Below are positions 1 to 64,000 of a stretch of 64,000 nt of DNA, piece after piece. Under the pieces are notes generated by a model that was not told the origin of the DNA, did no database searches, and saw only the letters and a program-made list of their open reading frames with translations. Source of the stretch: Encephalitozoon hellem ATCC 50504 (taxonomy: Eukaryota; Microsporidia; Unikaryonidae); assembly GCF_000277815.2 (NCBI RefSeq), contig NC_018480.1, positions 124,001 to 188,000 on the forward strand, given 5' to 3'. Positions within the stretch are counted from its first letter, which is position 1. Each line of letters begins with the position of its first letter. The position numbers and the translations under genes are program-made.

Positions 1-788
1 CCAAACAATCGCCGTACTGCATCATGTCTAAAAGACTTAATTACATATCTCCTCTCATTCCTGTCCACCGTGACCTTGCTGCAAAACATCTCTGATTTGT
101 ACTTTGCATTCAATCTTTCTCTATAGAACAGAACGTCTATGTCCTTGTGGCCATTCTTGTAATCAACAAGCACTAGATGGGACTTCTTGCAGACAACGTA
201 CATCTTCCCAGAGATCCCCGAGGTTTTGCAACAGGGCCATTTACATCTGTCTTTCTCAAGATCTAGCACGCTTACATGGAACTTATCTTCAAACATCTTT
301 GTCCCGTTGAATGAGTGTCTGGATATCCTGAAGAAGTCGTAGACCTTTCCAATGTCAAGCAGCCGGGATCTGTGGAGGACAACCCTAAGAAACTCCTCAA
401 CACCACTGTAATGCCCCTCTGCACACATGTCCGGCTTGTCTCTTCTTGAATCCATGACTTCTCTGTAATGAAGATAGGCGTTCAAGGAAAACATCTGTAC
501 TATTCCTATATGTATTCTCCACCTCTGCTTCCCATACCTTAGACTCACTGTGTATCGAGCAGAAGACGAAGACGTTCTATCCACACTCACATCTACATAG
601 TCCAACAAAACAGGGAACACAGGCTCTTGTGAAAGAAATCTAAGCTTCCTGAAGGGAACCATGAGGACAGACTCAAGTAAGTTTTTGTACATGCGATTGC
701 TTTCAGACGCCGACAGAGTGCCTGCACACCCACCGTCAACCGAATCTTGAGGCATCCGACCCAGAAAGGTTTTGTCTGTGGTTTCCAT
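1..788 (-). CDS. Phospholipase D-like protein, N-terminal part (PX and PH regions), cut by window edge
   Basis: The frame starts at an ATG and stays open to the first base, so about 262 N-terminal residues are present. Residues around 65-115 (RWRIHIGIVQMF and following) look like the basic core of a PX domain. Residues around 165-262 resemble the PH domain of eukaryotic phospholipase D: FFRISRHSF, then a Cys-Cys segment, then YVVCKKSHLVLVDYKNG and a closing SFRHDA stretch, matching the order seen in PLD1/Spo14. In that family these modules bring the enzyme to phosphoinositide membranes, where it cleaves phosphatidylcholine to phosphatidic acid. The catalytic HKD motifs would lie beyond the edge, so the assignment rests only on the targeting region. 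Another PX-PH protein remains possible. It is divergently placed from NBP35 with 45 bases between starts. Confidence 0.55.
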   Translation of the reverse strand, partial: METTDKTFLGRMPQDSVDGGCAGTLSASESNRMYKNLLESVLMVPFRKLRFLSQEPVFPVLLDYVDVSVDRTSSSSARYTVSLRYGKQRWRIHIGIVQMFSLNAYLHYREVMDSRRDKPDMCAEGHYSGVEEFLRVVLHRSRLLDIGKVYDFFRISRHSFNGTKMFEDKFHVSVLDLEKDRCKWPCCKTSGISGKMYVVCKKSHLVLVDYKNGHKDIDVLFYRERLNAKYKSEMFCSKVTVDRNERRYVIKSFRHDAVRRLF

Positions 789-833
789 AATTGCAGGATC
801 TCCTCAAAATGAAATATAGTTTAGGCCTGCAAG

Positions 834-1721
834 ATGGGAGAAAGCTGCCCAGGGGTATCAAGCAAGGATGCGGGGAAAGCCGAGGGATGCAGAGGATGCC
901 CAAACGAGTCGTATTGCTCGCAGCCAATGCAGCAGGATCCAGACATCAAAACCATCCGGGAAAATCTCGGAGGCATAAGAACTATTGTTGCCATTATGAG
1001 TGGAAAGGGAGGTGTTGGAAAAAGTACGGTCACTAGAAACATAGCAGAGTGCATTTCCTCCAGAGGGACCACTGTATGCATCTTGGATCTTGATCTGTCG
1101 GGGCCAAGCATTCCAAGGCTTACTGGGACAGATGGAGAATCCATGTGCGAAACAAACGGAGTGATACAGCCAGTAGAAGTGAACGAGTTCTTAAAAGTTG
1201 TTTCTGTCGGATACACTCAGAGTTCGTATGGGGAAGGAACCGCGTTCAGCTCTAGGCTTAAGACAAATGTTTTGAAAAAGTTACTGAAGAATTGCAATTA
1301 CAAAGGGGTGGATGTGTTGCTTCTAGACACGCCTCCAAATGTGACTGATGAGCATCTTGGAATGGTGAACTTCATAAAGCCGAAGTTTGGAATTATTGTC
1401 ACAACGCCTCAGAAATTCTCGATGCAGGATGTGATAAGGCAGATCGACTTCTGTGGGAAAGCAAGGATAGATATCCTTGGAATCATAGAGAATATGAAAA
1501 GATTCGTCTGCCCAAGTTGCAGCCACGAGAAGAGCGTGTTCAGGAGTACTGGTGTTGAGCTGTATTGCAAGTCTAGTGGTGTCCCATATCTGGGCTCGAT
1601 TGACTTAAGGCAAGACATAGCCAAATCATCAGATATGGGGCATGCTATACAAGAAGATGCCTTCAACGGGATATGCAACCTTATCATGTCTCTGCACAAG
1701 GCCAGCGATGGGAGCCATTGA
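834..1721 (+). CDS. NBP35: Cytosolic Fe-S cluster assembly scaffold NBP35 (P-loop NTPase)
   Basis: The 295-residue protein has all hallmarks of Nbp35/NUBP1. The N-terminus carries four cysteines (C5, C19, C22, C28), the extra cluster-binding motif that separates Nbp35 from Cfd1. A deviant Walker A, SGKGGVGKST, follows near residue 55. The C-terminal part has the paired FVCPSC motif that holds the bridging 4Fe-4S cluster. In yeast the Cfd1-Nbp35 complex assembles clusters in the cytosol for transfer to targets such as Rli1, which is encoded at 50-52 kb here. It converges with an ATM1-like exporter, the step just upstream in the pathway. The length is close to yeast Nbp35. The identification is firm. 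Confidence 0.95.
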   Translation: MGESCPGVSSKDAGKAEGCRGCPNESYCSQPMQQDPDIKTIRENLGGIRTIVAIMSGKGGVGKSTVTRNIAECISSRGTTVCILDLDLSGPSIPRLTGTDGESMCETNGVIQPVEVNEFLKVVSVGYTQSSYGEGTAFSSRLKTNVLKKLLKNCNYKGVDVLLLDTPPNVTDEHLGMVNFIKPKFGIIVTTPQKFSMQDVIRQIDFCGKARIDILGIIENMKRFVCPSCSHEKSVFRSTGVELYCKSSGVPYLGSIDLRQDIAKSSDMGHAIQEDAFNGICNLIMSLHKASDGSH

Positions 1722-1766
1722 TTCTGTCCACCATTGGAAGTAAATCTATGAATGTGTTAAAAATAT

Positions 1767-3503
1767 TTATTTGCTCCCTAGCACACCATGGTTTCTTAGT
1801 CCTTCCACTATGGACTCTGAACCCTCGCTTATTTGGCTTATCATCCTGATTACGCCCTTGTCAACAAAGCAAACCTTATCAAATAGTGGAAGAAGATCGA
1901 GATTGTGCACTATCGCCATGACAGTCAGCGACCCCTCGAAATCTATGATGTTCTTTATGATGTCTATCTCTGCCTCCTTGTCAAGATTAGAGGTAGGCTC
2001 ATCCATTATGAGAATCTCTGGCCTTCTCAGCAAGGCTCTTAGTATGATAATCTTCTGCCTCTCTCCCCCGCTTATATGCCTTCCAGACTCCCCAACATTC
2101 GTAAAATATCCTCTCTCAAGCCTCATTATGCTGTCGTGGATATTGAATCTTTTTGCAAGCTCAACAACAGCATAATCAGACACATCGGGGCACCCGTACT
2201 TGATGTTGTACATTACAGTCTCGTTAAACAAAGAAGAGTTCTGAGGCACATATCCTATGATCTTTCTGAAAGACCCATTTCCTATTGCCTTGATGTTTAT
2301 CCCGTCAATAGATATGGTTCCTTGGTAGCTGCAGAACTTCAGGAAGGTTTTCAGAATGGTCGACTTCCCAGATCCGTTGGACCCTACAATCGCCATCTTG
2401 TCTCCCCTCTCGACCTTGAGATTCACCCCGTTGAGTATCTTTTTGTCTCCATAATACAGGTGGATATTGTCGAACGTGATGTTCCTCCTAAACCTTACTA
2501 TAGACTGGCTTTCACTCGTCCTTACATCATAGTCCTCAGACAGAACCTCCCTGGCATTCAGCATGGCCTCCGTAAACCTACAGTATGTGTATCCAAGGTT
2601 GTTCAGATTCATAAGAAGAATCCTGCTTGTCGTTGCATAGAAGATCAATGTCTTCCCATCCATCTTACTGGAAAGCATCCCATACACCCCAAGCGCAATC
2701 ACTGATGAGCTCATGAGCGCAAAGATGAGCTTTTGAACCATATTCAGGATGTACAGCCCCCTGAACAGGCTTGTCCCAAACCTTTCAATCTCCACCAGCT
2801 TTCCGTCATATCTTTTCACCTCAATATCGTAGTTGTTGAACGAAACAACAGACTCGTGGTTGCTCAGCGCGTCGTACACAATGTTTGATGCCGTATTCTC
2901 TGCATTGTTCAGCGCTGCCCTAATCCTGTTTCTTCTGAGAGCTATGGATATCGTCGTGAATCCATAAACACTCACTGCAAAGACAACAATGGCAGAGGCC
3001 AATGCCCCGAGCTTCAGATACACCTCGAGCCCTACAAATCCAATCGAGGCTACCACCGGAAATAGATTCTGAACAGAAACTTCCACAAAGTCACTGATTG
3101 CCTTGCTCTTTCTGGTTATGATGCTCTGGATTGTTCCTAGGCCGTAAGACTCAAATGGTTCTGTCTCCATCCGAATAAAGTACTCAAATGTGGTCCTCAG
3201 GGTGTATCTATAAACATACTGGATCGCACCGACAAACACATATCCTTGGAGTTCCGTAAACATTATCCCCATGAGAGAGACCGCGAGGAACATGGCTATC
3301 CTGCCACGGGGCATCTCTGCTGAGTCAAGGCCATCAGAGATATGGCTTATGCAACTCGCCACCTTGACTTCAAAATACTTTCCTGCAAAGATGCTCAGAA
3401 GAACTGGGAGCACGACGACCCGGATCTGCGGAATCCCAAGAATATACTTCCTAACAATGATGCTCAGAGTCTGAAGCTCGCTCGCCTTCTTCTTACTACC
3501 CAT
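1767..3503 (-). CDS. ATM1: ATM1-like ABC half-transporter, probably mitosomal
   Basis: The 578-residue half-transporter has a membrane domain over roughly residues 20-310 followed by one nucleotide-binding domain. Visible motifs are Walker A GSNGSGKST, Q-loop YVPQNSS, signature ISGGERQ, Walker B ILIMDEPTSNLD and a switch histidine in AIVHNLD, so it should hydrolyse ATP. The overall pattern fits the ABCB7/Atm1 group, which exports a sulfur-containing compound from mitochondria for cytosolic Fe-S assembly. No clear presequence is visible, as is common for mitosomal proteins, so location is inferred. Microsporidia carry several ATM1-like paralogues, so which copy this is cannot be told. It converges on NBP35 with 45 bases between stop codons. 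Confidence 0.85.
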   Translation of the reverse strand: MGSKKKASELQTLSIIVRKYILGIPQIRVVVLPVLLSIFAGKYFEVKVASCISHISDGLDSAEMPRGRIAMFLAVSLMGIMFTELQGYVFVGAIQYVYRYTLRTTFEYFIRMETEPFESYGLGTIQSIITRKSKAISDFVEVSVQNLFPVVASIGFVGLEVYLKLGALASAIVVFAVSVYGFTTISIALRRNRIRAALNNAENTASNIVYDALSNHESVVSFNNYDIEVKRYDGKLVEIERFGTSLFRGLYILNMVQKLIFALMSSSVIALGVYGMLSSKMDGKTLIFYATTSRILLMNLNNLGYTYCRFTEAMLNAREVLSEDYDVRTSESQSIVRFRRNITFDNIHLYYGDKKILNGVNLKVERGDKMAIVGSNGSGKSTILKTFLKFCSYQGTISIDGINIKAIGNGSFRKIIGYVPQNSSLFNETVMYNIKYGCPDVSDYAVVELAKRFNIHDSIMRLERGYFTNVGESGRHISGGERQKIIILRALLRRPEILIMDEPTSNLDKEAEIDIIKNIIDFEGSLTVMAIVHNLDLLPLFDKVCFVDKGVIRMISQISEGSESIVEGLRNHGVLGSK

Positions 3504-3565
3504 TTGTGATATATTTTTCGAAAATATTTATTATCTTTTGTTTGAAAATCCGATCTAAAACAAAG

Positions 3566-3739
3566 TCAAATCTCGTTCTGGAAGAGACATTCCTCCTTGC
3601 CTTCCCTGGACTTCGCCATAAGAACAGATGTCTCAACATGCTGCGTAAGGATCTTCGACTTCTGCTCCAGCCTCCTCAGGGCCTGGTCACACTCCGCAAT
3701 GCTGTTCCTTAGAACTCTGAGCTTTTCTTGAAGCGCCAT
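3566..3739 (-). CDS. Short coiled-coil protein, possibly a DASH-type kinetochore subunit
   Basis: This 57-residue frame starts at an ATG preceded by a CCCC run 3 bases upstream, the start signature used by many genes here, which supports it as real. The product is predicted to be nearly all helix with heptad-like leucine and isoleucine spacing over residues 2-45, and no cysteine or membrane segment. The run LQEKLRVLRNSIAE and later VETSVLMAKS recall small DASH/Dam1 ring subunits such as Dad2, but the match is by eye and weak. It lies head to tail upstream of the ATM1-like gene with 62 bases between. It could equally be an unrelated coiled-coil adaptor. Confidence 0.45.
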   Translation of the reverse strand: MALQEKLRVLRNSIAECDQALRRLEQKSKILTQHVETSVLMAKSREGKEECLFQNEI

Positions 3740-3889
3740 CAGGGGCACTTAGAGGTTTGACATCAATCATCCAGCACCGCCCTTTCCTCCCACACAAAAC
3801 ATGCCAGAAACGATACACCAGCCAGAGCAAAAAGATTCCTCAAAAGATTGGTTTAATTTCAAACTTCACAATCGCCTTGTTTATATGTG

Positions 3890-4774
3890 TTAGTACTTGC
3901 AGTCATCGTCGGCAGAGTCGGAGGGCTCGTTGACGTATATTACTCTCTGCCCCCTGACACCCTCCTCAGACGGGATGTATACATTGCCTTGGTGGCTATC
4001 TACATCAACATGCGCGGAAGTCTCTTCGCTCACATCATCGATCCCAAATATTATTGCCCCGTTGACACTAGGCTTAGAAGCTATGCATGTGTCCACATGC
4101 TGGCAGACATAGGAAAACCTTTCTTCGTCCTTAGAGCTTGGAAACTCCTGGTTGAGAAACAAGTCTTTCACCCCTGAGATGGCCTCGGATATTCCAGATT
4201 TAATGAAGTCTATTGTGTCTTCTGTGCCTCTCCACAGCACACCTATTGACCTTGCACACTCCTTGGGCTCTCCAATCACTATCTTGGGAACTATGTTATC
4301 ATTGTGAGTCGGACAGCTCCACAAGAACATGTGGATTCCTATCTTCCTGTCTTTGTATGTGTTGAGAAGGTGCTCGTGCACCATGTTTGTCCTCGAGCTC
4401 ACAGGCTCCACAAGCTCGCACGAGCTGTCAAACCTCTTTTCGGGTACAAGCTCATTGACATCGTAGTCCTTTGCATCGAATCCTATCTTCACCTTGAACT
4501 TCGATAGATAGTCGTTGTAGGGCCCTATCACCCTTGTTTTCAGGTAGTGCTCCACGGCTTCTCTCTCGTCCTTGCAGTCAGAAAATGCAGAGAAGATCGC
4601 ATCTATTGTTCCTCTGTCGAAATGTGCATACAGGCTAACCAGGTAGACCTTATCGTCCTTTGTGCATGCAGGATCAGATTCAAGGCCCCCGAAGTTATAT
4701 TCAGACGCTAATGCAAGGCCTTCCCGAACCAGTCCAATGAGAAGCAAAAGAGGAGATGGTGTCATGAGAAACAT
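3890..4774 (-). CDS. Predicted secreted acidic protein, family not recognised
   Basis: The first ATG of the frame gives [21 protein letters not shown], a convincing signal peptide, and a CCC run lies about 20 bases upstream. In-frame codons further upstream have no ATG. The mature part of about 275 residues has scattered cysteines (for example in the motifs [16 protein letters not shown] and KECARS) that could form disulfides, and an acidic tail ending DDDCKY. No second membrane segment or GPI signal is obvious, so export to the spore wall, polar tube or host cell is possible. I do not recognise the family. No HExxH protease motif is present. Confidence 0.7.
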
Positions 4775-4881
4775 AGTTTTGATACCTCTTCCTTGGGAAA
4801 TATATAAATATTTTGCTTGAAACAGATGTTTTGGTTCCAGAGGCTCTGTTTTGCCATCTCTCACACACCTGATTCACCTCC

Positions 4882-5622
4882 TCAGTCTGAGGTATCAATC
4901 CCATCCTTGTCTGTAACAACCTTCTTAACGGTGTTCAAGATGTTGAACACCACAAGGCTGTTCTTGCTCTCAATCCTGCTGATGAACCTCAAGAGAACCG
5001 ATTCCTTGCCAGACATCTGAAGTTTTGTGCAGCTTTCAGAGATCTTGTTGAGATAGCGATAGTATCCTATTTCCTTCGGCTTGATCCCTCTGAATGCGTT
5101 CTCAGCCCGGATTCCTCCAATCTTGGAGACCTGCGACTCAATGGATTCCAGTACTCCAGCCCCGTTACAGACCGATCTGAGGGCCATCATAGACTCTATC
5201 TGTGCATCTGCCTGGAATACAACGATGTCAAACCCTGAGGATTGCCCCGTCTCAATGACATCTTTAGGGAGTGGATTGATCTCGCCATGGATGCGGTAGC
5301 TGGAGGCTATGGGTTCTGGATCCATGTCTATGTGGCAGGAAAGCCCGATGTCCCTGAGAAAGCCACTGTGCACTGAGCATGTCCTGGAAGCTACTGTGAA
5401 CTTGTGTATGCTTCTGTTCCTTAATCTACTGATAGCATGTGCCATCACAATGGATGACGGTGTTCCGTCAAGATAAAGCAGTATCTTGCTTCCAAACGGA
5501 AGCTTCTTGAAGTGTCTGAACACCTTGTGGAGAAACTGCCTCTCGAAGCATGTGTCACAGTAATCCAGGTTGCTTATTCTGATGTTTGGAGCATGAGCAC
5601 AGACTGCACACCTATGTTCCAT
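4882..5622 (-). CDS. NCS2: Cytoplasmic tRNA 2-thiolation protein 2-like (CTU2/NCS2)
   Basis: The 246-residue protein opens with two CxxC pairs, CAVC near residue 5 and CDTCF near residue 22, in the layout of Ctu1/Ctu2. Next comes ILLYLDGTPSSIVMAH, where a catalytic PP-loop would read SGGxDS. The degenerate form is what Ctu2 shows, while Ctu1 keeps the active loop. Ctu1-Ctu2 thiolates wobble uridine 34 of Lys, Glu and Gln tRNAs using sulfur carried by Urm1. The protein is about half the size of yeast Ncs2. The start ATG has no upstream in-frame alternative. It is divergent to SPC25, with 33 bases between starts. Confidence 0.6.
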   Translation of the reverse strand: MEHRCAVCAHAPNIRISNLDYCDTCFERQFLHKVFRHFKKLPFGSKILLYLDGTPSSIVMAHAISRLRNRSIHKFTVASRTCSVHSGFLRDIGLSCHIDMDPEPIASSYRIHGEINPLPKDVIETGQSSGFDIVVFQADAQIESMMALRSVCNGAGVLESIESQVSKIGGIRAENAFRGIKPKEIGYYRYLNKISESCTKLQMSGKESVLLRFISRIESKNSLVVFNILNTVKKVVTDKDGIDTSD

Positions 5623-5655
5623 GGATAAAATATTTTCGATGGAGATTGGGATTTA

Positions 5656-6363
5656 ATGGGTCTGGAGCACGCAGCAGCAAATGCCGAGAAGATAAGGGGG
5701 ATGATGGATGGGATAGTGAATGACCTTGAGGGGCATCTTGAGATGTTCAGGAGCCATGCAAGGTTTCTTAGAGGCAGGATAAGCAGAGACAAGCAGGAGG
5801 GAGAGGTCCTCTTGCAAACGGTGACGTCCACACTGAACGAGATGAGGGAAAGGAACGAGAGGCTGGTTGACGAGAGAAATGCACTGAAGTCCAGGATTGA
5901 GCAGGACACGAAAGATCTCAGGGCCTCTGAGGACGAGAAGCATGAGCTTGTGAACCAGATCAGGGAGCTTGAGATGAGCAACCGTGACCTTAAGGAGGTT
6001 TTCCGGGAGAAGAAAGGGATTGAGAATGCCTTTGTGAAGAAGATGGAGCTTGTTTCGGAGAGAAACAAGCAGAGAGAGGCTCTGATGGAGGCGAAGACAG
6101 AGTGTTTCAGGAAGTATCTTGGGATGGACATTATTCCTGTGAGGGAAAACGTGATCAAGATTGTGTTTAGCAGGATATGTCCTGAGGACAGTGTTGAATG
6201 CTTTGTGACCTTGGATCTGTCTGTGGAGGATGCGGTGATTGATCTGTTTCCTAGGATGTATGGTCTTGAGAAGGCCAACGGCGTGTTCAGGGAGTGTGGT
6301 AACTTCCACGACTTTCTGGTGGCTGTGAGGAGGGAGTTCAGAAGAGAGTATTCTGGGATATGA
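5656..6363 (+). CDS. SPC25: Kinetochore protein SPC25 (NDC80 complex)
   Basis: The 235-residue protein has a coiled coil over about residues 20-150, rich in Glu, Lys and Arg heptads, followed by a compact globular domain. That domain starts at KYLGMDIIPVRENVIKIVF and ends in NFHDFLVAVRREF, the Spc25 RWD-type fold pattern (G-L-x-I, then I-x-F, then a final F-L-x-x-V helix). Spc25 pairs with Spc24 at the inner end of the NDC80 complex, which links centromeres to spindle microtubules. Length matches yeast Spc25 (about 220 residues). TFIIF-alpha follows on the same strand after 75 bases. Confidence 0.75.
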   Translation: MGLEHAAANAEKIRGMMDGIVNDLEGHLEMFRSHARFLRGRISRDKQEGEVLLQTVTSTLNEMRERNERLVDERNALKSRIEQDTKDLRASEDEKHELVNQIRELEMSNRDLKEVFREKKGIENAFVKKMELVSERNKQREALMEAKTECFRKYLGMDIIPVRENVIKIVFSRICPEDSVECFVTLDLSVEDAVIDLFPRMYGLEKANGVFRECGNFHDFLVAVRREFRREYSGI

Positions 6364-6438
6364 GCTTCCGCTGTTATTAAAGTTGTTCTTTGTTTTAGGA
6401 TGTTCTGGGCCGTTGAAGATGTATTGTGAAGAACCCCA

Positions 6439-7281
6439 ATGAAAAGCTATAAGCTTGTGTACAAGCCTGAGCAGGGAGAGAAAAGGTTTCTGTTTACAAA
6501 TGTGGATGTGAAGGAGCTTTCTGGGCCTGTAACGATTTCGAGGGAAAGACCCCTGAAGGAGGAGGTTGTGTTCAACACGAAGAAGAAGAGCGAGCAGGTT
6601 GAGTATGAGGACGAGGAGTACAAGAAGCTGAAGGAGAAGGAGGGATGCTTGCTGGTTCTGGAGGATGCGGAGAGCAGGGCGTATTCTGGGAAGATGCAGG
6701 ATCTAGGTGCAAGCGGATCGTGCTATTTTGTGTTTATCAACACTGGGACTTATCTGAAGGTTGTGCCCATACGGAAATGGTATCGTTTCAGCCAGAAGTC
6801 CCAGTTGGACATTATCCAAGAGTATGATATGGAGGGTGTTGGAGAAGAGAATGGGGGAGGAGAGGAGGACAAGGTATCATCTGAGGAAAAGGAAGAAATT
6901 GACTTTGATGAGGACTTTGATGACGACGATGGAGAGGAGACGAATGTGTTTGTTATCCGCGAGAAGAGGCTCAACAGTGCAGGGCGGCGGATGAGGAATA
7001 TTATGGAGAACTATGAGGAGAAGGAGAAGAGCGACGTTTCGGAGGAGATGGAGGAGAGAGAGGTGAAGGAGGAGCGTGTGGACAGGGCTCTTACGAAGGA
7101 TGTGCTTAGAGGGATGTTTAGAGGGGGGAGGATTGCGCTAAGGGATCTTCTCCGGGGAGTGAAGACACGGTTTGGGCTTAACGATGAGGAGAAGGAGCTT
7201 GTAAAGGAGTTTATTGGGGAGAACTGTACCTTTGATACTGACGAGGGAAATAAAGAAAAATATCTTGTTCTGAAAAAATGA
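6439..7281 (+). CDS. TFG1: TFIIF alpha subunit (RAP74/Tfg1)
   Basis: The N-terminal half holds the TFIIF dimerisation barrel pattern, most clearly CYFVFINTGTYLKVVPIRKW followed by YRF. An acidic linker of about 70 residues, rich in Glu and Asp, runs from about residue 128. The last 65 residues form a winged-helix candidate (ALTKDVLRGMF to YLVLKK), the RAP74 C-terminal domain that binds TFIIB and the Fcp1 phosphatase. TFIIF binds RNA polymerase II and stabilises the initiation complex. At 280 residues it is far smaller than yeast Tfg1 (about 735). The ATG follows a CCCC run, and TAF8 lies 46 bases downstream on the same strand. Confidence 0.85.
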   Translation: MKSYKLVYKPEQGEKRFLFTNVDVKELSGPVTISRERPLKEEVVFNTKKKSEQVEYEDEEYKKLKEKEGCLLVLEDAESRAYSGKMQDLGASGSCYFVFINTGTYLKVVPIRKWYRFSQKSQLDIIQEYDMEGVGEENGGGEEDKVSSEEKEEIDFDEDFDDDDGEETNVFVIREKRLNSAGRRMRNIMENYEEKEKSDVSEEMEEREVKEERVDRALTKDVLRGMFRGGRIALRDLLRGVKTRFGLNDEEKELVKEFIGENCTFDTDEGNKEKYLVLKK

Positions 7282-7327
7282 GCGTCTGGGAGGCTCTGAT
7301 GATTTGTGGGTTTTGTAAGGAGCCCTG

Positions 7328-7840
7328 ATGAGACGGATACTAGAGGATAGGCTCATGAGGTATTTGAAGGAAGTAGGATATGAGGCTGTTGAAAGAAAGG
7401 CATTGGAGGTTTACATGGCCTCTCTTGAGGCCTATATGCTTGAGCATCTAAAGGGCGTTGTATCTGTTTCCAGGCATGGATTAAAGTCTCATTCGACCTT
7501 GTTAGATGTCTTATGGTTTATAGAGGGGAAAAAGCTTGAGCTTCCGCCTTTTGAGAGAATAGAATACGAGGAAGAGGAGGTTGTGAGGGAGGAGAAGTTT
7601 GTTAGTCCTCTGTCATCGAGCATTGAGAAGTACATCCATATATACGACTTCATGCCGAGCTTTCCGCCCACACATGCATTTAGACAGACGATTGTCAAAG
7701 GAGGAAGCAAGGGCAGCAAGTCTATGAATGTGAAGAACAGACTAGAGCAGAGCCTGAGGACTGAGGGGAATCTATTGAAGCTGATCCGGGCCTCTGGATC
7801 CCTTCCACCGTTTGTCAACTTCCTGTATAAGAATGAGTGA
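7328..7840 (+). CDS. TAF8: TFIID subunit TAF8-like (histone fold plus TAF8 C-terminal motif)
   Basis: Residues 1-70 are helical and fit a bromodomain-associated histone fold (LEDRLMRYLKEVGYEAVER and a later STLLDVLWFI helix). Around residue 105 comes YIHIYDFMPSFPPTHAFRQT, which matches the TAF8 signature of a short basic-aromatic stretch, PxFPxxH and a closing threonine. TAF8 pairs with TAF10 and enters TFIID through TAF2 and TAF6. TAF3 has the same histone fold but lacks the PxFPxxHxxxxT motif, so TAF8 is preferred. The ATG is preceded by CCC at 2 bases. The 170-residue length is reduced compared with other eukaryotes. Confidence 0.65.
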   Translation: MRRILEDRLMRYLKEVGYEAVERKALEVYMASLEAYMLEHLKGVVSVSRHGLKSHSTLLDVLWFIEGKKLELPPFERIEYEEEEVVREEKFVSPLSSSIEKYIHIYDFMPSFPPTHAFRQTIVKGGSKGSKSMNVKNRLEQSLRTEGNLLKLIRASGSLPPFVNFLYKNE

Positions 7841-7950
7841 CCTTAATGGATTAAAGATTGTTTTTGTTATGTTTCTGACTGGTTCTGGAGCCCCTGTGCT
7901 GGGCTCTGTGTGGGGGCATTTGAGAAGGGATGTGTGGCCTTACAAGGCAA

Positions 7951-8022
7951 GCATTGATAGTATAGTGGTTATTATGTGAGCTTCCCAAGCTCATGGCCCG
8001 GGTTCGATTCCCGGTCAATGCA
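7951..8022 (+). tRNA. tRNA-Gly (anticodon CCC)
   Basis: A complete cloverleaf can be drawn. The acceptor stem GCATTGA pairs with TCAATGC and has discriminator A at 8022. The D arm GTATAGTGGTTATTAT has a weak stem. The anticodon stem TGAGC/GCTCA encloses loop TTCCCAA with anticodon CCC at 7984-7986. The T arm CCGGG-TTCGATT-CCCGG contains the B box. TTTT follows at once (8023-8026), a minimal RNA polymerase III terminator. There is no intron and no encoded CCA. The CCC anticodon reads GGG glycine codons. Confidence 0.95.
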
Positions 8023-8104
8023 TTTTGTCACACGAAATGATGGAGGGAAGATTTCCCGCCAACGTTGGATATATGATATATGGAGCAAATGAGCGGGCGG
8101 TAGG

Positions 8105-10015
8105 ATGATGATAAGAAAGCTGCCTGAGGATGTTGGAAGGAAAATCAAGGCCCAGAGGTCTGTCCAGAATGCTTATGTTGTTGTGAAGGAGTTGATTGAA
8201 AACTCCATTGATTCTGGATGCACATGGATAAGAATACGAATAGACGACGCCATAACTGTCGAGGATAATGGATGTGGAATCAGCGACTTGAACGAGGTCG
8301 GAGTTGAGGGATGTACTTCGAAGGAGTCCATGGCATATTATGTCCTGGGGTGTGTTGATGTAGTGGAGAGGCCTTCATATGGGTTCAGGGGACAGGCCCT
8401 TAGCTGTCTTGCCGAGGTCTGCGACCTGGAAATCATCTCAAGGTCTGAGGGCCCATTTGCAACCAAGAGAGACTTCTCAACAAATACTGTTTCTAGGTGT
8501 GCTAGGGAAAGAGGTACGACTGTCCATGTGAGGAACCTGTTTAAGAACTGCCCCATAAGGAGGTCTGCGGGTGAGGGAAGCCTGAAAAAAGACTTGGCAA
8601 AGATATGCAATTTGATTGAATCGTACCGCTGCGTTAACAAGATAAACTTCACTCTGTTTCACAAGAGAAAGGTTCTTTTGAGCTGCGGAGGCTATGAAAC
8701 GCCAAGGGAGTACTTTGAGTCCAATTATCCTTCCTTTTTGGGGAGGTACATGGAGGTGAGCAGCGGACAGATGGAGATTTTCATGCTTCCTGTATCTACC
8801 AAAGACCCAAAGCAGCTAATGTTCTCTGAGAGGAGGCCGGTCTCCAACAAAAGGATACTGAATGCGATAAAGAACGAGTTCAACCTGTACGTCGAAGGAA
8901 GCCCGACGTTTGTTCTGGTGATAAAAGGGCATGGAGATGTAAATGTATCCACGGACAAGAGTGAGGTGATATTTGGGGATGAGGCGGGGATTCTAAGCCT
9001 CCTCAAGTCGGAAATAAGTAGGTTCTTTTCGTCGGAGGCATATTTACACTTTGGAAGTACCGAGGTAAGCCGGAAGGGATGCATTTCGAAGAGAAGTGCT
9101 GTGGAGGAAAACAATAGTGAGGAACGGGTGCCCAAGTCCTGTTCTGTGGAAAGTGAGGGTTTCCCTGCCATAAAGCCTGCCAAGGCAGTTAGTTCTTTTG
9201 AAAGAAGTCCAAGGAGACGGGGCATCACGCTGCAAGAAAATGTAGAGGATGGCAAGGAGCCAGTAACAGAAAGGCAGCTGCCTGTAGAGGAAGAGTACGA
9301 AAAAGGAGAGAATGCTCCCACCAGCTCTTTTGGGGATTTGAAAGACCCAGAGCCTTCTCCTGAGATGGAGCAGGGAGAAGAAAAGCATGAGGGCCAAGAC
9401 AACTTTGCAACAGGCGCATATTCGTTTTTCAAGTATGATGACCTTGTCCATCCAAAGATTTCATTTTCAAAGGGAGACTTCTCTAGGCTGGAGGTCATAG
9501 GACAGTTCAACAATGGATTTATCATTTCGAAGCTAGAGAAAAACGGGAGTGTGTATCTCGTGGCTGTGGACCAGCATGCCGCAGACGAGATCAAAAACTT
9601 TGAAAGCATCAGGAAAACATTCCGCATGAAAAAGCAGAGTGTGATAGTGCCTGTGAAGCTGGACCTTACTCCGATTGAGGAAATGGTTGTCAGCGACAAT
9701 CTAGAGCTGTTTGAAAGAAACGGGTTTGTCATCAAGAACGGAATGCTTGAGGCCATTCCTGTATACAAGAATCAAGTGTTTGGAATCAAGGAGTTCCGTG
9801 AATTCCTCGAGAGCGTGAAGAATGACGAGCACGAGTTCAAGAAGATCCGGGACATAGTTGCGTCAAAGGCATGCAGAACAAGCGTAATGATAGGCGATGC
9901 GCTTTCTATAGCAGATATGAAAAGAATAGTGAAAGGCCTGGCCTCTCTAGACAGGCCTTGGAAGTGCCCGCATGGAAGACCTACATTCATGGTGCTGAAT
10001 GAGGCAGAAATGTGA
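8105..10015 (+). CDS. PMS1: DNA mismatch repair protein PMS1 (MutL-alpha endonuclease subunit)
   Basis: The 636-residue protein has the N-terminal GHKL ATPase with ELIENSIDSG, DNGCGI and YGFRGQAL. The last motif normally reads GFRGEAL, so a Glu is replaced by Gln. A charged linker covers about residues 330-440. The C-terminal domain carries the metal-binding endonuclease set of yeast Pms1/human PMS2: DQHAADEIKNFE, ACRTSVMIGD and CPHGRPT. This argues for an active nicking subunit rather than Mlh1, which lacks these motifs. MutL-alpha cuts the daughter strand after mismatch recognition. Two ATGs are adjacent; the first is used here. It converges with RVB2, leaving 24 bases between stops. Confidence 0.93.
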   Translation: MMIRKLPEDVGRKIKAQRSVQNAYVVVKELIENSIDSGCTWIRIRIDDAITVEDNGCGISDLNEVGVEGCTSKESMAYYVLGCVDVVERPSYGFRGQALSCLAEVCDLEIISRSEGPFATKRDFSTNTVSRCARERGTTVHVRNLFKNCPIRRSAGEGSLKKDLAKICNLIESYRCVNKINFTLFHKRKVLLSCGGYETPREYFESNYPSFLGRYMEVSSGQMEIFMLPVSTKDPKQLMFSERRPVSNKRILNAIKNEFNLYVEGSPTFVLVIKGHGDVNVSTDKSEVIFGDEAGILSLLKSEISRFFSSEAYLHFGSTEVSRKGCISKRSAVEENNSEERVPKSCSVESEGFPAIKPAKAVSSFERSPRRRGITLQENVEDGKEPVTERQLPVEEEYEKGENAPTSSFGDLKDPEPSPEMEQGEEKHEGQDNFATGAYSFFKYDDLVHPKISFSKGDFSRLEVIGQFNNGFIISKLEKNGSVYLVAVDQHAADEIKNFESIRKTFRMKKQSVIVPVKLDLTPIEEMVVSDNLELFERNGFVIKNGMLEAIPVYKNQVFGIKEFREFLESVKNDEHEFKKIRDIVASKACRTSVMIGDALSIADMKRIVKGLASLDRPWKCPHGRPTFMVLNEAEM

Positions 10016-10039
10016 TGTTCAAGGTATTTACTGTAACAT

Positions 10040-11299
10040 TTATTCAACCTCAAGATTTTCGACTCCACGGGCCTCATCAAGAAATAGCTCAAAGACCCTT
10101 TGGATATCCTCAATGGTGACCTTTCCGCCTCTCCTGCTTGCCCTCAGACTAGATATCGTCAGCAGGTTCATGGAGTATCTCAACCCGGACGTCTCGGAGA
10201 TTGATACAAGCCTATCCATGGCCTCGGAATCAATAAGAATGTCCTCCTCAAGTATTCTGTGCTTGATTATAGCCTCAAGGTCTTCTCTACAGTACTTTTC
10301 CATAGAGATGATAAGAGTACGGTCAATAAAGTCCCTCGGCATTCCATAAAGGCCTGTTTCATCTGTTCCTCTCACAACACATTCCTTCTTATTGGTCGAA
10401 ATAAGAATCACAGGGCAGAAGTCCTCCTCAATCGCCTTGTTCAAAAATGCAAAGCTCTCGATGTCCAGCATGTGAACCTCGTCAATAAATAGCACACCGC
10501 GAACCACCTCTGCCTTTCCCTCATTAATCCAGTTCCATATCTTCTTGTTCACCTCATCCCTTGTCTCTGCTCTTATCTCCCCCGTCTCCCCGCTGAAAAG
10601 CGCAAGATATCCCTCAGCTTTGTTATTAACAACATCGATGTCATGGAGAGATATCTCTTGAACCTCCTCCACAATCTTTATCAGCTCTCCCTCGGGGCAG
10701 GGGACAAACCGTGTGTCAGTCCCCACAACCTCGGTCTTCTTCACCATGCTTGTTCCAATCTTGTACACCTTGCCTCTTTCTTTGACTATTCTTATGATGT
10801 CTCCACTGCTTACCTTCTCCCTGTCAAGCTCATTTCTCATCTTTTCCCCTATGTCAAACGACGACTCCATGTCAACAGTCTTGAGAACAATTCTTCTCCC
10901 GTTCAGGCTCACAACCTCTCCCTCAATCACCTTCACAGACTCCTTGATCCGAAGCCCAACAGACTTCCGAAGAGCTTGGGTAATCGCCTCAGACTTGCTC
11001 ATCTCCAGGCTGTAGATCTCAGTCCCGCTAATGGAGTTGAAGTGCACTCCTCCCAGGCTCTTGGATAGCCCTATGGCCAATGCAGTCTTTCCACTCCCGC
11101 GCTCGCCCTTGATAAGAACAATCTTTCCTCCTTTGTTGCTCTCTACCATCTTCTTTATAAGCATCATGGCTTTCCTGGCCTTCATCTGCCCAACAAGCCC
11201 ATCCTTATCGTACTCAATCTCCTCCCCGTTGAGCCCAAGGCCACAAACATGCGAGTGAAGGCCAATCCTGCTCACAGTCTCAACGTCCCGGACTTGCAT
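10040..11299 (-). CDS. RVB2: RuvB-like AAA+ ATPase 2 (RVB2/Reptin)
   Basis: The 419-residue protein has Walker A GERGSGKTAL near residue 65, a long inserted OB-type domain II, Walker B LFIDEVHMLDIESF, sensor 1 STNK and an arginine-finger region after MPRDFIDRTLII. The phrases HDIDVVNN, EGYLALFSGETGEI and WINEGKAEVVRGVLFIDEVH follow Rvb2 rather than Rvb1. Rvb1-Rvb2 rings serve chromatin remodelling complexes (INO80, SWR1), box C/D snoRNP assembly and the R2TP chaperone. It is modestly shorter than yeast Rvb2 (471). The stop faces the PMS1 stop. Confidence 0.95.
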   Translation of the reverse strand: MQVRDVETVSRIGLHSHVCGLGLNGEEIEYDKDGLVGQMKARKAMMLIKKMVESNKGGKIVLIKGERGSGKTALAIGLSKSLGGVHFNSISGTEIYSLEMSKSEAITQALRKSVGLRIKESVKVIEGEVVSLNGRRIVLKTVDMESSFDIGEKMRNELDREKVSSGDIIRIVKERGKVYKIGTSMVKKTEVVGTDTRFVPCPEGELIKIVEEVQEISLHDIDVVNNKAEGYLALFSGETGEIRAETRDEVNKKIWNWINEGKAEVVRGVLFIDEVHMLDIESFAFLNKAIEEDFCPVILISTNKKECVVRGTDETGLYGMPRDFIDRTLIISMEKYCREDLEAIIKHRILEEDILIDSEAMDRLVSISETSGLRYSMNLLTISSLRASRRGGKVTIEDIQRVFELFLDEARGVENLEVE

Positions 11300-11361
11300 C
11301 GGGGCAACATCTCAAACAAAAATTTCTTTCCGCCTACAGCCTTATCACGAAGTAATTTATT

Positions 11362-13185
11362 TCATCCCAGCAACTTCAGAAACACCTCGTCTATTTCCCT
11401 CTTCAGCTTGTTCAGCCTCGACTCCATCTCGTCATTAACCATCACAAACTTCATCTTCATCAGCCCATAGAATACATCCTCAGTCTCCTTCCTAACAGTA
11501 GACCAACTAAGCTTGTGGTTTGTTATCGCATTCTTGCTGTTGTCAAAGTACAGAATGATGTTCCGTAGCATCAGCCTGGTCTTGGTAAACGGACAGTAGT
11601 TGTCATACTTCGAATACCCATTCTGTTGCAAGAAATCCTCCTTGATAAGCTTCGATATGTCCAGAATGAGCTTCTCAGTCTCCGAAAGTGCATTCTTCCC
11701 CACCAGCTGGACAATCTCAGAAAGATCGTCGTCTAGCTGCAGAATCTCCTTGCACTTCGTTCTGTTCACAGTAAAGTCCGGATCTTCCTTCTCGTAATAC
11801 GGCTCCAGATTTGTAAAGTACTTCGAGTAGCTCAGGTTCCAGTTTATGGATGGAAAGTGCTTCCGCTGGGCAAGCTTCTTGTCAAGCCCCCAGAACACCT
11901 GGACAATCCCGAGCGTGGCAGACGTCACAGGGTCCGAGAAGTCTCCTCCAGGGGGAGAAACCGCACCAACTATGGTCACCGACCCTGTTCTCTTCGGAGA
12001 CCCTAGGCATACGACAGACCCCGCCCTTTCATAGAAAAACGCAAGCTTTGCTCCAAGATACGCAGGATACCCACTGTCTGCAGGCATCTCTGCGAGCCTT
12101 CCGCTTATCTCCCTCAATGCCTCAGCCCATCTGGATGTCGAGTCCGCCATCATCGATACATTCATCCCTTGATCCCGAAGATACTCGGAGATCGTTATCC
12201 CCGTGTATATAGACGCCTCCCTCGCTGCAACAGGCATGTTCGATGTGTTTGCTACCAATACAGTCCTCTTCATGATGCTGTCCTCCTTTCCTCCAACAGT
12301 TAGCTTCGGGAACTCCATCAGAACCTCGCTCATTTCGTTTCCTCGCTCCCCACACCCGACATACACAATTGCATCAGAGTTCGAGTACTTCGACAGCGAC
12401 TGGGAGATGACCGTCTTTCCACATCCAAATGCACCGGGAATCGCAGTGGTCCCCCCCTGCACACAGGGGAACAGAGAATCAAGGATCCTTTGCCCCGTAA
12501 ACAATGGATGTGTGGCGTTCTTCTTCTCTTCAATGGGTCGAGGAACCCTTACAGGCCATGTGTGGTACATAAACATCTCCATCTTTCCCTTGCTAGTCTC
12601 AAGCTCCATCACAACATCCTTAAGAGTGTAGTTTCCCTGCCGTGCTATGAAAACAACCCTCCCACTTTCTTTCGGAGGAACAAGAATCTTCGTTTCAATA
12701 AGGCTGTTTTCATAAACCTTCCCAAAGATGTCTCCCCCAACAACATAATCCCCAACCTTGACATTGGGCACAAACTCATACTCCCTTTCTCTGTCCAGAG
12801 AAGGAATGTTCACCCCTTTTGGAATGAAGATTCCTCCAGTGCTTTCTCGGATCTCCTTCAAGGGCCTCTGGATCCCATCGTAGATGCTCTCGAAAAGCCC
12901 AGGCCCAAGCTCCGCACACAATGGCTTTCCAGTCCTTACAATAACATCTCCAACACACAGCCCATTGGTGTCCTCATACACCTGGATCGTGGCTCGGTCC
13001 TTGTCAATCTTGATGATCTCTCCCGCCAATCCTTCACTCCCGACCTTTACAAGCTCATACATCGCACATCCAATCATGTCACATCCAACAACCACAGGCC
13101 CACTAACAGAATAGACCTTCCCCTCCAATCTCTTTTTGGGCTCCTCTATGCTCAGCTTTGCAAATGTTTGCTGTACAACATTCAT
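11362..13185 (-). CDS. VMA1: V-type proton ATPase catalytic subunit A
   Basis: The 607-residue protein is the catalytic A subunit: P-loop GAFGCGKTV, the A-specific non-homologous region over about residues 90-230, and [20 protein letters not shown] near the active site. No intein interrupts the P-loop region, unlike yeast VMA1. The V-ATPase pumps protons into vacuole-like compartments, and in spores this is often linked to the posterior vacuole (inference). Two in-frame ATGs exist. The second is chosen because a GGG run lies just before it and because 607 residues fits what I recall for this genus. The alternative at 13197 adds four residues. Confidence 0.97.
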
Positions 13186-13259
13186 AGACACCCTCATCTA
13201 ACCTAACTTTTTATTTCCTAATTGTTTCGATTTTCTCGCCACCATACAACATTAGGGCC

Positions 13260-14222
13260 TCAGACACCAGGGCCCTCAGTACACATCCTCATTGCGTCTT
13301 CAACAAGTTCTTTCCGGCACTCTTGCCCACCAGCCATAAACTCACTACAAAGGCCCCGGGATGCCGAGTACCTTTTTCTGGGATCAAATGATAGCAGATT
13401 CCTTACAAAAGCAACCATCCCAAGGTCATATCCCTCAAACACATCATCAAAATCTGCCAGAAAGCTCTCAGGCTTCCTGATGTTCTTCAGATGAGGAAGA
13501 TCCAGCCCTTCAAAGTCAGAATTCGCAGGATATCCTAAGAGCCTGAATATCCTGTCTAGTTGGTTTATCTCTCCTTCACCAGGCAAGATCGGCTCTCCTT
13601 TCGCCATCTCTCCAACAATACACCCAACAGACCACATGTCAATCGACTCGTCGTAACTCTCTGACCCAAGCAGTACCTCAATGGCCCTGTACCACAACGT
13701 AACAACAAGATTAGTCATTGCACTCCCCACAACCCGAGCCAGTCCAAAGTCTGCTATTTTCAGATCTCCATTTCTCATGAGGAGGATGTTTGATGGCTTC
13801 AGATCTCTGTGAACCACTCCAACCCCATGCAGAAACTTGAGCCCTTCAAGAATCTGGCGTGTGAAGAACCTAATCAGCCTTACATCCATCCTTCCCGCTC
13901 TTTGGATGGCAGACCTCAGGTCTATGTCGCAGCATTCCATCACAATGAAGAAGTCGTTGATCTCATTGCCTTCAACAACTTCCTCAATCCTCATCACATT
14001 TCTGTTTCTTGTGTGCTTCAGAATCATCACCTCCCTTATATAAAGAATCGAAAATCCGTTGGTGTCGTGGCACATAGACGGGTTCATCCTCTTAAGGGCA
14101 AACTCCCTGCCGTCCCCAGCGCGCTTGACCTTATATACATTTCCAAAGCTTCCTGAGGATATCCTGCAGACCTTCTCGTAGGCCTCTATGCTACTACACC
14201 TGCTTCCTCCCCTGAGTAGCAT
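13260..14222 (-). CDS. CDC2-related protein kinase of the CDK10/CDK11 type
   Basis: The 320-residue kinase has a glycine loop ISSGSFGNVY, lysine 44, HRDLKPSN (138-145), DFGLAR (158-163) and the CMGC pattern VVTLWYRA with SIDMWSVGCI. The cyclin-binding helix reads NGFSILYIRE, closest in layout to PITSLRE-type CDK11 and to CDK10, which act in transcription, splicing and the G2 phase. Residue 181 is isoleucine where nearly all kinases have the proline of APE (WYRAIEVLL). This is an oddity in the activation segment but should not remove catalytic residues. The C-lobe is shortened. The partner cyclin is not in this window. Confidence 0.85.
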   Translation of the reverse strand: MLLRGGSRCSSIEAYEKVCRISSGSFGNVYKVKRAGDGREFALKRMNPSMCHDTNGFSILYIREVMILKHTRNRNVMRIEEVVEGNEINDFFIVMECCDIDLRSAIQRAGRMDVRLIRFFTRQILEGLKFLHGVGVVHRDLKPSNILLMRNGDLKIADFGLARVVGSAMTNLVVTLWYRAIEVLLGSESYDESIDMWSVGCIVGEMAKGEPILPGEGEINQLDRIFRLLGYPANSDFEGLDLPHLKNIRKPESFLADFDDVFEGYDLGMVAFVRNLLSFDPRKRYSASRGLCSEFMAGGQECRKELVEDAMRMCTEGPGV

Positions 14223-14294
14223 TGAATGGGATCAGCCTATGTGCTTTATATCATTAACAAAAATGGCCATAATAATTTAATGTTCTTCTGCGAC

Positions 14295-15569
14295 TCACAG
14301 CTTTATCACCGAGATCTTAGGGACATGGACCCTATTTCTGAGTATGGCGCCTTCTTCGTCCGCCCCACTGCTTGAAGCATCTTCGTAGCTTATTTCACTT
14401 TCCGATGGATATAAAATAGAGCCTCTACTTCTTTCTGAGGAATGTAAGCTTTTATAGCCGGGCTGCTTTCCAGTTTCATTCATGCTCTTAGATACGCTAC
14501 CTAGAAGAGGCTTCGCCTCAGTACCGTCAGACTTTTGAGATCCACTGTTTACTGGCAAGGTTCCCTTGCTCACACCCTTGCCAGCCTTTTTGTCGGGAGA
14601 AGAGCTTGAATCTACCTTGCTCTCCTGAGTATCTTTTTTGGTGTATGCACTTCTCTTTTCATGGGTGTCTAAGGGTTTCTCAGATGCGGAGCTGTCGGCA
14701 CTGCTAGGCTTTCCGCTCCCATTTGGGCTTTTACTTTCTTTTAGATCCTTAGGCTTTTCCTGTAGTTCCTTGGTGTCTTCTGCCGGAATCACTAGGGATG
14801 GCTTTATGGCGTTGGTGAAGCTTTCATTAAGAAATTCTCCGATGAGCTTTTCAATGCGCTCTCCTCCTGAAATCGGATTTCCAAGCGTACTTCCTATGGC
14901 AATGCTTTCTGGAAGTCCTGGAGACATCACTTCCCCGCCGCTGGAGAGAGATGGCTGAGGCTCTAGTTTACTTTCTGTTTCCTTGGGTACACTGGGCTTG
15001 TCTGTGCTTGGAACACCGTAACTCCCAGAACCAGATGCATGCAGATCAAAGCCATCAGAGTGTTCAGGATGGAAGGCATCTAGGATTCCGCCAAGTTGGT
15101 GACTCTTCCGAGGTGATTCTACAGCATCAATATTCGTTCCCTGGCCCCTCTCACCTAGATAGTAAGGCTGGGCACCCAAGAGCACGGGGCTTGTTAGGGA
15201 TCTTTCAGGGCGATAGGAGTACCTGGACTCGTGGTATGGGCCTTCGCTCACACTTGGACTCTTCCCCATTGTTGTGGAGTCGGCCTTGCTGGCAGACTTG
15301 ATTTCCTCAACAATCTTGATCACTCTGTCCAGCTTCTTGCCTATCAGGTCCATCTTCTCTCTCAAGACGTCGATCCTGTCATTGCTTTTTCTTTCAGCAA
15401 ACTTCCCAATTGCTGACGTCTTCTTACCAAATAGAGACATCCTTCCCCTCTCAACGAGGCTTGCAGACCTGACTGAGCTTCTTGGCATCATGAAGTCTAT
15501 TCCAAACAGAACCATGACTATCCCAGTAGTGATGCAGCCAAGAAGAAAAACGGTTCTCTGGTTCTTCAT
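14295..15569 (-). CDS. Single-pass membrane protein with coiled coil and serine-rich low-complexity tail, unknown
   Basis: The first ATG gives a 424-residue protein; upstream in-frame codons include only TTG, and a CC-rich stretch lies just before this ATG. Residues 8-27 (LLGCITTGIVMVLFGIDF) form one membrane segment near the N-terminus. A basic coiled coil follows around residues 45-90 (VLREKMDLIGKKLDRVIKIV). The rest, some 320 residues, is rich in Ser, Pro, Gly and Lys with no cysteines and no globular domain I can see. The layout suggests a type II membrane protein or uncleaved signal anchor with a disordered lumenal or secreted tail. I know no homologue outside the genus. The region may vary in length between strains. 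Confidence 0.75.
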   Translation of the reverse strand: MKNQRTVFLLGCITTGIVMVLFGIDFMMPRSSVRSASLVERGRMSLFGKKTSAIGKFAERKSNDRIDVLREKMDLIGKKLDRVIKIVEEIKSASKADSTTMGKSPSVSEGPYHESRYSYRPERSLTSPVLLGAQPYYLGERGQGTNIDAVESPRKSHQLGGILDAFHPEHSDGFDLHASGSGSYGVPSTDKPSVPKETESKLEPQPSLSSGGEVMSPGLPESIAIGSTLGNPISGGERIEKLIGEFLNESFTNAIKPSLVIPAEDTKELQEKPKDLKESKSPNGSGKPSSADSSASEKPLDTHEKRSAYTKKDTQESKVDSSSSPDKKAGKGVSKGTLPVNSGSQKSDGTEAKPLLGSVSKSMNETGKQPGYKSLHSSERSRGSILYPSESEISYEDASSSGADEEGAILRNRVHVPKISVIKL

Positions 15570-15696
15570 AGGATGGAGTAAACAGCACAAGCTGTTTTAT
15601 ATCTGATTCCAAAACACTGTTTCATGTTTCTATTTCTTGTGAATAGGCCCGGGATTTGTTTCAGGATTGTCGAAAGAATAGAAACAGGTCTTCCCC

Positions 15697-16743
15697 ATGA
15701 AGGTATGCATAATTGGAGGAGGACCTGCGGGATTGTATACAGCGGCTTCCCTGGTGTCCAGAAACATCGATGTCACTCTTCACGAGAAGGAGCCCGAGGT
15801 GGGTGGACTGTACAGATATTCGTTACTTCCTCCATCAAGAATGTCTCCATTCTCAAAACTGCTTGAGTGCAAGAACTTTTCGTTGAAGCTAAACTCTGAA
15901 GTTGATCTCCAGAAGCTAAAGACTATGGAAAAGGACTTTGATGCCTTTGTTATTGCCACAGGGTCTCCTGGACCAAGAAGACTGAGCATCCCAGGGAGGG
16001 AGCACTGTATAAACGGCCTTGACATAGCAAAGTCGTGGGCTGGAGAGGAGCCGAGATACAATGTGGGAAGTAGGGTCCTGATTGTTGGGATGGGAGACGT
16101 GTCAATGGATATTACAAGGTTTCTTTTTGGGTGGAGTGGAGCACAATTCAAGTTTCCTGAGAATGCTCTGAAAAGAGTAAGGAGAGTAAAGGACGTAACC
16201 ATTACATCCAGGAGAAGTGCTCACAACAGTGCATTCACAAACTCTGGGCTCCGGAAGGTACTTGAAATCCCGGGGCTTGGGTTTTGGTGGTCAGAAGGGA
16301 AAGAGGTGACTGAAGAGAACAGGTCCAAGCTAGAAAAGCTCAGAGAGACACGCGGGCATAATGAAGAGGACGGAGAGAAGGGTAAGTGCAAGGGATGGTG
16401 GGACAGAAGACAAAGACTGCTTAATAGTGTCAGAGAAGGTGCTAGGAGGCTTAAGCTAATGTTTAATACCGATGTTAAGTCTATAGAAAGGGTTGGGTCC
16501 CAATACAAAGTGAGGATGGTGCAGAATGGAGTCCCGGTAGAGGAATGTTTTGATAGCGTTATATCAAGCATAGGATTTGATGAAGCAGAGGCAAAAGGCC
16601 TGGGACTTACAAAGCCTATGTATCGTATTGGATGGGCCAAGTATCCAAGGGGCAATGCCGAGAGGGCCAAGGAGGATGCTCAGAATACAGTAAACAAAAT
16701 AATTGAAATGAAGAAAATGTGGATGCCTTGTAAGTCGATATGA
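15697..16743 (+). CDS. ARH1: NADPH-adrenodoxin (ferredoxin) oxidoreductase ARH1, mitosomal type
   Basis: The protein starts directly with the FAD dinucleotide fold, CIIGGGPAGLYTA, then HEKEPEVGGLYRY and AFVIATGSPGPRRLSIPG. A second nucleotide fold, VLIVGMGDVSMDITRFL, binds NADPH, and a C-terminal IGWAKYPRGN segment completes the Arh1/FDXR pattern. The enzyme passes electrons from NADPH to ferredoxin for iron-sulfur cluster synthesis. At 348 residues it is about 100 shorter than mitochondrial homologues, with no presequence and a charged insert around residues 215-235. The ATG follows a CCCC run. Its TGA overlaps the TRS31 ATG in the four bases ATGA. Confidence 0.92.
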   Translation: MKVCIIGGGPAGLYTAASLVSRNIDVTLHEKEPEVGGLYRYSLLPPSRMSPFSKLLECKNFSLKLNSEVDLQKLKTMEKDFDAFVIATGSPGPRRLSIPGREHCINGLDIAKSWAGEEPRYNVGSRVLIVGMGDVSMDITRFLFGWSGAQFKFPENALKRVRRVKDVTITSRRSAHNSAFTNSGLRKVLEIPGLGFWWSEGKEVTEENRSKLEKLRETRGHNEEDGEKGKCKGWWDRRQRLLNSVREGARRLKLMFNTDVKSIERVGSQYKVRMVQNGVPVEECFDSVISSIGFDEAEAKGLGLTKPMYRIGWAKYPRGNAERAKEDAQNTVNKIIEMKKMWMPCKSI

Positions 16744-17207
16744 AAAGAAAGGTTCCTGCCTCCATTATGTCTTATCTGGTTTGTGGAATGGTTGAATACC
16801 TTATTGAACAGAGAAAGGAGGTGGAAGCGGATCTCAGGGCAATAGGATATGAGGTTGGTGTAAAACTTCTTGAGATATGCAACTTTGAGAGGGAAATCCA
16901 CATACCAACACTCCTTTATAGAATTACCTTTGACCTTCTTTCTTTGGTAAGTGACAGCGATAAAAGAATTGAAAAGGCCGAAGACGCAGACAGGACTTAC
17001 CTCCTTACAGACGCCGACGGAATCTTCTCGAGGTTCGTGTCTGTCCCAAAGGAATGGGAGGGGTTTTCTGCAGACTCTGTTGTCTGTGGAATGATACAAG
17101 CTGCCCTAATGGCTTCTGGATACATCTCTGAGGTTACAGCATTTCCAAAGCCCTCTGAAAGCCTTCCAAATAGAATTATCTTCCAGATAAAGATATTGGA
17201 TCCATAG
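16740..17207 (+). CDS. TRS31: TRAPP complex subunit TRS31/TRAPPC5
   Basis: The 155-residue protein has the Bet3-like TRAPP fold: a long first helix (MSYLVCGMVEYLIEQRKEV), IGYEVGVKLLEICNF, and the Trs31-type C-terminal part YLLTDADGIFSRFVSVPKEWEGFSADS followed by GMIQAALMASGYISEVTAF. The FVSVPK and AGIIEGxLxASGF-like segments are specific to Trs31. TRAPP activates Ypt1/Rab1 for ER-to-Golgi transport. Its start codon overlaps the ARH1 stop codon, an extreme example of the gene packing in this genome. Yeast Trs31 is longer (283) because of N-terminal extensions. Confidence 0.87.
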   Translation: MKRKVPASIMSYLVCGMVEYLIEQRKEVEADLRAIGYEVGVKLLEICNFEREIHIPTLLYRITFDLLSLVSDSDKRIEKAEDADRTYLLTDADGIFSRFVSVPKEWEGFSADSVVCGMIQAALMASGYISEVTAFPKPSESLPNRIIFQIKILDP

Positions 17208-17262
17208 CTCTAGGCCTCGGTATTGCGCTTCAAGGTACTTCAAGGTAAATCTGGATCATGTT

Positions 17263-18054
17263 TTATATTTTATTTACATTCTTACTTGGATTGATTTCTG
17301 AAACCATGAACTTCTTCATATGTCTCACCAGGTCCTTCGGGGACGGCTCGGAATCGCAGGACCCACCCTCTCTTTCATCGTTCAGGCAGTCTCCTGAACC
17401 TGAAGACTCAGACCTCTCGGATGCTGCAAAATCATAGTGCTTGGCTTTTCTTCGCCTTTTGAAATCCTCCTTTGATAAAAAATCGTAATCGAGCATCCAT
17501 CTTCCTCCCTTTCCTCTTGTCCCGGGATCCCTAGGAACCTTCTTAAAGCATTTGTTCAGGGACAAGTTGTGTCGTATGGAATTCTTCCAGACAGGGTTTG
17601 CATGTCTGTAGTACTCAAATGAGTCCTCAATCCACTTGTATATCTCGCTAAGAGTAAGCTTGCCTGCCTTGCTTGTCCTTATGGCTCTTGTTATTATTTG
17701 GGCATACGAGAGGGAAGGCTTTGATTTCGAAGGATCATGGCACACATGTTCCCTTGCTTCACAAATCTTTATTTCCTCACTCTTCTTATTTGTCTCAAAG
17801 CAGTCGTCGTAAAGGCATCGAGGATCGATACATGTGTCTGGGCTTGCAGGCCTTGCACAGCTAGACATCCATTTTCTGTAGAACCTGTGAGCTGCTGCAT
17901 CTTCATCGAACCCAATTCCTAGAAATTCACACAGGAAGCCCGATGCTGCAAAGCCCCCTTCTGTGGGCTTGTAGAAGTCTTTAACATCCTGCTCTATGCC
18001 TTCGGGAGAAAGTTCAATGTCAGAAAACTCCATAGAAGCCATATTGCAGCCCAT
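17263..18054 (-). CDS. Forkhead (winged-helix) transcription factor
   Basis: Residues about 110-200 are a full forkhead domain: [26 protein letters not shown], then the recognition helix region [20 protein letters not shown] and wing [12 protein letters not shown]. The SIRHNLSLN helix is the classic DNA-contact sequence, so sites of RYAAACA type are expected. The N-terminal 100 residues are acidic with several cysteines and the tail is acidic and Ser-rich, with no FHA domain, unlike yeast Fkh1/2. Two ATGs (18054 and 18042) are possible; the first is used. A matching GTAAACA site lies within a repeated block near NOT1 and NC2-alpha. Confidence 0.93.
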
Positions 18055-18304
18055 AGGATAGGATCAACTAGCAAATATATAGGCTTTTTGTACTTATTAA
18101 AATTGGCATGCAATAGTCCATATTTGGAACAACATCTATCTATTTTGATAAATTTTTAAGGCATTCATTAATATCAATCGAGCTGATTAGGGTAGATCTA
18201 ATGATTTAATTAAATCAAACTTGATCATGTTGCAAGAATGAGGTCAATGCCGAGGGATCTTGATATATTGAATAGGCTCCTAACTACCCTTCCTCAAGCA
18301 TGGC

Positions 18305-20269
18305 TTATTGGTCGACTTCGAAATCCGAAAGTAAATCTCCGGTAGTATTAATACCACTCATGAGGATGCAGGCGAATGCTGAAATCACCAGAACCACCGC
18401 AACAATCACCAAGATCCGTTTAAGCCAGGATCCTTGAGTAAGTGGTTTCATCCTTGGCTTTGCAGCCTTATTTTCAGACAACTTTAGGCGCCTTGAAGGG
18501 GTAAAGCTTCTGTCCAAGAAAATGATGGAAATAAGGCTGAGCGAAATGAATGAGGTGATAAGGAACATAACAAACTGCAAGTTCCCGAGTTTATAATCCA
18601 CAGGAAAACCCACATCTGACTTGGCAATAATTCCTAATTTTGACCTGACAACAAGTTCTGGATAAAATAATCTGATCAAGAAGTCAAGGAACGATGATAT
18701 CGGCGAAGGTAGTTTCCAATCATCGGAAATAATTGCGAAGTTAAGGTATTTTTTAAATAGGAAATTAACGAAATGAAGGATATGATTAGATTTGCTGAGG
18801 GCTAAAATGAACGCCTTAAAAGACATACAAGCAATCAAAAGTGCTGTCCCAGTACCTGTTCCAGGATCCACCAAGCATTTATATAAGTTAGAAATGCTTC
18901 CCATAAACAAGAATAGTATTCCATGCATAAAGATAGAGGGCGTAAATTTAGGGAGAGGGATATTAGCTGTTTTTAAAAGCCCAAAGGCATTAAAGGCATA
19001 CATAAGCCCAATAAAAATCCCCATTTTGATAACTGCATGAAGAGCTTCTATAACCACCGCGGATACCCATACTGTTGCAGTGTTATACATTCCCCTATTG
19101 GTTTCTTCTTGGATGTATTTTCGACTTGTATCTAACATTCCATTGGAAAATATGCCAGAAAAATGGCCAAGACTGCCAATTACGGCGACAAATGCAAGGA
19201 AAGGTGGCTTTTTCAACAATACTGGAATAACGAGAACAGCACAAGTTATCAAATAGATCAAATAGACGTAAGATCTAAAGTCTATAAGGAACTGCCTCTT
19301 TACCAAGGAGAGAACTACCGAGAAGTTCGGAACAAAGTCTACCTTTGTATCATCGTCTACCTTGAGCTTGTCGTCAACACTTGCTTCCTCCTTTGCTTCA
19401 CTTCTAATTTTCTTGATTTCCTCCTTGTACTGTTCTGCTTCTTCAGATCCACTTGTAAATAAATTAAATAAAAACTCCCTGTCGGTCTCGGGGCCCTTTG
19501 GATTGTAAATACCCTTGGAATTCAAGTATTTCATGAAACCATTGGCAGGGCCTGCATATATCTTTCTCCCCTTGTCCATAAAAAGTAGATTGTCAAAGGT
19601 ACTATAAAGCTCAGGCCCGGGCTGGTGAACGGTTACAAGCACTATGGCATTATTCCTTTCTGCATACCTCTTAAGGAACCTTATCACCTTCACAGCCAGC
19701 CCTGAGTCAAGCTCACTGGTCGGCTCGTCGAGAAGCGCCACCTTCAGCTTTCCTTCAAGCAAGAGCATTTTCGTGAAAGTCGTTGCAATATTCACCCTCT
19801 TTTTTTCTCCTCCAGAAAGCTTCGTCATTCGGTTGTTTCTAACATGCTTCAGTCCAAGAACGTTGTCCAATACTTCATCCATAACCCTCTTGATGTTCTT
19901 CTTACTTTCATGAGGTAAGCAGAAAGAAGTGGTGTAGTAGATAAACTCTTCAACTGTCAGCTCATTAATAATGTACTCATTCTGCCTTCCATATGATGAT
20001 TCCATTTCCCACCATTTGTTGTCGCTTCTTTCGCTATTGTCTATTAATATCTCTCCGCTACTTTTGGACCCGTATGGGATCATTCCTGCAATGGCCTCCA
20101 TAGTCGTTGTCTTGCTACTTCCGCTTGCCCCCATAAAAGCATACAGCTTCCCAGACACAAACTCTGCATCTAAGCCCTTAATGAGTCTCTTATGCTTTTT
20201 ACTAGATGAATTGTCTTGATTTGGAACTTCGAGTACAACTTTTTTGAGATCAATGATATGATCTTTCAT
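18305..20269 (-). CDS. ABCG-type (White/BCRP) ABC half-transporter
   Basis: The nucleotide-binding domain comes first (residues 1-250) and the membrane domain second, the reverse order typical of ABCG. Visible are signature LSGGEKKRV, Walker B VALLDEPTSELD and switch histidine VTVHQPG. The Walker A reads GASGSSKTT (47-55), with serine 52 in place of the usually invariant glycine before the lysine. Membrane helices follow from about residue 310 to 570, and a last helix near residue 630 (ILVIVAVVLVISAFACILM). ABCG proteins export lipids, sterols or drugs; the substrate is unknown here. The ATG follows a CCC run. Confidence 0.9.
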   Translation of the reverse strand: MKDHIIDLKKVVLEVPNQDNSSSKKHKRLIKGLDAEFVSGKLYAFMGASGSSKTTTMEAIAGMIPYGSKSSGEILIDNSERSDNKWWEMESSYGRQNEYIINELTVEEFIYYTTSFCLPHESKKNIKRVMDEVLDNVLGLKHVRNNRMTKLSGGEKKRVNIATTFTKMLLLEGKLKVALLDEPTSELDSGLAVKVIRFLKRYAERNNAIVLVTVHQPGPELYSTFDNLLFMDKGRKIYAGPANGFMKYLNSKGIYNPKGPETDREFLFNLFTSGSEEAEQYKEEIKKIRSEAKEEASVDDKLKVDDDTKVDFVPNFSVVLSLVKRQFLIDFRSYVYLIYLITCAVLVIPVLLKKPPFLAFVAVIGSLGHFSGIFSNGMLDTSRKYIQEETNRGMYNTATVWVSAVVIEALHAVIKMGIFIGLMYAFNAFGLLKTANIPLPKFTPSIFMHGILFLFMGSISNLYKCLVDPGTGTGTALLIACMSFKAFILALSKSNHILHFVNFLFKKYLNFAIISDDWKLPSPISSFLDFLIRLFYPELVVRSKLGIIAKSDVGFPVDYKLGNLQFVMFLITSFISLSLISIIFLDRSFTPSRRLKLSENKAAKPRMKPLTQGSWLKRILVIVAVVLVISAFACILMSGINTTGDLLSDFEVDQ

Positions 20270-20428
20270 AATGAGGGATGATGTTAAGGAAAATTATAAG
20301 TATTTATTAAGTTACTCTAGATCCAATCTGGGGGCTGCCATTTTGATTTACGGTTTTTAGCTGTACTACGGAAGCTTTGTATAGCTGCCATGTATTCCAT
20401 AATTAAAATTTCGTGATAAAGTGACCCC

Positions 20429-20962
20429 ATGAATAAGCTCCCATCGAAGTTTCATGTTACTTTAAAGGTTCTTGAGAGCTCGGAGAGCGGTGTCTCAAAA
20501 GACACGTATGAAAAGGACTTGAGGAGCATATGCACACTGGAGACCCAGGAGCATGTGTCCTATCTCCTGCACCATTTGAAGGACTTTGATAAGATAGACA
20601 AGCAATTTTACATAAATGTATTTAAGGAGGGAATCAGCCCTGTATGGGAGGACAAAAACAACATGAATGGATGTGATTGGAGCCTTATGCTCAAGAAAGA
20701 AGTATCCCAGAGATACTTTGAGAGGCTTCTCATAAGCTTGTGCACAGGATACTTTAAGACATTTGAGCCCACGGGGATGGTTGGGATACACAAGGACAAC
20801 AGGTTCAAGCTTAGCATATGGTCCAAGAGTCTTCCATCAACAGCAGACTGCGGAGAAATAATCAACGAGCTGAAGGCAGCACTGCAAATAGACTTTGTAA
20901 TTACGTTTCACTACAAAAACCACTCGAAAATACTTGCATACCACAAGTCCCTTGAGGTATAA
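20429..20962 (+). CDS. eIF4E-family cap-binding protein
   Basis: The 177-residue protein keeps the eIF4E core FKEGISPVWEDKNNMNGCDW, with W73-E74 in the place of human W102-E103, which stack on and hydrogen-bond the m7G cap. Further along come YFERLLISLCTGYF and GMVGIHKDNRFKLSIWSK. The other cap-stacking tryptophan (human W56) aligns with Y27, as in 4E-HP/class II proteins. The tryptophan that binds eIF4G or 4E-BPs (human W73) aligns near V43, so that contact seems lost or changed. It may be the sole eIF4E of a reduced translation system or a second type. The ATG directly follows CCCC. Confidence 0.82.
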   Translation: MNKLPSKFHVTLKVLESSESGVSKDTYEKDLRSICTLETQEHVSYLLHHLKDFDKIDKQFYINVFKEGISPVWEDKNNMNGCDWSLMLKKEVSQRYFERLLISLCTGYFKTFEPTGMVGIHKDNRFKLSIWSKSLPSTADCGEIINELKAALQIDFVITFHYKNHSKILAYHKSLEV

Positions 20963-21089
20963 GTGAAAATGTGTTCTAGAAAACTGAAGACATGCTTCCA
21001 TTATACAAATAAAGAATATGCTTCGAATTGTCTGTTGAGCAGGCTTCTTGTCGAACAGGATCGCTCTTCATGGGAAATGTTGTTTATTA

Positions 21090-21344
21090 CTATATGTCAT
21101 CCAGCTCGAAAAAGTTCCCTCTTCTCTTGAAGTTAATGGTGGGCTTTGAGTTTTTCTCTTCAATTTTCTTTGCAATTTCAACGTACTCACTGTAGGAGAT
21201 GAGCCTCCTTGTGGCATAGAAGTGCTGCATGAGTGCACTCTGCAATGCCTCTCCCTTCTCCTTGTTTATGTGCTTTAAAGTGCTGAGAGCCTCCAATGAC
21301 TTTTCGTCGAGTATCTTGCGTATGAGCTCGTCGGGCTGGTCCAT
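21090..21344 (-). CDS. PDCD5/TFAR19-family DNA-binding protein
   Basis: The 84-residue product has the three-helix PDCD5 core DELIRKILDEKSLEALSTLKHINKEKG, split here as DELIRKILDEKSLEAL and LKHINKEKG, then ALMQHFYATR, ISYSEYVEI and the family's C-terminal basic-to-acidic end INFKRRGNFFELDD. Homologues occur from archaea to humans (yeast YMR074C), where they bind DNA or histone-acetylase and chaperonin partners. The chosen ATG has CCC immediately upstream. Another ATG 21 bases further upstream would add seven residues. NOT1 ends 44 bases upstream on the same strand. Confidence 0.82.
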   Translation of the reverse strand: MDQPDELIRKILDEKSLEALSTLKHINKEKGEALQSALMQHFYATRRLISYSEYVEIAKKIEEKNSKPTINFKRRGNFFELDDI

Positions 21345-21388
21345 GGGTCCTGAAATGCACCCCATTAAGACTAACACTATATCTAGAT

Positions 21389-24300
21389 CTACAGTTTATT
21401 ATAACTATGACTCTCAAGAGACTTCAGAAATACACGGCAAAAATCAAAAGAGGAAATCTCATCATAACAAGCTGCTAGTGCCTTGGGCGCCCCGCCTGCT
21501 TTCATCCTAATCCAGAGCATCGTCAGGATCTCCTCGAGATGCATTTTCCTTTCTATCATGAACTTGATGCTCTCAATCACCGTAGACGAGATGGTGTCTG
21601 TCTCGTTAAGGTTGTCTATCAGGTACACCCAAAGATTCTTTCCTATCCCAAGGTCGGTTACTTTTACAGACGTCCTGTTCTGGAGGGCTGTTCGGAGCCT
21701 GAAGAATGAGTTCTGGCCCTCCACAGGCACAATCCTATCTCTGGTCTGGTTAATGAAGTTCTTTATGTGGGGGTACTCCTGAGGACAGCAATAGGCCAGG
21801 TACGAAGAGTACATCCTGACATATGTGGGATTTCTTTTGAGTACCTGCATGATCTGCGTGATCGGATACATGAACTTCGGGCTATAGAAGCCACACCTCA
21901 GTGTCTCTGCAGCAAGAACAACACCTTCCTCAGAGTCAAAGTATTTTAAGACAAATTTGTGACTCAGGATCTCTAAGAAACAGGATGAGAATCCAGGAAC
22001 CCTGGATGGAGACAGAACTTCTAGCACAGAGAACACCAAGGATCTGTTGGTTGGCGTGTCCTCAATCACATCCAGTATCTTGACAATAAACCTTGCATAG
22101 AGCTTGAAGAACAGGTAGTTCCTTTTCCTGTACGCCTCCAGAAACACAAAGAGGCTGTCCTTTATCGACTCGTAGAGCTTGTCCTTGATGAGGTTTGGAA
22201 GAGGGTCCACCTTCAAGTAGCAGTATGCAGTGGGGATCCGGTGGTATCTTATGAAGTGATCCCAAGACACCTTAAAGGCAGACCGGATGTCTAGCGACTC
22301 AGGGTAGTTTGCTCTCTCCATGAACTCGGGAAGGAACATCTCGGGAACCGTCGTGAATCTGCAGTTCCGGACATACTCGTCGTACTCAGACACCCCCTTC
22401 GCCTCTATATGCATCATCAGGTTACTGATCTTTTGGAAAAAGTCGAAAACCTTGGGGTTGTCGCTGTGTCCTGCAAGCATCTCGAGAGTGCAAATAAAGT
22501 CATACACAGTGCATATCTGGACCTCGGTTGTTATCAGAGACGTCAAGAGTGCTATTACGAAGTCGAGATTCCCATCTCCAAGTGAGATCTTCGAAAGAGC
22601 CTGGTCGTATTCTACTACGTTGATGAGATTGTGTTCTATAAACTTACTGACAAGGCTGACACTAAACTTCCGCGGATCGTTGGAATAAATAAGCCATCCT
22701 AGAACCTCCTTTTGTGTTTTGAATGATATCTTAAATATCTTTTCCATACATTCAAATAGAAAGTCCTCTTTACTTCCACTCTTGATGAGATGCCCTGTGA
22801 TGTACCTGCATAGCCGGATGCACTCCTCGTCCTTGTCCTCGTTGTTTTCCACACTCTCCAGTATTCTCTTGAACACCTGCTCCTTTCCTTCATTTAGAAG
22901 CCCACGCCACTCATCAGCCACAATGTTCTTCTTCGAGTATGGAATCTTCTTGCTCAGTTGCCCAAGATGTGCCTTTATCTCCTGATACTCGCCACTGTCA
23001 ACAGGCTTGATCGCCACCTTCTCAATGTGCCCAGGATCCTCAAGAAGAGAAAGCCTTACATCACCTGCATCTCCATTCCGGTACTCCAGGCTGCTGTAGC
23101 ATCCGCTGATAGATTCGCTGACCTTCGACACCCCAGCCCTCTGGATGAGCTCGCAGCAAACCGCTTGGTTCTCCAGAGCCACTTTGAACACCCTTTCAGT
23201 CGAGAAGTCCAGTGAGCAGAGCTTCATGAAGTATGAGACATTCCCAGAAATGCATGCCTTAATCGGCTCCTGAGCAGACACTAGGCAGAGGAATTTCGTG
23301 AGATTCACCACCATGTTCCTAAAAAGGACATACTCCATTCCCTTTTCGACACACATCGTTCTGAAGAGAACCATTCCAGTCTGTATTGCAACAGAACAGG
23401 CCTTCTCTACAATCGCCCCGCATATCTCCCTCACGCTTAGATCCAATGCAAGAGATATCACATGCCTGACTACAAGATCTCCGTCTTCAATTACGTACTC
23501 TGCTAAATACTTCTTGGACTTCAGTCCAAGGCTCTTGAACGGTCTTGGGACAAGGTCAACCGAAAAGTAGTCAAACAGCCCTTGGATCTCGTCCCTTACA
23601 GCCTTTGGGGTGCAGCTATAGATCTCAGACAGAAGACTCAAAATACTCATCATCCATGGGTTATTTGGAATAAACACAATTCCGTGCTTTCCCTGCTTCA
23701 AAAAGCTTGATATAAACTTCACTCCAAACAAAATCCTTCTGCACTCAACAGATTTCACAACAAACTTCTTGAAGTCAAACTGCTCAGACGTTACAATCCT
23801 GTTCTTGGCAAGCATCACCCCTCCGAGTATGAACCCTAGGTTCTTAGCAATCTGGTTCTCGCTCCTGTTTCTGTAGTCTAAAAACATCTTAAGGAATTCA
23901 AGAGACTTCCGAACAAACTTTAGGTAGAAGTCATTCCCCAGGCTTTCTACGGCCAGTATGAGTCTTCTACAGTCTTCCAACAAGACATTCTGGATGATGT
24001 ACAGTATTACCTCTTCCTTCTCCACAAGGCTCCTTGAGATTGCATCAGAAAGCCTGTGCCCATCATTTTCCGCTTCAGAACCCAGGGTTTTGATTATTTC
24101 CCCAATCCTCTCATTCTTGCTGTCACATTTAAATATCAGCTTTGCCATATCCTCCAGCTCCAGCATCGGATGAGTGCTCGAATCTACAAGAATCAACTCC
24201 TTCTTCACAAGGATGTTGTTGACACTTTCTATCTCCTCAATCTCAGGCAGGATCGATGGGTAAGATGGCAGAAACACCTCCAGGCACCGGAACCCAAACG

Positions 24301-25771
24301 AGTACTCCCTGTCGTTCTCAGGATATTTCAGCGATCCCTTTATGTACTCAATGGCCATCCTTTGGTAAGGCTTCGGAAACACCCCTTCTTTTATCAGGCC
24401 TCCATACAGCAATGCAATAAGATCAGAATTCGGCAGCTTGTACAGCGATCCGTAATTCTCAAGCAACGCAGAAAATATTCGGGACGCTAGCTCCTTGCTC
24501 AATGCATTCCCCCGAAGGAACTCCTTGATCTGGTTGATGCTACTCTCAATCCCTCTTTGCGAGTTGATGATCTGCGAGATGAAATTGCTTGCCTCCTCCT
24601 CAATCTTTATGTCTTTGCTCCTCTGTGCTCGAAGCCCATGGGGAATCTTCGACTTAAACTCGTTGTACATCCCAACCGTCTCCGGCTTCAGTATCCTGAC
24701 ATACTGCTCCACAGCCTTCGTGAAAGTCCCCATGATCTCAACATTGAGCGGAAACATCTTCTCAGGCTCCTTGCACTTCGATACTTTCGAGTCCAAGTAT
24801 AGCACAAGTGATCTAACAAACTCGTCTTTCCTGGTCGTCAAGTTATTGGACAGCCAAATACCAAGATTCAAATGATCCCGGATAGAGCTCAGCACAATGA
24901 TGTCAAAGCAAAGCTCAGGCGGGTCCAGCAGCTCAGAAACAACGGGAAGCATCTTGTGCTCTAGGAATATGTCAAGGATCCGAGACACAGGTATCCCCTC
25001 TCTAACAAGAATCAGCGCCTTCTGAAGCATCATCTCAGGATGGTTCTTGAACAGAACATGCAGGATAAAGCTATTGGGTGCTCCTCTTGCAAAGCCTATC
25101 AAAAGCTCCTCAAACATCCTAGAAAACCTCGGCTGAATAAACCCAAGCCCCGCTGCACACCACTCAGGCGACTTCCTTGCAATCAGCTCGACCAATGGAA
25201 TCGACCCAAGCATCCCAATGCACTGGAAAAGCTCCACACAGTTGAAATTGCTTTCGTACCCCAGCACATTCTTAAAGCGATAGCTTCTCGAATCTTCAAT
25301 ACTGATGATCCTGCTGAAAAATACATTCGAATACAGCTGCGTCCTCTTCTCATCACTCTCGATAATCAGCCTCAAAAAATATATTTGCGCCCTTTCATTC
25401 TTCCATCTCTTGAAAAATATCTCATATGGAACAGTAATGATCCCACTAATATGGACCCAGCAGTCAATGATAACATACAAAGACTCCAAGGTCCAGATGC
25501 TGAAGTTCACATCAAGGAAGCATGAATAAACATCCCTCCAGTTAATCTCCTCGAGATTGCTCTTCATCGACCCAACTATTGACGGGAGATCCCACTCTCT
25601 GTCCGGAAAGTCTGCCATAAATAAGATGGCTCTTGCTACCTCCTGGGGAGTCACTTCCCGCTTCTTCCTTATCTTCTGCAATACATCATCCATAAAGCCT
25701 CGGTCCACTTCTTTCGGATCACTCTTCTCAAGTACGTCCTTTATCTCTTGCTTGTATACTTTCTCGTCCAT
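21389..25771 (-). CDS. NOT1: CCR4-NOT complex scaffold NOT1
   Basis: This is the largest gene in the window, 1460 residues. The protein is almost all helical repeats (HEAT/MIF4G type). The segment with ELFQCIGMLGSIPLVELI, SPEWCAAGLGFIQP and NSFILHVLFKNHPEMM follows the Not1 N-terminal arm that binds Not10/11 or Not3 partners in other species. The C-terminal 250 residues, ending in LEEILTMLWIRMKAGG and a final DFCRVFLKSL helix, fit the NOT1 superfamily homology domain that binds NOT2-NOT3/5. NOT1 scaffolds mRNA deadenylation. Yeast Not1 has 2108 residues. The first in-frame ATG is used, with GGG about 14 bases upstream; 48 codons upstream are open but lack ATG. Confidence 0.87.
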   Translation of the reverse strand: MDEKVYKQEIKDVLEKSDPKEVDRGFMDDVLQKIRKKREVTPQEVARAILFMADFPDREWDLPSIVGSMKSNLEEINWRDVYSCFLDVNFSIWTLESLYVIIDCWVHISGIITVPYEIFFKRWKNERAQIYFLRLIIESDEKRTQLYSNVFFSRIISIEDSRSYRFKNVLGYESNFNCVELFQCIGMLGSIPLVELIARKSPEWCAAGLGFIQPRFSRMFEELLIGFARGAPNSFILHVLFKNHPEMMLQKALILVREGIPVSRILDIFLEHKMLPVVSELLDPPELCFDIIVLSSIRDHLNLGIWLSNNLTTRKDEFVRSLVLYLDSKVSKCKEPEKMFPLNVEIMGTFTKAVEQYVRILKPETVGMYNEFKSKIPHGLRAQRSKDIKIEEEASNFISQIINSQRGIESSINQIKEFLRGNALSKELASRIFSALLENYGSLYKLPNSDLIALLYGGLIKEGVFPKPYQRMAIEYIKGSLKYPENDREYSFGFRCLEVFLPSYPSILPEIEEIESVNNILVKKELILVDSSTHPMLELEDMAKLIFKCDSKNERIGEIIKTLGSEAENDGHRLSDAISRSLVEKEEVILYIIQNVLLEDCRRLILAVESLGNDFYLKFVRKSLEFLKMFLDYRNRSENQIAKNLGFILGGVMLAKNRIVTSEQFDFKKFVVKSVECRRILFGVKFISSFLKQGKHGIVFIPNNPWMMSILSLLSEIYSCTPKAVRDEIQGLFDYFSVDLVPRPFKSLGLKSKKYLAEYVIEDGDLVVRHVISLALDLSVREICGAIVEKACSVAIQTGMVLFRTMCVEKGMEYVLFRNMVVNLTKFLCLVSAQEPIKACISGNVSYFMKLCSLDFSTERVFKVALENQAVCCELIQRAGVSKVSESISGCYSSLEYRNGDAGDVRLSLLEDPGHIEKVAIKPVDSGEYQEIKAHLGQLSKKIPYSKKNIVADEWRGLLNEGKEQVFKRILESVENNEDKDEECIRLCRYITGHLIKSGSKEDFLFECMEKIFKISFKTQKEVLGWLIYSNDPRKFSVSLVSKFIEHNLINVVEYDQALSKISLGDGNLDFVIALLTSLITTEVQICTVYDFICTLEMLAGHSDNPKVFDFFQKISNLMMHIEAKGVSEYDEYVRNCRFTTVPEMFLPEFMERANYPESLDIRSAFKVSWDHFIRYHRIPTAYCYLKVDPLPNLIKDKLYESIKDSLFVFLEAYRKRNYLFFKLYARFIVKILDVIEDTPTNRSLVFSVLEVLSPSRVPGFSSCFLEILSHKFVLKYFDSEEGVVLAAETLRCGFYSPKFMYPITQIMQVLKRNPTYVRMYSSYLAYCCPQEYPHIKNFINQTRDRIVPVEGQNSFFRLRTALQNRTSVKVTDLGIGKNLWVYLIDNLNETDTISSTVIESIKFMIERKMHLEEILTMLWIRMKAGGAPKALAACYDEISSFDFCRVFLKSLESHSYNKL

Positions 25772-25855
25772 CCACAAAATAATCCCTTTATTTTCAAGGT
25801 GTAAATTTTGTCTTTTTATTCTCCTTGCAGCCAAATAACACCCCGCCAGGAGCAG

Positions 25856-25875
25856 ATTGTTTACCCCTTCTGTTC
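25856..25875 (-). promoter_or_regulatory. 20-base block upstream of NOT1, identical to one at the NC2-alpha start
   Basis: The plus-strand text ATTGTTTACCCCTTCTGTTC occurs here, 85 bases upstream of the NOT1 ATG, and again at 40363-40382 at the NC2-alpha start. On the minus strand it holds a GGGG run followed by GTAAACA, the core recognised by forkhead proteins. A forkhead gene is at 17-18 kb. A regulatory role is inferred. Confidence 0.4.
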
Positions 25876-25955
25876 CAAAAACATTCGGAAAGCAAGGTTG
25901 GCAAGGCCCAGGCACAAATAAAACATAAAACTCTTGAAATAGTCACGTTTTAATC

Positions 25956-26570
25956 TCAACGGTACTTCTGGAGAACCAATGTGTTCCTTCTTCTCCAGCA
26001 TGATCGGATAGATCCTCCCTTCGACTTGTTGAATCGGACTCCCTTTCCAAGCCCTCTACTCTTCTTGGATGCAGACGTGAGGCCTCTGCACTCCCTATGC
26101 TTCATCGTGCTCTTGCATATCCAGTTGATCTTGCAGTCGTTTCTTATTGCTGGGTGATGTCTGTCAACCATTATCACCTCATAGTACTTGTAGGCTGCAT
26201 CCTGCCCAACCCAGTAGGAGTTCAGAACACCAAGGTTAGCACACTTCTTACCAGCTACCATCTCGGCGCTCGCTTGCTTCCTAAGAGACGGCTTGATTTG
26301 GTTGATTCCTGCATTCACACATTTCCCCCGGGTGTTCCCGTTGTGGTAGTTCCTCTTCATGTTCCCTTTCTTCACCCGTGCAATATACAGCACATATCCC
26401 TGCTTTGCTTTGTATCCAAGCGTTCGGGCTCTCTCGAGAAACGTTGGCTTCTCAACACGGAAGCACTCTCCCCTCTGTCTGTATTCGCATACCCGAATCC
26501 TCAGCAGATATCTCATCACATCAGACTGCTTGCGCCTGTGTATCTCCCTGAGATAGTTAATAGCTCCCAT
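25956..26570 (-). CDS. RPL15: Large-subunit ribosomal protein eL15
   Basis: The 204-residue protein is a full-length eL15: [20 protein letters not shown] at the start, then a block that reads [27 protein letters not shown] and a C-terminal [20 protein letters not shown]. It sits in the 60S subunit near the peptide exit tunnel. There is no intron, unlike several other ribosomal protein genes in this genus. The start is preceded by CCCC (3 bases away) and by an AAAATTTT box 11 bases upstream, the signal shared with eS19, EF-2 and BFR1 here. Confidence 0.98.
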
Positions 26571-26573
26571 CCT

Positions 26574-26589
26574 GGGGTTGAAAAATTTT
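26574..26589 (-). promoter_or_regulatory. AAATTTT plus CCCC start signal of eL15
   Basis: On the minus strand an AAAATTTTT box is followed by CAA, CCCC, AGG and the ATG. The same order and spacing appear before eS19, EF-2 and BFR1. AAATTTT-like boxes before translation genes are a reported feature of Encephalitozoon. Confidence 0.7.
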
Positions 26590-26657
26590 CACTATTTCCA
26601 TTTACATAATGCCTATGTCCCCTTCCTGGATCCCCAACAATATCGCCTTTCAAGAGA

Positions 26658-27230
26658 TCACTGCCTTTTCCCATCTCTATACCCGTGCCTTCGTCCCTCC
26701 CCCCTCTCCTCGTATCGCCCTCGCTCTTCCCTCTCTCCTCGTCGTCTTCCCCCGTCCTTCCTTCCATTCCATCCTTCCCACCTTTGCCCTTCTGCCGACC
26801 CTCTTCTTCCTCCTTCTCTTTCTGCTCGATTTCCCCGTCGGCCTCGATATCCGTCTCCTTCTCCTTCCCTCTTGATCTCGTTGAACCCTCTTCTCACCCC
26901 ACTGTACTTCTCGTCAGTCCATTCAGCCCCTCCCCGTGCAAACTCACTCTTTCTTCTTTGCATGTTGCAGTACTCCCTCCAGGTCGTCTCATTAAACCCG
27001 TAGTTGAAGTAGTCGGTAATGTCTGCCCCAGGCTTGTTCCACGGCTTATCTGTAAAGCTTTCTATGTCATAGTCTAATATGTTCTGCCCCTCATTCTCCT
27101 CCTTCTGTTCTTCCTTTCCAGGAACTTTATCCACAATCAGCTCCAAATCAGAGGACGTGCTGCCGTCGTCCTGATCCCCAATAAAGAACTCTTCATCATT
27201 CTGCATCCAAAGGGCTTCGAAAACATTCAT
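26658..27230 (-). CDS. FIP1: Pre-mRNA 3'-end processing factor FIP1
   Basis: The central Fip1 motif is near-perfect: [20 protein letters not shown], followed by [11 protein letters not shown]. It is the segment that links poly(A) polymerase to the cleavage and polyadenylation factor. An acidic region precedes it (Asp, Glu, Ser around residues 8-70), and the last 75 residues are rich in Arg, Gly and Glu ([10 protein letters not shown] and similar), probably RNA-binding and disordered. The ATG giving [16 protein letters not shown] is used. An ATG at 27260 in frame would add ten hydrophobic residues, and neither has a clear CCC run. It is divergent to RPB9 with 68 bases between starts. Confidence 0.9.
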
Positions 27231-27298
27231 TTGAGTAACAGCCAGCCAGACTCTAACCATCAAATTAAACTCTTATCCATGTCTTCCAGACAGCCCCA

Positions 27299-27625
27299 AT
27301 GTGTGACCGCTTCTGCAAGGAGTGCAGTAACCTTCTTTATCCAAAAGAAGACGACAATACTCTGTTTCTTGCATGCAAAAACTGTGAGCACATCCAGGAG
27401 GCAAAGTCCCATCGCCTTTACGTGAAGAACTTCAGACCAAAGCACACGTCAATAGAGTTGTATGCCAAGGATCTTGCACAGGATCCTACGCTTCCCTCAA
27501 TAAGGATCGATTGTAAGAATTGCGGATTTAACAAAGGGTTGTACTTTCAGTCAAGAGGCGGCGAAGACGACGTCGCATTGAATATTTACTACCTGTGTTG
27601 CAGGTGCCACCATCTATGGACATGA
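27299..27625 (+). CDS. RPB9: RNA polymerase II subunit RPB9
   Basis: The 108-residue protein carries two zinc ribbons. The first has CKEC and CKNC around the RPB9 phrase NLLYPKEDD and LFLACKNC. The second has CKNC and CCRC around YFQSRGGEDDVALNIYYLC, where the usual form is QSR..E.MT.FYVC. The first-ribbon text LYPKED and the absence of the acidic DE hairpin pair of TFIIS/RPC11 favour Rpb9. Rpb9 sits on the polymerase jaw and affects start site choice and proofreading. The ATG is preceded by CCCC at one base. Length matches yeast Rpb9 (122). Confidence 0.93.
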   Translation: MCDRFCKECSNLLYPKEDDNTLFLACKNCEHIQEAKSHRLYVKNFRPKHTSIELYAKDLAQDPTLPSIRIDCKNCGFNKGLYFQSRGGEDDVALNIYYLCCRCHHLWT

Positions 27626-27649
27626 TCTATGGCTTTTAGGGTAGCTCAA

Positions 27650-28456
27650 TCACAATAAATTGTTGTGTTCACCTTCCGAACTATCAGAGCACAAGTCTAG
27701 CCACCTGCCCTCCAGATTTCTCCCTTCCCCAGAACTTTCTTTCTCAACATACACACCATCAAATATGTAAATCTTCTCTGAGCTTGCACCTTCCCTTCCA
27801 TTGGAATCATTCAAAGACTTGCCTCCAAATGGGTTGTATCTTTTAACCTTCGGTTCCAGAGGCCTATGGCTGCAGGACTCTACATCGCTCTTCATGCAAC
27901 TTTTGCACAGGTAGCATCCATTCCCACAGAAATCATTGTTCCGCTTCAGCATCATTATTAAATAGGATCTTCTGTCTTCGTCCATGCCTTCAATGCTCGC
28001 CCTATGCACCACTAGTTCCTCGGGCCTAAACCTCATATACAGCGGAGAGCTAGCCAGAGACTTCAAGAAGCACGCCTCGTTGATATCGCACGGCTCTCCA
28101 TATGTATCACACTCTCCTCCGCAATATGTAAAGCTCTCTATGCACATAAAAAACCTCTTGCTTTCAGAACGGTATCCATAGTGGAACTTGTCAACAGTAA
28201 TGTAGCATCCTCTTATATCCTCAACCCCGCAGGCTATCTCCTTCCCAAACACATCGATAGACTCCTTCGTCAGAATGCTGTCAATGAAATGCCTAGAATC
28301 AGACACACACACTTCAAATCCCCCGTCCTTTCTTTTCTTTCCAATCTCTATCATTTGTGCATTAAAAGATGTTTGCTGTCCTCTTCTCCAATGCCAGTCG
28401 TATATCTGCTCGTAAATCGTTTTTTCAATCCAGAAATCTCGGAGAAACAAAAGCAT
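27650..28456 (-). CDS. Candidate TPP1/TPZ1 (shelterin) OB-fold protein with Cys cluster
   Basis: The 268-residue protein is not an obvious housekeeping homologue. Residues 8-110 follow the TPP1 OB-fold pattern: FWIEKTIYEQI (human PWIRDLIL), VSDSRHFIDSILTKESID at 51-68 (human VSDGTHSVRCLVTREALD), IRGCYITVDKF at 81-91 and a closing RFFMCIESFTY at 101-111. A cysteine cluster follows (C177, C181, C184, C187, C195, H197) that could bind zinc. The C-terminus is Ser-rich and acidic. TPP1 recruits telomerase and pairs with POT1 at telomeres. The call rests on alignment by eye, so confidence is moderate. An Est3-like or another OB protein is the main alternative. The gene converges with RPB9. Confidence 0.45.
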   Translation of the reverse strand: MLLFLRDFWIEKTIYEQIYDWHWRRGQQTSFNAQMIEIGKKRKDGGFEVCVSDSRHFIDSILTKESIDVFGKEIACGVEDIRGCYITVDKFHYGYRSESKRFFMCIESFTYCGGECDTYGEPCDINEACFLKSLASSPLYMRFRPEELVVHRASIEGMDEDRRSYLIMMLKRNNDFCGNGCYLCKSCMKSDVESCSHRPLEPKVKRYNPFGGKSLNDSNGREGASSEKIYIFDGVYVEKESSGEGRNLEGRWLDLCSDSSEGEHNNLL

Positions 28457-28542
28457 ACATCCCTAAGATATTCTCCAATTATCTCCAATTGGCCAAGAGT
28501 AAAATAAAAAGACATCCACAAGACAATTTATTCAAGAGGTCA

Positions 28543-31083
28543 TTACTGGGTTACACAGTATATGTAGTCAGAGATACAGATCCCTTGTGCCTCCTCAGAA
28601 GGATGGGTGCACATGACCCTGACAGGATCCTCATTCGTCTTCATCAGAAGAATCTTTGTTAATGCATGGACAAAGTTCGACTGGATGAATCGCTTGAGCA
28701 GGCGAGCTCCATAGGTCGAGGAGTGCACCTTCTCAATCACATCGTCCTTCACCCGGTTGGAAATCTCAAATGATATGTTTTTGTCCTCGAGCTTTTTCTT
28801 TAATTGCGACATCTGGTATTCAAGAATCTTGTACATGCTTTCTCTATCAAGCTTGTTGAAGTATATCACATTGTCAATGCGATTGACAAGAGGAGGGCCA
28901 AACCTGTTCAGAACCAACCTCTCAATCTCCTTCTTATCGTCTTCGCCAAGCTCAGAAGACCTTAGTATTATCTCCTGCCCAAGGTTGGACGTCATAATCA
29001 GCACGCAGTTCCTGAAATCCACGACAGTTCCCTTTCCATCAGTGACACGCCCTTCGTCCAGCAGCTGGTATAACACATTCAGGACAGTCTGGTGCGCTAG
29101 GTCCACCTCGTCTAGTAGAATCACGCTGTAGGGCTTGTTCTTAATGGGCTCGGTAAGCGCACCTCCCTCGTTATATCCTACATACCCTGCAGACGCCCCA
29201 ATCAGCTTTGTTATGCTCATCTCATTTCCATAGTCGCTCATGTCAAGAACAAGCATGTTCTTCTCGTCGTCAAACAGCTCCATGGCAACCGCCTTGGCAA
29301 GCTCCGTCTTTCCAACCCCGGTGGGCCCAAGAAGAAGAAAAGCCCCAATCGGCTTATCCTCCCTGCTCAAGCCTACTCTGGACTGTAAAATGGAGTCCAC
29401 AATCGCATCCACAGCATGGCCTTGCCCAAATATGCGCCCCTTTATCCTCGAAGACATCTCCATTAACCTCTCATTCTCCTTGATGGTTAGCCTCTTCACC
29501 GGAATCCCTGTCCATCGACTTATAACCTCTGCAACATTGACAGGAAGAATCACCTCAACACTCTCAAGCCTCTTAAGCTCACTCTCAATCACAGGAATCA
29601 CATTGGTCTTCAGATCATATGCAACATACGTGTCTCTTTCCCTCTCAGCTTGCGCAAGCCTTAGCTTGGTATCCTCCAATCTCTTCTTTAGCTTCTTCGC
29701 CTCAATTATGTGTCTTTTTTCCTTCAGATACGCCTCCTCCATGGGCTCTATGCTTCTCTTCACCTCCTCTATCTTCTCACACACACTCTCAAGCCTTTTC
29801 ATCGTTTGCTCGTCCTTCTCCCGAGCAAGGTCAATCTCCAAACTTGCCTTCTCAAGCTCAAGAGACCATGCCTTTGACCTTGCATTCAGGATCTCTTGAG
29901 GCTCGCTCTCAAGCGCTATCACCGCGCTCGCACAGGCCGTATCTATCAGATCAATTGCCACATCAGGAAGCCTTCTGTTCGAAATGTATTTCTTTGATGA
30001 GTTTGCAGCATACACAAGAGCACTGTCAGCTATCTTGACCCCATGGTACGCCTCAAGCCTTTCCTTAAGCCCTCTGAGCATCGTGATCGAGTCTTCAATA
30101 GACGGTTCGTTCACAACAACCTGGACAAACCTCCTTTCAAATGCGGGATCCTTCTCAACATACTTCCTATACTCATCATGCGTTGTTGCCCCAATGCACT
30201 TGATAGTCCCGGCAGCAAGTCCAGGCTTCAGCATATTTGCCGCATCCATCGCCCCATCGGTCTTTCCAGCACCAAGAACAATGTGGATCTCATCGATAAA
30301 CAAAATAACCCCAGGAGTCGTTTCAGCCTCCTTGACTAGGCTCTTCAGCCTTTCTTCAAAGTCTCCTCTGTGGGCCGTCCCTGCAACCATAGATCCAACA
30401 TCCACATTGTATATCTTTGCATTTCGAAGCGTAGGAACCTCTCCATTTGCTACCAGCTGTGCAATCCCATTCACTATCGCCGTCTTCCCAACACCCGGCT
30501 TTCCAACCAATATTGCATTACTCTTTGTCTTCTTAGACAGTATCTCAATCACCTGCCGTATCTCCTCGTCTCTCCCAATAACAGGGTCAAAGACATTCCG
30601 CCTTGCCTGCTCAACCATGTCAACAGCAAATCTCGACATCACATCCGTTGCATCGTCGGAGTTTCGGGAGTCAAACTTCTTGTTCCTCGACTGCTCCTCA
30701 ACCCTTTTCTTTATGTCTTCAGAATTCGATATCAGCTCCTTGATGCTCTGAACAGTAAGAAGTTGCAGCACCAATGCATTCACAGAGACATAGCTGTCTC
30801 TCCCACTCTCAGCACTCATTATAACCCTTGCAAGCGCCTCTCCGATCCGCGGCTCCGTGCAGTTGTACTGCTTTGCAAACCCCCCTATCCTTCTTATGAG
30901 CTTGTTCTTGATATCCTCCCTCTCATCCAAGCTTAGCACAGAGTACAACACCGATGTTTGGTCATTCAAGATAACCTTCAAGAGATGCTCCGGCTCGACA
31001 ACATTGTTGCTGTTTGCAATGGCCTCGTTCAGGCATGCCTTCAAAGCACTTTGTGCTCTTTCCGTGTATTTCTTCGTAGACAT
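28543..31083 (-). CDS. HSP104: HSP104/ClpB protein disaggregase
   Basis: The 846-residue AAA+ chaperone has an N-terminal Clp repeat domain (residues 1-140). The first ATPase has GKPGVGKTAIV near residue 195 and VILFIDEIH. A middle coiled-coil domain of about 110 residues follows (EIDLAREKDEQTMKRLE and onward). The second ATPase has LLGPTGVGKTELAKAVAMEL and VILLDEVD. Together with Hsp70 it pulls proteins out of aggregates. No presequence is present, so it is probably cytosolic. The acidic C-terminal tail of yeast Hsp104 is missing. The ATG is used rather than a GTG two codons upstream. A possible heat-shock element lies about 70 bases upstream. Confidence 0.96.
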   Translation of the reverse strand: MSTKKYTERAQSALKACLNEAIANSNNVVEPEHLLKVILNDQTSVLYSVLSLDEREDIKNKLIRRIGGFAKQYNCTEPRIGEALARVIMSAESGRDSYVSVNALVLQLLTVQSIKELISNSEDIKKRVEEQSRNKKFDSRNSDDATDVMSRFAVDMVEQARRNVFDPVIGRDEEIRQVIEILSKKTKSNAILVGKPGVGKTAIVNGIAQLVANGEVPTLRNAKIYNVDVGSMVAGTAHRGDFEERLKSLVKEAETTPGVILFIDEIHIVLGAGKTDGAMDAANMLKPGLAAGTIKCIGATTHDEYRKYVEKDPAFERRFVQVVVNEPSIEDSITMLRGLKERLEAYHGVKIADSALVYAANSSKKYISNRRLPDVAIDLIDTACASAVIALESEPQEILNARSKAWSLELEKASLEIDLAREKDEQTMKRLESVCEKIEEVKRSIEPMEEAYLKEKRHIIEAKKLKKRLEDTKLRLAQAERERDTYVAYDLKTNVIPVIESELKRLESVEVILPVNVAEVISRWTGIPVKRLTIKENERLMEMSSRIKGRIFGQGHAVDAIVDSILQSRVGLSREDKPIGAFLLLGPTGVGKTELAKAVAMELFDDEKNMLVLDMSDYGNEMSITKLIGASAGYVGYNEGGALTEPIKNKPYSVILLDEVDLAHQTVLNVLYQLLDEGRVTDGKGTVVDFRNCVLIMTSNLGQEIILRSSELGEDDKKEIERLVLNRFGPPLVNRIDNVIYFNKLDRESMYKILEYQMSQLKKKLEDKNISFEISNRVKDDVIEKVHSSTYGARLLKRFIQSNFVHALTKILLMKTNEDPVRVMCTHPSEEAQGICISDYIYCVTQ

Positions 31084-31149
31084 GACCACAAACTTAACGG
31101 CATTTAAATACTTTTTCCCATCCAGAGTCTTGAGGTTTTTCTCTCACTT

Positions 31150-31183
31150 TTCTGGAAAAATCCAGGAGACAGGCATTGCCTGT
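31150..31183. promoter_or_regulatory. Possible heat-shock element and palindrome upstream of HSP104
   Basis: TTCTGGAA at 31150-31157 is an inverted nTTCnnGAAn pair, the core of a heat-shock element. At 31169-31183 ACAGGCA-T-TGCCTGT is an inverted repeat with a one-base centre. Both lie 65-100 bases upstream of the HSP104 ATG. Only one TTC/GAA pair is perfect, so activity is uncertain. Confidence 0.3.
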
Positions 31184-31231
31184 TCCACAAGAAAACAGAT
31201 CACATACATCAACCTAACTTTATTCTTCTGG

Positions 31232-31480
31232 TCACTTTTTCAAATAAGCCGGTACCATTAGGCCCAGCATACATCCTATCACAAGAAGCACAGCGCGGCC
31301 CTGGGCTGGGGATCTAATGGCTACAGCCATGAACATCGGAATAAAGCTGTATATGAACAGCGATGGCATCGAAAAGACAGAAATGATGGTCATAATAAGC
31401 GTCATGGATGTGTATGCCAAGAACGGTGTTTCGTCCACATACCTCCCGTAGTCATCTCTTTGGATTTTGTAGCAAGCCAT
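31232..31480 (-). CDS. Small membrane protein, probably Asterix/PAT10 (WDR83OS family)
   Basis: The 82-residue protein has a short polar N-terminus and two to three hydrophobic segments (about residues 20-37, 41-54 and 62-80). The middle stretch SFIPMFMAVAIRSPAQGRA resembles the Asterix phrase YCSFISFANSRSSED, and the final VIGCMLGLMVPAYLK resembles its end SISAVVMSYLQNP. Asterix forms the PAT complex with CCDC47, which shields polar membrane segments during insertion at the ER. The match is by eye. The ATG is good and the gene is divergent to DPH5 with 36 bases between starts. It could also be an unrelated small membrane protein. Confidence 0.55.
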   Translation of the reverse strand: MACYKIQRDDYGRYVDETPFLAYTSMTLIMTIISVFSMPSLFIYSFIPMFMAVAIRSPAQGRAVLLVIGCMLGLMVPAYLKK

Positions 31481-31516
31481 TCTATGGGTGACAAAACTCT
31501 TACCCCGAAATCTTGC

Positions 31517-32272
31517 ATGCTTTACCTAGTTGGATTTGGACTGCATTCGTACAAGGACATAACTCTCAGGGGACTGGAGGCTGTCAAAAGCAGTACCAAG
31601 GTGTATCTCGAAAGCTACACATCGATCCATGGAGAGCCGCTTGATGAGTTTGAGGAACTTATAGGAAGAAAGGTGTGCCTTGCAGACAGAGAGATGATGG
31701 AGCAGACGGATAGGATAGTTGATGAATCGTCTCGAGAGGATGTTTCCCTGCTTGTTGTTGGAACGCCACTATTTGCAACAACTCACTCAGACATAATAAT
31801 AAGGGCAAAGGAGAAGGGGGTGAATGTAGAAGTGATCCACAACGCCTCGATCATAAATGTCTTGGGATGCTGTGGACTCTACTCATACTCTTTTGGAAGA
31901 GTGGTGTCCATCCCATATTTCGTGGGTAGGTGGAGGCCAACAAGCTTCTATGAAAACATAGTAAGGAACTATCAGAACGGGCTCCATACCCTGTGCCTGC
32001 TAGATATAAAGACCGATGAAAATAGGTTTATGAGTGTCAACGAGGCCATTGACCAGATTCTTGAATCTGCCAGGACTCTCGGCTCTGATCTCATCAACGA
32101 AGATACAAGGGTCTTTGCAATCTGTAGGTTTGGATCACCCAAGGAAGAAACGGCGTACGGAAGAATTGGGGACATGAAAGAAAGAACATTTGGAGAGCCT
32201 CTCCATTCGTTAATAATACCTGCAAGGCTAGATAGGGTTGAGGAAGAGCTTGTCGGGTCCCTGCTCAAATAA
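31517..32272 (+). CDS. DPH5: Diphthine synthase DPH5
   Basis: Starting at MLYLVGFGLHSYKDIT, where the family normally begins MLYLIGLGL, gives 251 residues, and CCCC lies about 10 bases upstream. An ATG at 31484 would add 11 residues. SAM-dependent methyltransferase motifs are LLVVGTPLFATTHSD, VIHNASIINVLGCCGLYSYSFG and FGRVVSIPYF. The enzyme methylates the diphthamide precursor on EF-2, and EF-2 is encoded at 37.4 kb with the target histidine present. This pair is good evidence that the diphthamide pathway is kept. The length is somewhat below yeast Dph5 (300). Confidence 0.95.
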   Translation: MLYLVGFGLHSYKDITLRGLEAVKSSTKVYLESYTSIHGEPLDEFEELIGRKVCLADREMMEQTDRIVDESSREDVSLLVVGTPLFATTHSDIIIRAKEKGVNVEVIHNASIINVLGCCGLYSYSFGRVVSIPYFVGRWRPTSFYENIVRNYQNGLHTLCLLDIKTDENRFMSVNEAIDQILESARTLGSDLINEDTRVFAICRFGSPKEETAYGRIGDMKERTFGEPLHSLIIPARLDRVEEELVGSLLK

Positions 32273-32341
32273 ACTACAGGCATAAAAACAAAAGGTACAA
32301 CGATTTATTAGAAAAATCATTATTATTACTTTGTCTTAACT

Positions 32342-35300
32342 TTAACGAGACACCTTTCCTACGAACCCTGCTGCTGGCTGGGCAGTCCCAATTCCTGATG
32401 CGTTTTTATTGCCAGGGAATGAATGAGAGAATCCTCTCATTGTATGGTCTGGCTGTCCAGGCGAAAGTCTCACGGGTGTGCTGCTGGCGGACGATGGTGC
32501 CTTAACCCCAGGCTTTAGTGGATTCTGCTGACTGCTTGGAACTGCAGGCCCTGGCGTTGCGCTAGCCGATGCTCCTGCTCCTGCTTGACCTGGCCGGTTT
32601 GAAGATCCACCTTGTCCTGTCTGGTTGGGGGATCTTTGGCCTGCCTGATTCGGGGCTCCCTGCCTTGGCTGGTTCGAGGTTCCTGCCTTACCAGAAGCTG
32701 GCCTTCCACTAGATGTCGTTGGTGTTGGATTCCCCTTAAACTTCACCTCTCCAAGAACCTGTGTCTTGTTAGGATCGTTCGGTACGGATACAGAGACTTG
32801 TGTTGTTCCTGTAGGCGTGTTCTTGGTTTCAACCTGCTCAATAGCCTTCAGGTTTGGAACCGTCATTTGCTCTAGTACCTCTCCACCAACTGTGTTGGGT
32901 TGATGAGTCACCGTTGATATGTTGTTGAATATCATCTCTGTCATGGTCCCCATGTCAATCTTGCTGTCAGGTAAGATCCCTGCTATCTGATTATAGAACT
33001 GTGTTGCAGAAATGTCCTTACGAGCACTAGGAGGCGCTTGGTTGTAACTTATCATCTCCTTGATTGCCGACTCCGGGAGCTGCGAAACCATGTTGAGGAA
33101 TGTTTCTGTGGAAATATTCATACTCCTGGCATAGCTTGCAGCCTTACTTATCATGTTGTTTTTAACCTGAGACTCAACGGTGTTGGATGGGGACATGTAC
33201 TCGTTGATCAACTCCTTGTTGTACTCATCAACTATCTCTGCCTTTTCCCCATCAACCTTTCCATTGAATGCATTCTTCTTGGCCACTGCCTTCCCATTCC
33301 CTTCCTCTCGGACCTTCGAAAGAACATTACTTATGAAGCTTTCCTCAGAACCCTTCATAGAGTCTGTTCCAGCCATGTCCAATGGAACTTCCGGTGTCTT
33401 CTTCTTAACTTCTTCACTAACTGCACCAACACTAGAAGGCCCAACATTGTTGAGACTTTCAACCGCCTCATCCATTGTCATAATCTCAGGAACCCCGTAT
33501 GGTGAGGAAACCTCAACAAATTTACTCCCATCAGGATTTGTATAGACCTCTGTGGTGATTCCTTCCAGGTTCCTTGCCTTCTTCTCGTCATCAACCCTGG
33601 ACTTCATCTCAGAGGCTGCTGCCACCTCACTTTCATGGGCTAGCCTTCCATTTATCGAAGGCCTCATGTCCTTCACAAACTCATTCCATGGCGTCTGCAC
33701 AAGCTCCCCATCTTCAATCTCCAACTCAGATGCCTGCCCAATGTTCAGGCTTTTTTCACCGTTGGTCATCGTAGACGTTGGAACAGGATCCAGAGGGGAG
33801 GGAAGAGGTAAGGTAAACCCACTAGCATCGGCCTCATAATATCCGACACCCTTGTCAAGGCCAGGCCTCTCTCCAGTATTGTACTTGTGCTCAAGCAGTG
33901 AGGTGTCGAGCTTCTGCTTGTCCATCAGCCCTTTTGCACTTTCGGGATAGAAGACCTTTCCTTTGTTGATCTTCAACGACTTTGCCGCCTCGGAAATATG
34001 AACAAATCCATTTTCCATTTCAATGACATTCAGCCCACTTTCGACATTCGTCCCAATTACCTTATTCCTCACCTGGTTTCTTCTGTTCTTTTGTCTACTC
34101 TGAACAATAACCTCCTCCTCAGACTTGGGCTCCTCATTGCTGAACCCTTTCAAAGGAAGCTTCATCTTCCCTTCGGTGATCCCAATTCTACTGGCTGTAG
34201 GTGGAATAACCTCCTTGACATCGAGATTAGACGTGGCCGTCTCCTTTAGCAGTGCCTCGATGTTTGACTGGTGTGCCATCTCCTCCTCATACTTCTTATT
34301 TAGCTCCTCAAGGTCAGATCCTACAACATTAAGCCCTGCATGTGCAGTCGCCATGTGGTCAACCGCCTCCTTGATCGAGTCATTCATCCCCATAGGCCCA
34401 AGTATCTTCATCACCTCGGCTTTCCTCGCCTCTCTCTGTTGGTTCAATGCCTCTGCTGCAGCACTTTCAGCCTCCTCCCGTGCCTTTCCTGCCTGTAGTA
34501 CATCTCCTGTGTTCTCAAGAACCCTTGTAAACGCATTCTTTCCTTCGTTCTTAATAATCCGCTGCTCTGCCGCCTTTGCAAGATGCTCCTCAGCTGTCTT
34601 CACCGCATTGCTCTCGTTGGCTTCTTTTTGGGCTTGTATAGCCTTATTCTGCATCTCCTCGTTCTTACGGTTCATGTCCTCAATGGCTTTCTCCGTCGAA
34701 ACCTTCGAAAGGAAGTTAAGAGCATTTGTCTTACGTCCACTAGGCCTGAGCTGTGCCTTGGAATTCTCTAGGTTCTGCTTGGCCTTTGCAAGGTCCTCTG
34801 CACTGGAGGCCGCAACATCCGTTAGAATCCTCTCTTGGACAACAGGGTTACCCAGTCCTTCCATGCTTGCCAAGTCTTTCAACGTTTCTGCCTGGTTGAG
34901 CTTCTGAAGCGCTCGCATTATAGGCTCGGTTATATGCTTCTGGGTTAGATATTTGCTCAAGTCCTGGGCTCTATCAAGTCTCTTCTCATTAATCTCCTCC
35001 TGCTTCTTCTCCAAAACCTTAGGCCTAAGCCCAGAAGGCGTTTGAGCCATCTCCCTCGCACTCGCCTCCTCAATCATGGTTCTGTCTGCTGCATTTTGTG
35101 CTGCAACATGCCCTCCACCAGCAATTGCTGCAGATCTAGTTGCATGCTGATAATTGAGATCAGTCAAGCTCACTGCCCTTCCGTATGCAGCCTCGGGCGA
35201 CAATCCCTTCGATAGACCCTCATTGTACTTGTCAATCATGAATCCAGCTTGATATGCCTCAAACTCCGCCCTTTCCACAGGAGAACCTTTTTCAACATAC

Positions 35301-36196
35301 TCATCATACACCTTCTTTTGAAGCATGGCCTTGTCAGCATCAGAAACAACATCCTTGGCATTCGTTGCCTTTGCTAGATTAACCTGAGGAATGTACCCAG
35401 GATTCAGAGGCGGCTGAGACATATCGCTGGCCCTCTTCATTCTTAGTGCTTTCTCAGCATTGGCATCTCTAACCTCGTCAGCAACTCCCTTGGCTACAGG
35501 AATCGAATGTCCTGCCGAAATCAGTGAAGAATATGCAGCCTCTGGCGTTAAATCATCTATCGGAGTTTCGTTCTGGGTCAACGCATCAATCTCGGCTTGC
35601 TCCTTGTTGGTTCTTCCAGTAGCGACTCCTCCAGAAACATATGGTTCTTCTGGGCTTGAGTAATCCGGCGGTGCTGTCACATCAAGAGGTACTTCAGAAG
35701 CAAGATCTAGGGACGATGGCATAGCAACAGGCTGGCTTGTAACGGCCGGCGTAGAATTAGAGAGAATGGAGTTTCCTACATCCTCGGCAACATCCGGGGT
35801 TATCGATCCATCATTATACAGCATATCGAGAGCATCAAGATTCCCGTGTGCTGCCATGTTTGCTAAATCCTTTTCGTCGTGCGTCAGGTTTTCGGGACTG
35901 TTCGCATGAGTGCTAATCATATTCCGAAGTATCCTTGCATGGTTCTCGTTATGGGGCCTTATGCTTCCTCCATATCCCCTACGAGCTTTTCGATGCCCAT
36001 GGTGACTGCTGCTACTATGACTGTCGTCATGGTGGTTATGAAGCTTCACCTTAACACGGGCATTCCGCGTAGATCTATTTCCATAGTCCATCCCTTTTTT
36101 CGTGCTTCCCTCCTTACTGTGATGGACATCATGGGAGCTTAGTCTTGCCTCTCCTCGTACCATCACGTTATAGAGACAAAGTAGAAACAATAGCAT
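32342..36196 (-). CDS. PTP3: Polar tube protein 3 (PTP3)
   Basis: The 1284-residue secreted protein begins with a signal peptide ([17 protein letters not shown]). After it there is no cysteine, which fits PTP3 and its dependence on detergent alone for solubility. A basic His-rich stretch follows (residues about 45-75), then a long acidic, Ala/Glu/Lys-rich helical core, and a C-terminal 140 residues rich in Gly, Gln, Asn, Pro and Ser with degenerate xxGQ repeats. PTP3 is a structural or scaffold component of the polar tube, through which sporoplasm enters host cells, and is made during sporogony. E. cuniculi PTP3 is slightly shorter (about 1256). No ATG in frame lies upstream. Confidence 0.96.
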
Positions 36197-36270
36197 ATGT
36201 TTGTGCCATCTTCCTACTAGGTATTTAAATATTTTTCCTAAAACGCTTTCACGACAATGTTTCGAAAAGT

Positions 36271-36370
36271 AGAGGCCATGTCCAATCGTCTAGGAAAGGT
36301 TTACCTTTCCGCTTGATAGCTTTTCCTTATTGGACATGGATGAAACCTTGTCTAGATAGCCTCTTATCTA
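36271..36370. repeat. Cluster of nested inverted repeats between PTP3 and SEC13
   Basis: CCATGTCCAAT (36276-36286) is exactly inverted as ATTGGACATGG (36329-36339). Inside, GGAAAGGT-TT-ACCTTTCC (36293-36310) is an 8-bp hairpin with a two-base loop. Outside, AGAGGC (36271-36276) pairs with GCCTCT (36359-36364). TAGATA and TATCTA (36353-36358, 36365-36370) form another stem. It lies 75-175 bases upstream of PTP3 and beyond the SEC13 stop. It may be a noncoding RNA, a cruciform regulatory site or an element remnant. Confidence 0.6.
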
Positions 36371-36421
36371 AGGAGGAAATTGCATCAAGTGTAAATATCC
36401 TGACAAACAAATTAAATTTAT

Positions 36422-37240
36422 TCAGCCCTCAACACTTCTAAGTCCAACTTCTTTGAATTCTCCATCGCAGTCAGGAACAAAACACTTGAACTTAGAGCTT
36501 CCATACCCAACGCTAAGGCTGAATCCAGAAAAGCTCCAGGAAAGGCTATAGCACGGCTCCTCCAGGACAATCCTCTGCGACTTGTACTCTTCTCCTTTCT
36601 TGGTGTAAATGATCACGCTTCCGTCTTCGGAGCATGTGGCTATACAGAGCAGTTTGAAGGGGTTTGTGGGGCAAACAGCAACATCCCTCACAAACCCTTT
36701 GTGATCCCTGAACCTTGCAACCTCCTCGTTGCCTTCCCACACAGCAACAGAGTAGTCCATTCCACCGCTCACGAATCCACTTTCCATTGCACTGACAGAT
36801 AAAACCCCAAACCGGTGGCAGAAGACTTCTGATTCTGTCACAGCAAAGGAAGAGTCTACGGTTATGATCCTGACGTTTCCGTCAGAGCACCCACAGAATA
36901 AAGTAAACGAATTCCCATCCCATCTTCCAGAAATGTCATTTACAGATCCATTGAGAAGCTGCTTCTCATACTTCTTATTGAAATTTCCACCCTCATACTT
37001 CCAGACAATGACCTTGCCACTGAAGTATGAAGATGCAATGAATTCGCCCTGGTTAAGGAAAATAGCCTTTGTTGCAGGCCCGGAGTTTCCGTTTAGCTCC
37101 AACTCCAAGACCAGCTCGTGGGAAGACTCGGCAGTGCCCTTTGAAAAGACACGAACCATTCCATCAGAACAGGATGTAAGTATCTTTTTTTGGCTGAAAT
37201 CTGTTTCGATGCTATGGATGGCTTCTTTATGGACGTCCAT
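36422..37240 (-). CDS. SEC13: SEC13 (COPII coat and nuclear pore WD40 protein)
   Basis: The 272-residue protein is a six-blade WD40 propeller that starts like Sec13: MDVHKEAIHSIETDFSQKKI then TSCSDGMVRVF, followed by GPATKAIFL, IASSYFSGKVIVWKYEGG and GCSDGNVRIITV. It lacks extensions, as Sec13 does, because Sec31 or Nup145 gives the seventh blade. It shapes COPII vesicles at the ER and the Nup84 complex at pores. The ATG follows CCCC at two bases. An upstream GTG frame extension of 18 codons was not used. It is divergent to EF-2 with about 190 bases between. Confidence 0.85.
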   Translation of the reverse strand: MDVHKEAIHSIETDFSQKKILTSCSDGMVRVFSKGTAESSHELVLELELNGNSGPATKAIFLNQGEFIASSYFSGKVIVWKYEGGNFNKKYEKQLLNGSVNDISGRWDGNSFTLFCGCSDGNVRIITVDSSFAVTESEVFCHRFGVLSVSAMESGFVSGGMDYSVAVWEGNEEVARFRDHKGFVRDVAVCPTNPFKLLCIATCSEDGSVIIYTKKGEEYKSQRIVLEEPCYSLSWSFSGFSLSVGYGSSKFKCFVPDCDGEFKEVGLRSVEG

Positions 37241-37411
37241 TGGGGTTTCTGTATTTCCGAAAACAAATAGAAGATATTTAGCGACGTGAAACACAAATCA
37301 GGTGAGGCAAAGCAATCATACGAACAGGTGCAGGTATGATTCAGGGCAGGGCTGCGGTCTGGATGCAATATCATAAACTATGGAAATGTGCCTGTGACTT
37401 TAAAAGAGAAG

Positions 37412-37425
37412 AAAAATTTTCACCC
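37412..37425 (+). promoter_or_regulatory. AAATTTT plus CCC start signal of EF-2
   Basis: AAAAATTTT is followed by CA, CCC, five bases and the EF-2 ATG at 37431. It matches the boxes before eL15, eS19 and BFR1 in both order and spacing. Confidence 0.7.
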
Positions 37426-37430
37426 TACGA

Positions 37431-39983
37431 ATGGTAGATTTTCACATCAGTAAAGTTCATGATCTTATGACAAACCAAAAGAACATCAGGAACATTTCTG
37501 TGATAGCACACGTTGATCATGGAAAGAGTACGTTGACGGATTGCCTCGTTATCAAAGCCAAGATAGTGTCCAAGGATTCTGGAGGAGGAAGGTATATGGA
37601 CTCGCGTGAAGACGAGCAGCAGAGAGGGATCACCATCAAGAGCTCGGCAATATCCCTGCACTTTCAGGTTGAGAAGGATGTTCTGGAGGCATATACAAAG
37701 GAGGGAGATACCAATGGAACTGAATTTCTTATCAATCTGATTGACAGCCCTGGGCACGTGGATTTCAGTAGCGAGGTCACGGCAGCCCTTCGAGTGACTG
37801 ATGGGGCTCTTGTTGTTGTGGACTGTGTAGATGGGATCTGTGTACAAACGGAGACTGTGCTTGGGCAGGCGATGAATGAAAGAATAATCCCTACCCTGGT
37901 TCTCAACAAGCTTGACCGGGCGATCCTGGAATTGGAGTATCCTCAAGAGAAGCTGGGAGAGGTCCTCAGAAGAAGAGTGGAGGGGTTCAATGCAAAGCTG
38001 AGCACCCTGGGGTATAACTTCAAGGTGGATTCGCTGATGCCTGAGAAGAATGAGATTTCGTTCTGCTCTGGGCTTCAGGGATGGGGGTTTACCCTAAGAC
38101 TATTTGCAAGGTTTTACCTTGAGAAGTTCAACATGAGTGGGTTTGAGGGAGAAAGAAAGCTCACGAACTTCCTATGGTCCCACAAGGTGTCTTGTACATC
38201 CGACGACCCGTTTGATCCAAATATCAAGCACATAGCCAAGCCGAATCCTGCAAGATCCCCGTTTGTTGTTTATGTATTGAACCCTATCTACAAGATCAAG
38301 GACCTATGCAACAGCGGGAAAATTGAGGAGATCAAGGAATACTTGAAGTTCTACAAGGTAGATTTCAAGGGGGTGAATCTTACTGGGAGTGGAAAGTCAC
38401 TTTTCAAGGAGGTGATGAAGACATGGCTCCCTGCTGCAGACTGCATTCTAGAACAGATAGCACTGAAGCTCCCGTCTCCGCTACAGAGCCAGAAGCTTCG
38501 ATATGACTACCTCTATGAGGGTCCTGCCGATGATGATGTTGCAAATGCAATCAAGAAATGTGACAGCAGTGCCGATGCACCTGTGACGATGTATGTCTCC
38601 AAGATGATCCCCTCGAATGACAATAGGTTCATAGCATTTGGAAGGGTTTTCTCCGGAAAGATATATCCTGGAATGAAGATTAGGGTTCAAGAACCTGGAT
38701 ACTCACCGACATCAGAGGAACTGTCGAACACCTCCCTGGTCCACAACAAGTCTGTCTTAAGAACTGTTGTGATGATGGGGAGAGGATATAAGGACGTGCC
38801 TGATTGCCCATCAGGAAACATCATAGGGATAGTTGGGATTGACGATTGCTTGAAGAAAACAGGCACGATAACCAACAAGGAAGGGGCATACAACATCAGA
38901 TCGATGAAGTTCTCTGTGTCTCCTGTTGTTAAGGTGGCAGTTTCTGCCAAGAGGCCTGAGGATCTTGGAAAGCTACAGGAGGGTCTTAACAAGCTTGCGC
39001 AGTCTGACCCCCTTTGCCTGGTTGAAAGGAACGACAAGGGCCAGAACACCATAGCATGTGCAGGATCTCTGCATCTTGAGATCTGTCTTAAGGATCTTCA
39101 GGACCAGTATGCTAAGATACCGATTGTTGCCGACGACCCACTGGTGACGTACTTCGAGGGAATAACTTCTACAGTTACTGAGCCCAAGATGACGAAGTCC
39201 GCAAACAAGCATAACAGGATATACATGACTGTTGAGCCTCTGGATGAAAACATAGTTGATAACCTGAAGGATGTCAAGTCTGACCAGATAAAGACGATGG
39301 TAACGAACTTCCGTGAGAAGCTGGAGATAAGAGATGATTGGGTTAAGAAGATATGGTGCTATGCACCCGAGATCAACCCCCTGAATCTTCTTGTGGATGG
39401 AACGAAGGGAATCTCCATCATCAATGAAATCAAGGAGCATGTTAACACTGGGTTCAGGGCTGCAGTCAATGACGGGCCTCTGATCGGGGAGGTGATGCGT
39501 GGTCTCAAGTTTGAACTTAAGGATGCCGTCCTACATGCCGATGCCATCCACAGAGGTATCAATCAGCTGCTTCAGCCGGTCAAGAACCTTTGCAAGGGGC
39601 TTCTTCTTGCAGCTAACCCCATTCTTTACGAGCCCATATACGAGGTCGAGATAACCACACCCAATGACTACTCTGGGGCAGTCACTACGATTCTCCTTTC
39701 CAAAAGAGGAACTGCAGAGGACTTCAAGACGCTTCCTGGAAATGATACAACAATGATAACGGGGACACTTCCAGTAAAGGAGTCCTTCACGTTCAACGAA
39801 GACTTGAAGTCTGGATCAAGAGGAAAGGCCGGCGCATCCATGAGGTTCTCTCACTACAGCACTCTTCCTGGAAGTCTGTCTGATCCAAACTCCTTGATGT
39901 TCAAGACAGTCGAGACGGTTAGGAAGCTCAAGAAAATGAATCCTGCACCTCCAACAGCAGACTCCTTCTTCGATAAGCTTTAA
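37431..39983 (+). CDS. EFT1: Translation elongation factor 2 (EF-2)
   Basis: The 850-residue GTPase has G1 AHVDHGKST, G2/switch region REDEQQRGITIKSS, G3 DSPGHVDF and G4 NKLD, followed by domains II to V. It moves tRNAs and mRNA through the ribosome. The diphthamide histidine is H707 in HADAIHRG. The usual following GGQIIPT stretch is replaced by INQLLQPVKNL, a diverged loop tip, as I recall for this genus. Near the start the protein is KNIRNISVIAHVDHG, typical of eukaryotic EF-2. The C-terminus ends SFFDKL. DPH5 at 31.5 kb should modify it. Confidence 0.98.
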   Translation: MVDFHISKVHDLMTNQKNIRNISVIAHVDHGKSTLTDCLVIKAKIVSKDSGGGRYMDSREDEQQRGITIKSSAISLHFQVEKDVLEAYTKEGDTNGTEFLINLIDSPGHVDFSSEVTAALRVTDGALVVVDCVDGICVQTETVLGQAMNERIIPTLVLNKLDRAILELEYPQEKLGEVLRRRVEGFNAKLSTLGYNFKVDSLMPEKNEISFCSGLQGWGFTLRLFARFYLEKFNMSGFEGERKLTNFLWSHKVSCTSDDPFDPNIKHIAKPNPARSPFVVYVLNPIYKIKDLCNSGKIEEIKEYLKFYKVDFKGVNLTGSGKSLFKEVMKTWLPAADCILEQIALKLPSPLQSQKLRYDYLYEGPADDDVANAIKKCDSSADAPVTMYVSKMIPSNDNRFIAFGRVFSGKIYPGMKIRVQEPGYSPTSEELSNTSLVHNKSVLRTVVMMGRGYKDVPDCPSGNIIGIVGIDDCLKKTGTITNKEGAYNIRSMKFSVSPVVKVAVSAKRPEDLGKLQEGLNKLAQSDPLCLVERNDKGQNTIACAGSLHLEICLKDLQDQYAKIPIVADDPLVTYFEGITSTVTEPKMTKSANKHNRIYMTVEPLDENIVDNLKDVKSDQIKTMVTNFREKLEIRDDWVKKIWCYAPEINPLNLLVDGTKGISIINEIKEHVNTGFRAAVNDGPLIGEVMRGLKFELKDAVLHADAIHRGINQLLQPVKNLCKGLLLAANPILYEPIYEVEITTPNDYSGAVTTILLSKRGTAEDFKTLPGNDTTMITGTLPVKESFTFNEDLKSGSRGKAGASMRFSHYSTLPGSLSDPNSLMFKTVETVRKLKKMNPAPPTADSFFDKL

Positions 39984-40076
39984 TAAAAAGTTATTGGATT
40001 ATTCAGAAAGCCCCATCCTCTTTATTTGTACTGGCCATTGGATGGAGGAAATTAATATGGCTCATACATGGCATCC

Positions 40077-40364
40077 CTACTCCTTGCTCTTAAACTGTTC
40101 CATGTTCTTCAGGAACTCAAACTTCGGGTTGGATTCTATAGCCCTATTGATAAACTCAGGAGACATCCTTGATGAATTCTTCTTTTTAGCCTCTCTGAGT
40201 GTGAGCTCCACTATCTCTGTGAGAAACATCTCAATGGCTTTGCTCGCAACAACAGGTACAGAAGCACCTATCTTTCCTATATCCTCGTTCAGCTGCATTA
40301 TCCTTTTTAACCTTGATATGGGGAATCTCGTTAACTTCCTCTTTTGAGACTCTTGTCTAGGCAT
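40077..40364 (-). CDS. BUR6: NC2-alpha (DRAP1) histone-fold transcription repressor
   Basis: The 95-residue protein is a bare histone fold: TRFPISRLKRIMQLNEDIGK, then ASVPVVASKAIEMFLTEIV, then the third helix MSPEFINRAIESNPKFEFLK. Human DRAP1 has the same order, for example RIKKIMQTDEEIGK and PVIISRALELFL. It pairs with NC2-beta to hold TBP on promoters and block TFIIB. HAP5/NF-YC is the alternative, but the FDFLK-type end favours NC2-alpha. Its ATG overlaps a 20-base block also found upstream of NOT1. The stop faces EF-2. Confidence 0.87.
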   Translation of the reverse strand: MPRQESQKRKLTRFPISRLKRIMQLNEDIGKIGASVPVVASKAIEMFLTEIVELTLREAKKKNSSRMSPEFINRAIESNPKFEFLKNMEQFKSKE

Positions 40365-40382
40365 TGTTTACCCCTTCTGTTC
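40363..40382 (-). promoter_or_regulatory. 20-base block at the NC2-alpha start, identical to one upstream of NOT1
   Basis: Read on the minus strand the block gives GGGG, then GTAAACA, then runs into the NC2-alpha ATG. The GGGG run fits the start-signal class, and GTAAACA fits a forkhead site. The identical 20 bases are at 25856-25875. Confidence 0.4.
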
Positions 40383-40472
40383 TTGGGGCTTTAACAAAGA
40401 TCAAACAGAGAGAAACGTAGCCGTATCTACCCCTCTCCACCTACAAGTATTGGCAGGATTTTAGATCCCAGA

Positions 40473-40826
40473 ATGGATAGAGAGATCCTAAGACACAGAG
40501 TATTGGTAACCATCAGCAAATCATCGCTCTTCAGATTTGTCGAAAATGTTTTGGAAGAAGGCAAGATAGCTGCAATTGCAAGAAACATCTCGGAATATTT
40601 ATTAAACAGCAAGTACAGCAAGGAAAGGGCTCTTGGACACATATCGGACTATTTAGAAGAAGAGCTCGAGAATTCTGGAATAGATATAGAAGATGGCGTC
40701 GACGGCGTAGCACTTGCCGTTCTATTCGTGTATGAAGAACTCCTCGAAAACGAGTCGAAGTTCTTTTCAAAGATCCAAGAGAAGTCAACTCAGGTAACTC
40801 CCCTCTCTGATTCAGAGGAAGAATGA
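40473..40826 (+). CDS. Unknown helical protein with acidic tail
   Basis: The ATG follows a CCC run four bases upstream, and the 117-residue frame ends 8 bases before the stop of the SF3B2 gene on the other strand. The tight fit supports a real gene. The product is predicted helical (ISKSSLFRFVENVLEEGKIA, ISEYLLNSKYSKERALGHIS), has no cysteine or membrane segment, and ends SDSEEE, a possible casein kinase 2 site. A small nuclear or chromatin subunit would fit this composition, but I do not recognise the family. Confidence 0.7.
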   Translation: MDREILRHRVLVTISKSSLFRFVENVLEEGKIAAIARNISEYLLNSKYSKERALGHISDYLEEELENSGIDIEDGVDGVALAVLFVYEELLENESKFFSKIQEKSTQVTPLSDSEEE

Positions 40827-40834
40827 CACCGATC

Positions 40835-41815
40835 TCAGAATCTAATGCTTTTATAAAGCTTCTCCTTCTTAGCTTTTCTTTTTCCTTCTGTCTCTTCCTT
40901 CGCAGCTGTCTCTGCTATAGGAGACACATCCTGAACAACTTCGTTGCTTACTACAACTCTTTCTTCAAAGTCTTCAACATATACAGGCTTAGTGTATTGG
41001 TTCTGATCATTGTAGATGACTCCAATGCCTTCGTTGGAAGTATTCTTCTTGGATACCTCATCACTAATATCAAATAAAGGCTCTCCCCAGCCTAGAGGTT
41101 GGTATCCATACGAGCATCCTTCGGGTATGGGTGCATTCAATCCTGGAATCTTTGCATCCGGATAAGACGGTGGCATCCCGTGCTTCTGCATATTGAAAAG
41201 CCATGGAGGCGGTGTGACTTCATCGATTCCCAGAGCCTCCATCAGATCACTGCTTATTATCCCTGGTAAGCATACATCCACGGTATCAGCGCCTGGCTCG
41301 AAGAACTCCCCGTAGCTGCGGAGGCGTGGCTTTTCTTTCTTCAAGAAGAAAGCCTCGTACAGCATCTGCTGGTCTATCAAAGATCTTCCAAGCTTTGGAT
41401 GCAACTTCTCTTTTATCCTTTCTCTAAGACTCATCCCGGATTCCTTCTCTTTCATCATTTTTCTTAGCTCCGGAATCCCTGTTTTCACCACATTGCTAGG
41501 GATCCTATAGCTAGGCTTGTGATACGAGCGCTCAAACATCCTTCCAGAGCTTGATTTCCAGTGTCTGGGAACAGGGACGCCTCCCCGCCCTTTCATTTCA
41601 TTATGAGGTATCGGATCTAGGCATGTTGTGTCTTCAAGCTCGAAAAGCTCCGGATATGGAACAATAAGCTTGAGATCCTCATATCTATGCTGCAGGACTC
41701 TTCTCTTCCTCTGCCTCTTGTTTAAGATACCTCTTAGCGGTCTTATACTGTGGATGAATCCGTATTCATCATCAACGCCAATCTTCATATGGGCTCTTGA
41801 TTTTGCATTGTCCAT
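40835..41815 (-). CDS. CUS1: Splicing factor 3B subunit 2 (SAP145/Cus1)
   Basis: The 326-residue protein contains the DUF382 region (VPVPRHWKSSSGRMFERSYH, then YRIPSNVVKTGIPELR, LRERIKEKLHPKLGR, LYEAFF) and the PSP motif PPPWLFNMQKHGMPPSYPDA followed by KIPGLNAPIPEG and YGYQPLGWGEPLFD. Both are hallmarks of SF3B2/Cus1, which anchors U2 snRNP at the branch site. Its presence fits the retention of a few introns in this genus. Half of the yeast and human N-terminal regions are absent. The start codon lies 7 bases from the start codon of the kinase on the opposite strand. Confidence 0.95.
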   Translation of the reverse strand: MDNAKSRAHMKIGVDDEYGFIHSIRPLRGILNKRQRKRRVLQHRYEDLKLIVPYPELFELEDTTCLDPIPHNEMKGRGGVPVPRHWKSSSGRMFERSYHKPSYRIPSNVVKTGIPELRKMMKEKESGMSLRERIKEKLHPKLGRSLIDQQMLYEAFFLKKEKPRLRSYGEFFEPGADTVDVCLPGIISSDLMEALGIDEVTPPPWLFNMQKHGMPPSYPDAKIPGLNAPIPEGCSYGYQPLGWGEPLFDISDEVSKKNTSNEGIGVIYNDQNQYTKPVYVEDFEERVVVSNEVVQDVSPIAETAAKEETEGKRKAKKEKLYKSIRF

Positions 41816-41822
41816 TCATGCT

Positions 41823-42614
41823 ATGAAAAGATTCAGATTCATAAGAAAGCTTAGCAGAGGAGCGCATGGGACAGTGTATCTTTTTGAAACAACAGACTCC
41901 AGGAAGGAAAGGGTGGCATGCAAGTCTATTCTTTGGAAGTACAGAAAACATGCAGAAAGAGAAATCAGGATGTTGTCTTCAATGTCACATAAGAGGATAG
42001 TAAGGCTTCTGGACTTTTTCCCGAGAGATTTTGGAATATTCATCATTCTTGAGTATATGAGCTGTGGAAGCTTGCATGAAGCAATAATCCAGTTTGCAGA
42101 GAATAAATGCAAGGCCAGTGGCTATCTGGCGTGGTCTGTGTTGGCACAGATTGCAGAGGCCTTGTGCTATTTACACAGCAAGCAGATTGTCCACAGGGAT
42201 GTAAAGCCATCAAACATCCTTATGGGGCGGATTTCATCGCAGAACTCGGGATCGGTTCAATTTAAGCTTTGCGATTTCAGCATAGCAAAGAGACTTCACA
42301 AAGAAAGCGGGGCATACGGGATTGCAGGGACACCTGCATATATGGCACCCGAGGTTGTGTCCGGGGAGCATTACGACTTTTCGGCGGATGTATGGAGCTT
42401 GGGCGTTTCCATATATGAACTGTTGACCTTGAAAAAGCCTTTCGAGGGAAGGAGCAAGAATGAACTCTTCGAAATGATAAAACAGGCAAAGCTCCCACAG
42501 GTTGTGTGTGCAGACATCGAGTTGGAAAGGCTGATCAGGAGATGTCTGTCAAGAAACAACAGAATAACATCTGGAGAAATCCACGATAACAAGAGAGTTA
42601 GAGCACATCTCTAG
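41823..42614 (+). CDS. NEK-like serine/threonine kinase with DFS in place of DFG
   Basis: The first usable ATG gives a 263-residue kinase domain with almost no flanks: loop LSRGAHGTVYLF, VACKSI with K34, HRDVKPSNIL (124-133), DFSIAKRL (151-158) and GTPAYMAPEVVSGE. The layout fits the NEK/NIMA and related groups of mitotic kinases, though other families such as AAK1-like are possible. Serine 153 replaces the DFG glycine while the metal-binding aspartate is kept, so activity may persist with altered regulation. Only 7 bases separate this start from the divergent SF3B2 start, so promoter elements must lie inside each other's coding sequence. Confidence 0.87.
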   Translation: MKRFRFIRKLSRGAHGTVYLFETTDSRKERVACKSILWKYRKHAEREIRMLSSMSHKRIVRLLDFFPRDFGIFIILEYMSCGSLHEAIIQFAENKCKASGYLAWSVLAQIAEALCYLHSKQIVHRDVKPSNILMGRISSQNSGSVQFKLCDFSIAKRLHKESGAYGIAGTPAYMAPEVVSGEHYDFSADVWSLGVSIYELLTLKKPFEGRSKNELFEMIKQAKLPQVVCADIELERLIRRCLSRNNRITSGEIHDNKRVRAHL

Positions 42615-42636
42615 GTGCCAAGGGCTAGGCAGAGAA

Positions 42637-42786
42637 ATGCTGGAAGATTCTCGAGAGCGAGGGATCACACAAATATCGATAAATGCAGCCATAAACTCTA
42701 GGATACACATTTATGGAGCAAGGTGTCATCCTTATGGAACAAGTAATCCAATAAGAAACATCATGCTGGTTTCAGGTAGAAAATAA
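42637..42786 (+). CDS. Doubtful 49-codon ORF in the kinase to zinc-transporter gap
   Basis: An ATG-started frame fills most of a 195-base gap on the same strand as both neighbours. The product has no membrane segment, cysteine motif or family resemblance that I can see. Chance ORFs of this length are expected, and no CCC run precedes its ATG. It is listed only so that the gap is described. Confidence 0.15.
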   Translation: MLEDSRERGITQISINAAINSRIHIYGARCHPYGTSNPIRNIMLVSGRK

Positions 42787-42809
42787 AAAAAGTCTGCTAC
42801 AACTTAAAA

Positions 42810-43814
42810 ATGCACAGCAGAAAGAATTCGACGCAATGCTCGCACATGACTTGTTCAAATGATGCAGACATAAAGAAAATATCCAAGGTGCTGTTTATTA
42901 TTCTAATGTTCATGTTTCTGGAGTTGTGGGGTCACTGGAAGACAAACAGCCTGTCTCTATTAGCAGACTCACTCCATTTACTTGTAGACATACTCGGGTT
43001 TATAGTCAGCCTTCTTTCATTAAGTTGGGCAAAAAAGCCTTCCAGCAAGAGAATGACGTTTGGATACCATAGGATAGAGATCATTGGGTCCCTGGTCTCT
43101 ATCGGGCTTATCTGGGCAGCCGTAGGATATCTTGCAATCGAGTCGTTCCACAAGTACCTTCATCCAAGCGAAATCGACGGAGGGATGTTCTTCACCATAG
43201 CTGTGGTTGGATTTTTTGTAAACTGCATATGTGTGTATGTTCTCCATTATGACGAGTACCAGCATAAGCTCAAACACAAAAATCTGAACATCCGGGCTAC
43301 CTATGTGCATGTGGTTGGGGATCTTATCCAATCGGTGGGTGTGATAATTGCAGGGATGGTGACATATTTCTATCCATCAAAAGCGATTGTTGATGTGGTC
43401 TGTACTATGTTCTTTTCCATACTTGTTCTAGTATCCACGGGGTTTGTGCTAAAGGATGGTGTCCGTATACTAGCAGAAGGAGCGCCTACAGATCTTGATA
43501 TTGACGGGATGAGGGCAGACATTCTAGAAGTGGAGAACGTTTATAAAATTGTCGACCTATATGCATGGTCAATATCCATGAACAGAAGCGCTGTATCCAT
43601 TAAGGTACTAGCTGACGAGATACTGATCAGCGACTACGAAAACATCCTAATGGAGGTGAATCACATACTTAAGGCAAAGTACCTTGTAGATATAGTAATC
43701 ATACAGATAGACACGCCCAACTCCTTTTATAGAGACAGAGGGTTTGTCGTTGATGGAGTCATGATTGATTTGAAAGCTCTTGAAACGCCAGGGATGATGA
43801 TTCCAGAAGCCTAG
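42810..43814 (+). CDS. Cation diffusion facilitator (zinc transporter, ZnT/ZRC1 family)
   Basis: The 334-residue protein has six membrane segments. TM2 carries LLADSLHLLVDILG and TM5 VHVVGDLIQSVGVI, the paired His/Asp residues that make the transport site of CDF proteins. The first lumenal loops and the TFGYHRIEIIGSL segment after TM2 match eukaryotic ZnTs. The C-terminal cytosolic domain (DLDIDGMRADILEVENVYKI onward) is the usual ferredoxin-like dimer domain. The His-rich loop between TM4 and TM5 is short (HYDEYQHKLKHKN). It likely moves zinc into a vacuole or the secretory path in exchange for protons. Confidence 0.92.
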   Translation: MHSRKNSTQCSHMTCSNDADIKKISKVLFIILMFMFLELWGHWKTNSLSLLADSLHLLVDILGFIVSLLSLSWAKKPSSKRMTFGYHRIEIIGSLVSIGLIWAAVGYLAIESFHKYLHPSEIDGGMFFTIAVVGFFVNCICVYVLHYDEYQHKLKHKNLNIRATYVHVVGDLIQSVGVIIAGMVTYFYPSKAIVDVVCTMFFSILVLVSTGFVLKDGVRILAEGAPTDLDIDGMRADILEVENVYKIVDLYAWSISMNRSAVSIKVLADEILISDYENILMEVNHILKAKYLVDIVIIQIDTPNSFYRDRGFVVDGVMIDLKALETPGMMIPEA

Positions 43815-43891
43815 TATTGCCTTCGTGTCGTTGAGAAGAGTGTTCTTTGGCAGCATGCCAAGCAGACTTAAGAAAATGTCTCTACCCCGGA

Positions 43892-44563
43892 ATGCAACTG
43901 AAAAACATTAAGAAAGGCCTTTACAGACAAAGAGCTCATGCGAATCCGTTCAAGGACAGTAACATTGTTATTCCTTCAAGCCCACAGTCTGTTGACTGGT
44001 CCTCCTACTTTGAGTCGAATAAAAGGCCGGATTTCGTTGACATAGGATGTGGATACGGAAAGTTTCTTATGAAGGTTGCTGAGAAGAACCCAGGGCATAA
44101 TGTACTAGGGCTTGAAATTAGAGACAAAGTGTGCGAGTACGTTAGAGCAAGCATAGAAAACCTAGGGATTCCAAATGCTGGGGTCATGAGAACAAACGCG
44201 TTGATCTTTCTGCCCAATATCTTCGGTGGAGGTCAGCTGTCCAAGATTTTTATCTTGTTTCCTGATCCCCACTTCAAAAAAAGGAAGCAAAAGGGGCGCA
44301 TTGTGTGCCAACAGATGATGGAGATTTATGAGTATTTGCTGAAGAACAGAGGGAGATTATATATATCTACCGACGTGGAGGAGTTGTTCGACTACATGGT
44401 GGGTGTTATTTCAGCACACAGAGGATTCAGGCCGCTAACCGAGGAAGAGATGAATGAAGATCCACTATTCTGCATGACTTCCAGGGATACGGATGAAGCT
44501 CTAAGAGCTGGGGTCAAGACAGGGAAGGTGTTTTCCAAGGTTTTTGAAATAAAGAAAGATTGA
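43892..44563 (+). CDS. TRM8: tRNA (guanine-N7)-methyltransferase TRM8
   Basis: The 223-residue enzyme has the SAM motif DFVDIGCGYGKFLMKVAE, LGLEIRDKV, and the catalytic segment FILFPDPHFKKRKQKGRIV, all close to TrmB/Trm8. It makes m7G46 in the variable loop of tRNAs with Trm82. The ATG at MQLKNIKKGLY is used because CCCC lies just upstream. Fifteen further codons upstream are open, starting only at TTG. The next gene's frame touches its stop codon. Confidence 0.95.
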   Translation: MQLKNIKKGLYRQRAHANPFKDSNIVIPSSPQSVDWSSYFESNKRPDFVDIGCGYGKFLMKVAEKNPGHNVLGLEIRDKVCEYVRASIENLGIPNAGVMRTNALIFLPNIFGGGQLSKIFILFPDPHFKKRKQKGRIVCQQMMEIYEYLLKNRGRLYISTDVEELFDYMVGVISAHRGFRPLTEEEMNEDPLFCMTSRDTDEALRAGVKTGKVFSKVFEIKKD

Positions 44564-44643
44564 TGCCACTCCTTTTACTTTCCACCAGGAGACTGTCAAA
44601 TGGTGTTATCTCCTTTGAAATACTTTCTGGCGCAGTAGCCCCA

Positions 44644-45576
44644 ATGGGAAATGATAAGACGGTTGTGGAACTGCTTTTCATACTGTCTCTCCTGAGCCTT
44701 TCTCTGACATTTTTTCCAGGGCTCATAAAGGATTCTGTAGATGAGGTAGGGTATTTTAGAGGAAACAGAGCTTCAGAATGTTTTAATGTTTTAGGAATAC
44801 CAGGAGAAGGCGGGATTGAGTTCTACTCCGCATACGGCAGTATTGGGGACATCAGAATCAGGGACATTCCGCATGGATCTCCAATCACCGAAGCCATTCA
44901 CGATCTTCATAGGAGTAAGAAGAGATTCACGATTCATATTAACTCAAGAACAAAAAATGTACAGATATATTCACAGTGTGTGCTTCCTAGATACATCTTT
45001 AAGGTCAAAGAGGTGCCGAGAATGAACCTGCCGCTCACTGAGGTAATCAAAGCGTTGGACATGCTCTATCTTTCAAACGGGCCCATGGACCAAAAACTGA
45101 TACAAACAATAGTATATCTAGGACTGAGAGGAAGCTTGGAAGACAAGTTGATTATTCTTTATGAGAGTATGCTTGTTCTTATCAACGAGGAGAAACAAAT
45201 GATCTTTTTTGATATCGATCTCGAACATTTGTTTGGTATGATGCTTGGAGGGGGCACCTCCTGGAAGGGCGAGAAGAAGAACGGGCCGAATCGGCTTCTG
45301 GTCGCCTTTAAGATAGAGTCCAACATGCTTTTCTTTTACGATCCTCTGAATGACAGACGAGGACTTGGAAAGAAGATGGCTGGAAACACCTTAGCAAAGG
45401 GGGCGATAAAGCTTTTCCCTTCGCCAAGAGACATCCAAATAAAGAATGCTGTGGGCAGAGACGACTACGGCAATCTGTGCGTGTTAGTAACCGACGAAGA
45501 AAGAAAGGAGGGAATGCTCGTCCTGGAAAAGCTGATTATAGACCCCATTAGGCCCAACGACTCTTCCTTCTTTTGA
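44644..45576 (+). CDS. Unknown protein with N-terminal signal or anchor
   Basis: The chosen ATG has CCCC at one base upstream and gives 310 residues. Another ATG at 44563, overlapping the TRM8 stop, would add 27. Residues 8-28 (VELLFILSLLSLSLTFFPGL) form a signal peptide or anchor. The rest looks globular, with beta-type stretches (FTIHINSRTKNVQIYSQC, LLVAFKIESNMLFFYDPL) and few cysteines. I do not recognise a family. Export or ER residence is inferred. It lies between TRM8 and a hexokinase with a signal peptide, on the same strand. Confidence 0.7.
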   Translation: MGNDKTVVELLFILSLLSLSLTFFPGLIKDSVDEVGYFRGNRASECFNVLGIPGEGGIEFYSAYGSIGDIRIRDIPHGSPITEAIHDLHRSKKRFTIHINSRTKNVQIYSQCVLPRYIFKVKEVPRMNLPLTEVIKALDMLYLSNGPMDQKLIQTIVYLGLRGSLEDKLIILYESMLVLINEEKQMIFFDIDLEHLFGMMLGGGTSWKGEKKNGPNRLLVAFKIESNMLFFYDPLNDRRGLGKKMAGNTLAKGAIKLFPSPRDIQIKNAVGRDDYGNLCVLVTDEERKEGMLVLEKLIIDPIRPNDSSFF

Positions 45577-45718
45577 CGGGAGATTGGAGAGTGTATCACC
45601 AGCCTGTTGCAATACTCTATCAGGACATTTCAGGATTGCCTGAATAATATAATTTCCACATTAAAGTTATTAATTAAATTTTAAGATCGAATATAAGGTA
45701 GATGTGTATCATCCTTGA

Positions 45719-47083
45719 ATGCTTTTTACTGCAAAAAGGACGGAAGCAATTGTAGCTCTTATAGTCGGGACATTTGGCATATGGCCTTCTGTGAATGGAA
45801 AGGAGGCGGGCAATCAGGCCAGCTCGTTTCCTATCCAGAAGCTCGAGATCCAAGAGATAAAAAAGGCTTTTACTGAAAGGATCACAAAAGCTCAAAAAAG
45901 TAATTCTGATGGAGATTTCCTAAGGTCTCATATTGATCTGAATAAGGCAAGAACTAAATACCGGGGATGCTGCACATTTGTGGTTATTGATGTTGGGGGG
46001 ACACATTTAAAGATAGGTGAGATTCTAATTGACCTTGGATCTAAAAAAGAGAACGGCGCCTTATGTTTTGACAGTATTGTGGAATGTAGTCCATCTCTTT
46101 ACAAGTATCCGGACACTTCCAAGATTCCGAATGAAGATAGAATGACTTGGAATGAATGGGTTGCAGAGAAGATCGGTGAGTTCTATGGGCAAGAGTCTCC
46201 AGAAAGAAGCATCGATGCATGCCTGACATTCTCATATCCCCTTACTCAGACATCGATTAACAATGCAACAATAGAGAGAGTGACAAAGAACTTCTGCTTT
46301 AAGGTAGACGAAAACACATTCAAAGTGAATGTAGTTGAAGCCCTTAATTCTTCTCTGAAAAACAGAAGCATCAACGTCCACGTTAACTGCGTTGTAAATG
46401 ACTCCACGGCAACATACATGGCAGGCATGCTTCGAGGATATGATAACATAATTGGGATCGTTCTGGGAACGGGGACGAATTCTTCTTTCTGTGTCAAGAA
46501 GGAGAGCGGAGAGGATGTGCTATACAACTCTGAGTGGGGATCTACAAATGTGCCGAGAAGTGCTCTGACGGAAGCGGATCTTGCTGTGATTACAGACCTC
46601 GAGATGAAGAAGGCTTCTTATAACATCGTTGATATCCTAGCAGGAGGCTGCAAGCTCAGCGAAATAGTTTTGAATAGGCTTAAGAACTTACACCCAGAAA
46701 TGTATGAGGAGTATGCAGGGAGGAAAGAATATCTATGCTCCATGATACGCTCAGCAATCTCGAGATCAAGTAAGGACATTCTTGAGGAGGATTTTAAACT
46801 CTACAGAACATTGGTTTCTATGGTCGATCACTTTAATACTAGGGGGACGAAGATACTAGGATCTATGATAAGTGCCATAATCGATTCTTGCATGGGGAAT
46901 ATGGGGCATGTCACCCTGATCCTGAATGGAACGGCATTTTCAAACATGAAGCTTAGAAATGCTTTTGAAATCGAGGTGCAATGCATGTACCCATCTATTG
47001 GAATTAATTTCGTGTTCCTTGGAAATGCATCTCTAGAGGGCTCTGCGTTCGTGTCTTTCATCCATTCAAACAATGTTGAGTAA
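45719..47083 (+). CDS. HXK1: Hexokinase with N-terminal signal peptide (probably secreted)
   Basis: The 454-residue protein starts with a signal peptide of about 27 residues (KRTEAIVALIVGTFGIWPSVNG). All hexokinase elements are recognisable: phosphate 1 DVGGTHLKIG (91-100), sugar site TFSYPLTQTSINN (170-182), catalytic aspartate 228 in VVNDSTATY, phosphate 2 IVLGTGTNSSF (247-257) and NSEWGS (270-275). Catalysis thus looks intact. Signal peptides on hexokinases are a known microsporidian trait, proposed to let the parasite phosphorylate host sugars. Potential N-glycosylation sites exist but microsporidia are thought to lack N-glycosylation. An ATG just upstream of the signal peptide is the only one. 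Confidence 0.95.
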   Translation: MLFTAKRTEAIVALIVGTFGIWPSVNGKEAGNQASSFPIQKLEIQEIKKAFTERITKAQKSNSDGDFLRSHIDLNKARTKYRGCCTFVVIDVGGTHLKIGEILIDLGSKKENGALCFDSIVECSPSLYKYPDTSKIPNEDRMTWNEWVAEKIGEFYGQESPERSIDACLTFSYPLTQTSINNATIERVTKNFCFKVDENTFKVNVVEALNSSLKNRSINVHVNCVVNDSTATYMAGMLRGYDNIIGIVLGTGTNSSFCVKKESGEDVLYNSEWGSTNVPRSALTEADLAVITDLEMKKASYNIVDILAGGCKLSEIVLNRLKNLHPEMYEEYAGRKEYLCSMIRSAISRSSKDILEEDFKLYRTLVSMVDHFNTRGTKILGSMISAIIDSCMGNMGHVTLILNGTAFSNMKLRNAFEIEVQCMYPSIGINFVFLGNASLEGSAFVSFIHSNNVE

Positions 47084-47120
47084 GATTGTAATTTAGCAAA
47101 GCTATTAAATCTCAAGATTT

Positions 47121-47948
47121 TCATTTATTGATCAGGTTCCTCAAGAACTCTGCTTCTTCTTTGTATCTTTCTGGGTCAGGAGTCTCGAGGATCAATGGAA
47201 TGTTGTCGAAGATTCTGCTGTTCATAATGAATCTGAACGCCTTTTCGCCAATCATTCCTTTTCCAATTGATTCATGCCTATCCTTCTTCGACCCCAGTGC
47301 TTCTTTGCTATCGTTGATGTGCATGGCCTTCAAAAACCTTAGTCCAACTACCCTGTCAAACTTTTCCATGACCTCTGCAAACCTTTCTTCTGTTGTGATA
47401 TCAAATCCAGCCCCAAATAAGTGGCATGTATCTAAGCACACACCGACTCTTTCCTTATCTTCAATTTCTCCTATAATATCTCTTAGTTCCTCAAAGGTGC
47501 TTCCAACTACATTGCCCTGGCCTGCCATGTTTTCCATAAGTATAATGACGTCCTGCACTCTCGATATAGCCGTGTTCACATTACGACCAATGCTTCTCAG
47601 GCACTCTGCCTTACCTCTTGTCTTATCACTCCCCGGATGCATGTTGTACATCTTGATTCCCAAGGACTTGCATCTTTCTAGGTCGTCAACAAGACATTCC
47701 ATACTCTTTTCTACCAGGCTTGGATTTCCGAAGTTGACGAGATAGGATCCATGGGGAACAATCAGCTCTGGATGCAGAACATGAGCCTTGAACACATCTG
47801 CAACACCCTCCTTCATTGGTGGTGCAAGGTATCTTCTTTGACTCTTTAGAAATATTGCACACGTGTCCAGTCCGAGTGATTCCATTTGTGCCTGGATTGT
47901 ATGAATCCCCTTGCTTATCGATAGATGTGCACCAATCAGCTTTGCCAT
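47121..47948 (-). CDS. APN1: AP endonuclease IV-family enzyme (APN1)
   Basis: The 275-residue TIM-barrel enzyme shows the metal ligands of endonuclease IV in order: GAHLSISKG, MYNMHPGSDK, LMENMAGQGN, VCLDTCHLFGAG, MHINDSKEALGS, DRHESIGKG and the final LILETPD. It cuts DNA at abasic sites and repairs blocked 3' ends. Yeast Apn1 has a nuclear-targeting tail that is missing here, as in bacterial Nfo. It converges with hexokinase and is divergent to the syntaxin gene with 65 bases between starts. Confidence 0.97.
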   Translation of the reverse strand: MAKLIGAHLSISKGIHTIQAQMESLGLDTCAIFLKSQRRYLAPPMKEGVADVFKAHVLHPELIVPHGSYLVNFGNPSLVEKSMECLVDDLERCKSLGIKMYNMHPGSDKTRGKAECLRSIGRNVNTAISRVQDVIILMENMAGQGNVVGSTFEELRDIIGEIEDKERVGVCLDTCHLFGAGFDITTEERFAEVMEKFDRVVGLRFLKAMHINDSKEALGSKKDRHESIGKGMIGEKAFRFIMNSRIFDNIPLILETPDPERYKEEAEFLRNLINK

Positions 47949-48013
47949 TTTGCTAAAGGCTCTGTCCCCAGTAAAATGTTTAAAAATAAATCCGATCGTT
48001 GCCTTTGCTGCAG

Positions 48014-48832
48014 ATGCAGGACTTTTTAAAGGACTCGAAAAGAATTCTTAACGATATAGAAACATTGAACTCGTATACAAACAGCATCGATTACCTAAGC
48101 TCCCAGAAAAATAGCTCTGTCCTTAGCAAGGAGGAGGAGAAGGGGCTCAATAACCAGATAGACGTGCTGAACGAACGGTTTCGGGTACTTTCAAGGAACA
48201 TCAAGGAAAGAATAGACAACTTCTCTTCTGAAACAGCGGAGCTTGAGAGAGGCAGCAAGAAGGACAAGTTTTACCACGAAACAAGGAAGATCCATCTTCA
48301 TGCCCAATCAAAAAAACTTACGGAGGCCATAAACAGATACAGAGAGTCCCAGATAAAGCACCGCGAGGACGAAGTAGACAAGTTCCGGCTCCAATACATC
48401 ATTGCAAAGCCTGATGCAACAGAGAAAGAAATAGAGGACTTCATTGGAGACGATGACGGGACAAAGGTGGCCTCTGCATATGCGCTGGGAGCACATTCCG
48501 CACAGGGGATTCTCGAAGAGGCAGAGAACAGAAAGAAAAACATCAAGAAGATAGAGGAGATGGTCCAAGAAATTGTAGACCTGCTGAATCTGATTAGCCA
48601 GGAAGTTTCAAAGAGAACGGAGGTTGTTGAGACTATAAATGATGACCTTATCATGGGAGAAGAAAACACTGCCGCTGCAAATGCGGATCTTGAGTCAGCC
48701 TTGGCATATCAAATAAGGGCAACCAGGATTAAGAGGCTGTTTGTATACGGAATCCTTATTATTGGACTCATATTCCTGATATACTTTGCATTTAAGACCA
48801 ACTTCTTTGGGGCATTTGATAGAGTCTGGTAA
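48014..48832 (+). CDS. Syntaxin-like t-SNARE (SSO1 type) with arginine at the zero layer
   Basis: The 272-residue protein has an N-terminal helical region (1-150) like the syntaxin Habc bundle, a SNARE helix (about 175-232) and a C-terminal membrane anchor (242-260, FVYGILIIGLIFLIYFAF). Aligning VSKRTEVVETIN to syntaxin VEQQGEMVDNIE puts R201 at the ionic zero layer, where Qa-SNAREs have Gln. Spacing to the flanking V198 and I208 supports this. Despite this it looks most like a plasma-membrane syntaxin, for exocytosis. The start is the first ATG; a TTG lies five codons upstream. Confidence 0.85.
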   Translation: MQDFLKDSKRILNDIETLNSYTNSIDYLSSQKNSSVLSKEEEKGLNNQIDVLNERFRVLSRNIKERIDNFSSETAELERGSKKDKFYHETRKIHLHAQSKKLTEAINRYRESQIKHREDEVDKFRLQYIIAKPDATEKEIEDFIGDDDGTKVASAYALGAHSAQGILEEAENRKKNIKKIEEMVQEIVDLLNLISQEVSKRTEVVETINDDLIMGEENTAAANADLESALAYQIRATRIKRLFVYGILIIGLIFLIYFAFKTNFFGAFDRVW

Positions 48833-48920
48833 TATTAGCTTTGCATCTTGATACCTCTCATCCCCTGGAAATAATAGAGATGTTAAATAAACCATTCCAT
48901 TTTACCTCCCAAGGTTGTTT

Positions 48921-49955
48921 ATGGTGGACTTGAACGCCAATAAAGTTGTAAGAAAAGGAGACAGCATACTTGTATATTTGAATCAGCCGGAGGACTTCAT
49001 ATATGACATAGATGGCATAGCAATTGAATACAATGAATCGAAGAAAAGCGTAGAAGTGATTAATGATCTGATACCGGAGTTCATTAAGGACAACATGAAG
49101 AAGTTCTTTAGAGGGGATATAAAGAGATACATAGAGTTTTTAGAAAGAAATCTGGAGACATTTTTCAAGGGTGAGGTTCCGGAGATAGAAGGGGAAGGAA
49201 AGGCAAAAAGGCCTTTTGAGCTGCCAGGGGACTATAAGTTTCCCATTAATAGAAGAGTACAGATGAATGTGGCTATGGAGGTGGAAAAAAGATACGCTTC
49301 TGTAGTTTCTTGCGAATGCCTTAACTTGCAAGTTGAGTGTAACAGGTGCAAAAGAAGTCTGAATATGCCGGGGACAGCGGAGTGCCCTGGATGCAAGTGC
49401 AGGCTGGAAATAAACTACATCCCCTGTGTAGACTCAGAATTCTTGGGGTTTCTAAGTCTCCATGGCTGCAAGTTGATCTGCTTCAACCCTTCTAGGTACC
49501 AGCTTTCTTGTGACAGTTGCCATATGAACTACGAGACAAGTGAGATGGGTATAGGCGACACCTTTCGTATAAAGTGCTATGAGTGCTTGTCAAACATCGT
49601 TCTGAAGATATCCAGCATAAATCTTATACAAAAGAAGAAGGAAACACTGAAACCAGGGCAGCCACTGCCTGACAAGGGTGCATGCAAGCATTATAAAAAG
49701 TCGTACAGATGGTTCAGATTTCCTTGCTGCAACTCTCTCTACCCTTGTGATATATGCCATGACGAAGAGAGCGGGCATGTACATCAGATGGCTAACAAGA
49801 TGGTTTGTGGAATGTGCTCAAAAGAGCAGGGTGTTAGCAAGACATGCGATTGCGGGATGAGCCTGAAGAGATCTACCTCGTTTTGGGAGGGCGGAAAAGG
49901 TAGCAGGAATAAGGCAACGATGAGCAGAAAAGACAGAAAAAAGTATACTAAATAA
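48921..49955 (+). CDS. CHY-type zinc finger protein
   Basis: The C-terminal third contains the CHY zinc finger: ACKHYKKSYRWFRFPCCNSL, YPCDICHDEESGHVH, ANKMVCGMCSKEQ and a closing CDCG. It ends with FWEGGKGSRNKATMSRKDRK, a tail shared with fungal CHY proteins. Earlier CxxC pairs (CNRC, CPGC, CDSC, CYEC) may form further zinc ribbons. The N-terminal 120 residues are a separate domain with IYDIDGIAIEYNE and a helical part. CHY proteins include Hot13 and RCHY1; a RING is not present. The function is not known. The ATG lies 11 bases after CCC. Confidence 0.87.
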   Translation: MVDLNANKVVRKGDSILVYLNQPEDFIYDIDGIAIEYNESKKSVEVINDLIPEFIKDNMKKFFRGDIKRYIEFLERNLETFFKGEVPEIEGEGKAKRPFELPGDYKFPINRRVQMNVAMEVEKRYASVVSCECLNLQVECNRCKRSLNMPGTAECPGCKCRLEINYIPCVDSEFLGFLSLHGCKLICFNPSRYQLSCDSCHMNYETSEMGIGDTFRIKCYECLSNIVLKISSINLIQKKKETLKPGQPLPDKGACKHYKKSYRWFRFPCCNSLYPCDICHDEESGHVHQMANKMVCGMCSKEQGVSKTCDCGMSLKRSTSFWEGGKGSRNKATMSRKDRKKYTK

Positions 49956-49979
49956 AGAAACACGATGTTCAATGTCTTT

Positions 49980-51854
49980 TCAAGAGAAGAAATACTGGTT
50001 GTTTTCTTTTTGCATTCTGTCCTTTGCAGATCCTGGCTTGTTGACTCTGGGCCTTAGATTGCTTGAATCTCTTCGGAAGGTCACATCCAAGTTCTTGAGG
50101 AAAATGTTCATACCTTCTAGGAGGTCCATTGGGGCAGAAGCCACACTTGAAACCCCAGGCTCTCCCTCAAATACAATCACTTTGTCTGCAAGATACGTTC
50201 CAACTATAAGGTCATGCTCAACAACAAATGCTGTCTTGTTGTTGGAGTATATAAACTTCTTTATGACCTTGGATATTGCTATTCTTTGATCAGAATCAAG
50301 AAATGCTGATGGCTCGTCAATAAGGTATATGTTTGCATCCTTCCCAAGACACATGGCTATTGCAATCCTTTGGAGTTCTCCTCCACTCAGGTTCTGGACA
50401 GGCTGGTCATAGGTGTATTCAATGTTAAGCGGCTTGATAACATCGTTTACAAATGACTGGTCCAAAAACGAGGATCTTATCTTTGACATGAAGAGATCTC
50501 TGACAGTACCTTTATACTTTGGAAGTATTTTCTGGGGCTTCAAACTATAGCTGAGGGCAGTAAACTCTTCCTCCTCGTCGGGCTTTATGAGCCCTGCAAT
50601 CAATCCAACAAGTGTGGTTTTCCCCATACCATTTTCCCCGAGAAAAACAATGATCTCAGACTCGCTGAACGTGCCTTCCTTCACCTCAAGCTTGAATGAC
50701 CCGTATGTCTTTGCCATGGCACCGTACCAATGCTGTGCTCTTTTCCCAACATCCTTGGTCGGCCTTTCCGAAATATCAAACTTAAGCTCAGAAGGCCTAA
50801 ATCTCATGTTCTCGGTTGGTATGTACCCATCAAGAAAGATATTGATTGCAGACTTTATGGCATATGGTGCAGTTATCACTCCATACGCTCCAGACTGCCC
50901 ATACAACACACACCCAAAGTCACTCATAAGGTCAAGTATTGCAAGATCATGCTCGACAACAATTACATAGCTATTGTCTTCGCAGAGTTCTCTAATCTCT
51001 TTTGCTGCTGAAAGCCTCTGCTTGACATCAAGATAGCTGGAGGGCTCGTCGAATATATAAACATCACTTTGCTGCATGCATGCCAATGCCAAGGAAAATC
51101 TTTGAAGCTCCCCTCCACTTAGTTCCTCAACATCTCTGCTGAGTATATTCCTGAGGCACATCCTGTCTATGTAGTAGTCTTTCTTCTGCTTTTGGTCCAT
51201 CTCTTCGAGAACATCCTTGACAAGTAGCCTGTCTTCTACTGCAGCCTTATCGTTGTCCAATGAGAGGCTCTCAAGTGTATTCCTCACTCCAGAATTAAAC
51301 CTTTTCTTCAACATTTTTGGAAGTCTGTCGATGTACTGGATTTTGGATGTTATCTTTAGCTGTCCTTCAAGAATCTTGGTAAAGTACCCCTGCAGCTCAG
51401 ACCCTCTGAAATATCCTAAGATCGTTTCCCATCCAGGGGGGCTGTCATACTTACCAAGATTGGGCTTTATTTCCCCGGACAGAATCTTCAGCGCCGTGCT
51501 TTTTCCTATTCCATTTGTGCCCACAAGCCCAAGCACCTTCCCAGGCTTTGGAACCGGGAGCCTGTGGAGCTTGAATCCATTCATGCCGTATCTATGTGTT
51601 ATATCCTTGGTTAAGCTTGTCGGGAGGTTGATTATAGAAATTGCCTTGAAGGGACATTTCTTCTGGCATGCAGAGCATCCAATGCATAAGACTTCCGATA
51701 TTATGGACTTCTTCTCTATCTTTATGCATTCCCTTCCTGTCTTGTTCACAGGACACGCTTTCCTACACTCGGATGCACATTGCGATGGCTTGCAAAGCTC
51801 AAAATTAACAATGGCTAGCCGAGTAAGACTCGTCCTCTCATCACTCTTTGCCAT
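49980..51854 (-). CDS. RLI1: ABCE1/RLI1 ribosome recycling factor with two 4Fe-4S clusters
   Basis: The 624-residue protein has the N-terminal ferredoxin-like part with CKPSQCASECRKACPVNK and CIGCSACQKKCPF, then twin ABC domains. These have Walker A GTNGIGKST and GENGMGKTT, signatures LSGGELQRF and LSGGELQRI, and Walker B YIFDEPSSYLD and YLIDEPSAFLD. It splits ribosomes after termination. It is an essential client of the Fe-S machinery (NBP35, ATM1 and ARH1 are also in this window). The start ATG has CCC about 10 bases upstream. Confidence 0.98.
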   Translation of the reverse strand: MAKSDERTSLTRLAIVNFELCKPSQCASECRKACPVNKTGRECIKIEKKSIISEVLCIGCSACQKKCPFKAISIINLPTSLTKDITHRYGMNGFKLHRLPVPKPGKVLGLVGTNGIGKSTALKILSGEIKPNLGKYDSPPGWETILGYFRGSELQGYFTKILEGQLKITSKIQYIDRLPKMLKKRFNSGVRNTLESLSLDNDKAAVEDRLLVKDVLEEMDQKQKKDYYIDRMCLRNILSRDVEELSGGELQRFSLALACMQQSDVYIFDEPSSYLDVKQRLSAAKEIRELCEDNSYVIVVEHDLAILDLMSDFGCVLYGQSGAYGVITAPYAIKSAINIFLDGYIPTENMRFRPSELKFDISERPTKDVGKRAQHWYGAMAKTYGSFKLEVKEGTFSESEIIVFLGENGMGKTTLVGLIAGLIKPDEEEEFTALSYSLKPQKILPKYKGTVRDLFMSKIRSSFLDQSFVNDVIKPLNIEYTYDQPVQNLSGGELQRIAIAMCLGKDANIYLIDEPSAFLDSDQRIAISKVIKKFIYSNNKTAFVVEHDLIVGTYLADKVIVFEGEPGVSSVASAPMDLLEGMNIFLKNLDVTFRRDSSNLRPRVNKPGSAKDRMQKENNQYFFS

Positions 51855-51920
51855 CTCGTAAGGGATCAACCATTTTGGCCTCAAATCACAGAAGAGGTAT
51901 ATAGGCTTGGAAACAGTATA

Positions 51921-52715
51921 CTATTTATTTCCAAAAAGATAGACCTTGTAGATACATGTGAACTTTTTGTGTCCCCCGTTGTTCTTAATGAAAAACTCTA
52001 TTGAATCGGCCCTTGTCTTTTCAAACTCAAATGTCTGAAACCCACACACACTTGCATCGTACTTGAACTCTCCCAGAAGCATGTGTCCATCGGGGCCATA
52101 GGAAAAAACCTCAAATTCGTGTATTGCACTACTTGTATCCTTGGTAATAGGATGGTAAAACCCCACCCTATCGATTGTGATTTCTTTATCAAAATCAATG
52201 GAAAATTTACAGCTGCGCCCCTTGAATGATAGGCATTCTCCAATACTTACATTCTCGTCAAGTATAGTGGCTGGATCTTTGTGCTTCCTGAACCCTAGGA
52301 GCCCATATGAAAAGAGTTGCGACATGTCCCCAATTCTTACTCTTGCACCTTCTTCAACCTTTGCATAGTTCACCTCCTTTGTGTGTGCCATTCCCTCTAT
52401 TTGCTTGCTCATTCGTGCATTTTCCTCCCTCAGTATGCTTATTTCCTCCATCAGATTCTCCACGACCATAGAGCTCATTGGCTTCATGATGGCTATGTAG
52501 AAAAGTAGAACATATAGAACAGCAATTGCCGTGTAGACAGGGTAGTTTTTCACACCCTTCCTATCCTGCCCATATCTATGCACCTCCACGGGCTCCACAC
52601 TCTTAGTAGCTCTCATCTTTGGGATAGGTGTTTGGAACATAATAGTCTCGTCTATCCCAAAGTTTAGTGTTGAGTCTGGGCTTCTTTTCACCTGCAGGCG
52701 GTCTCTTCTATTCAT
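51921..52715 (-). CDS. SUN-domain nuclear envelope protein (Sad1/UNC84)
   Basis: The 264-residue protein has a short nucleoplasmic N-terminus (1-58), a membrane helix (59-77), a coiled coil (85-110) and a SUN domain (about 130-264). The domain is recognised by GECLSFKGRSCKFSIDFDKE, IHEFEVFSYGPDGHMLLGEF, CGFQTFEFEKTRADSIEFFI and GHKKFTCIYKVYLFG, matching GxCWxFxG and YTCLYRxxVHG of Sad1/SUN1. SUN proteins cross the inner nuclear membrane, bind KASH partners and fix the spindle plaque. The ATG has GGG close upstream. Confidence 0.87.
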   Translation of the reverse strand: MNRRDRLQVKRSPDSTLNFGIDETIMFQTPIPKMRATKSVEPVEVHRYGQDRKGVKNYPVYTAIAVLYVLLFYIAIMKPMSSMVVENLMEEISILREENARMSKQIEGMAHTKEVNYAKVEEGARVRIGDMSQLFSYGLLGFRKHKDPATILDENVSIGECLSFKGRSCKFSIDFDKEITIDRVGFYHPITKDTSSAIHEFEVFSYGPDGHMLLGEFKYDASVCGFQTFEFEKTRADSIEFFIKNNGGHKKFTCIYKVYLFGNK

Positions 52716-52800
52716 GTACCCATGTGAAAGTGAAAATTTAAAACTTTCTGAGTATGCCAGTCTTTAATGCATCCCACCAGTCGCTTACAACTCAGGGCTG

Positions 52801-54102
52801 TTATCCTAGAACGTGTATGCCAAATGCAACCATCATGAAAAGAGCATTGACGTAGAAATACAGCATTAGCTTTGATTTGACTCTCAAGCTGTAGACCCTT
52901 GAAAGGTGAGTAATGGATATGTGTATAATCGATGATATAAACAGGTTGAAGCCGAGGACGAACTTATATCCCGATTCTTCGCACACACTCTGTAACCCTA
53001 TGTTTGATATTGTCTTGCATAAGAATGACGACAAAGAGGCCAGGATGTAGAACAGATATGAGTATGACATCGAGTTTGATGCCCCCAGGCAATATATAAA
53101 CACCATTGTCATCATTGATGTCAGAAATGCCAGAGGAATGCATCTACTTTCTGACAAAACCTTTGATATCTGCAGACTGGCAAGCGAGGAAAGTATTTTT
53201 GAACATCCTTCAACATATCCATGAATAATAACAGGCTTGTTTGGGTTTGAGTGGTATGATACCGAGCTATCGAAGCTGGAGAAGATTTTGATCACTGTAT
53301 AAGAAACAAGGCGTATAGGCTTTGCCACGAGAAACAACATTTTGTTCACCTTGATGCTGCTTTCTATTCCGTTCTTCCTTTTTTCGAGGAATATCCCTGC
53401 TGAATAGAACGAAAGACATATGTAGAGAATGCTTGCAGATGATGAAAGCAAAGACGCAAGCATCACACGCGATCTATATGTGCTCTTTACTTTCCTCCAA
53501 ACCTCTGTGGGGCTCTGTATGTAGTCTATGAACTTTTCCTCCTCCTTATTTGGAGATGTGAGAGGAAGTAAAAGCGTGGTCAGAAGAGCCAGGGATAGGC
53601 CGAAGAGAGAAATCAGTATGTTCACTCTGTGACTTCCCCCACACATTATGATGTCCTGCCCAATCCATGACGAGACAACACTTACAAATGTCTTGATGTT
53701 AATTGCTGTCGATAGAACCACTTTTCTATCCTCCTTTCTTCCGGCAGTGGAGTTAAGAATCGACTTCGTTACGACTCCGAAGGATGTTGTTGCGCCATGG
53801 AGTAGATATGCTATAGCCGTTAGAAAGCTGCACCTAAACGGCATGAACATGAATATCATATACACAACCATTTCAATGAGTGTATCGACGAAAAGACTCA
53901 TTCTGTTTCCTAAAAGCTCGATTATAAGAAATGAAGTGAGAGAAACAATGATGGAGGATGTAAAGAACAACGGGCTAAAGTTGTTGTGAAGCTCTCTATT
54001 GTGGAATCCCTTCTGCTCGACAAGGTAAGGAACCATGAACGAAAGGAACGGGGTGAAAGACTTCAAGCCAAAGTACTGATATAACCTGACTGTCCACGAC
54101 AT
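52801..54102 (-). CDS. Reduced folate carrier family transporter (SLC19-like)
   Basis: The 433-residue protein has about 12 hydrophobic segments. Its start, KSFTPFLSFMVPYLVEQKGFHNRELHNNFSPLF, follows the SLC19 opening FFxxxRPSEPFLxPYL then NxEVYPVW; a LHGATTSFGVVTKSILNS segment matches the later YGxAxAxExAYYxYIY stretch. SLC19 members carry folate or thiamine in exchange for organic anions. A parasite with few biosynthetic genes would need this to draw vitamins from the host. The substrate is not clear from the sequence. It is divergent to PUS3 across 149 bases. Confidence 0.78.
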   Translation of the reverse strand: MSWTVRLYQYFGLKSFTPFLSFMVPYLVEQKGFHNRELHNNFSPLFFTSSIIVSLTSFLIIELLGNRMSLFVDTLIEMVVYMIFMFMPFRCSFLTAIAYLLHGATTSFGVVTKSILNSTAGRKEDRKVVLSTAINIKTFVSVVSSWIGQDIIMCGGSHRVNILISLFGLSLALLTTLLLPLTSPNKEEEKFIDYIQSPTEVWRKVKSTYRSRVMLASLLSSSASILYICLSFYSAGIFLEKRKNGIESSIKVNKMLFLVAKPIRLVSYTVIKIFSSFDSSVSYHSNPNKPVIIHGYVEGCSKILSSLASLQISKVLSESRCIPLAFLTSMMTMVFIYCLGASNSMSYSYLFYILASLSSFLCKTISNIGLQSVCEESGYKFVLGFNLFISSIIHISITHLSRVYSLRVKSKLMLYFYVNALFMMVAFGIHVLG

Positions 54103-54251
54103 TGTTTTGAGGGCTTTTTGATTGACTCATAATAGATTTCCAATGAAAATTTTTGTACTGCTAAACAAAAGTTATTGCATAGCGAGTTTGTAAAGGATTG
54201 GTAATTCTAGGGAGTTCTATCCATAATGCTAGTGGCAAAAATAGTCCTGAA

Positions 54252-55196
54252 ATGGAGAGCGATATCGATGGGAGTCCTTTAAATTTAGGCAGTGGTGAAG
54301 GTGTAAGGAAGAATGATCGAGGAAAGCATAAGAGAGCACTAAAATGTCTTTCTCAAAGGACAGTTGCACTGAAGATATCCTATGATGGCCAGGGATATAG
54401 CGGGCTTTCTCCTCAGAACGGCAAAGAGACTATTGGCGGGAATCTTGAATATGCCTTGAAGGCCACGGGGCTTGGAGAGAAGCTAGTGTATGCAGGGAGG
54501 ACAGATGCGGGTGTAAGTGCAATAAACATGATAGCGTCATGTGTTGTTATATCAAGAGTTTTAGAGCCCAACAGAAGTTATTCCATCACTGAGGACGACT
54601 ACAGGGAGTACAAATATGACATAATGCTCAATAATCATCTTCCATCAGACATACGTGTCATTGGATGGGCACCAGTTCCTGACACATTCAATGCAAGATT
54701 TACATGTGTACAGAGACAGTATCGGTACTATTTTCACAAGGAAGGCCTTAATATTAATGAAATGAACGAAGCAGCTTCTAGAATCAAAAGGATGGAGAAC
54801 TTTTATTACTTTAGCAAACACTCTGACGAGAATGCTCGATATGAAAGGAGGCTGGATGAGTGCAGAGTAGTGGACGACGGAGACATCTACTATCTGGACA
54901 TAAGGGCCAGAGCATTTCTACACAACATGGTTCGAAAAATAGTTTGGGCTATACAGAAGTCTGGAAGGGGAGAAGCATACGATATCCAAAGAATAGGAAC
55001 GTCAGAGCCGCATCCACTGGTCTTTTGTGGAGCGGTGTACCCCCACGAGCTTTCCTTCATCAGCAATCTTCGCTGTTTCTCAGAATTCCGCTACAAAATG
55101 GAAAGAGACCAAATAAACTACAAAATATCAAGGTACAGGTTAGAACACCTTACTGATGAGTTTTCTAAGGAGACAGGAAGTAAAAAGAGGCAATAG
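54252..55196 (+). CDS. DEG1: tRNA pseudouridine synthase PUS3/DEG1
   Basis: The 314-residue enzyme has the TruA-type fold: LKISYDGQGYSGLSPQNGKE, catalytic aspartate in YAGRTDAGVSAINMIAS, FNARFTCVQRQYRYYF and a closing FLHNMVRKIVWAI. The YSG and GVSA forms suit Deg1/Pus3, which modifies positions 38 and 39 of the anticodon arm. The N-terminal 45 residues are a basic, low-complexity extension. The first ATG is used; 18 codons upstream are open without ATG. It converges on eS19 with 13 bases between stops. Confidence 0.87.
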   Translation: MESDIDGSPLNLGSGEGVRKNDRGKHKRALKCLSQRTVALKISYDGQGYSGLSPQNGKETIGGNLEYALKATGLGEKLVYAGRTDAGVSAINMIASCVVISRVLEPNRSYSITEDDYREYKYDIMLNNHLPSDIRVIGWAPVPDTFNARFTCVQRQYRYYFHKEGLNINEMNEAASRIKRMENFYYFSKHSDENARYERRLDECRVVDDGDIYYLDIRARAFLHNMVRKIVWAIQKSGRGEAYDIQRIGTSEPHPLVFCGAVYPHELSFISNLRCFSEFRYKMERDQINYKISRYRLEHLTDEFSKETGSKKRQ

Positions 55197-55209
55197 ATAA
55201 ATAAAAGCT

Positions 55210-55623
55210 TTATTCCCTAACCTTTTCAATGATTTCCTTGACAACAGTCCTTCCTTTTTCCGTTAGCATATCTTTAGAGTGTTCATTTATCCACCCCATG
55301 TTCTTCAGATTCTCAAGCACTGAGATGCCTATTTCCGGGAAGGCATTAACGTACTTGCTGGGCCGGCATCCCCTGTTCTTACGAGTTCCATACCTCTTTG
55401 CAAGGAATTCTGGCGTGACAGCCCCTTTGATTGAGATCTGCCTTACAATGGAGGCCATTCTTGTGAAATACCAGTCATCCTCAATGGGTGCCTGTTCCTT
55501 GCCAGTTCCGGTCTTCATAATATCATAATCTTGGAGAGGAACTACCATGTTGGTTGATTTAAGATAAGACTTAAGCGCCTCGTTGAACTTCTCTGGTCTA
55601 ACCTCGTAGATCTCTTCGATCAT
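55210..55623 (-). CDS. RPS19: Small-subunit ribosomal protein eS19
   Basis: Starting at MIEEIYEVRPEKFNEALKSYL gives 137 residues, the usual eS19 size. The core DDWYFTRMASIVRQISIKG and YGTRKNRGCRPSKYVNA, plus a final GRTVVKEI, mark the family. This ATG is chosen over 55647 because the AAAATTTT box and CCCC lie between the two. eS19 is needed for 40S maturation. No intron is seen. It is divergent to the QTRT2-like gene with 75 bases between starts. Confidence 0.97.
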   Translation of the reverse strand: MIEEIYEVRPEKFNEALKSYLKSTNMVVPLQDYDIMKTGTGKEQAPIEDDWYFTRMASIVRQISIKGAVTPEFLAKRYGTRKNRGCRPSKYVNAFPEIGISVLENLKNMGWINEHSKDMLTEKGRTVVKEIIEKVRE

Positions 55624-55625
55624 CT

Positions 55626-55639
55626 GGGGTGAAAATTTT
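55626..55639 (-). promoter_or_regulatory. AAATTTT plus CCCC start signal of eS19
   Basis: On the minus strand AAAATTTT is followed by CA, CCCC, AG and the ATG at 55623. The arrangement nearly equals those of eL15, EF-2 and BFR1, and it settles which of two in-frame ATGs is used. Confidence 0.7.
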
Positions 55640-55698
55640 GCCGTCATCAAAATCGTATGCCTTTGCAAGCAATTAGGGCATTCGCAACAAAACCCTAA

Positions 55699-56367
55699 AT
55701 GCAGCCTTCATACTTCATATCAACAAAGTCCTGTGTGGTTCCACACGTGGTAGATCCTCAGTCGATTCCTTCTACAAACAAGAACATGAAGATATACATC
55801 GATGATATTCTGTACAAGGATTCTGCCTATGAGGGGGGATTTGACCTGGAGATAAAGGAATTCTGTTCTTTTTCCAGTATAAAAACCTGCTTGGGATTTA
55901 GAAACAGGCCCAAGACTTTGGTTTCAAAGAGAGGACATTACAAGCTTAAGAAAGAGAGGTACGAGGAGCTTCTTGGTGTTCTGAAGCCGGACTACCATGC
56001 AGATTTCGACACGGGGAAGATCTTTGTAGAGGGGAATGAGCTAATAGAGCCCAAGGATGTAGGTGAGTTTGTAGAGCTTCTAAACGGGGGCCATTTGCTT
56101 TTTGGAACAGAGTTCGTCAATAATCTTGTCAATCAAGGGATGATGATGAGGTTTGATGGATGTAAGATTGACGTTTGCAGAATATTCGATTGCAAGTGCT
56201 GCGGAGACCTATCTCCTGGGTATCTTGAATATCTCTGGAACATCAAGGAGATGAATGCGTTCACATATCTTGCAATACACAACTATAATGTCCTTGATGA
56301 GATCTTCAAGGCCATAGGCCTCAATAAATTAAGTTGTGGCGATGTGAAGGCGGGAGATAGGGTTTAG
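55699..56367 (+). CDS. Shortened queuine tRNA-ribosyltransferase subunit 2-like protein (QTRT2)
   Basis: The 222-residue protein looks like the two ends of QTRT2 joined. The start FISTKSCVVPHVVDPQ fits the QTRT2 opening TxxGxVPHLT, and residues 73-104 (TLVSKRGHYKLKKERYEELL, then KPD) fit the segment before the active site. The end, FDCKCCGDLSPGYLEYL then LAIHNYN, fits CDCYTCxNYSRAYLHHL then LLTIHNL, the zinc motif. Cysteines 165 and 168 and His194 are kept but the first cysteine is Phe163. QTRT2 is about 400 residues, so much of the TIM barrel is gone. It should be non-catalytic. The ATG follows CCC. Confidence 0.55.
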   Translation: MQPSYFISTKSCVVPHVVDPQSIPSTNKNMKIYIDDILYKDSAYEGGFDLEIKEFCSFSSIKTCLGFRNRPKTLVSKRGHYKLKKERYEELLGVLKPDYHADFDTGKIFVEGNELIEPKDVGEFVELLNGGHLLFGTEFVNNLVNQGMMMRFDGCKIDVCRIFDCKCCGDLSPGYLEYLWNIKEMNAFTYLAIHNYNVLDEIFKAIGLNKLSCGDVKAGDRV

Positions 56368-56464
56368 AGAATGCATCTATTCTTAAGACATCTTTTGATT
56401 GCAGTACTTTTTATTCTTCTGTCTGTAGCCAAGAATTTAATAGATTGGAAAATATTTACCCCAA

Positions 56465-57007
56465 ATGAGTTTAAGTGTTGTCTCTGTGGATCAATTTGTA
56501 GGCTTTGCTTTGTCGATAATATCAATGAAGATTTCTGGAAATCCGATGTTCAAAACACCAAAGGCAATATGGATACTGAGGGGAGTCTATCTGTGCTCTA
56601 ATCTCATTCAACTTATGTTTTCACTCTACATAATGAAGAAGATCAAGAGTACAAATGACAGCCGCAAGGTTAAGATAAAGAGGGAAGCAACACTTTTCAA
56701 AGACAACAACGAAGAGGAGGAGGAGGAAATGACATATGCCAGCTACGACGAATCTGAGCTCACCAAATCGATCAGGACAGCAGTAATCCAGTTTTTGATC
56801 ATTGCTGTGCTTCACTTCAAATTGGAGGTTGTTCAGCCATTATTTGCACAATCATTTGTTCCATTAAGAAACCTTCTTCTTAGTCCCCTCTATGCTGCAT
56901 ATATCTGGAATAGACCTGTTCTGAGGCCATTTGAGGCAAACATGCTGTTCCAGAAGGCACCTAAAGAATCTATGGCATCTGAAAAGAAAAGAGTCAAGGA
57001 GGACTGA
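56465..57007 (+). CDS. SND3: PHO88/SND3 ER membrane protein
   Basis: The 180-residue protein has hydrophobic segments near residues 5-22, 35-57 and 103-122, and a charged linker with a run of seven Glu. The second half, LTKSIRTAVIQFLIIAVLHFK followed by QPLFAQSFVPLRNLL, follows yeast Pho88 (IDRAIKSIYTGMAMMAFMHLYLK then NPLFMQSISPVKGAL). Pho88/Snd3 works in the SRP-independent SND route into the ER. The ATG follows CCCC at two bases. The gene is tandem with and 97 bases after the QTRT2-like gene. Confidence 0.8.
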   Translation: MSLSVVSVDQFVGFALSIISMKISGNPMFKTPKAIWILRGVYLCSNLIQLMFSLYIMKKIKSTNDSRKVKIKREATLFKDNNEEEEEEMTYASYDESELTKSIRTAVIQFLIIAVLHFKLEVVQPLFAQSFVPLRNLLLSPLYAAYIWNRPVLRPFEANMLFQKAPKESMASEKKRVKED

Positions 57008-57121
57008 TTAAACAATCCATAAATATTTTCTTATCATTTTAAAATTTGTGTTTACTGCGAGGATTCAATGTATGCGCTCTTCCGAAGGAAATAAAAGTTT
57101 GATCCTTGTTTTAATCCCTAT

Positions 57122-57466
57122 ATGGGAAATGATGTGACCCAAGACGAAGACATAAGCACGATCGAAGCCACGAATGCAAGCCTGTACGGGGAGAGTGACA
57201 TCATCCAGGAAGAAAAGAGCATAATTCGCGTGAAGGTTCAGCAGAAGAAGGGGACAAAGAAAGTGACTATTATTGAGAACATACCCAAGGAGCTTAGGGA
57301 AGGCTTGCTATCCTCTCTCAAAAAGGAAATGGGATGTGGCGGAATACTACTCGATGATAAGTCATCAATCCAACTACAAGGGGATAAAACGAACATGGGG
57401 ATTGTCAGCTACCTAAAGAAATATGTTAAGGACTGTAAAGTCGAGTTGAATGGAAGAGTCAGGTAG
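57122..57466 (+). CDS. SUI1: Translation initiation factor eIF1 (SUI1)
   Basis: The 114-residue protein has a short acidic N-terminus and the SUI1 domain: IIRVKVQQKKGTKKVTIIENI, then MGCGGILLDDKSSIQLQGDKT and a last helix and strand SYLKKYVKDCKVELNG. The phrase IQLQGD is the core eIF1 signature. eIF1 sits near the P site and enforces AUG choice. CCC lies about four bases before the ATG. DENR/MCT partners contain the same domain but are longer. Length equals yeast eIF1 (108). Confidence 0.95.
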   Translation: MGNDVTQDEDISTIEATNASLYGESDIIQEEKSIIRVKVQQKKGTKKVTIIENIPKELREGLLSSLKKEMGCGGILLDDKSSIQLQGDKTNMGIVSYLKKYVKDCKVELNGRVR

Positions 57467-57538
57467 GGCACATGGACCTCCTCAAGCGAGAAAGAGCGTC
57501 TCCCGAATTAAACAAAGTTAATATTCGTCTTTTAATAA

Positions 57539-58135
57539 TTAGTTTGTGAAGTCTAGAGGCTCAAAAAGAATCCTATCGGGTGCCTTGAAGACCCTAGACG
57601 TCTTGTGCTTGAAAAGCTCGTTGAGAATGTCAAAGTCGTATCTCTTGCCTATTCTTTTCTTGTTTTTGTTTCTGATTTCAAACTCGTGCAGCTTGTGCTT
57701 CGAGCTACACATCTCGTCCTTTGTTAGAATATCTTTTTGAGATCTATGCTCATGTAGATACATACAATCGCTATTTTGGCATATTGCATTCCTCAGATAG
57801 AATGTACAATATTTTGTGGTTCCATAGGTGCACTTTAGAACTTTCCCGTCTAGAAGGCTTTCATCGACCTCTTGTATGCAGGTCTTTGCCTCTTCGTCTG
57901 TACTGTATGTGATGTAAGCGCTGGCTGTCGACTCAAGTGACGAGGTCCTCTTATTAACCACTATCTTTTTAATTGCGCCAAACTGTCCAAAAAATTCATG
58001 TCTGCTTAGGACGCCTTCGTCAGCATACTTCTGTGGTATGCATATTATATATACTAGGTTCTTCTGCACCACCCTTATGTTCGAGAAGCTTCCTCCTGAC
58101 TGCATAGAAGCTATTAACATCGGCTCTTTAGGCAT
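57539..58135 (-). CDS. NOT4: NOT4-like RRM and CCCH zinc-finger protein lacking the RING domain
   Basis: The 198-residue protein starts near where the RRM of Not4 would start: RVVQKNLVYIICIPQKYADEG, then FFGQFGAIKKIVVNKRTSS, then SAYITYSTDEEAKTCIQEVD. A CCCH finger follows: GTTKYCTFYLRNAICQNSDC and MYLHEH, then LTKDE. These agree closely with CNOT4. The N-terminal C4C4 RING, which gives Not4 its ubiquitin ligase activity, is absent. A CCCC run three bases before the ATG supports this start. The last 60 residues are basic and unique. NOT1 of the same complex lies at 21-26 kb. Confidence 0.9.
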   Translation of the reverse strand: MPKEPMLIASMQSGGSFSNIRVVQKNLVYIICIPQKYADEGVLSRHEFFGQFGAIKKIVVNKRTSSLESTASAYITYSTDEEAKTCIQEVDESLLDGKVLKCTYGTTKYCTFYLRNAICQNSDCMYLHEHRSQKDILTKDEMCSSKHKLHEFEIRNKNKKRIGKRYDFDILNELFKHKTSRVFKAPDRILFEPLDFTN

Positions 58136-58381
58136 CCTTGGGGATTGTCTGCAAAATTTAATATTTATTACTGGTTACTAATAGGTTCAAGAGGCTCACA
58201 AGAGACAGGACTTCTTTCTCCTTCACTACAAATTCTCGATCTGTTTTAACAATAATAATGAAAGCCTTGGTACCAATGGCTACCGCTCCTGTTTAATTCC
58301 TGCATGTAGAACAGCCTATGAAGAAGCGAACAAACAGAACCTTACAAGATAAAAGTACAGAAACATCCCTGTCATATCGCT

Positions 58382-59074
58382 TTAATTCAAAAACATCCCG
58401 GAATCAATATTGTATACACCCTTACCAACCTCAAGAGCCCATATCTCGACATTTTCATTGGTCAGGACACCGTCCTCCGGATGGGCGTTCTTCAAAGCCA
58501 TAATCCCAACCCTCGCCAGCTCCTCGACACCCATCTTCTCATACTCCTCACAGTATGCTTCCAGCACCGTTCTAGACGATTGTGACCTGCACCCTATGCT
58601 CATTCCCTTGACCTCTTTAACATATCCCCTTGGATTGAACTCAACCAGCCTTATCCCTTCATACTCCGTCATGTAAAGCCCAGAAACCCCGTAAAGCCTT
58701 CTTCCATCAACTATTGTCCTCTCAAACGCATCCCTTAACAAGTCCTCAAATACATCTAGAAAATGTGTTGGCCGCCCCTTGATAACTTCCTCCCTAACAC
58801 TTTTGTCGATCAAGTAGTCCACAATCTGTTGCCCATCATTGGTAATTCCAGAAAACGTAAACAGAGACCTCTTGTCAATAGAAAACACTTTTTTTTGGGT
58901 GTCAGCAAGCTTCGACCTCTTCTCGTTGTGGGCTATCAAGATACCAACATTTTTGTTTCTAAGCCCAACAACCGTGTTCCCAAGCTCCGTTGTTTGCTGA
59001 ATGAAGTCCAGCTGCTTCACACTGCCCTCGGGATTGAATATCTTGAACATGTTGTATCTTGCCTGAGAACCCAT
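58382..59074 (-). CDS. PRE5: 20S proteasome alpha-type subunit, probably alpha6 (PRE5/PSMA1)
   Basis: The 230-residue protein has the alpha-subunit N-terminal pattern [15 protein letters not shown], then [17 protein letters not shown]. The segment [20 protein letters not shown], then [13 protein letters not shown], matches PSMA1/Pre5 (LAAHQKKILHVD) more than other alphas. Later come [20 protein letters not shown] and [14 protein letters not shown]. No N-terminal catalytic threonine exists, as expected. The ATG at 59074 is chosen because of CCCC upstream; one at 59104 adds ten residues. It belongs to the gate-forming outer ring. Confidence 0.87.
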
Positions 59075-59138
59075 TTCAACTGGGGCTTGGAGTCTTAAAA
59101 ACATTAAACATCATCCATTTATTTCAAGCTTCCAGCCT

Positions 59139-59531
59139 CTAGGATATAATAAATCTCACATGCTCTTGCAGCACAGGGATGTCAAGGTCCTCAACAAACT
59201 TGCTCAGAGATTCGGAATATAACCGAATCACGTCGTCCATTGGGCTTCTTATGCTTCGCTCCATTGCAGACTCGTTGAGATCCCTAAGCTCCTTAAATAT
59301 CCTTTCGACAAAGTTGAGCATTCGAAATGCCTCATTGAAGTAGAGGGAATCAGACGGCGATGCCCCCAGAATTTCCTTGAAGTATCCCTTGATTCTTTCT
59401 TCTAGATCTTCCATCGTCTCCATTCTAGGCGCCTCCTCAAGCCTCTCAAATATCCCAGACCCAGTTCTGCTCGTGAACAATTTGAATGTGTCCTCCCGAA
59501 CTATAAGATCCATAACCCTGTAAAGCATCAT
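59139..59531 (-). CDS. Unknown helical protein
   Basis: Two adjacent ATGs follow CCCC and AGG, a clear start signal. The 130-residue protein is predicted mostly helical (MEDLEERIKGYFKEIL, FNEAFRMLNFVERIFKELRD, DDVIRLYSESLSKFVED), with no cysteine or membrane segment. Its charged amphipathic helices suggest a subunit of a larger complex. I do not recognise a family; kinetochore, Mediator or exocyst-type small subunits are guesses only. It is tandem with the proteasome gene and 64 bases upstream of it. Confidence 0.75.
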   Translation of the reverse strand: MMLYRVMDLIVREDTFKLFTSRTGSGIFERLEEAPRMETMEDLEERIKGYFKEILGASPSDSLYFNEAFRMLNFVERIFKELRDLNESAMERSIRSPMDDVIRLYSESLSKFVEDLDIPVLQEHVRFIIS

Positions 59532-59586
59532 CCTGGGGTTCGAAAACAATACCCAAAAGATTTATATTTCATACATACAAGTTTAT

Positions 59587-60204
59587 TTAGAATGACATAC
59601 ATATCCTCAGAAGAGCTTGGCTGGCGATCTCGTCCATCTCGTCAAAGTCATCCTCATCGAATGACCTTGCTGTGCTTGGAACATACTGGGGAATGTTCTG
59701 GACACTGCTACTTCTCCTCGTCTTTTGATTTACATTTGCTTGAAGAGAACTCACAAAGGTACCCTCCTTTCCATGCCCTACCTCGTAGTTCTTGTGGAAC
59801 TCGTCAATCGAGCAGAACATGCTCTTCCTTCTCACCTTCTCACTCCTTCTTTGTATCGACGAATTCCAGTAGTTCTTTATTGCGTTATCTGTCCTTCCAG
59901 GAAGGTACTTTGCTATCTCTGACCACCGATTCCCAAACTTTGAATGAAGCTCAATTATCAATGCCTCCTCTTCCATAGTAAACGGTTTCTTTGTGATTTG
60001 TGGGTTAAGGTGGTTGTGCCACCTTTCCCTGCATTGTTTCCCAACCCTGCTTCCTAGTTTCTTCGCAATAAACGACCAGTTTTTTGGCGAAAACTCCTTT
60101 ACTAACTTTAACAGCTTCTCATCCTCCTCATGTCTCCATGGACCCTTAACAAGCTTGGCGCCTGTATCCTTTTGATTCTGTGATAACTGATCCAACGAAG
60201 CCAT
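59587..60204 (-). CDS. R2R3-type Myb transcription factor
   Basis: Two Myb repeats lie at about residues 18-120. The first is [16 protein letters not shown] to [24 protein letters not shown], and the second [20 protein letters not shown] to [22 protein letters not shown]. The recognition helices ([12 protein letters not shown] and [10 protein letters not shown]) are typical of c-Myb and plant R2R3 proteins, so sites of YAACNG type are expected. The tail is Ser-rich then acidic, ending [10 protein letters not shown]. It may control development inside the host cell. A GTAAACA forkhead-type sequence (60237-60243, minus strand) lies 33 bases upstream of its start. Confidence 0.95.
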
Positions 60205-60678
60205 AGGATGGCACGCTATCAGGGTTTATATTCTTTTGTTTACAAAAATTAAATTCAATGATATATTTGACATAATTCTGCCTTCGAGATTTAATCATAT
60301 CTCAAATTACTACTAATAAATTTATACGAATTCCCGGGCTCGCATATGTAATGCCATACCCATCTCCTTGGCACTAACCTCTGGTTTCTAGCTATAACTT
60401 TCACTGACAGCTGCTCCAGGGACAATCGTATGTTTCAAATAATGTTCCCAAAGTTCTATAATGAAAGCTGTCCATTTCAGGATTATAGATACACCCGGCT
60501 TTTTTTAACCTTCACGCCTTCCTAAACCAGTAGGCTTTAATTATTGCGGGAAAATCCAAGGAACACCCAGCATGGTGCACCGCTAGTCAATACCATAAAT
60601 CATCGATGAACTGCCCTAGCCTCACAGCCACAAGGCTGCTTTTATCCTCAGCAAATAAATAATACATCCCTCCTTGTA
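60205..60678. other. 474-base stretch without a recognised gene
   Basis: The only gap above 300 bases. The longest ATG-started frames are about 26-31 codons and look accidental. The part next to the Myb gene is AT-rich and serves as its promoter. The middle has a T7 run at 60501-60507, possible for a polymerase III end, but no A/B box or tRNA fold. CAGCC-TTGT-GGCTG can form a small hairpin near 60630. I could not match it to snRNA, SRP or RNase P RNA. Confidence 0.4.
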
Positions 60679-61641
60679 TTAAACCCTATCTCTATAATAC
60701 TCATATTCTCCGTTCCTAAAGGATTCTACTACATACGAGACAACCCTTTCAACATCCACCTCTCTGGAATCTAGTGTTCCTATAAACTCGATAAGTTGCT
60801 CTCCTTGAAGCTCCAATATCTTCCGAGCAAAAAACTTGAGAATGGCTGCAGCAAAGAATATGAAGACAGAGAAGTCAAAGAACAAAAAGAAGTCCCACAT
60901 CCTTAGCACCAACTTGATGTCGAACCTTGTAAATAGGGTTAGGTACCATCCAACGGCGTAGACGCCAATGTCTATGTTTTGATGTAGAAGATGGCCATAC
61001 ACCTCGGGAATCAGAGCCCTGAAAACTTCGTCTTGGATTCTTTGAACACAGGGAACCTTGCTCAGCTTCTTATCAAATAGGGCCTCCAGGTTATTGTTCT
61101 TAATAATACTAACAAGCATCTCAAAAGCTTCCTCTTCGGGAAAATACATCAGGAGTAATGCTGCAGCACTGGACATCCCCTGGCAGTATCCAACATCGGG
61201 GTTGTAGTTTGAATATGCGGTAAGAATATTGAACAGCTCGCACTGACCCCTGCCATACTCTCTGTTGAAGAGAAAGTGTCTTCTGAAAGTTCTTTGGACA
61301 TCCACGTGGATTTGATGCTCATACCCACTCTTCTTGGATATCAGGTTTGAGTAATTGAAGCCAGAAGCCTTCGGCGTAAGCATCCCCCACAGTCTGTACT
61401 TCAGAGACAGAGGAATTCCTCGATATATAAGCCTTCTTGCACCTTCACTTTTGCGCAGTTTTTCTCCGCTGTTTTTGCATCTTTCTATGATGTCATACCA
61501 TTCGTTTTTGATAGAGGCGGGGCTGTCCCTTGATTGGGAGCTGAAGCTGTCGACAACAAACCCATATTCATTTGTGCAGAAGACCTCCTCAGACATTCCG
61601 TTGGAGTTATAAAGCTCTCTTATGCATCTTTCGTTCTTCAT
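60679..61641 (-). CDS. TBC-domain Rab GTPase-activating protein
   Basis: The 320-residue protein is mostly a TBC domain: RRLIYRGIPLSLKYRLWGML at the start, the arginine finger segment IHVDVQRTFRRHFLF (IxxDxxR), the glutamine finger VGYCQGMSSAAALLL, then AVGWYLTLFTRFDIKLVLRMWDFFLF. Both catalytic fingers are present, so it should speed GTP hydrolysis on a Rab. The nearest types are Gyp/TBC1D general members; the Rab target is not visible. The N-terminal 70 residues are polar. TRS31, a Rab exchange-complex subunit, lies at 16.7 kb. Confidence 0.95.
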   Translation of the reverse strand: MKNERCIRELYNSNGMSEEVFCTNEYGFVVDSFSSQSRDSPASIKNEWYDIIERCKNSGEKLRKSEGARRLIYRGIPLSLKYRLWGMLTPKASGFNYSNLISKKSGYEHQIHVDVQRTFRRHFLFNREYGRGQCELFNILTAYSNYNPDVGYCQGMSSAAALLLMYFPEEEAFEMLVSIIKNNNLEALFDKKLSKVPCVQRIQDEVFRALIPEVYGHLLHQNIDIGVYAVGWYLTLFTRFDIKLVLRMWDFFLFFDFSVFIFFAAAILKFFARKILELQGEQLIEFIGTLDSREVDVERVVSYVVESFRNGEYEYYRDRV

Positions 61642-61723
61642 GTTGTTTTCAGGCTGTATTTTTATAAATAGAGGATCTGAAACACCCGAGAAATACCGAT
61701 AGCCCCCTCATGTGGGCATCCTG

Positions 61724-61779
61724 CATTCCCTGGAAGCTTCTGTAATTCAGTATGGTGGGCAGGTACATTCCCGGGAAGC
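61724..61779. repeat. Two near-identical dyad sites upstream of the tetraspanin gene
   Basis: CATTCCCTGGAAGC (61724-61737) and CATTCCCGGGAAGC (61766-61779) differ at one base and are 42 bases apart, centre to centre. Each holds a TTCC-NN-GGAA inverted pair. They lie about 70-125 bases before the tetraspanin ATG and may bind a dimeric factor. Function is inferred. Confidence 0.4.
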
Positions 61780-61849
61780 CACGGAGACGGACCTAGCCTG
61801 AAACAATGCAAGAGATCTGCTGTAAATTAAGAGAATCCTAATGGAATAA

Positions 61850-62431
61850 ATGCATCACAAGAGTACAGTCAAAAAGACATTCAAAGTCGTATTCTTCTTC
61901 ATCCAGGCGCTAGTGTTTATTTCTGGGGTCGGAGGGTCGATAGTCGGAACAACCATCTATTTAACGGCGCAGGAGTTACTTCAGATACCTGCAAAGATAC
62001 TCATGCTTTCATATACTATAGGGGTCCTAGAGGTTCTGTCGGCCATCCTTGGATATACAGCACTATCATCCAGGAGGAAGCTCCGAATGCTAGTTTACAT
62101 CTCGATTACACTTGTACTTATGAACATACAGGCCATAATAGCAGTCAAGAGCTGGGATGTTTACGAAAGGTCACGCGAGTGGGGCGACTGGCGATGGAGC
62201 TCATTGACAGAGAATCAGAGAAACTTTGTTCAGGCAAAGTTCAGGTGCTGTGGGTTTTATAATGCAGCAGATAGAAGCGGATCGAGCTGTGGAGGGGAAA
62301 ATGGATGTGTGGGTGCGGTCTACAAGCTTTCCAAGAGTGTGTCGAAGCTCATACAGAAGATACTAATGTTCCTGTTCTTTTTTGAATCTGTTGGAGTTGG
62401 AATATTAAGCATGCTAAGGCTTAGAAAGTGA
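61850..62431 (+). CDS. Tetraspanin-like four-helix membrane protein
   Basis: The 193-residue protein has membrane segments at about residues 12-35, 48-70, 79-98 and 168-188, and one large loop between the third and fourth. The loop has CCG at 133-135 (FRCCGFYNAADRSG) and cysteines 147 and 153, the four-cysteine set of tetraspanins. The loop is short for the family. Tetraspanins organise membrane protein patches; in a spore-forming parasite a cell-surface or vacuole role is plausible. An ATG nine bases upstream gives only a three-codon frame. Confidence 0.82.
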   Translation: MHHKSTVKKTFKVVFFFIQALVFISGVGGSIVGTTIYLTAQELLQIPAKILMLSYTIGVLEVLSAILGYTALSSRRKLRMLVYISITLVLMNIQAIIAVKSWDVYERSREWGDWRWSSLTENQRNFVQAKFRCCGFYNAADRSGSSCGGENGCVGAVYKLSKSVSKLIQKILMFLFFFESVGVGILSMLRLRK

Positions 62432-62554
62432 CGAGGGGCCTCAAATAATAAACGGGTAGGTGTCTCGCATTTGAACAGTGTTTTTGAAGAGCACAAACTG
62501 AAATGTTCTGACGGTAGGGAGTCCTGGGATCATCTAGGCAAGAACTTATATTTT

Positions 62555-62568
62555 AAAATTTTTCCCCC
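62555..62568 (+). promoter_or_regulatory. AAATTTT plus CCCCC start signal of BFR1
   Basis: AAAATTTTT, then CCCCC, then TTACA and the ATG at 62574. This is the same signal as at eL15, eS19 and EF-2, which suggests that BFR1 is expressed with translation genes. Confidence 0.65.
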
Positions 62569-62573
62569 TTACA

Positions 62574-63743
62574 ATGCAGCAAGAGAATAATAGAAGAAAG
62601 CGGATTCCAGGTATCCATTCGTGCCTAGCGGTTATAAACGAGCTGAGGCAAGAGCTGGGGAAGGTGACTGCATCGATAAACGACCTCCGTGACAAGATAT
62701 CAGCTATTTATAAGCAAGAAAGAGAGAATTCGCCAAAGAACAACCTCTATAAAAAACTGGACGAGTTGGCAAGCGAAATAAAATCATTGAAGGAAAGCAG
62801 GTCTAAGGCGTTTAATCTGAAGAGCGAGGCATTGGGGACATATGAGACGATCAAGGGTGAAATCCAGCCGGAGAAAGGGAAGAAGATGATGAGTGCACAG
62901 GAGATTGACAGCCGGATGAAGGAGATAAACCTCAAGTTGATTTCCACCAAGTGCGACTCGAAAACAGAGAAGATGTTTGAGTCAGAGATCGAGAATCTTA
63001 GAAAGCAAAGGAAGAACATCGGGATGTTAGAGCAAAAGAGCAAGCTTGCTTTAGATATTAAGGCGAAACTTGATTCTTTGAATGGAGAAATTAAAGATTT
63101 GAGCCAAAAGATAGCAGAAAGGCAATCGGTTGTAGATGGAATCAAAGCGGAGCTAAAGGAGATCAATGACCAGGAAAAACCCAAGAACCCTGTGATTGAG
63201 GGGTATGAGAAGAACATTCAAGCATTTAAGAATAAGAGAAACGAGCTTTCTGAGAAAATAAAGGCACAGCAGGAGAAGATCAGGGAAAAGGAGATTGAGT
63301 ACGACAAGTTTTTGGAAGAGATGGCAATTGCGCAGGCACTTGAGAAGCAAAAGGAAGAGATAAAGCAGAGAATAAGTGCTCTTGAGGAGCAAAAGAATGC
63401 GCTTTCGAAGGAAGAATCAAAGCTCAATCCCTCGAGGTTTGATTCTATCATATTTAGGATGGGATCTCTTGATCTATCTGGAGAAAAGATCAGCCTTCCT
63501 GTTGACCTAGCCCTCTATCTGAGCCAGCACAAGATTCCTATTCCCACATCTGCTAGCCAAATGAAGCCAACAATTGAGGTTCTTAAGTCTCAGAAGGAAA
63601 ACTTTGCGAGCCAGGTAGTTGAGAAGAGAAAAGAGTTTGAGAACAGGATTGCCGATCTAGAAAAGAAGATATCTGAGGAGAGAAAAGTTTTGATGGCCAT
63701 GCCTCCTACTGATGTAAGGGTGTTGAAGTTCAAACGCGATTAA
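62574..63743 (+). CDS. BFR1: BFR1-like coiled-coil mRNP protein
   Basis: The 389-residue protein is Lys/Glu-rich coiled coil for most of its length. The motif INDLRDKISAIYKQERENSP, then LASEIKSLKESRSKAF, and later KLISTKCDSKTEKMFESEIENLRKQRK fit Bfr1, including the conserved SLxLSExIxxREFDxLxxxP-like end, here FDSIIFRMGSLDLSG and VDLALYLSQHKIPIP. Yeast Bfr1 (470 residues) binds mRNAs on polysomes, works with Scp160 and affects secretion and nuclear division. The AAATTTT start signal supports the polysome link. Its stop lies 3 bases from that of the converging frame-broken gene. Confidence 0.8.
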   Translation: MQQENNRRKRIPGIHSCLAVINELRQELGKVTASINDLRDKISAIYKQERENSPKNNLYKKLDELASEIKSLKESRSKAFNLKSEALGTYETIKGEIQPEKGKKMMSAQEIDSRMKEINLKLISTKCDSKTEKMFESEIENLRKQRKNIGMLEQKSKLALDIKAKLDSLNGEIKDLSQKIAERQSVVDGIKAELKEINDQEKPKNPVIEGYEKNIQAFKNKRNELSEKIKAQQEKIREKEIEYDKFLEEMAIAQALEKQKEEIKQRISALEEQKNALSKEESKLNPSRFDSIIFRMGSLDLSGEKISLPVDLALYLSQHKIPIPTSASQMKPTIEVLKSQKENFASQVVEKRKEFENRIADLEKKISEERKVLMAMPPTDVRVLKFKRD

Positions 63744-63746
63744 ACT

Positions 63747-64000
63747 TTAGTTGCATTTTGCGATTTGATTTATTAAATTTGCAGCCAGATTTTCTGGATA
63801 CATGCAAGGCTTCTTGGGCTCATATTTGATGTTAATTTTTTGTTTCGAGGGCTTCTTTTCTATCACTTATCGGTATCATGGCAAATACGGCGAATGCCCT
63901 CCTTGCTTAGCCTATGTGCCAGCGGAATAATATCCACCACATCAGGGGTAGGGAGTTCGGATGGTCTTGGCGAATAATAAACTCCTGCATACCTCTCGTT
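63747..64000 (-). pseudogene. PNRC/Edc1-like decapping-activator gene, 3' part, with a frame break
   Basis: From the window edge the minus-strand frame reads about 45 residues including RYAGVYYSPRPSELPTPDVV, like the YAGxxFxxSPxPSxLPxP motif of PNRC2 and Edc1-type decapping activators, then meets TGA at 63863-63865. A second frame, shifted by one base (-1), continues with a Lys-rich coding-like run and ends in TAA at 63747-63749, 3 bases from the BFR1 stop. The second half lacks an ATG. It is probably one gene broken by a single-base indel or sequencing error. True early termination is also possible. The 5' part is outside the window. Confidence 0.45.

Follow-up and report, generated by a model that had tools for sequence, protein, structure and literature searches.

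In other organisms, TPP1/Tpz1 is found at telomeres with POT1 and helps call in telomerase. Is a protein of this family encoded in the nuclear genome of the microsporidian Encephalitozoon hellem? The question is raised by an open reading frame in a 64,000-nucleotide stretch of strain ATCC 50504 (the window; contig NC_018480.1, positions 124,001 to 188,000). It runs from ATG to stop on the minus strand (27650-28456 in window coordinates, from the ORF list), encodes 268 amino acids, and is flanked by an RPB9-like gene on one side and a ClpB-like gene on the other. An earlier reading of the DNA letters alone (the sequence-only reading) had proposed it as a candidate for TPP1/Tpz1.

We conclude, with a probability of roughly 0.9, that the gene is the Encephalitozoon TPP1/Tpz1, a shelterin subunit with one OB fold. 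We favor this because the protein matches Pfam TPP1, because TPP1 and Est3 lead, by a thin margin, the structural matches of its predicted OB fold, because it is conserved in Encephalitozoon and Ordospora, and because POT1 and TERT co-occur with it. The assignment is sound and it is already known, having been published in 2023 (PMC10158259); the candidate is therefore not new. The parts of the gene are:

27650-28456 (-): TPP1/Tpz1 gene, 268 aa, single open frame (ORF list; PF10341; M1 invariant in 12/12 alignment rows)
28406-28456 (-): N-terminal segment, residues 1-17 (alignment; M1, F4, L5, W9, I10 and Q17 invariant)
28118-28369 (-): predicted OB-fold barrel, residues 30-113 (confident strands in two models; PF10341 match to 30-113; fold comparisons)
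28253-28303 (-): run SDSRHFIDSILTKESID, residues 52-68, motif of the sequence-only reading (exact in 1/12 members; S52 and D53 invariant)
28037-28132 (-): residues 109-140, comprising the last barrel strand, FTYCGGECDTYGEPCDIN and a short helix (average column identity 0.79)
27905-28006 (-): putative metal site H151 ... C177-x3-C181-x2-C184, in a putative POT1-binding segment (H151, C177 and C181 in 12/12 rows, C184 in 11/12)
27668-27700 (-): C-terminal motif LDLCSDSSEGE, residues 253-263, putatively SUMO-interacting-motif-like (inferred from conservation)

Family membership and predicted fold

We found that the Pfam TPP1 family, PF10341, was the sole Pfam family to match the 268-aa protein at E ≤ 10. 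The match spans residues 30-113 and scores 22.7 bits (E = 9.2e-5), short of the curated cut-off of 26.5 bits. NCBIfam gave nothing at E ≤ 1. A six-frame search of the genome (12 contigs, 2.25 Mb, as in all own-genome searches) with PF10341 marked a single place, below the cut-off, and the RPA1 and POT1 of the same genome did not match PF10341 at E ≤ 5.

The 268-aa protein has 11 relatives (four from Encephalitozoon, two from Ordospora and five others, P0005-P0009), found by a search that relies on shared 5-residue words and so does not imply absence from other lineages. The closest is an E. hellem protein that is 96% identical. A 12-row profile search added none. PF10341 matched all 12 family members at E ≤ 1 (nine of the first alignment plus P0009-P0011), a result that would be partly circular if the model was built with microsporidian sequences. 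Scores exceeded the cut-off in 7/11 scored members (27.8 to 36.8 bits; P0001 is not in the scored set); besides the 268-aa protein, those below it were P0003 (26.2 bits), P0005 (17.6) and P0011 (20.3). Precomputed Pfam labels assign PF10341 to 9/11 relatives, all except P0005 and P0011, and three relatives (from E. romaleae, E. cuniculi and Ordospora colligata) bear database names that start 'Shelterin complex su...'. Other Pfam families matched weakly: Q4D059-like in one member (E = 0.036), DUF5334 in one (0.2) and ciliate TEBP-beta in two (0.22 and 0.24). We take TEBP-beta to be a relative of TPP1.

Both structure models contain an OB-like barrel at about residues 30-113, with mean pLDDT of 68-93 across eight 10-residue blocks (residues 31-110). 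The sequence-only reading had aligned residues 8-111 with the TPP1 OB fold. Conservation does not stop at residue 111: it takes in the stretch CGGE..D..G.P.D.N and ends around residue 140, and the top VIA-align fold alignments of the first model extend to residue 140 or further. OB folds predominated among the structural matches listed (Foldseek, and VIA-align with both models). TPP1/Est3 structures held ranks 1-5 in Foldseek and ranks 1-6 in VIA-align with the first model; with the second model they were tied with unrelated OB folds. The predicted OB fold thus ranks human TPP1 and Est3 first, by a thin margin and with a tie in one of the two models.

Direct comparison with the human TPP1 sequence was neither significant nor discriminating. 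A profile of residues 1-148 gave 4.1 bits to human TPP1 versus 5.0 bits to the whole RPA1 of the same genome (1/2000 shuffles was at 7.8). hhalign scored human TPP1 at 19.0 (probability 2.0) versus 18.4 (2.07) for the N-terminus of the RPA1, with 4/300 shuffles higher. Searching the PDB with the 268-aa protein (phmmer) gave no match at E ≤ 10, and a 9-row profile found no TPP1; its sole match, 1zu1, was to the Cys segment and not significant (E = 0.2). The likeness to human TPP1 (ACD, PDB 2i46) lies in the OB fold, a WI near the N-terminus, an SD..H run and an aligned fold that continues past the barrel, with 14-18% identity over the aligned fold. Judged by eye, residues 1-17 are the likely counterpart of the RPWI stretch in human TPP1; hhalign also paired the two WI stretches, not significantly.

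The individual motifs fared unevenly. The run SDxxHxxxxxxTxExxD, on which the sequence-only reading leaned, spans residues 52-68 and has a single occurrence in the six frames of the window. It is exact in only 1/12 rows, that of the 268-aa protein, and is no family signature: S52 and D53 are invariant and H56 is present in 11/12 rows, with T63 and D68 varying. Of the flanking W-I and I-R-G positions, W9, I10 and G83 are invariant (12/12), and I81 and R82 vary, conservatively.

Two other readings of the OB fold were considered. Est3 is a small protein that consists of an OB fold, and the gene could encode an Est3-type telomerase subunit, a stable part of telomerase with no POT1 partner. Est3 structures of budding yeasts have the same OB fold and are among the top structural matches: 2m9v and 9swn_C were high in both Foldseek and VIA-align, and 6q44 was fifth in Foldseek and absent from the best 50 VIA-align rows with either model. 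However, Est3 chains have 170-180 residues, compared to 268 here with a conserved tail at residues 252-262, and we consider this reading quite improbable. There is very little chance that the protein belongs to another OB-fold group (RPA70N-like or Stn1/Ten1-like) and has a fortuitous Pfam match. RPA70N and other OB folds scored close behind TPP1/Est3 in the first model (9.6 and below) and were tied in the second, and RPA1 was not clearly beaten in the human TPP1 sequence comparison. But this genome has its own gene for RPA1, to which Pfam assigns Rep-A_N and not TPP1, the 12 family members match TPP1 with Rep-A_N assigned to none at the thresholds used, and the published Stn1 and Ten1 genes lie elsewhere, with tags on chromosomes 3 and 8 (PMC10158259).

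Telomere partners and the published assignment

That this genome also encodes POT1 and TERT backs the TPP1/Tpz1 identity. The sequence-only reading had suggested a search for POT1. We found a 399-aa open reading frame on contig C5 (L003:1459-2658) that matches PF02765 above the cut-off (34.7 bits); a second OB domain is only hinted at (POT1PC, E = 0.02), and phmmer gave no PDB match at E ≤ 1. TERT is an 813-aa open reading frame on contig C9 with RNA-binding and reverse transcriptase domains. The RNA-binding domain comes after approximately 240 residues, and one stretch aligns weakly with human TERT residues 77-165 (9.9 bits, i-Evalue 1.9), so that a TEN domain is possible. Profiles of Stn1 and TRF gave no match and their controls were silent as well, so that these searches are uninformative on absence.

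As in fission yeast, where Tpz1 is the partner of Pot1, the POT1 here is short; PMC9333443 describes an HJRL insert in OB3 of human POT1 and treats it as a difference from fission yeast. A POT1 of 399 aa could probably not easily accommodate an HJRL insert of the human kind, and its C-terminal region is possibly a minimal TPP1-binding OB3. That region is Cys-bearing (CRACG...KCTC).

A second, weak match to the telomerase RNA-binding domain was observed on contig C2 (L006:1501-1659, C2:121668-121826; 20.6 bits, E = 5.9e-4, below cut-off). Its frame holds five stops, and the match is either chance or a remnant.

By gene order, the published assignment refers to the same gene. Table 1 of PMC10158259 gives the telomere proteins of three Encephalitozoon species, with GPU96_11g22140 as E. 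hellem Tpz1 (best scores TM 0.71 and E = 5.9e-7). The same paper lists GPU96_11g22210 as histone H2A and GPU96_11g22260 as tRNA (guanine-N7) methyltransferase of E. hellem. These tags, in steps of ten, lie 7 and 12 tags past GPU96_11g22140. The window has both landmarks, at the 7th and 12th genes on:

40077-40364 (-): histone-fold protein, NC2-alpha-like, 7th gene on (by gene order GPU96_11g22210, the published histone H2A)
43892-44563 (+): methyltransferase, 12th gene on, taken as GPU96_11g22260 (PF02390, E = 5.4e-45; tag order)

The genes counted from the TPP1/Tpz1 frame begin at 28543, 31232, 31484, 32342, 36422, 37431 and 40077 (7th), and then at 40473, 40835, 41754, 42810 and 43892 (12th). 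This count requires that the 82-aa frame at 31232 be a real gene, leaves out 15 further open reading frames that overlap those kept, and beyond 34000 covers frames of at least 95 aa, so that a smaller gene could be missed. Because both landmarks sit where the tags predict, gene order shows that 27650-28456 (-) and GPU96_11g22140 are the same gene, with the same, independent assignment. Among the literature matches listed, PMC10158259 alone pairs Encephalitozoon with Tpz1, and the available text of PMC10246852 makes no mention of microsporidian shelterin.

We thus confirm the retention of POT1-TPP1 in a nuclear genome that is very reduced. Because both are retained, the pair may come close to a telomere end complex that cannot be reduced further. 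A minimal set of 268-aa TPP1, 399-aa POT1 and 813-aa TERT is attractive for biochemistry. Such retention may not be universal in Microsporidia, since Microsporidia sp. MB is reported to be without shelterin and CST components (PMC13174016).

Two of the counted genes gave observations of their own. The protein at 40077-40364 (-) matched 4wzs_A, 'ECU11_1470 protein' (E = 3.1e-47; the ECU tag is presumably that of E. cuniculi), and NC2 alpha (1jfi_A, 3.8e-13) far better than any H2A chain among the best 60 of 220 PDB rows, of which the highest were an H2B-H2A fusion at 3.4e-6 and H2A at 5.8e-6. Judging from these matches it looks like NC2 alpha, and the published H2A label of GPU96_11g22210 may be wrong. 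The 1284-aa protein encoded at 32342-36196 (-) begins, judged by eye, like a signal peptide, and Pfam gave nothing for it at E ≤ 0.01; we take it to be, probably, polar tube protein 3.

Conserved features beyond the barrel

We measured conservation in the family alignment (12 rows, including one pair at 96% identity), using stretches that were picked after the alignment was viewed. Mean column identity was 0.79 for residues 1-17, 0.44 for 18-29, 0.70 for 30-113, 0.79 for 109-140, 0.48 for 141-187, 0.53 for 203-213, 0.46 for 226-239 and 0.69 for 252-262. The linkers (188-202, 214-225, 240-251 and 263-268) were poorly conserved (0.11-0.30). Within the barrel, the stretch 67-80 was considered for a TEL patch contacting TERT, as known from fission yeast (PMC4936895); F70, C76 and D80 are invariant.

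Segment 141-187 has four invariant residues and low model confidence. H151, C177 and C181 are present in 12/12 rows and C184 in 11/12. The sequence-only reading had noted a Cys/His cluster at 177-197. Its first three cysteines were borne out and its bounds were wrong: C187, C195 and H197 (2/12 rows) are confined to the 268-aa protein and its 96% identical relative, and the invariant His is H151, outside the cluster. Model confidence in the H151/C177/C181/C184 region is too low for geometry. Other sets of ligands are possible because C76, C84 and C112 are also invariant and C116 is present in 11/12 rows. The cluster was rejected as a known zinc finger, as Pfam assigned no such family to any of the 12 members at the thresholds used. 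A structure paper is said to describe a zinc site in Tpz1-Poz1; no such paper was found among the literature matches listed.

The tail of the protein contains a second conserved feature. All 12 rows have [LIVM][DN][LIMF]C followed by D, S or E (nine by strict regular expression and three, LDLCSDSSE, by eye). C256 is invariant (12/12), D258 and S259 nearly so, and the neighboring linkers are poorly conserved. The expression, composed after the alignment was viewed, occurs in none of the 48 open reading frames of at least 200 residues in the window (18,846 residues in total, antisense frames included). A SUMO-interacting motif is a short hydrophobic core followed by acidic and serine residues. 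The conserved C-terminal motif resembles one and is putative as such.

To our knowledge, neither the H/C/C/C set nor the C-terminal motif is known from human TPP1. We found no description of either in the available text of the literature matches listed, and for Tpz1 the available part of PMC10158259 describes no domains, no metal site and no motif at the C-terminus. The remaining interest of the gene lies in these two features.

A putative POT1-TPP1 end complex

By analogy to human TPP1 and fission-yeast Tpz1, the segment that follows the barrel (residues 141-187 or so) would bind the C-terminal part of POT1, and the POT1-TPP1 heterodimer would sit on the overhang of TTAGG, the telomere repeat given in PMC10158259. 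The barrel would contact TERT, bringing telomerase to the chromosome end. Recruitment of telomerase by the 268-aa protein is in this sense a function presumed from its counterparts.

More speculatively, the H/C/C/C set might bind zinc and make the POT1-binding segment stiffer. The C-terminal motif might bind SUMO on a partner, replacing the TIN2/Poz1 bridge. The protein would then be a stripped-down TPP1 with a SUMO-interacting tail in place of the TIN2/Poz1-binding C-terminus, and the telomere end complex of these parasites would consist of POT1 and TPP1 only, held together by SUMO or linked through it to CST. Its POT1-binding segment would be formed by an H/C/C/C zinc site specific to the lineage. 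We regard this extended proposal as possible and, on balance, unlikely. SUMOylation of fission yeast Tpz1 at K242 promotes association with Stn1/Ten1 (PMC4197044). In contrast to Tpz1, which carries SUMO, the Encephalitozoon protein shows a putative SUMO-binding-like tail; if the proposal is true, the polarity is reversed relative to fission yeast.

A search of the genome for a zf-MIZ SUMO ligase gave no match at E ≤ 1; only 1/14 controls gave a match, below the cut-off.

Two small ubiquitin-like proteins were also observed. One, a SUMO-like protein of 102 aa on contig C7 (L017:1471-1779, minus strand), ends in VGGWSW. Its PDB matches include SUMO-2 (1e-18) and more SUMO chains, behind three multi-ubiquitin chains that lead by summed E-values and whose single stretches all fail the threshold. 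The other, of 77 aa on contig C12 (L018:1501-1734, plus strand), ends in LRGG and looks to us like NEDD8/Rub1.
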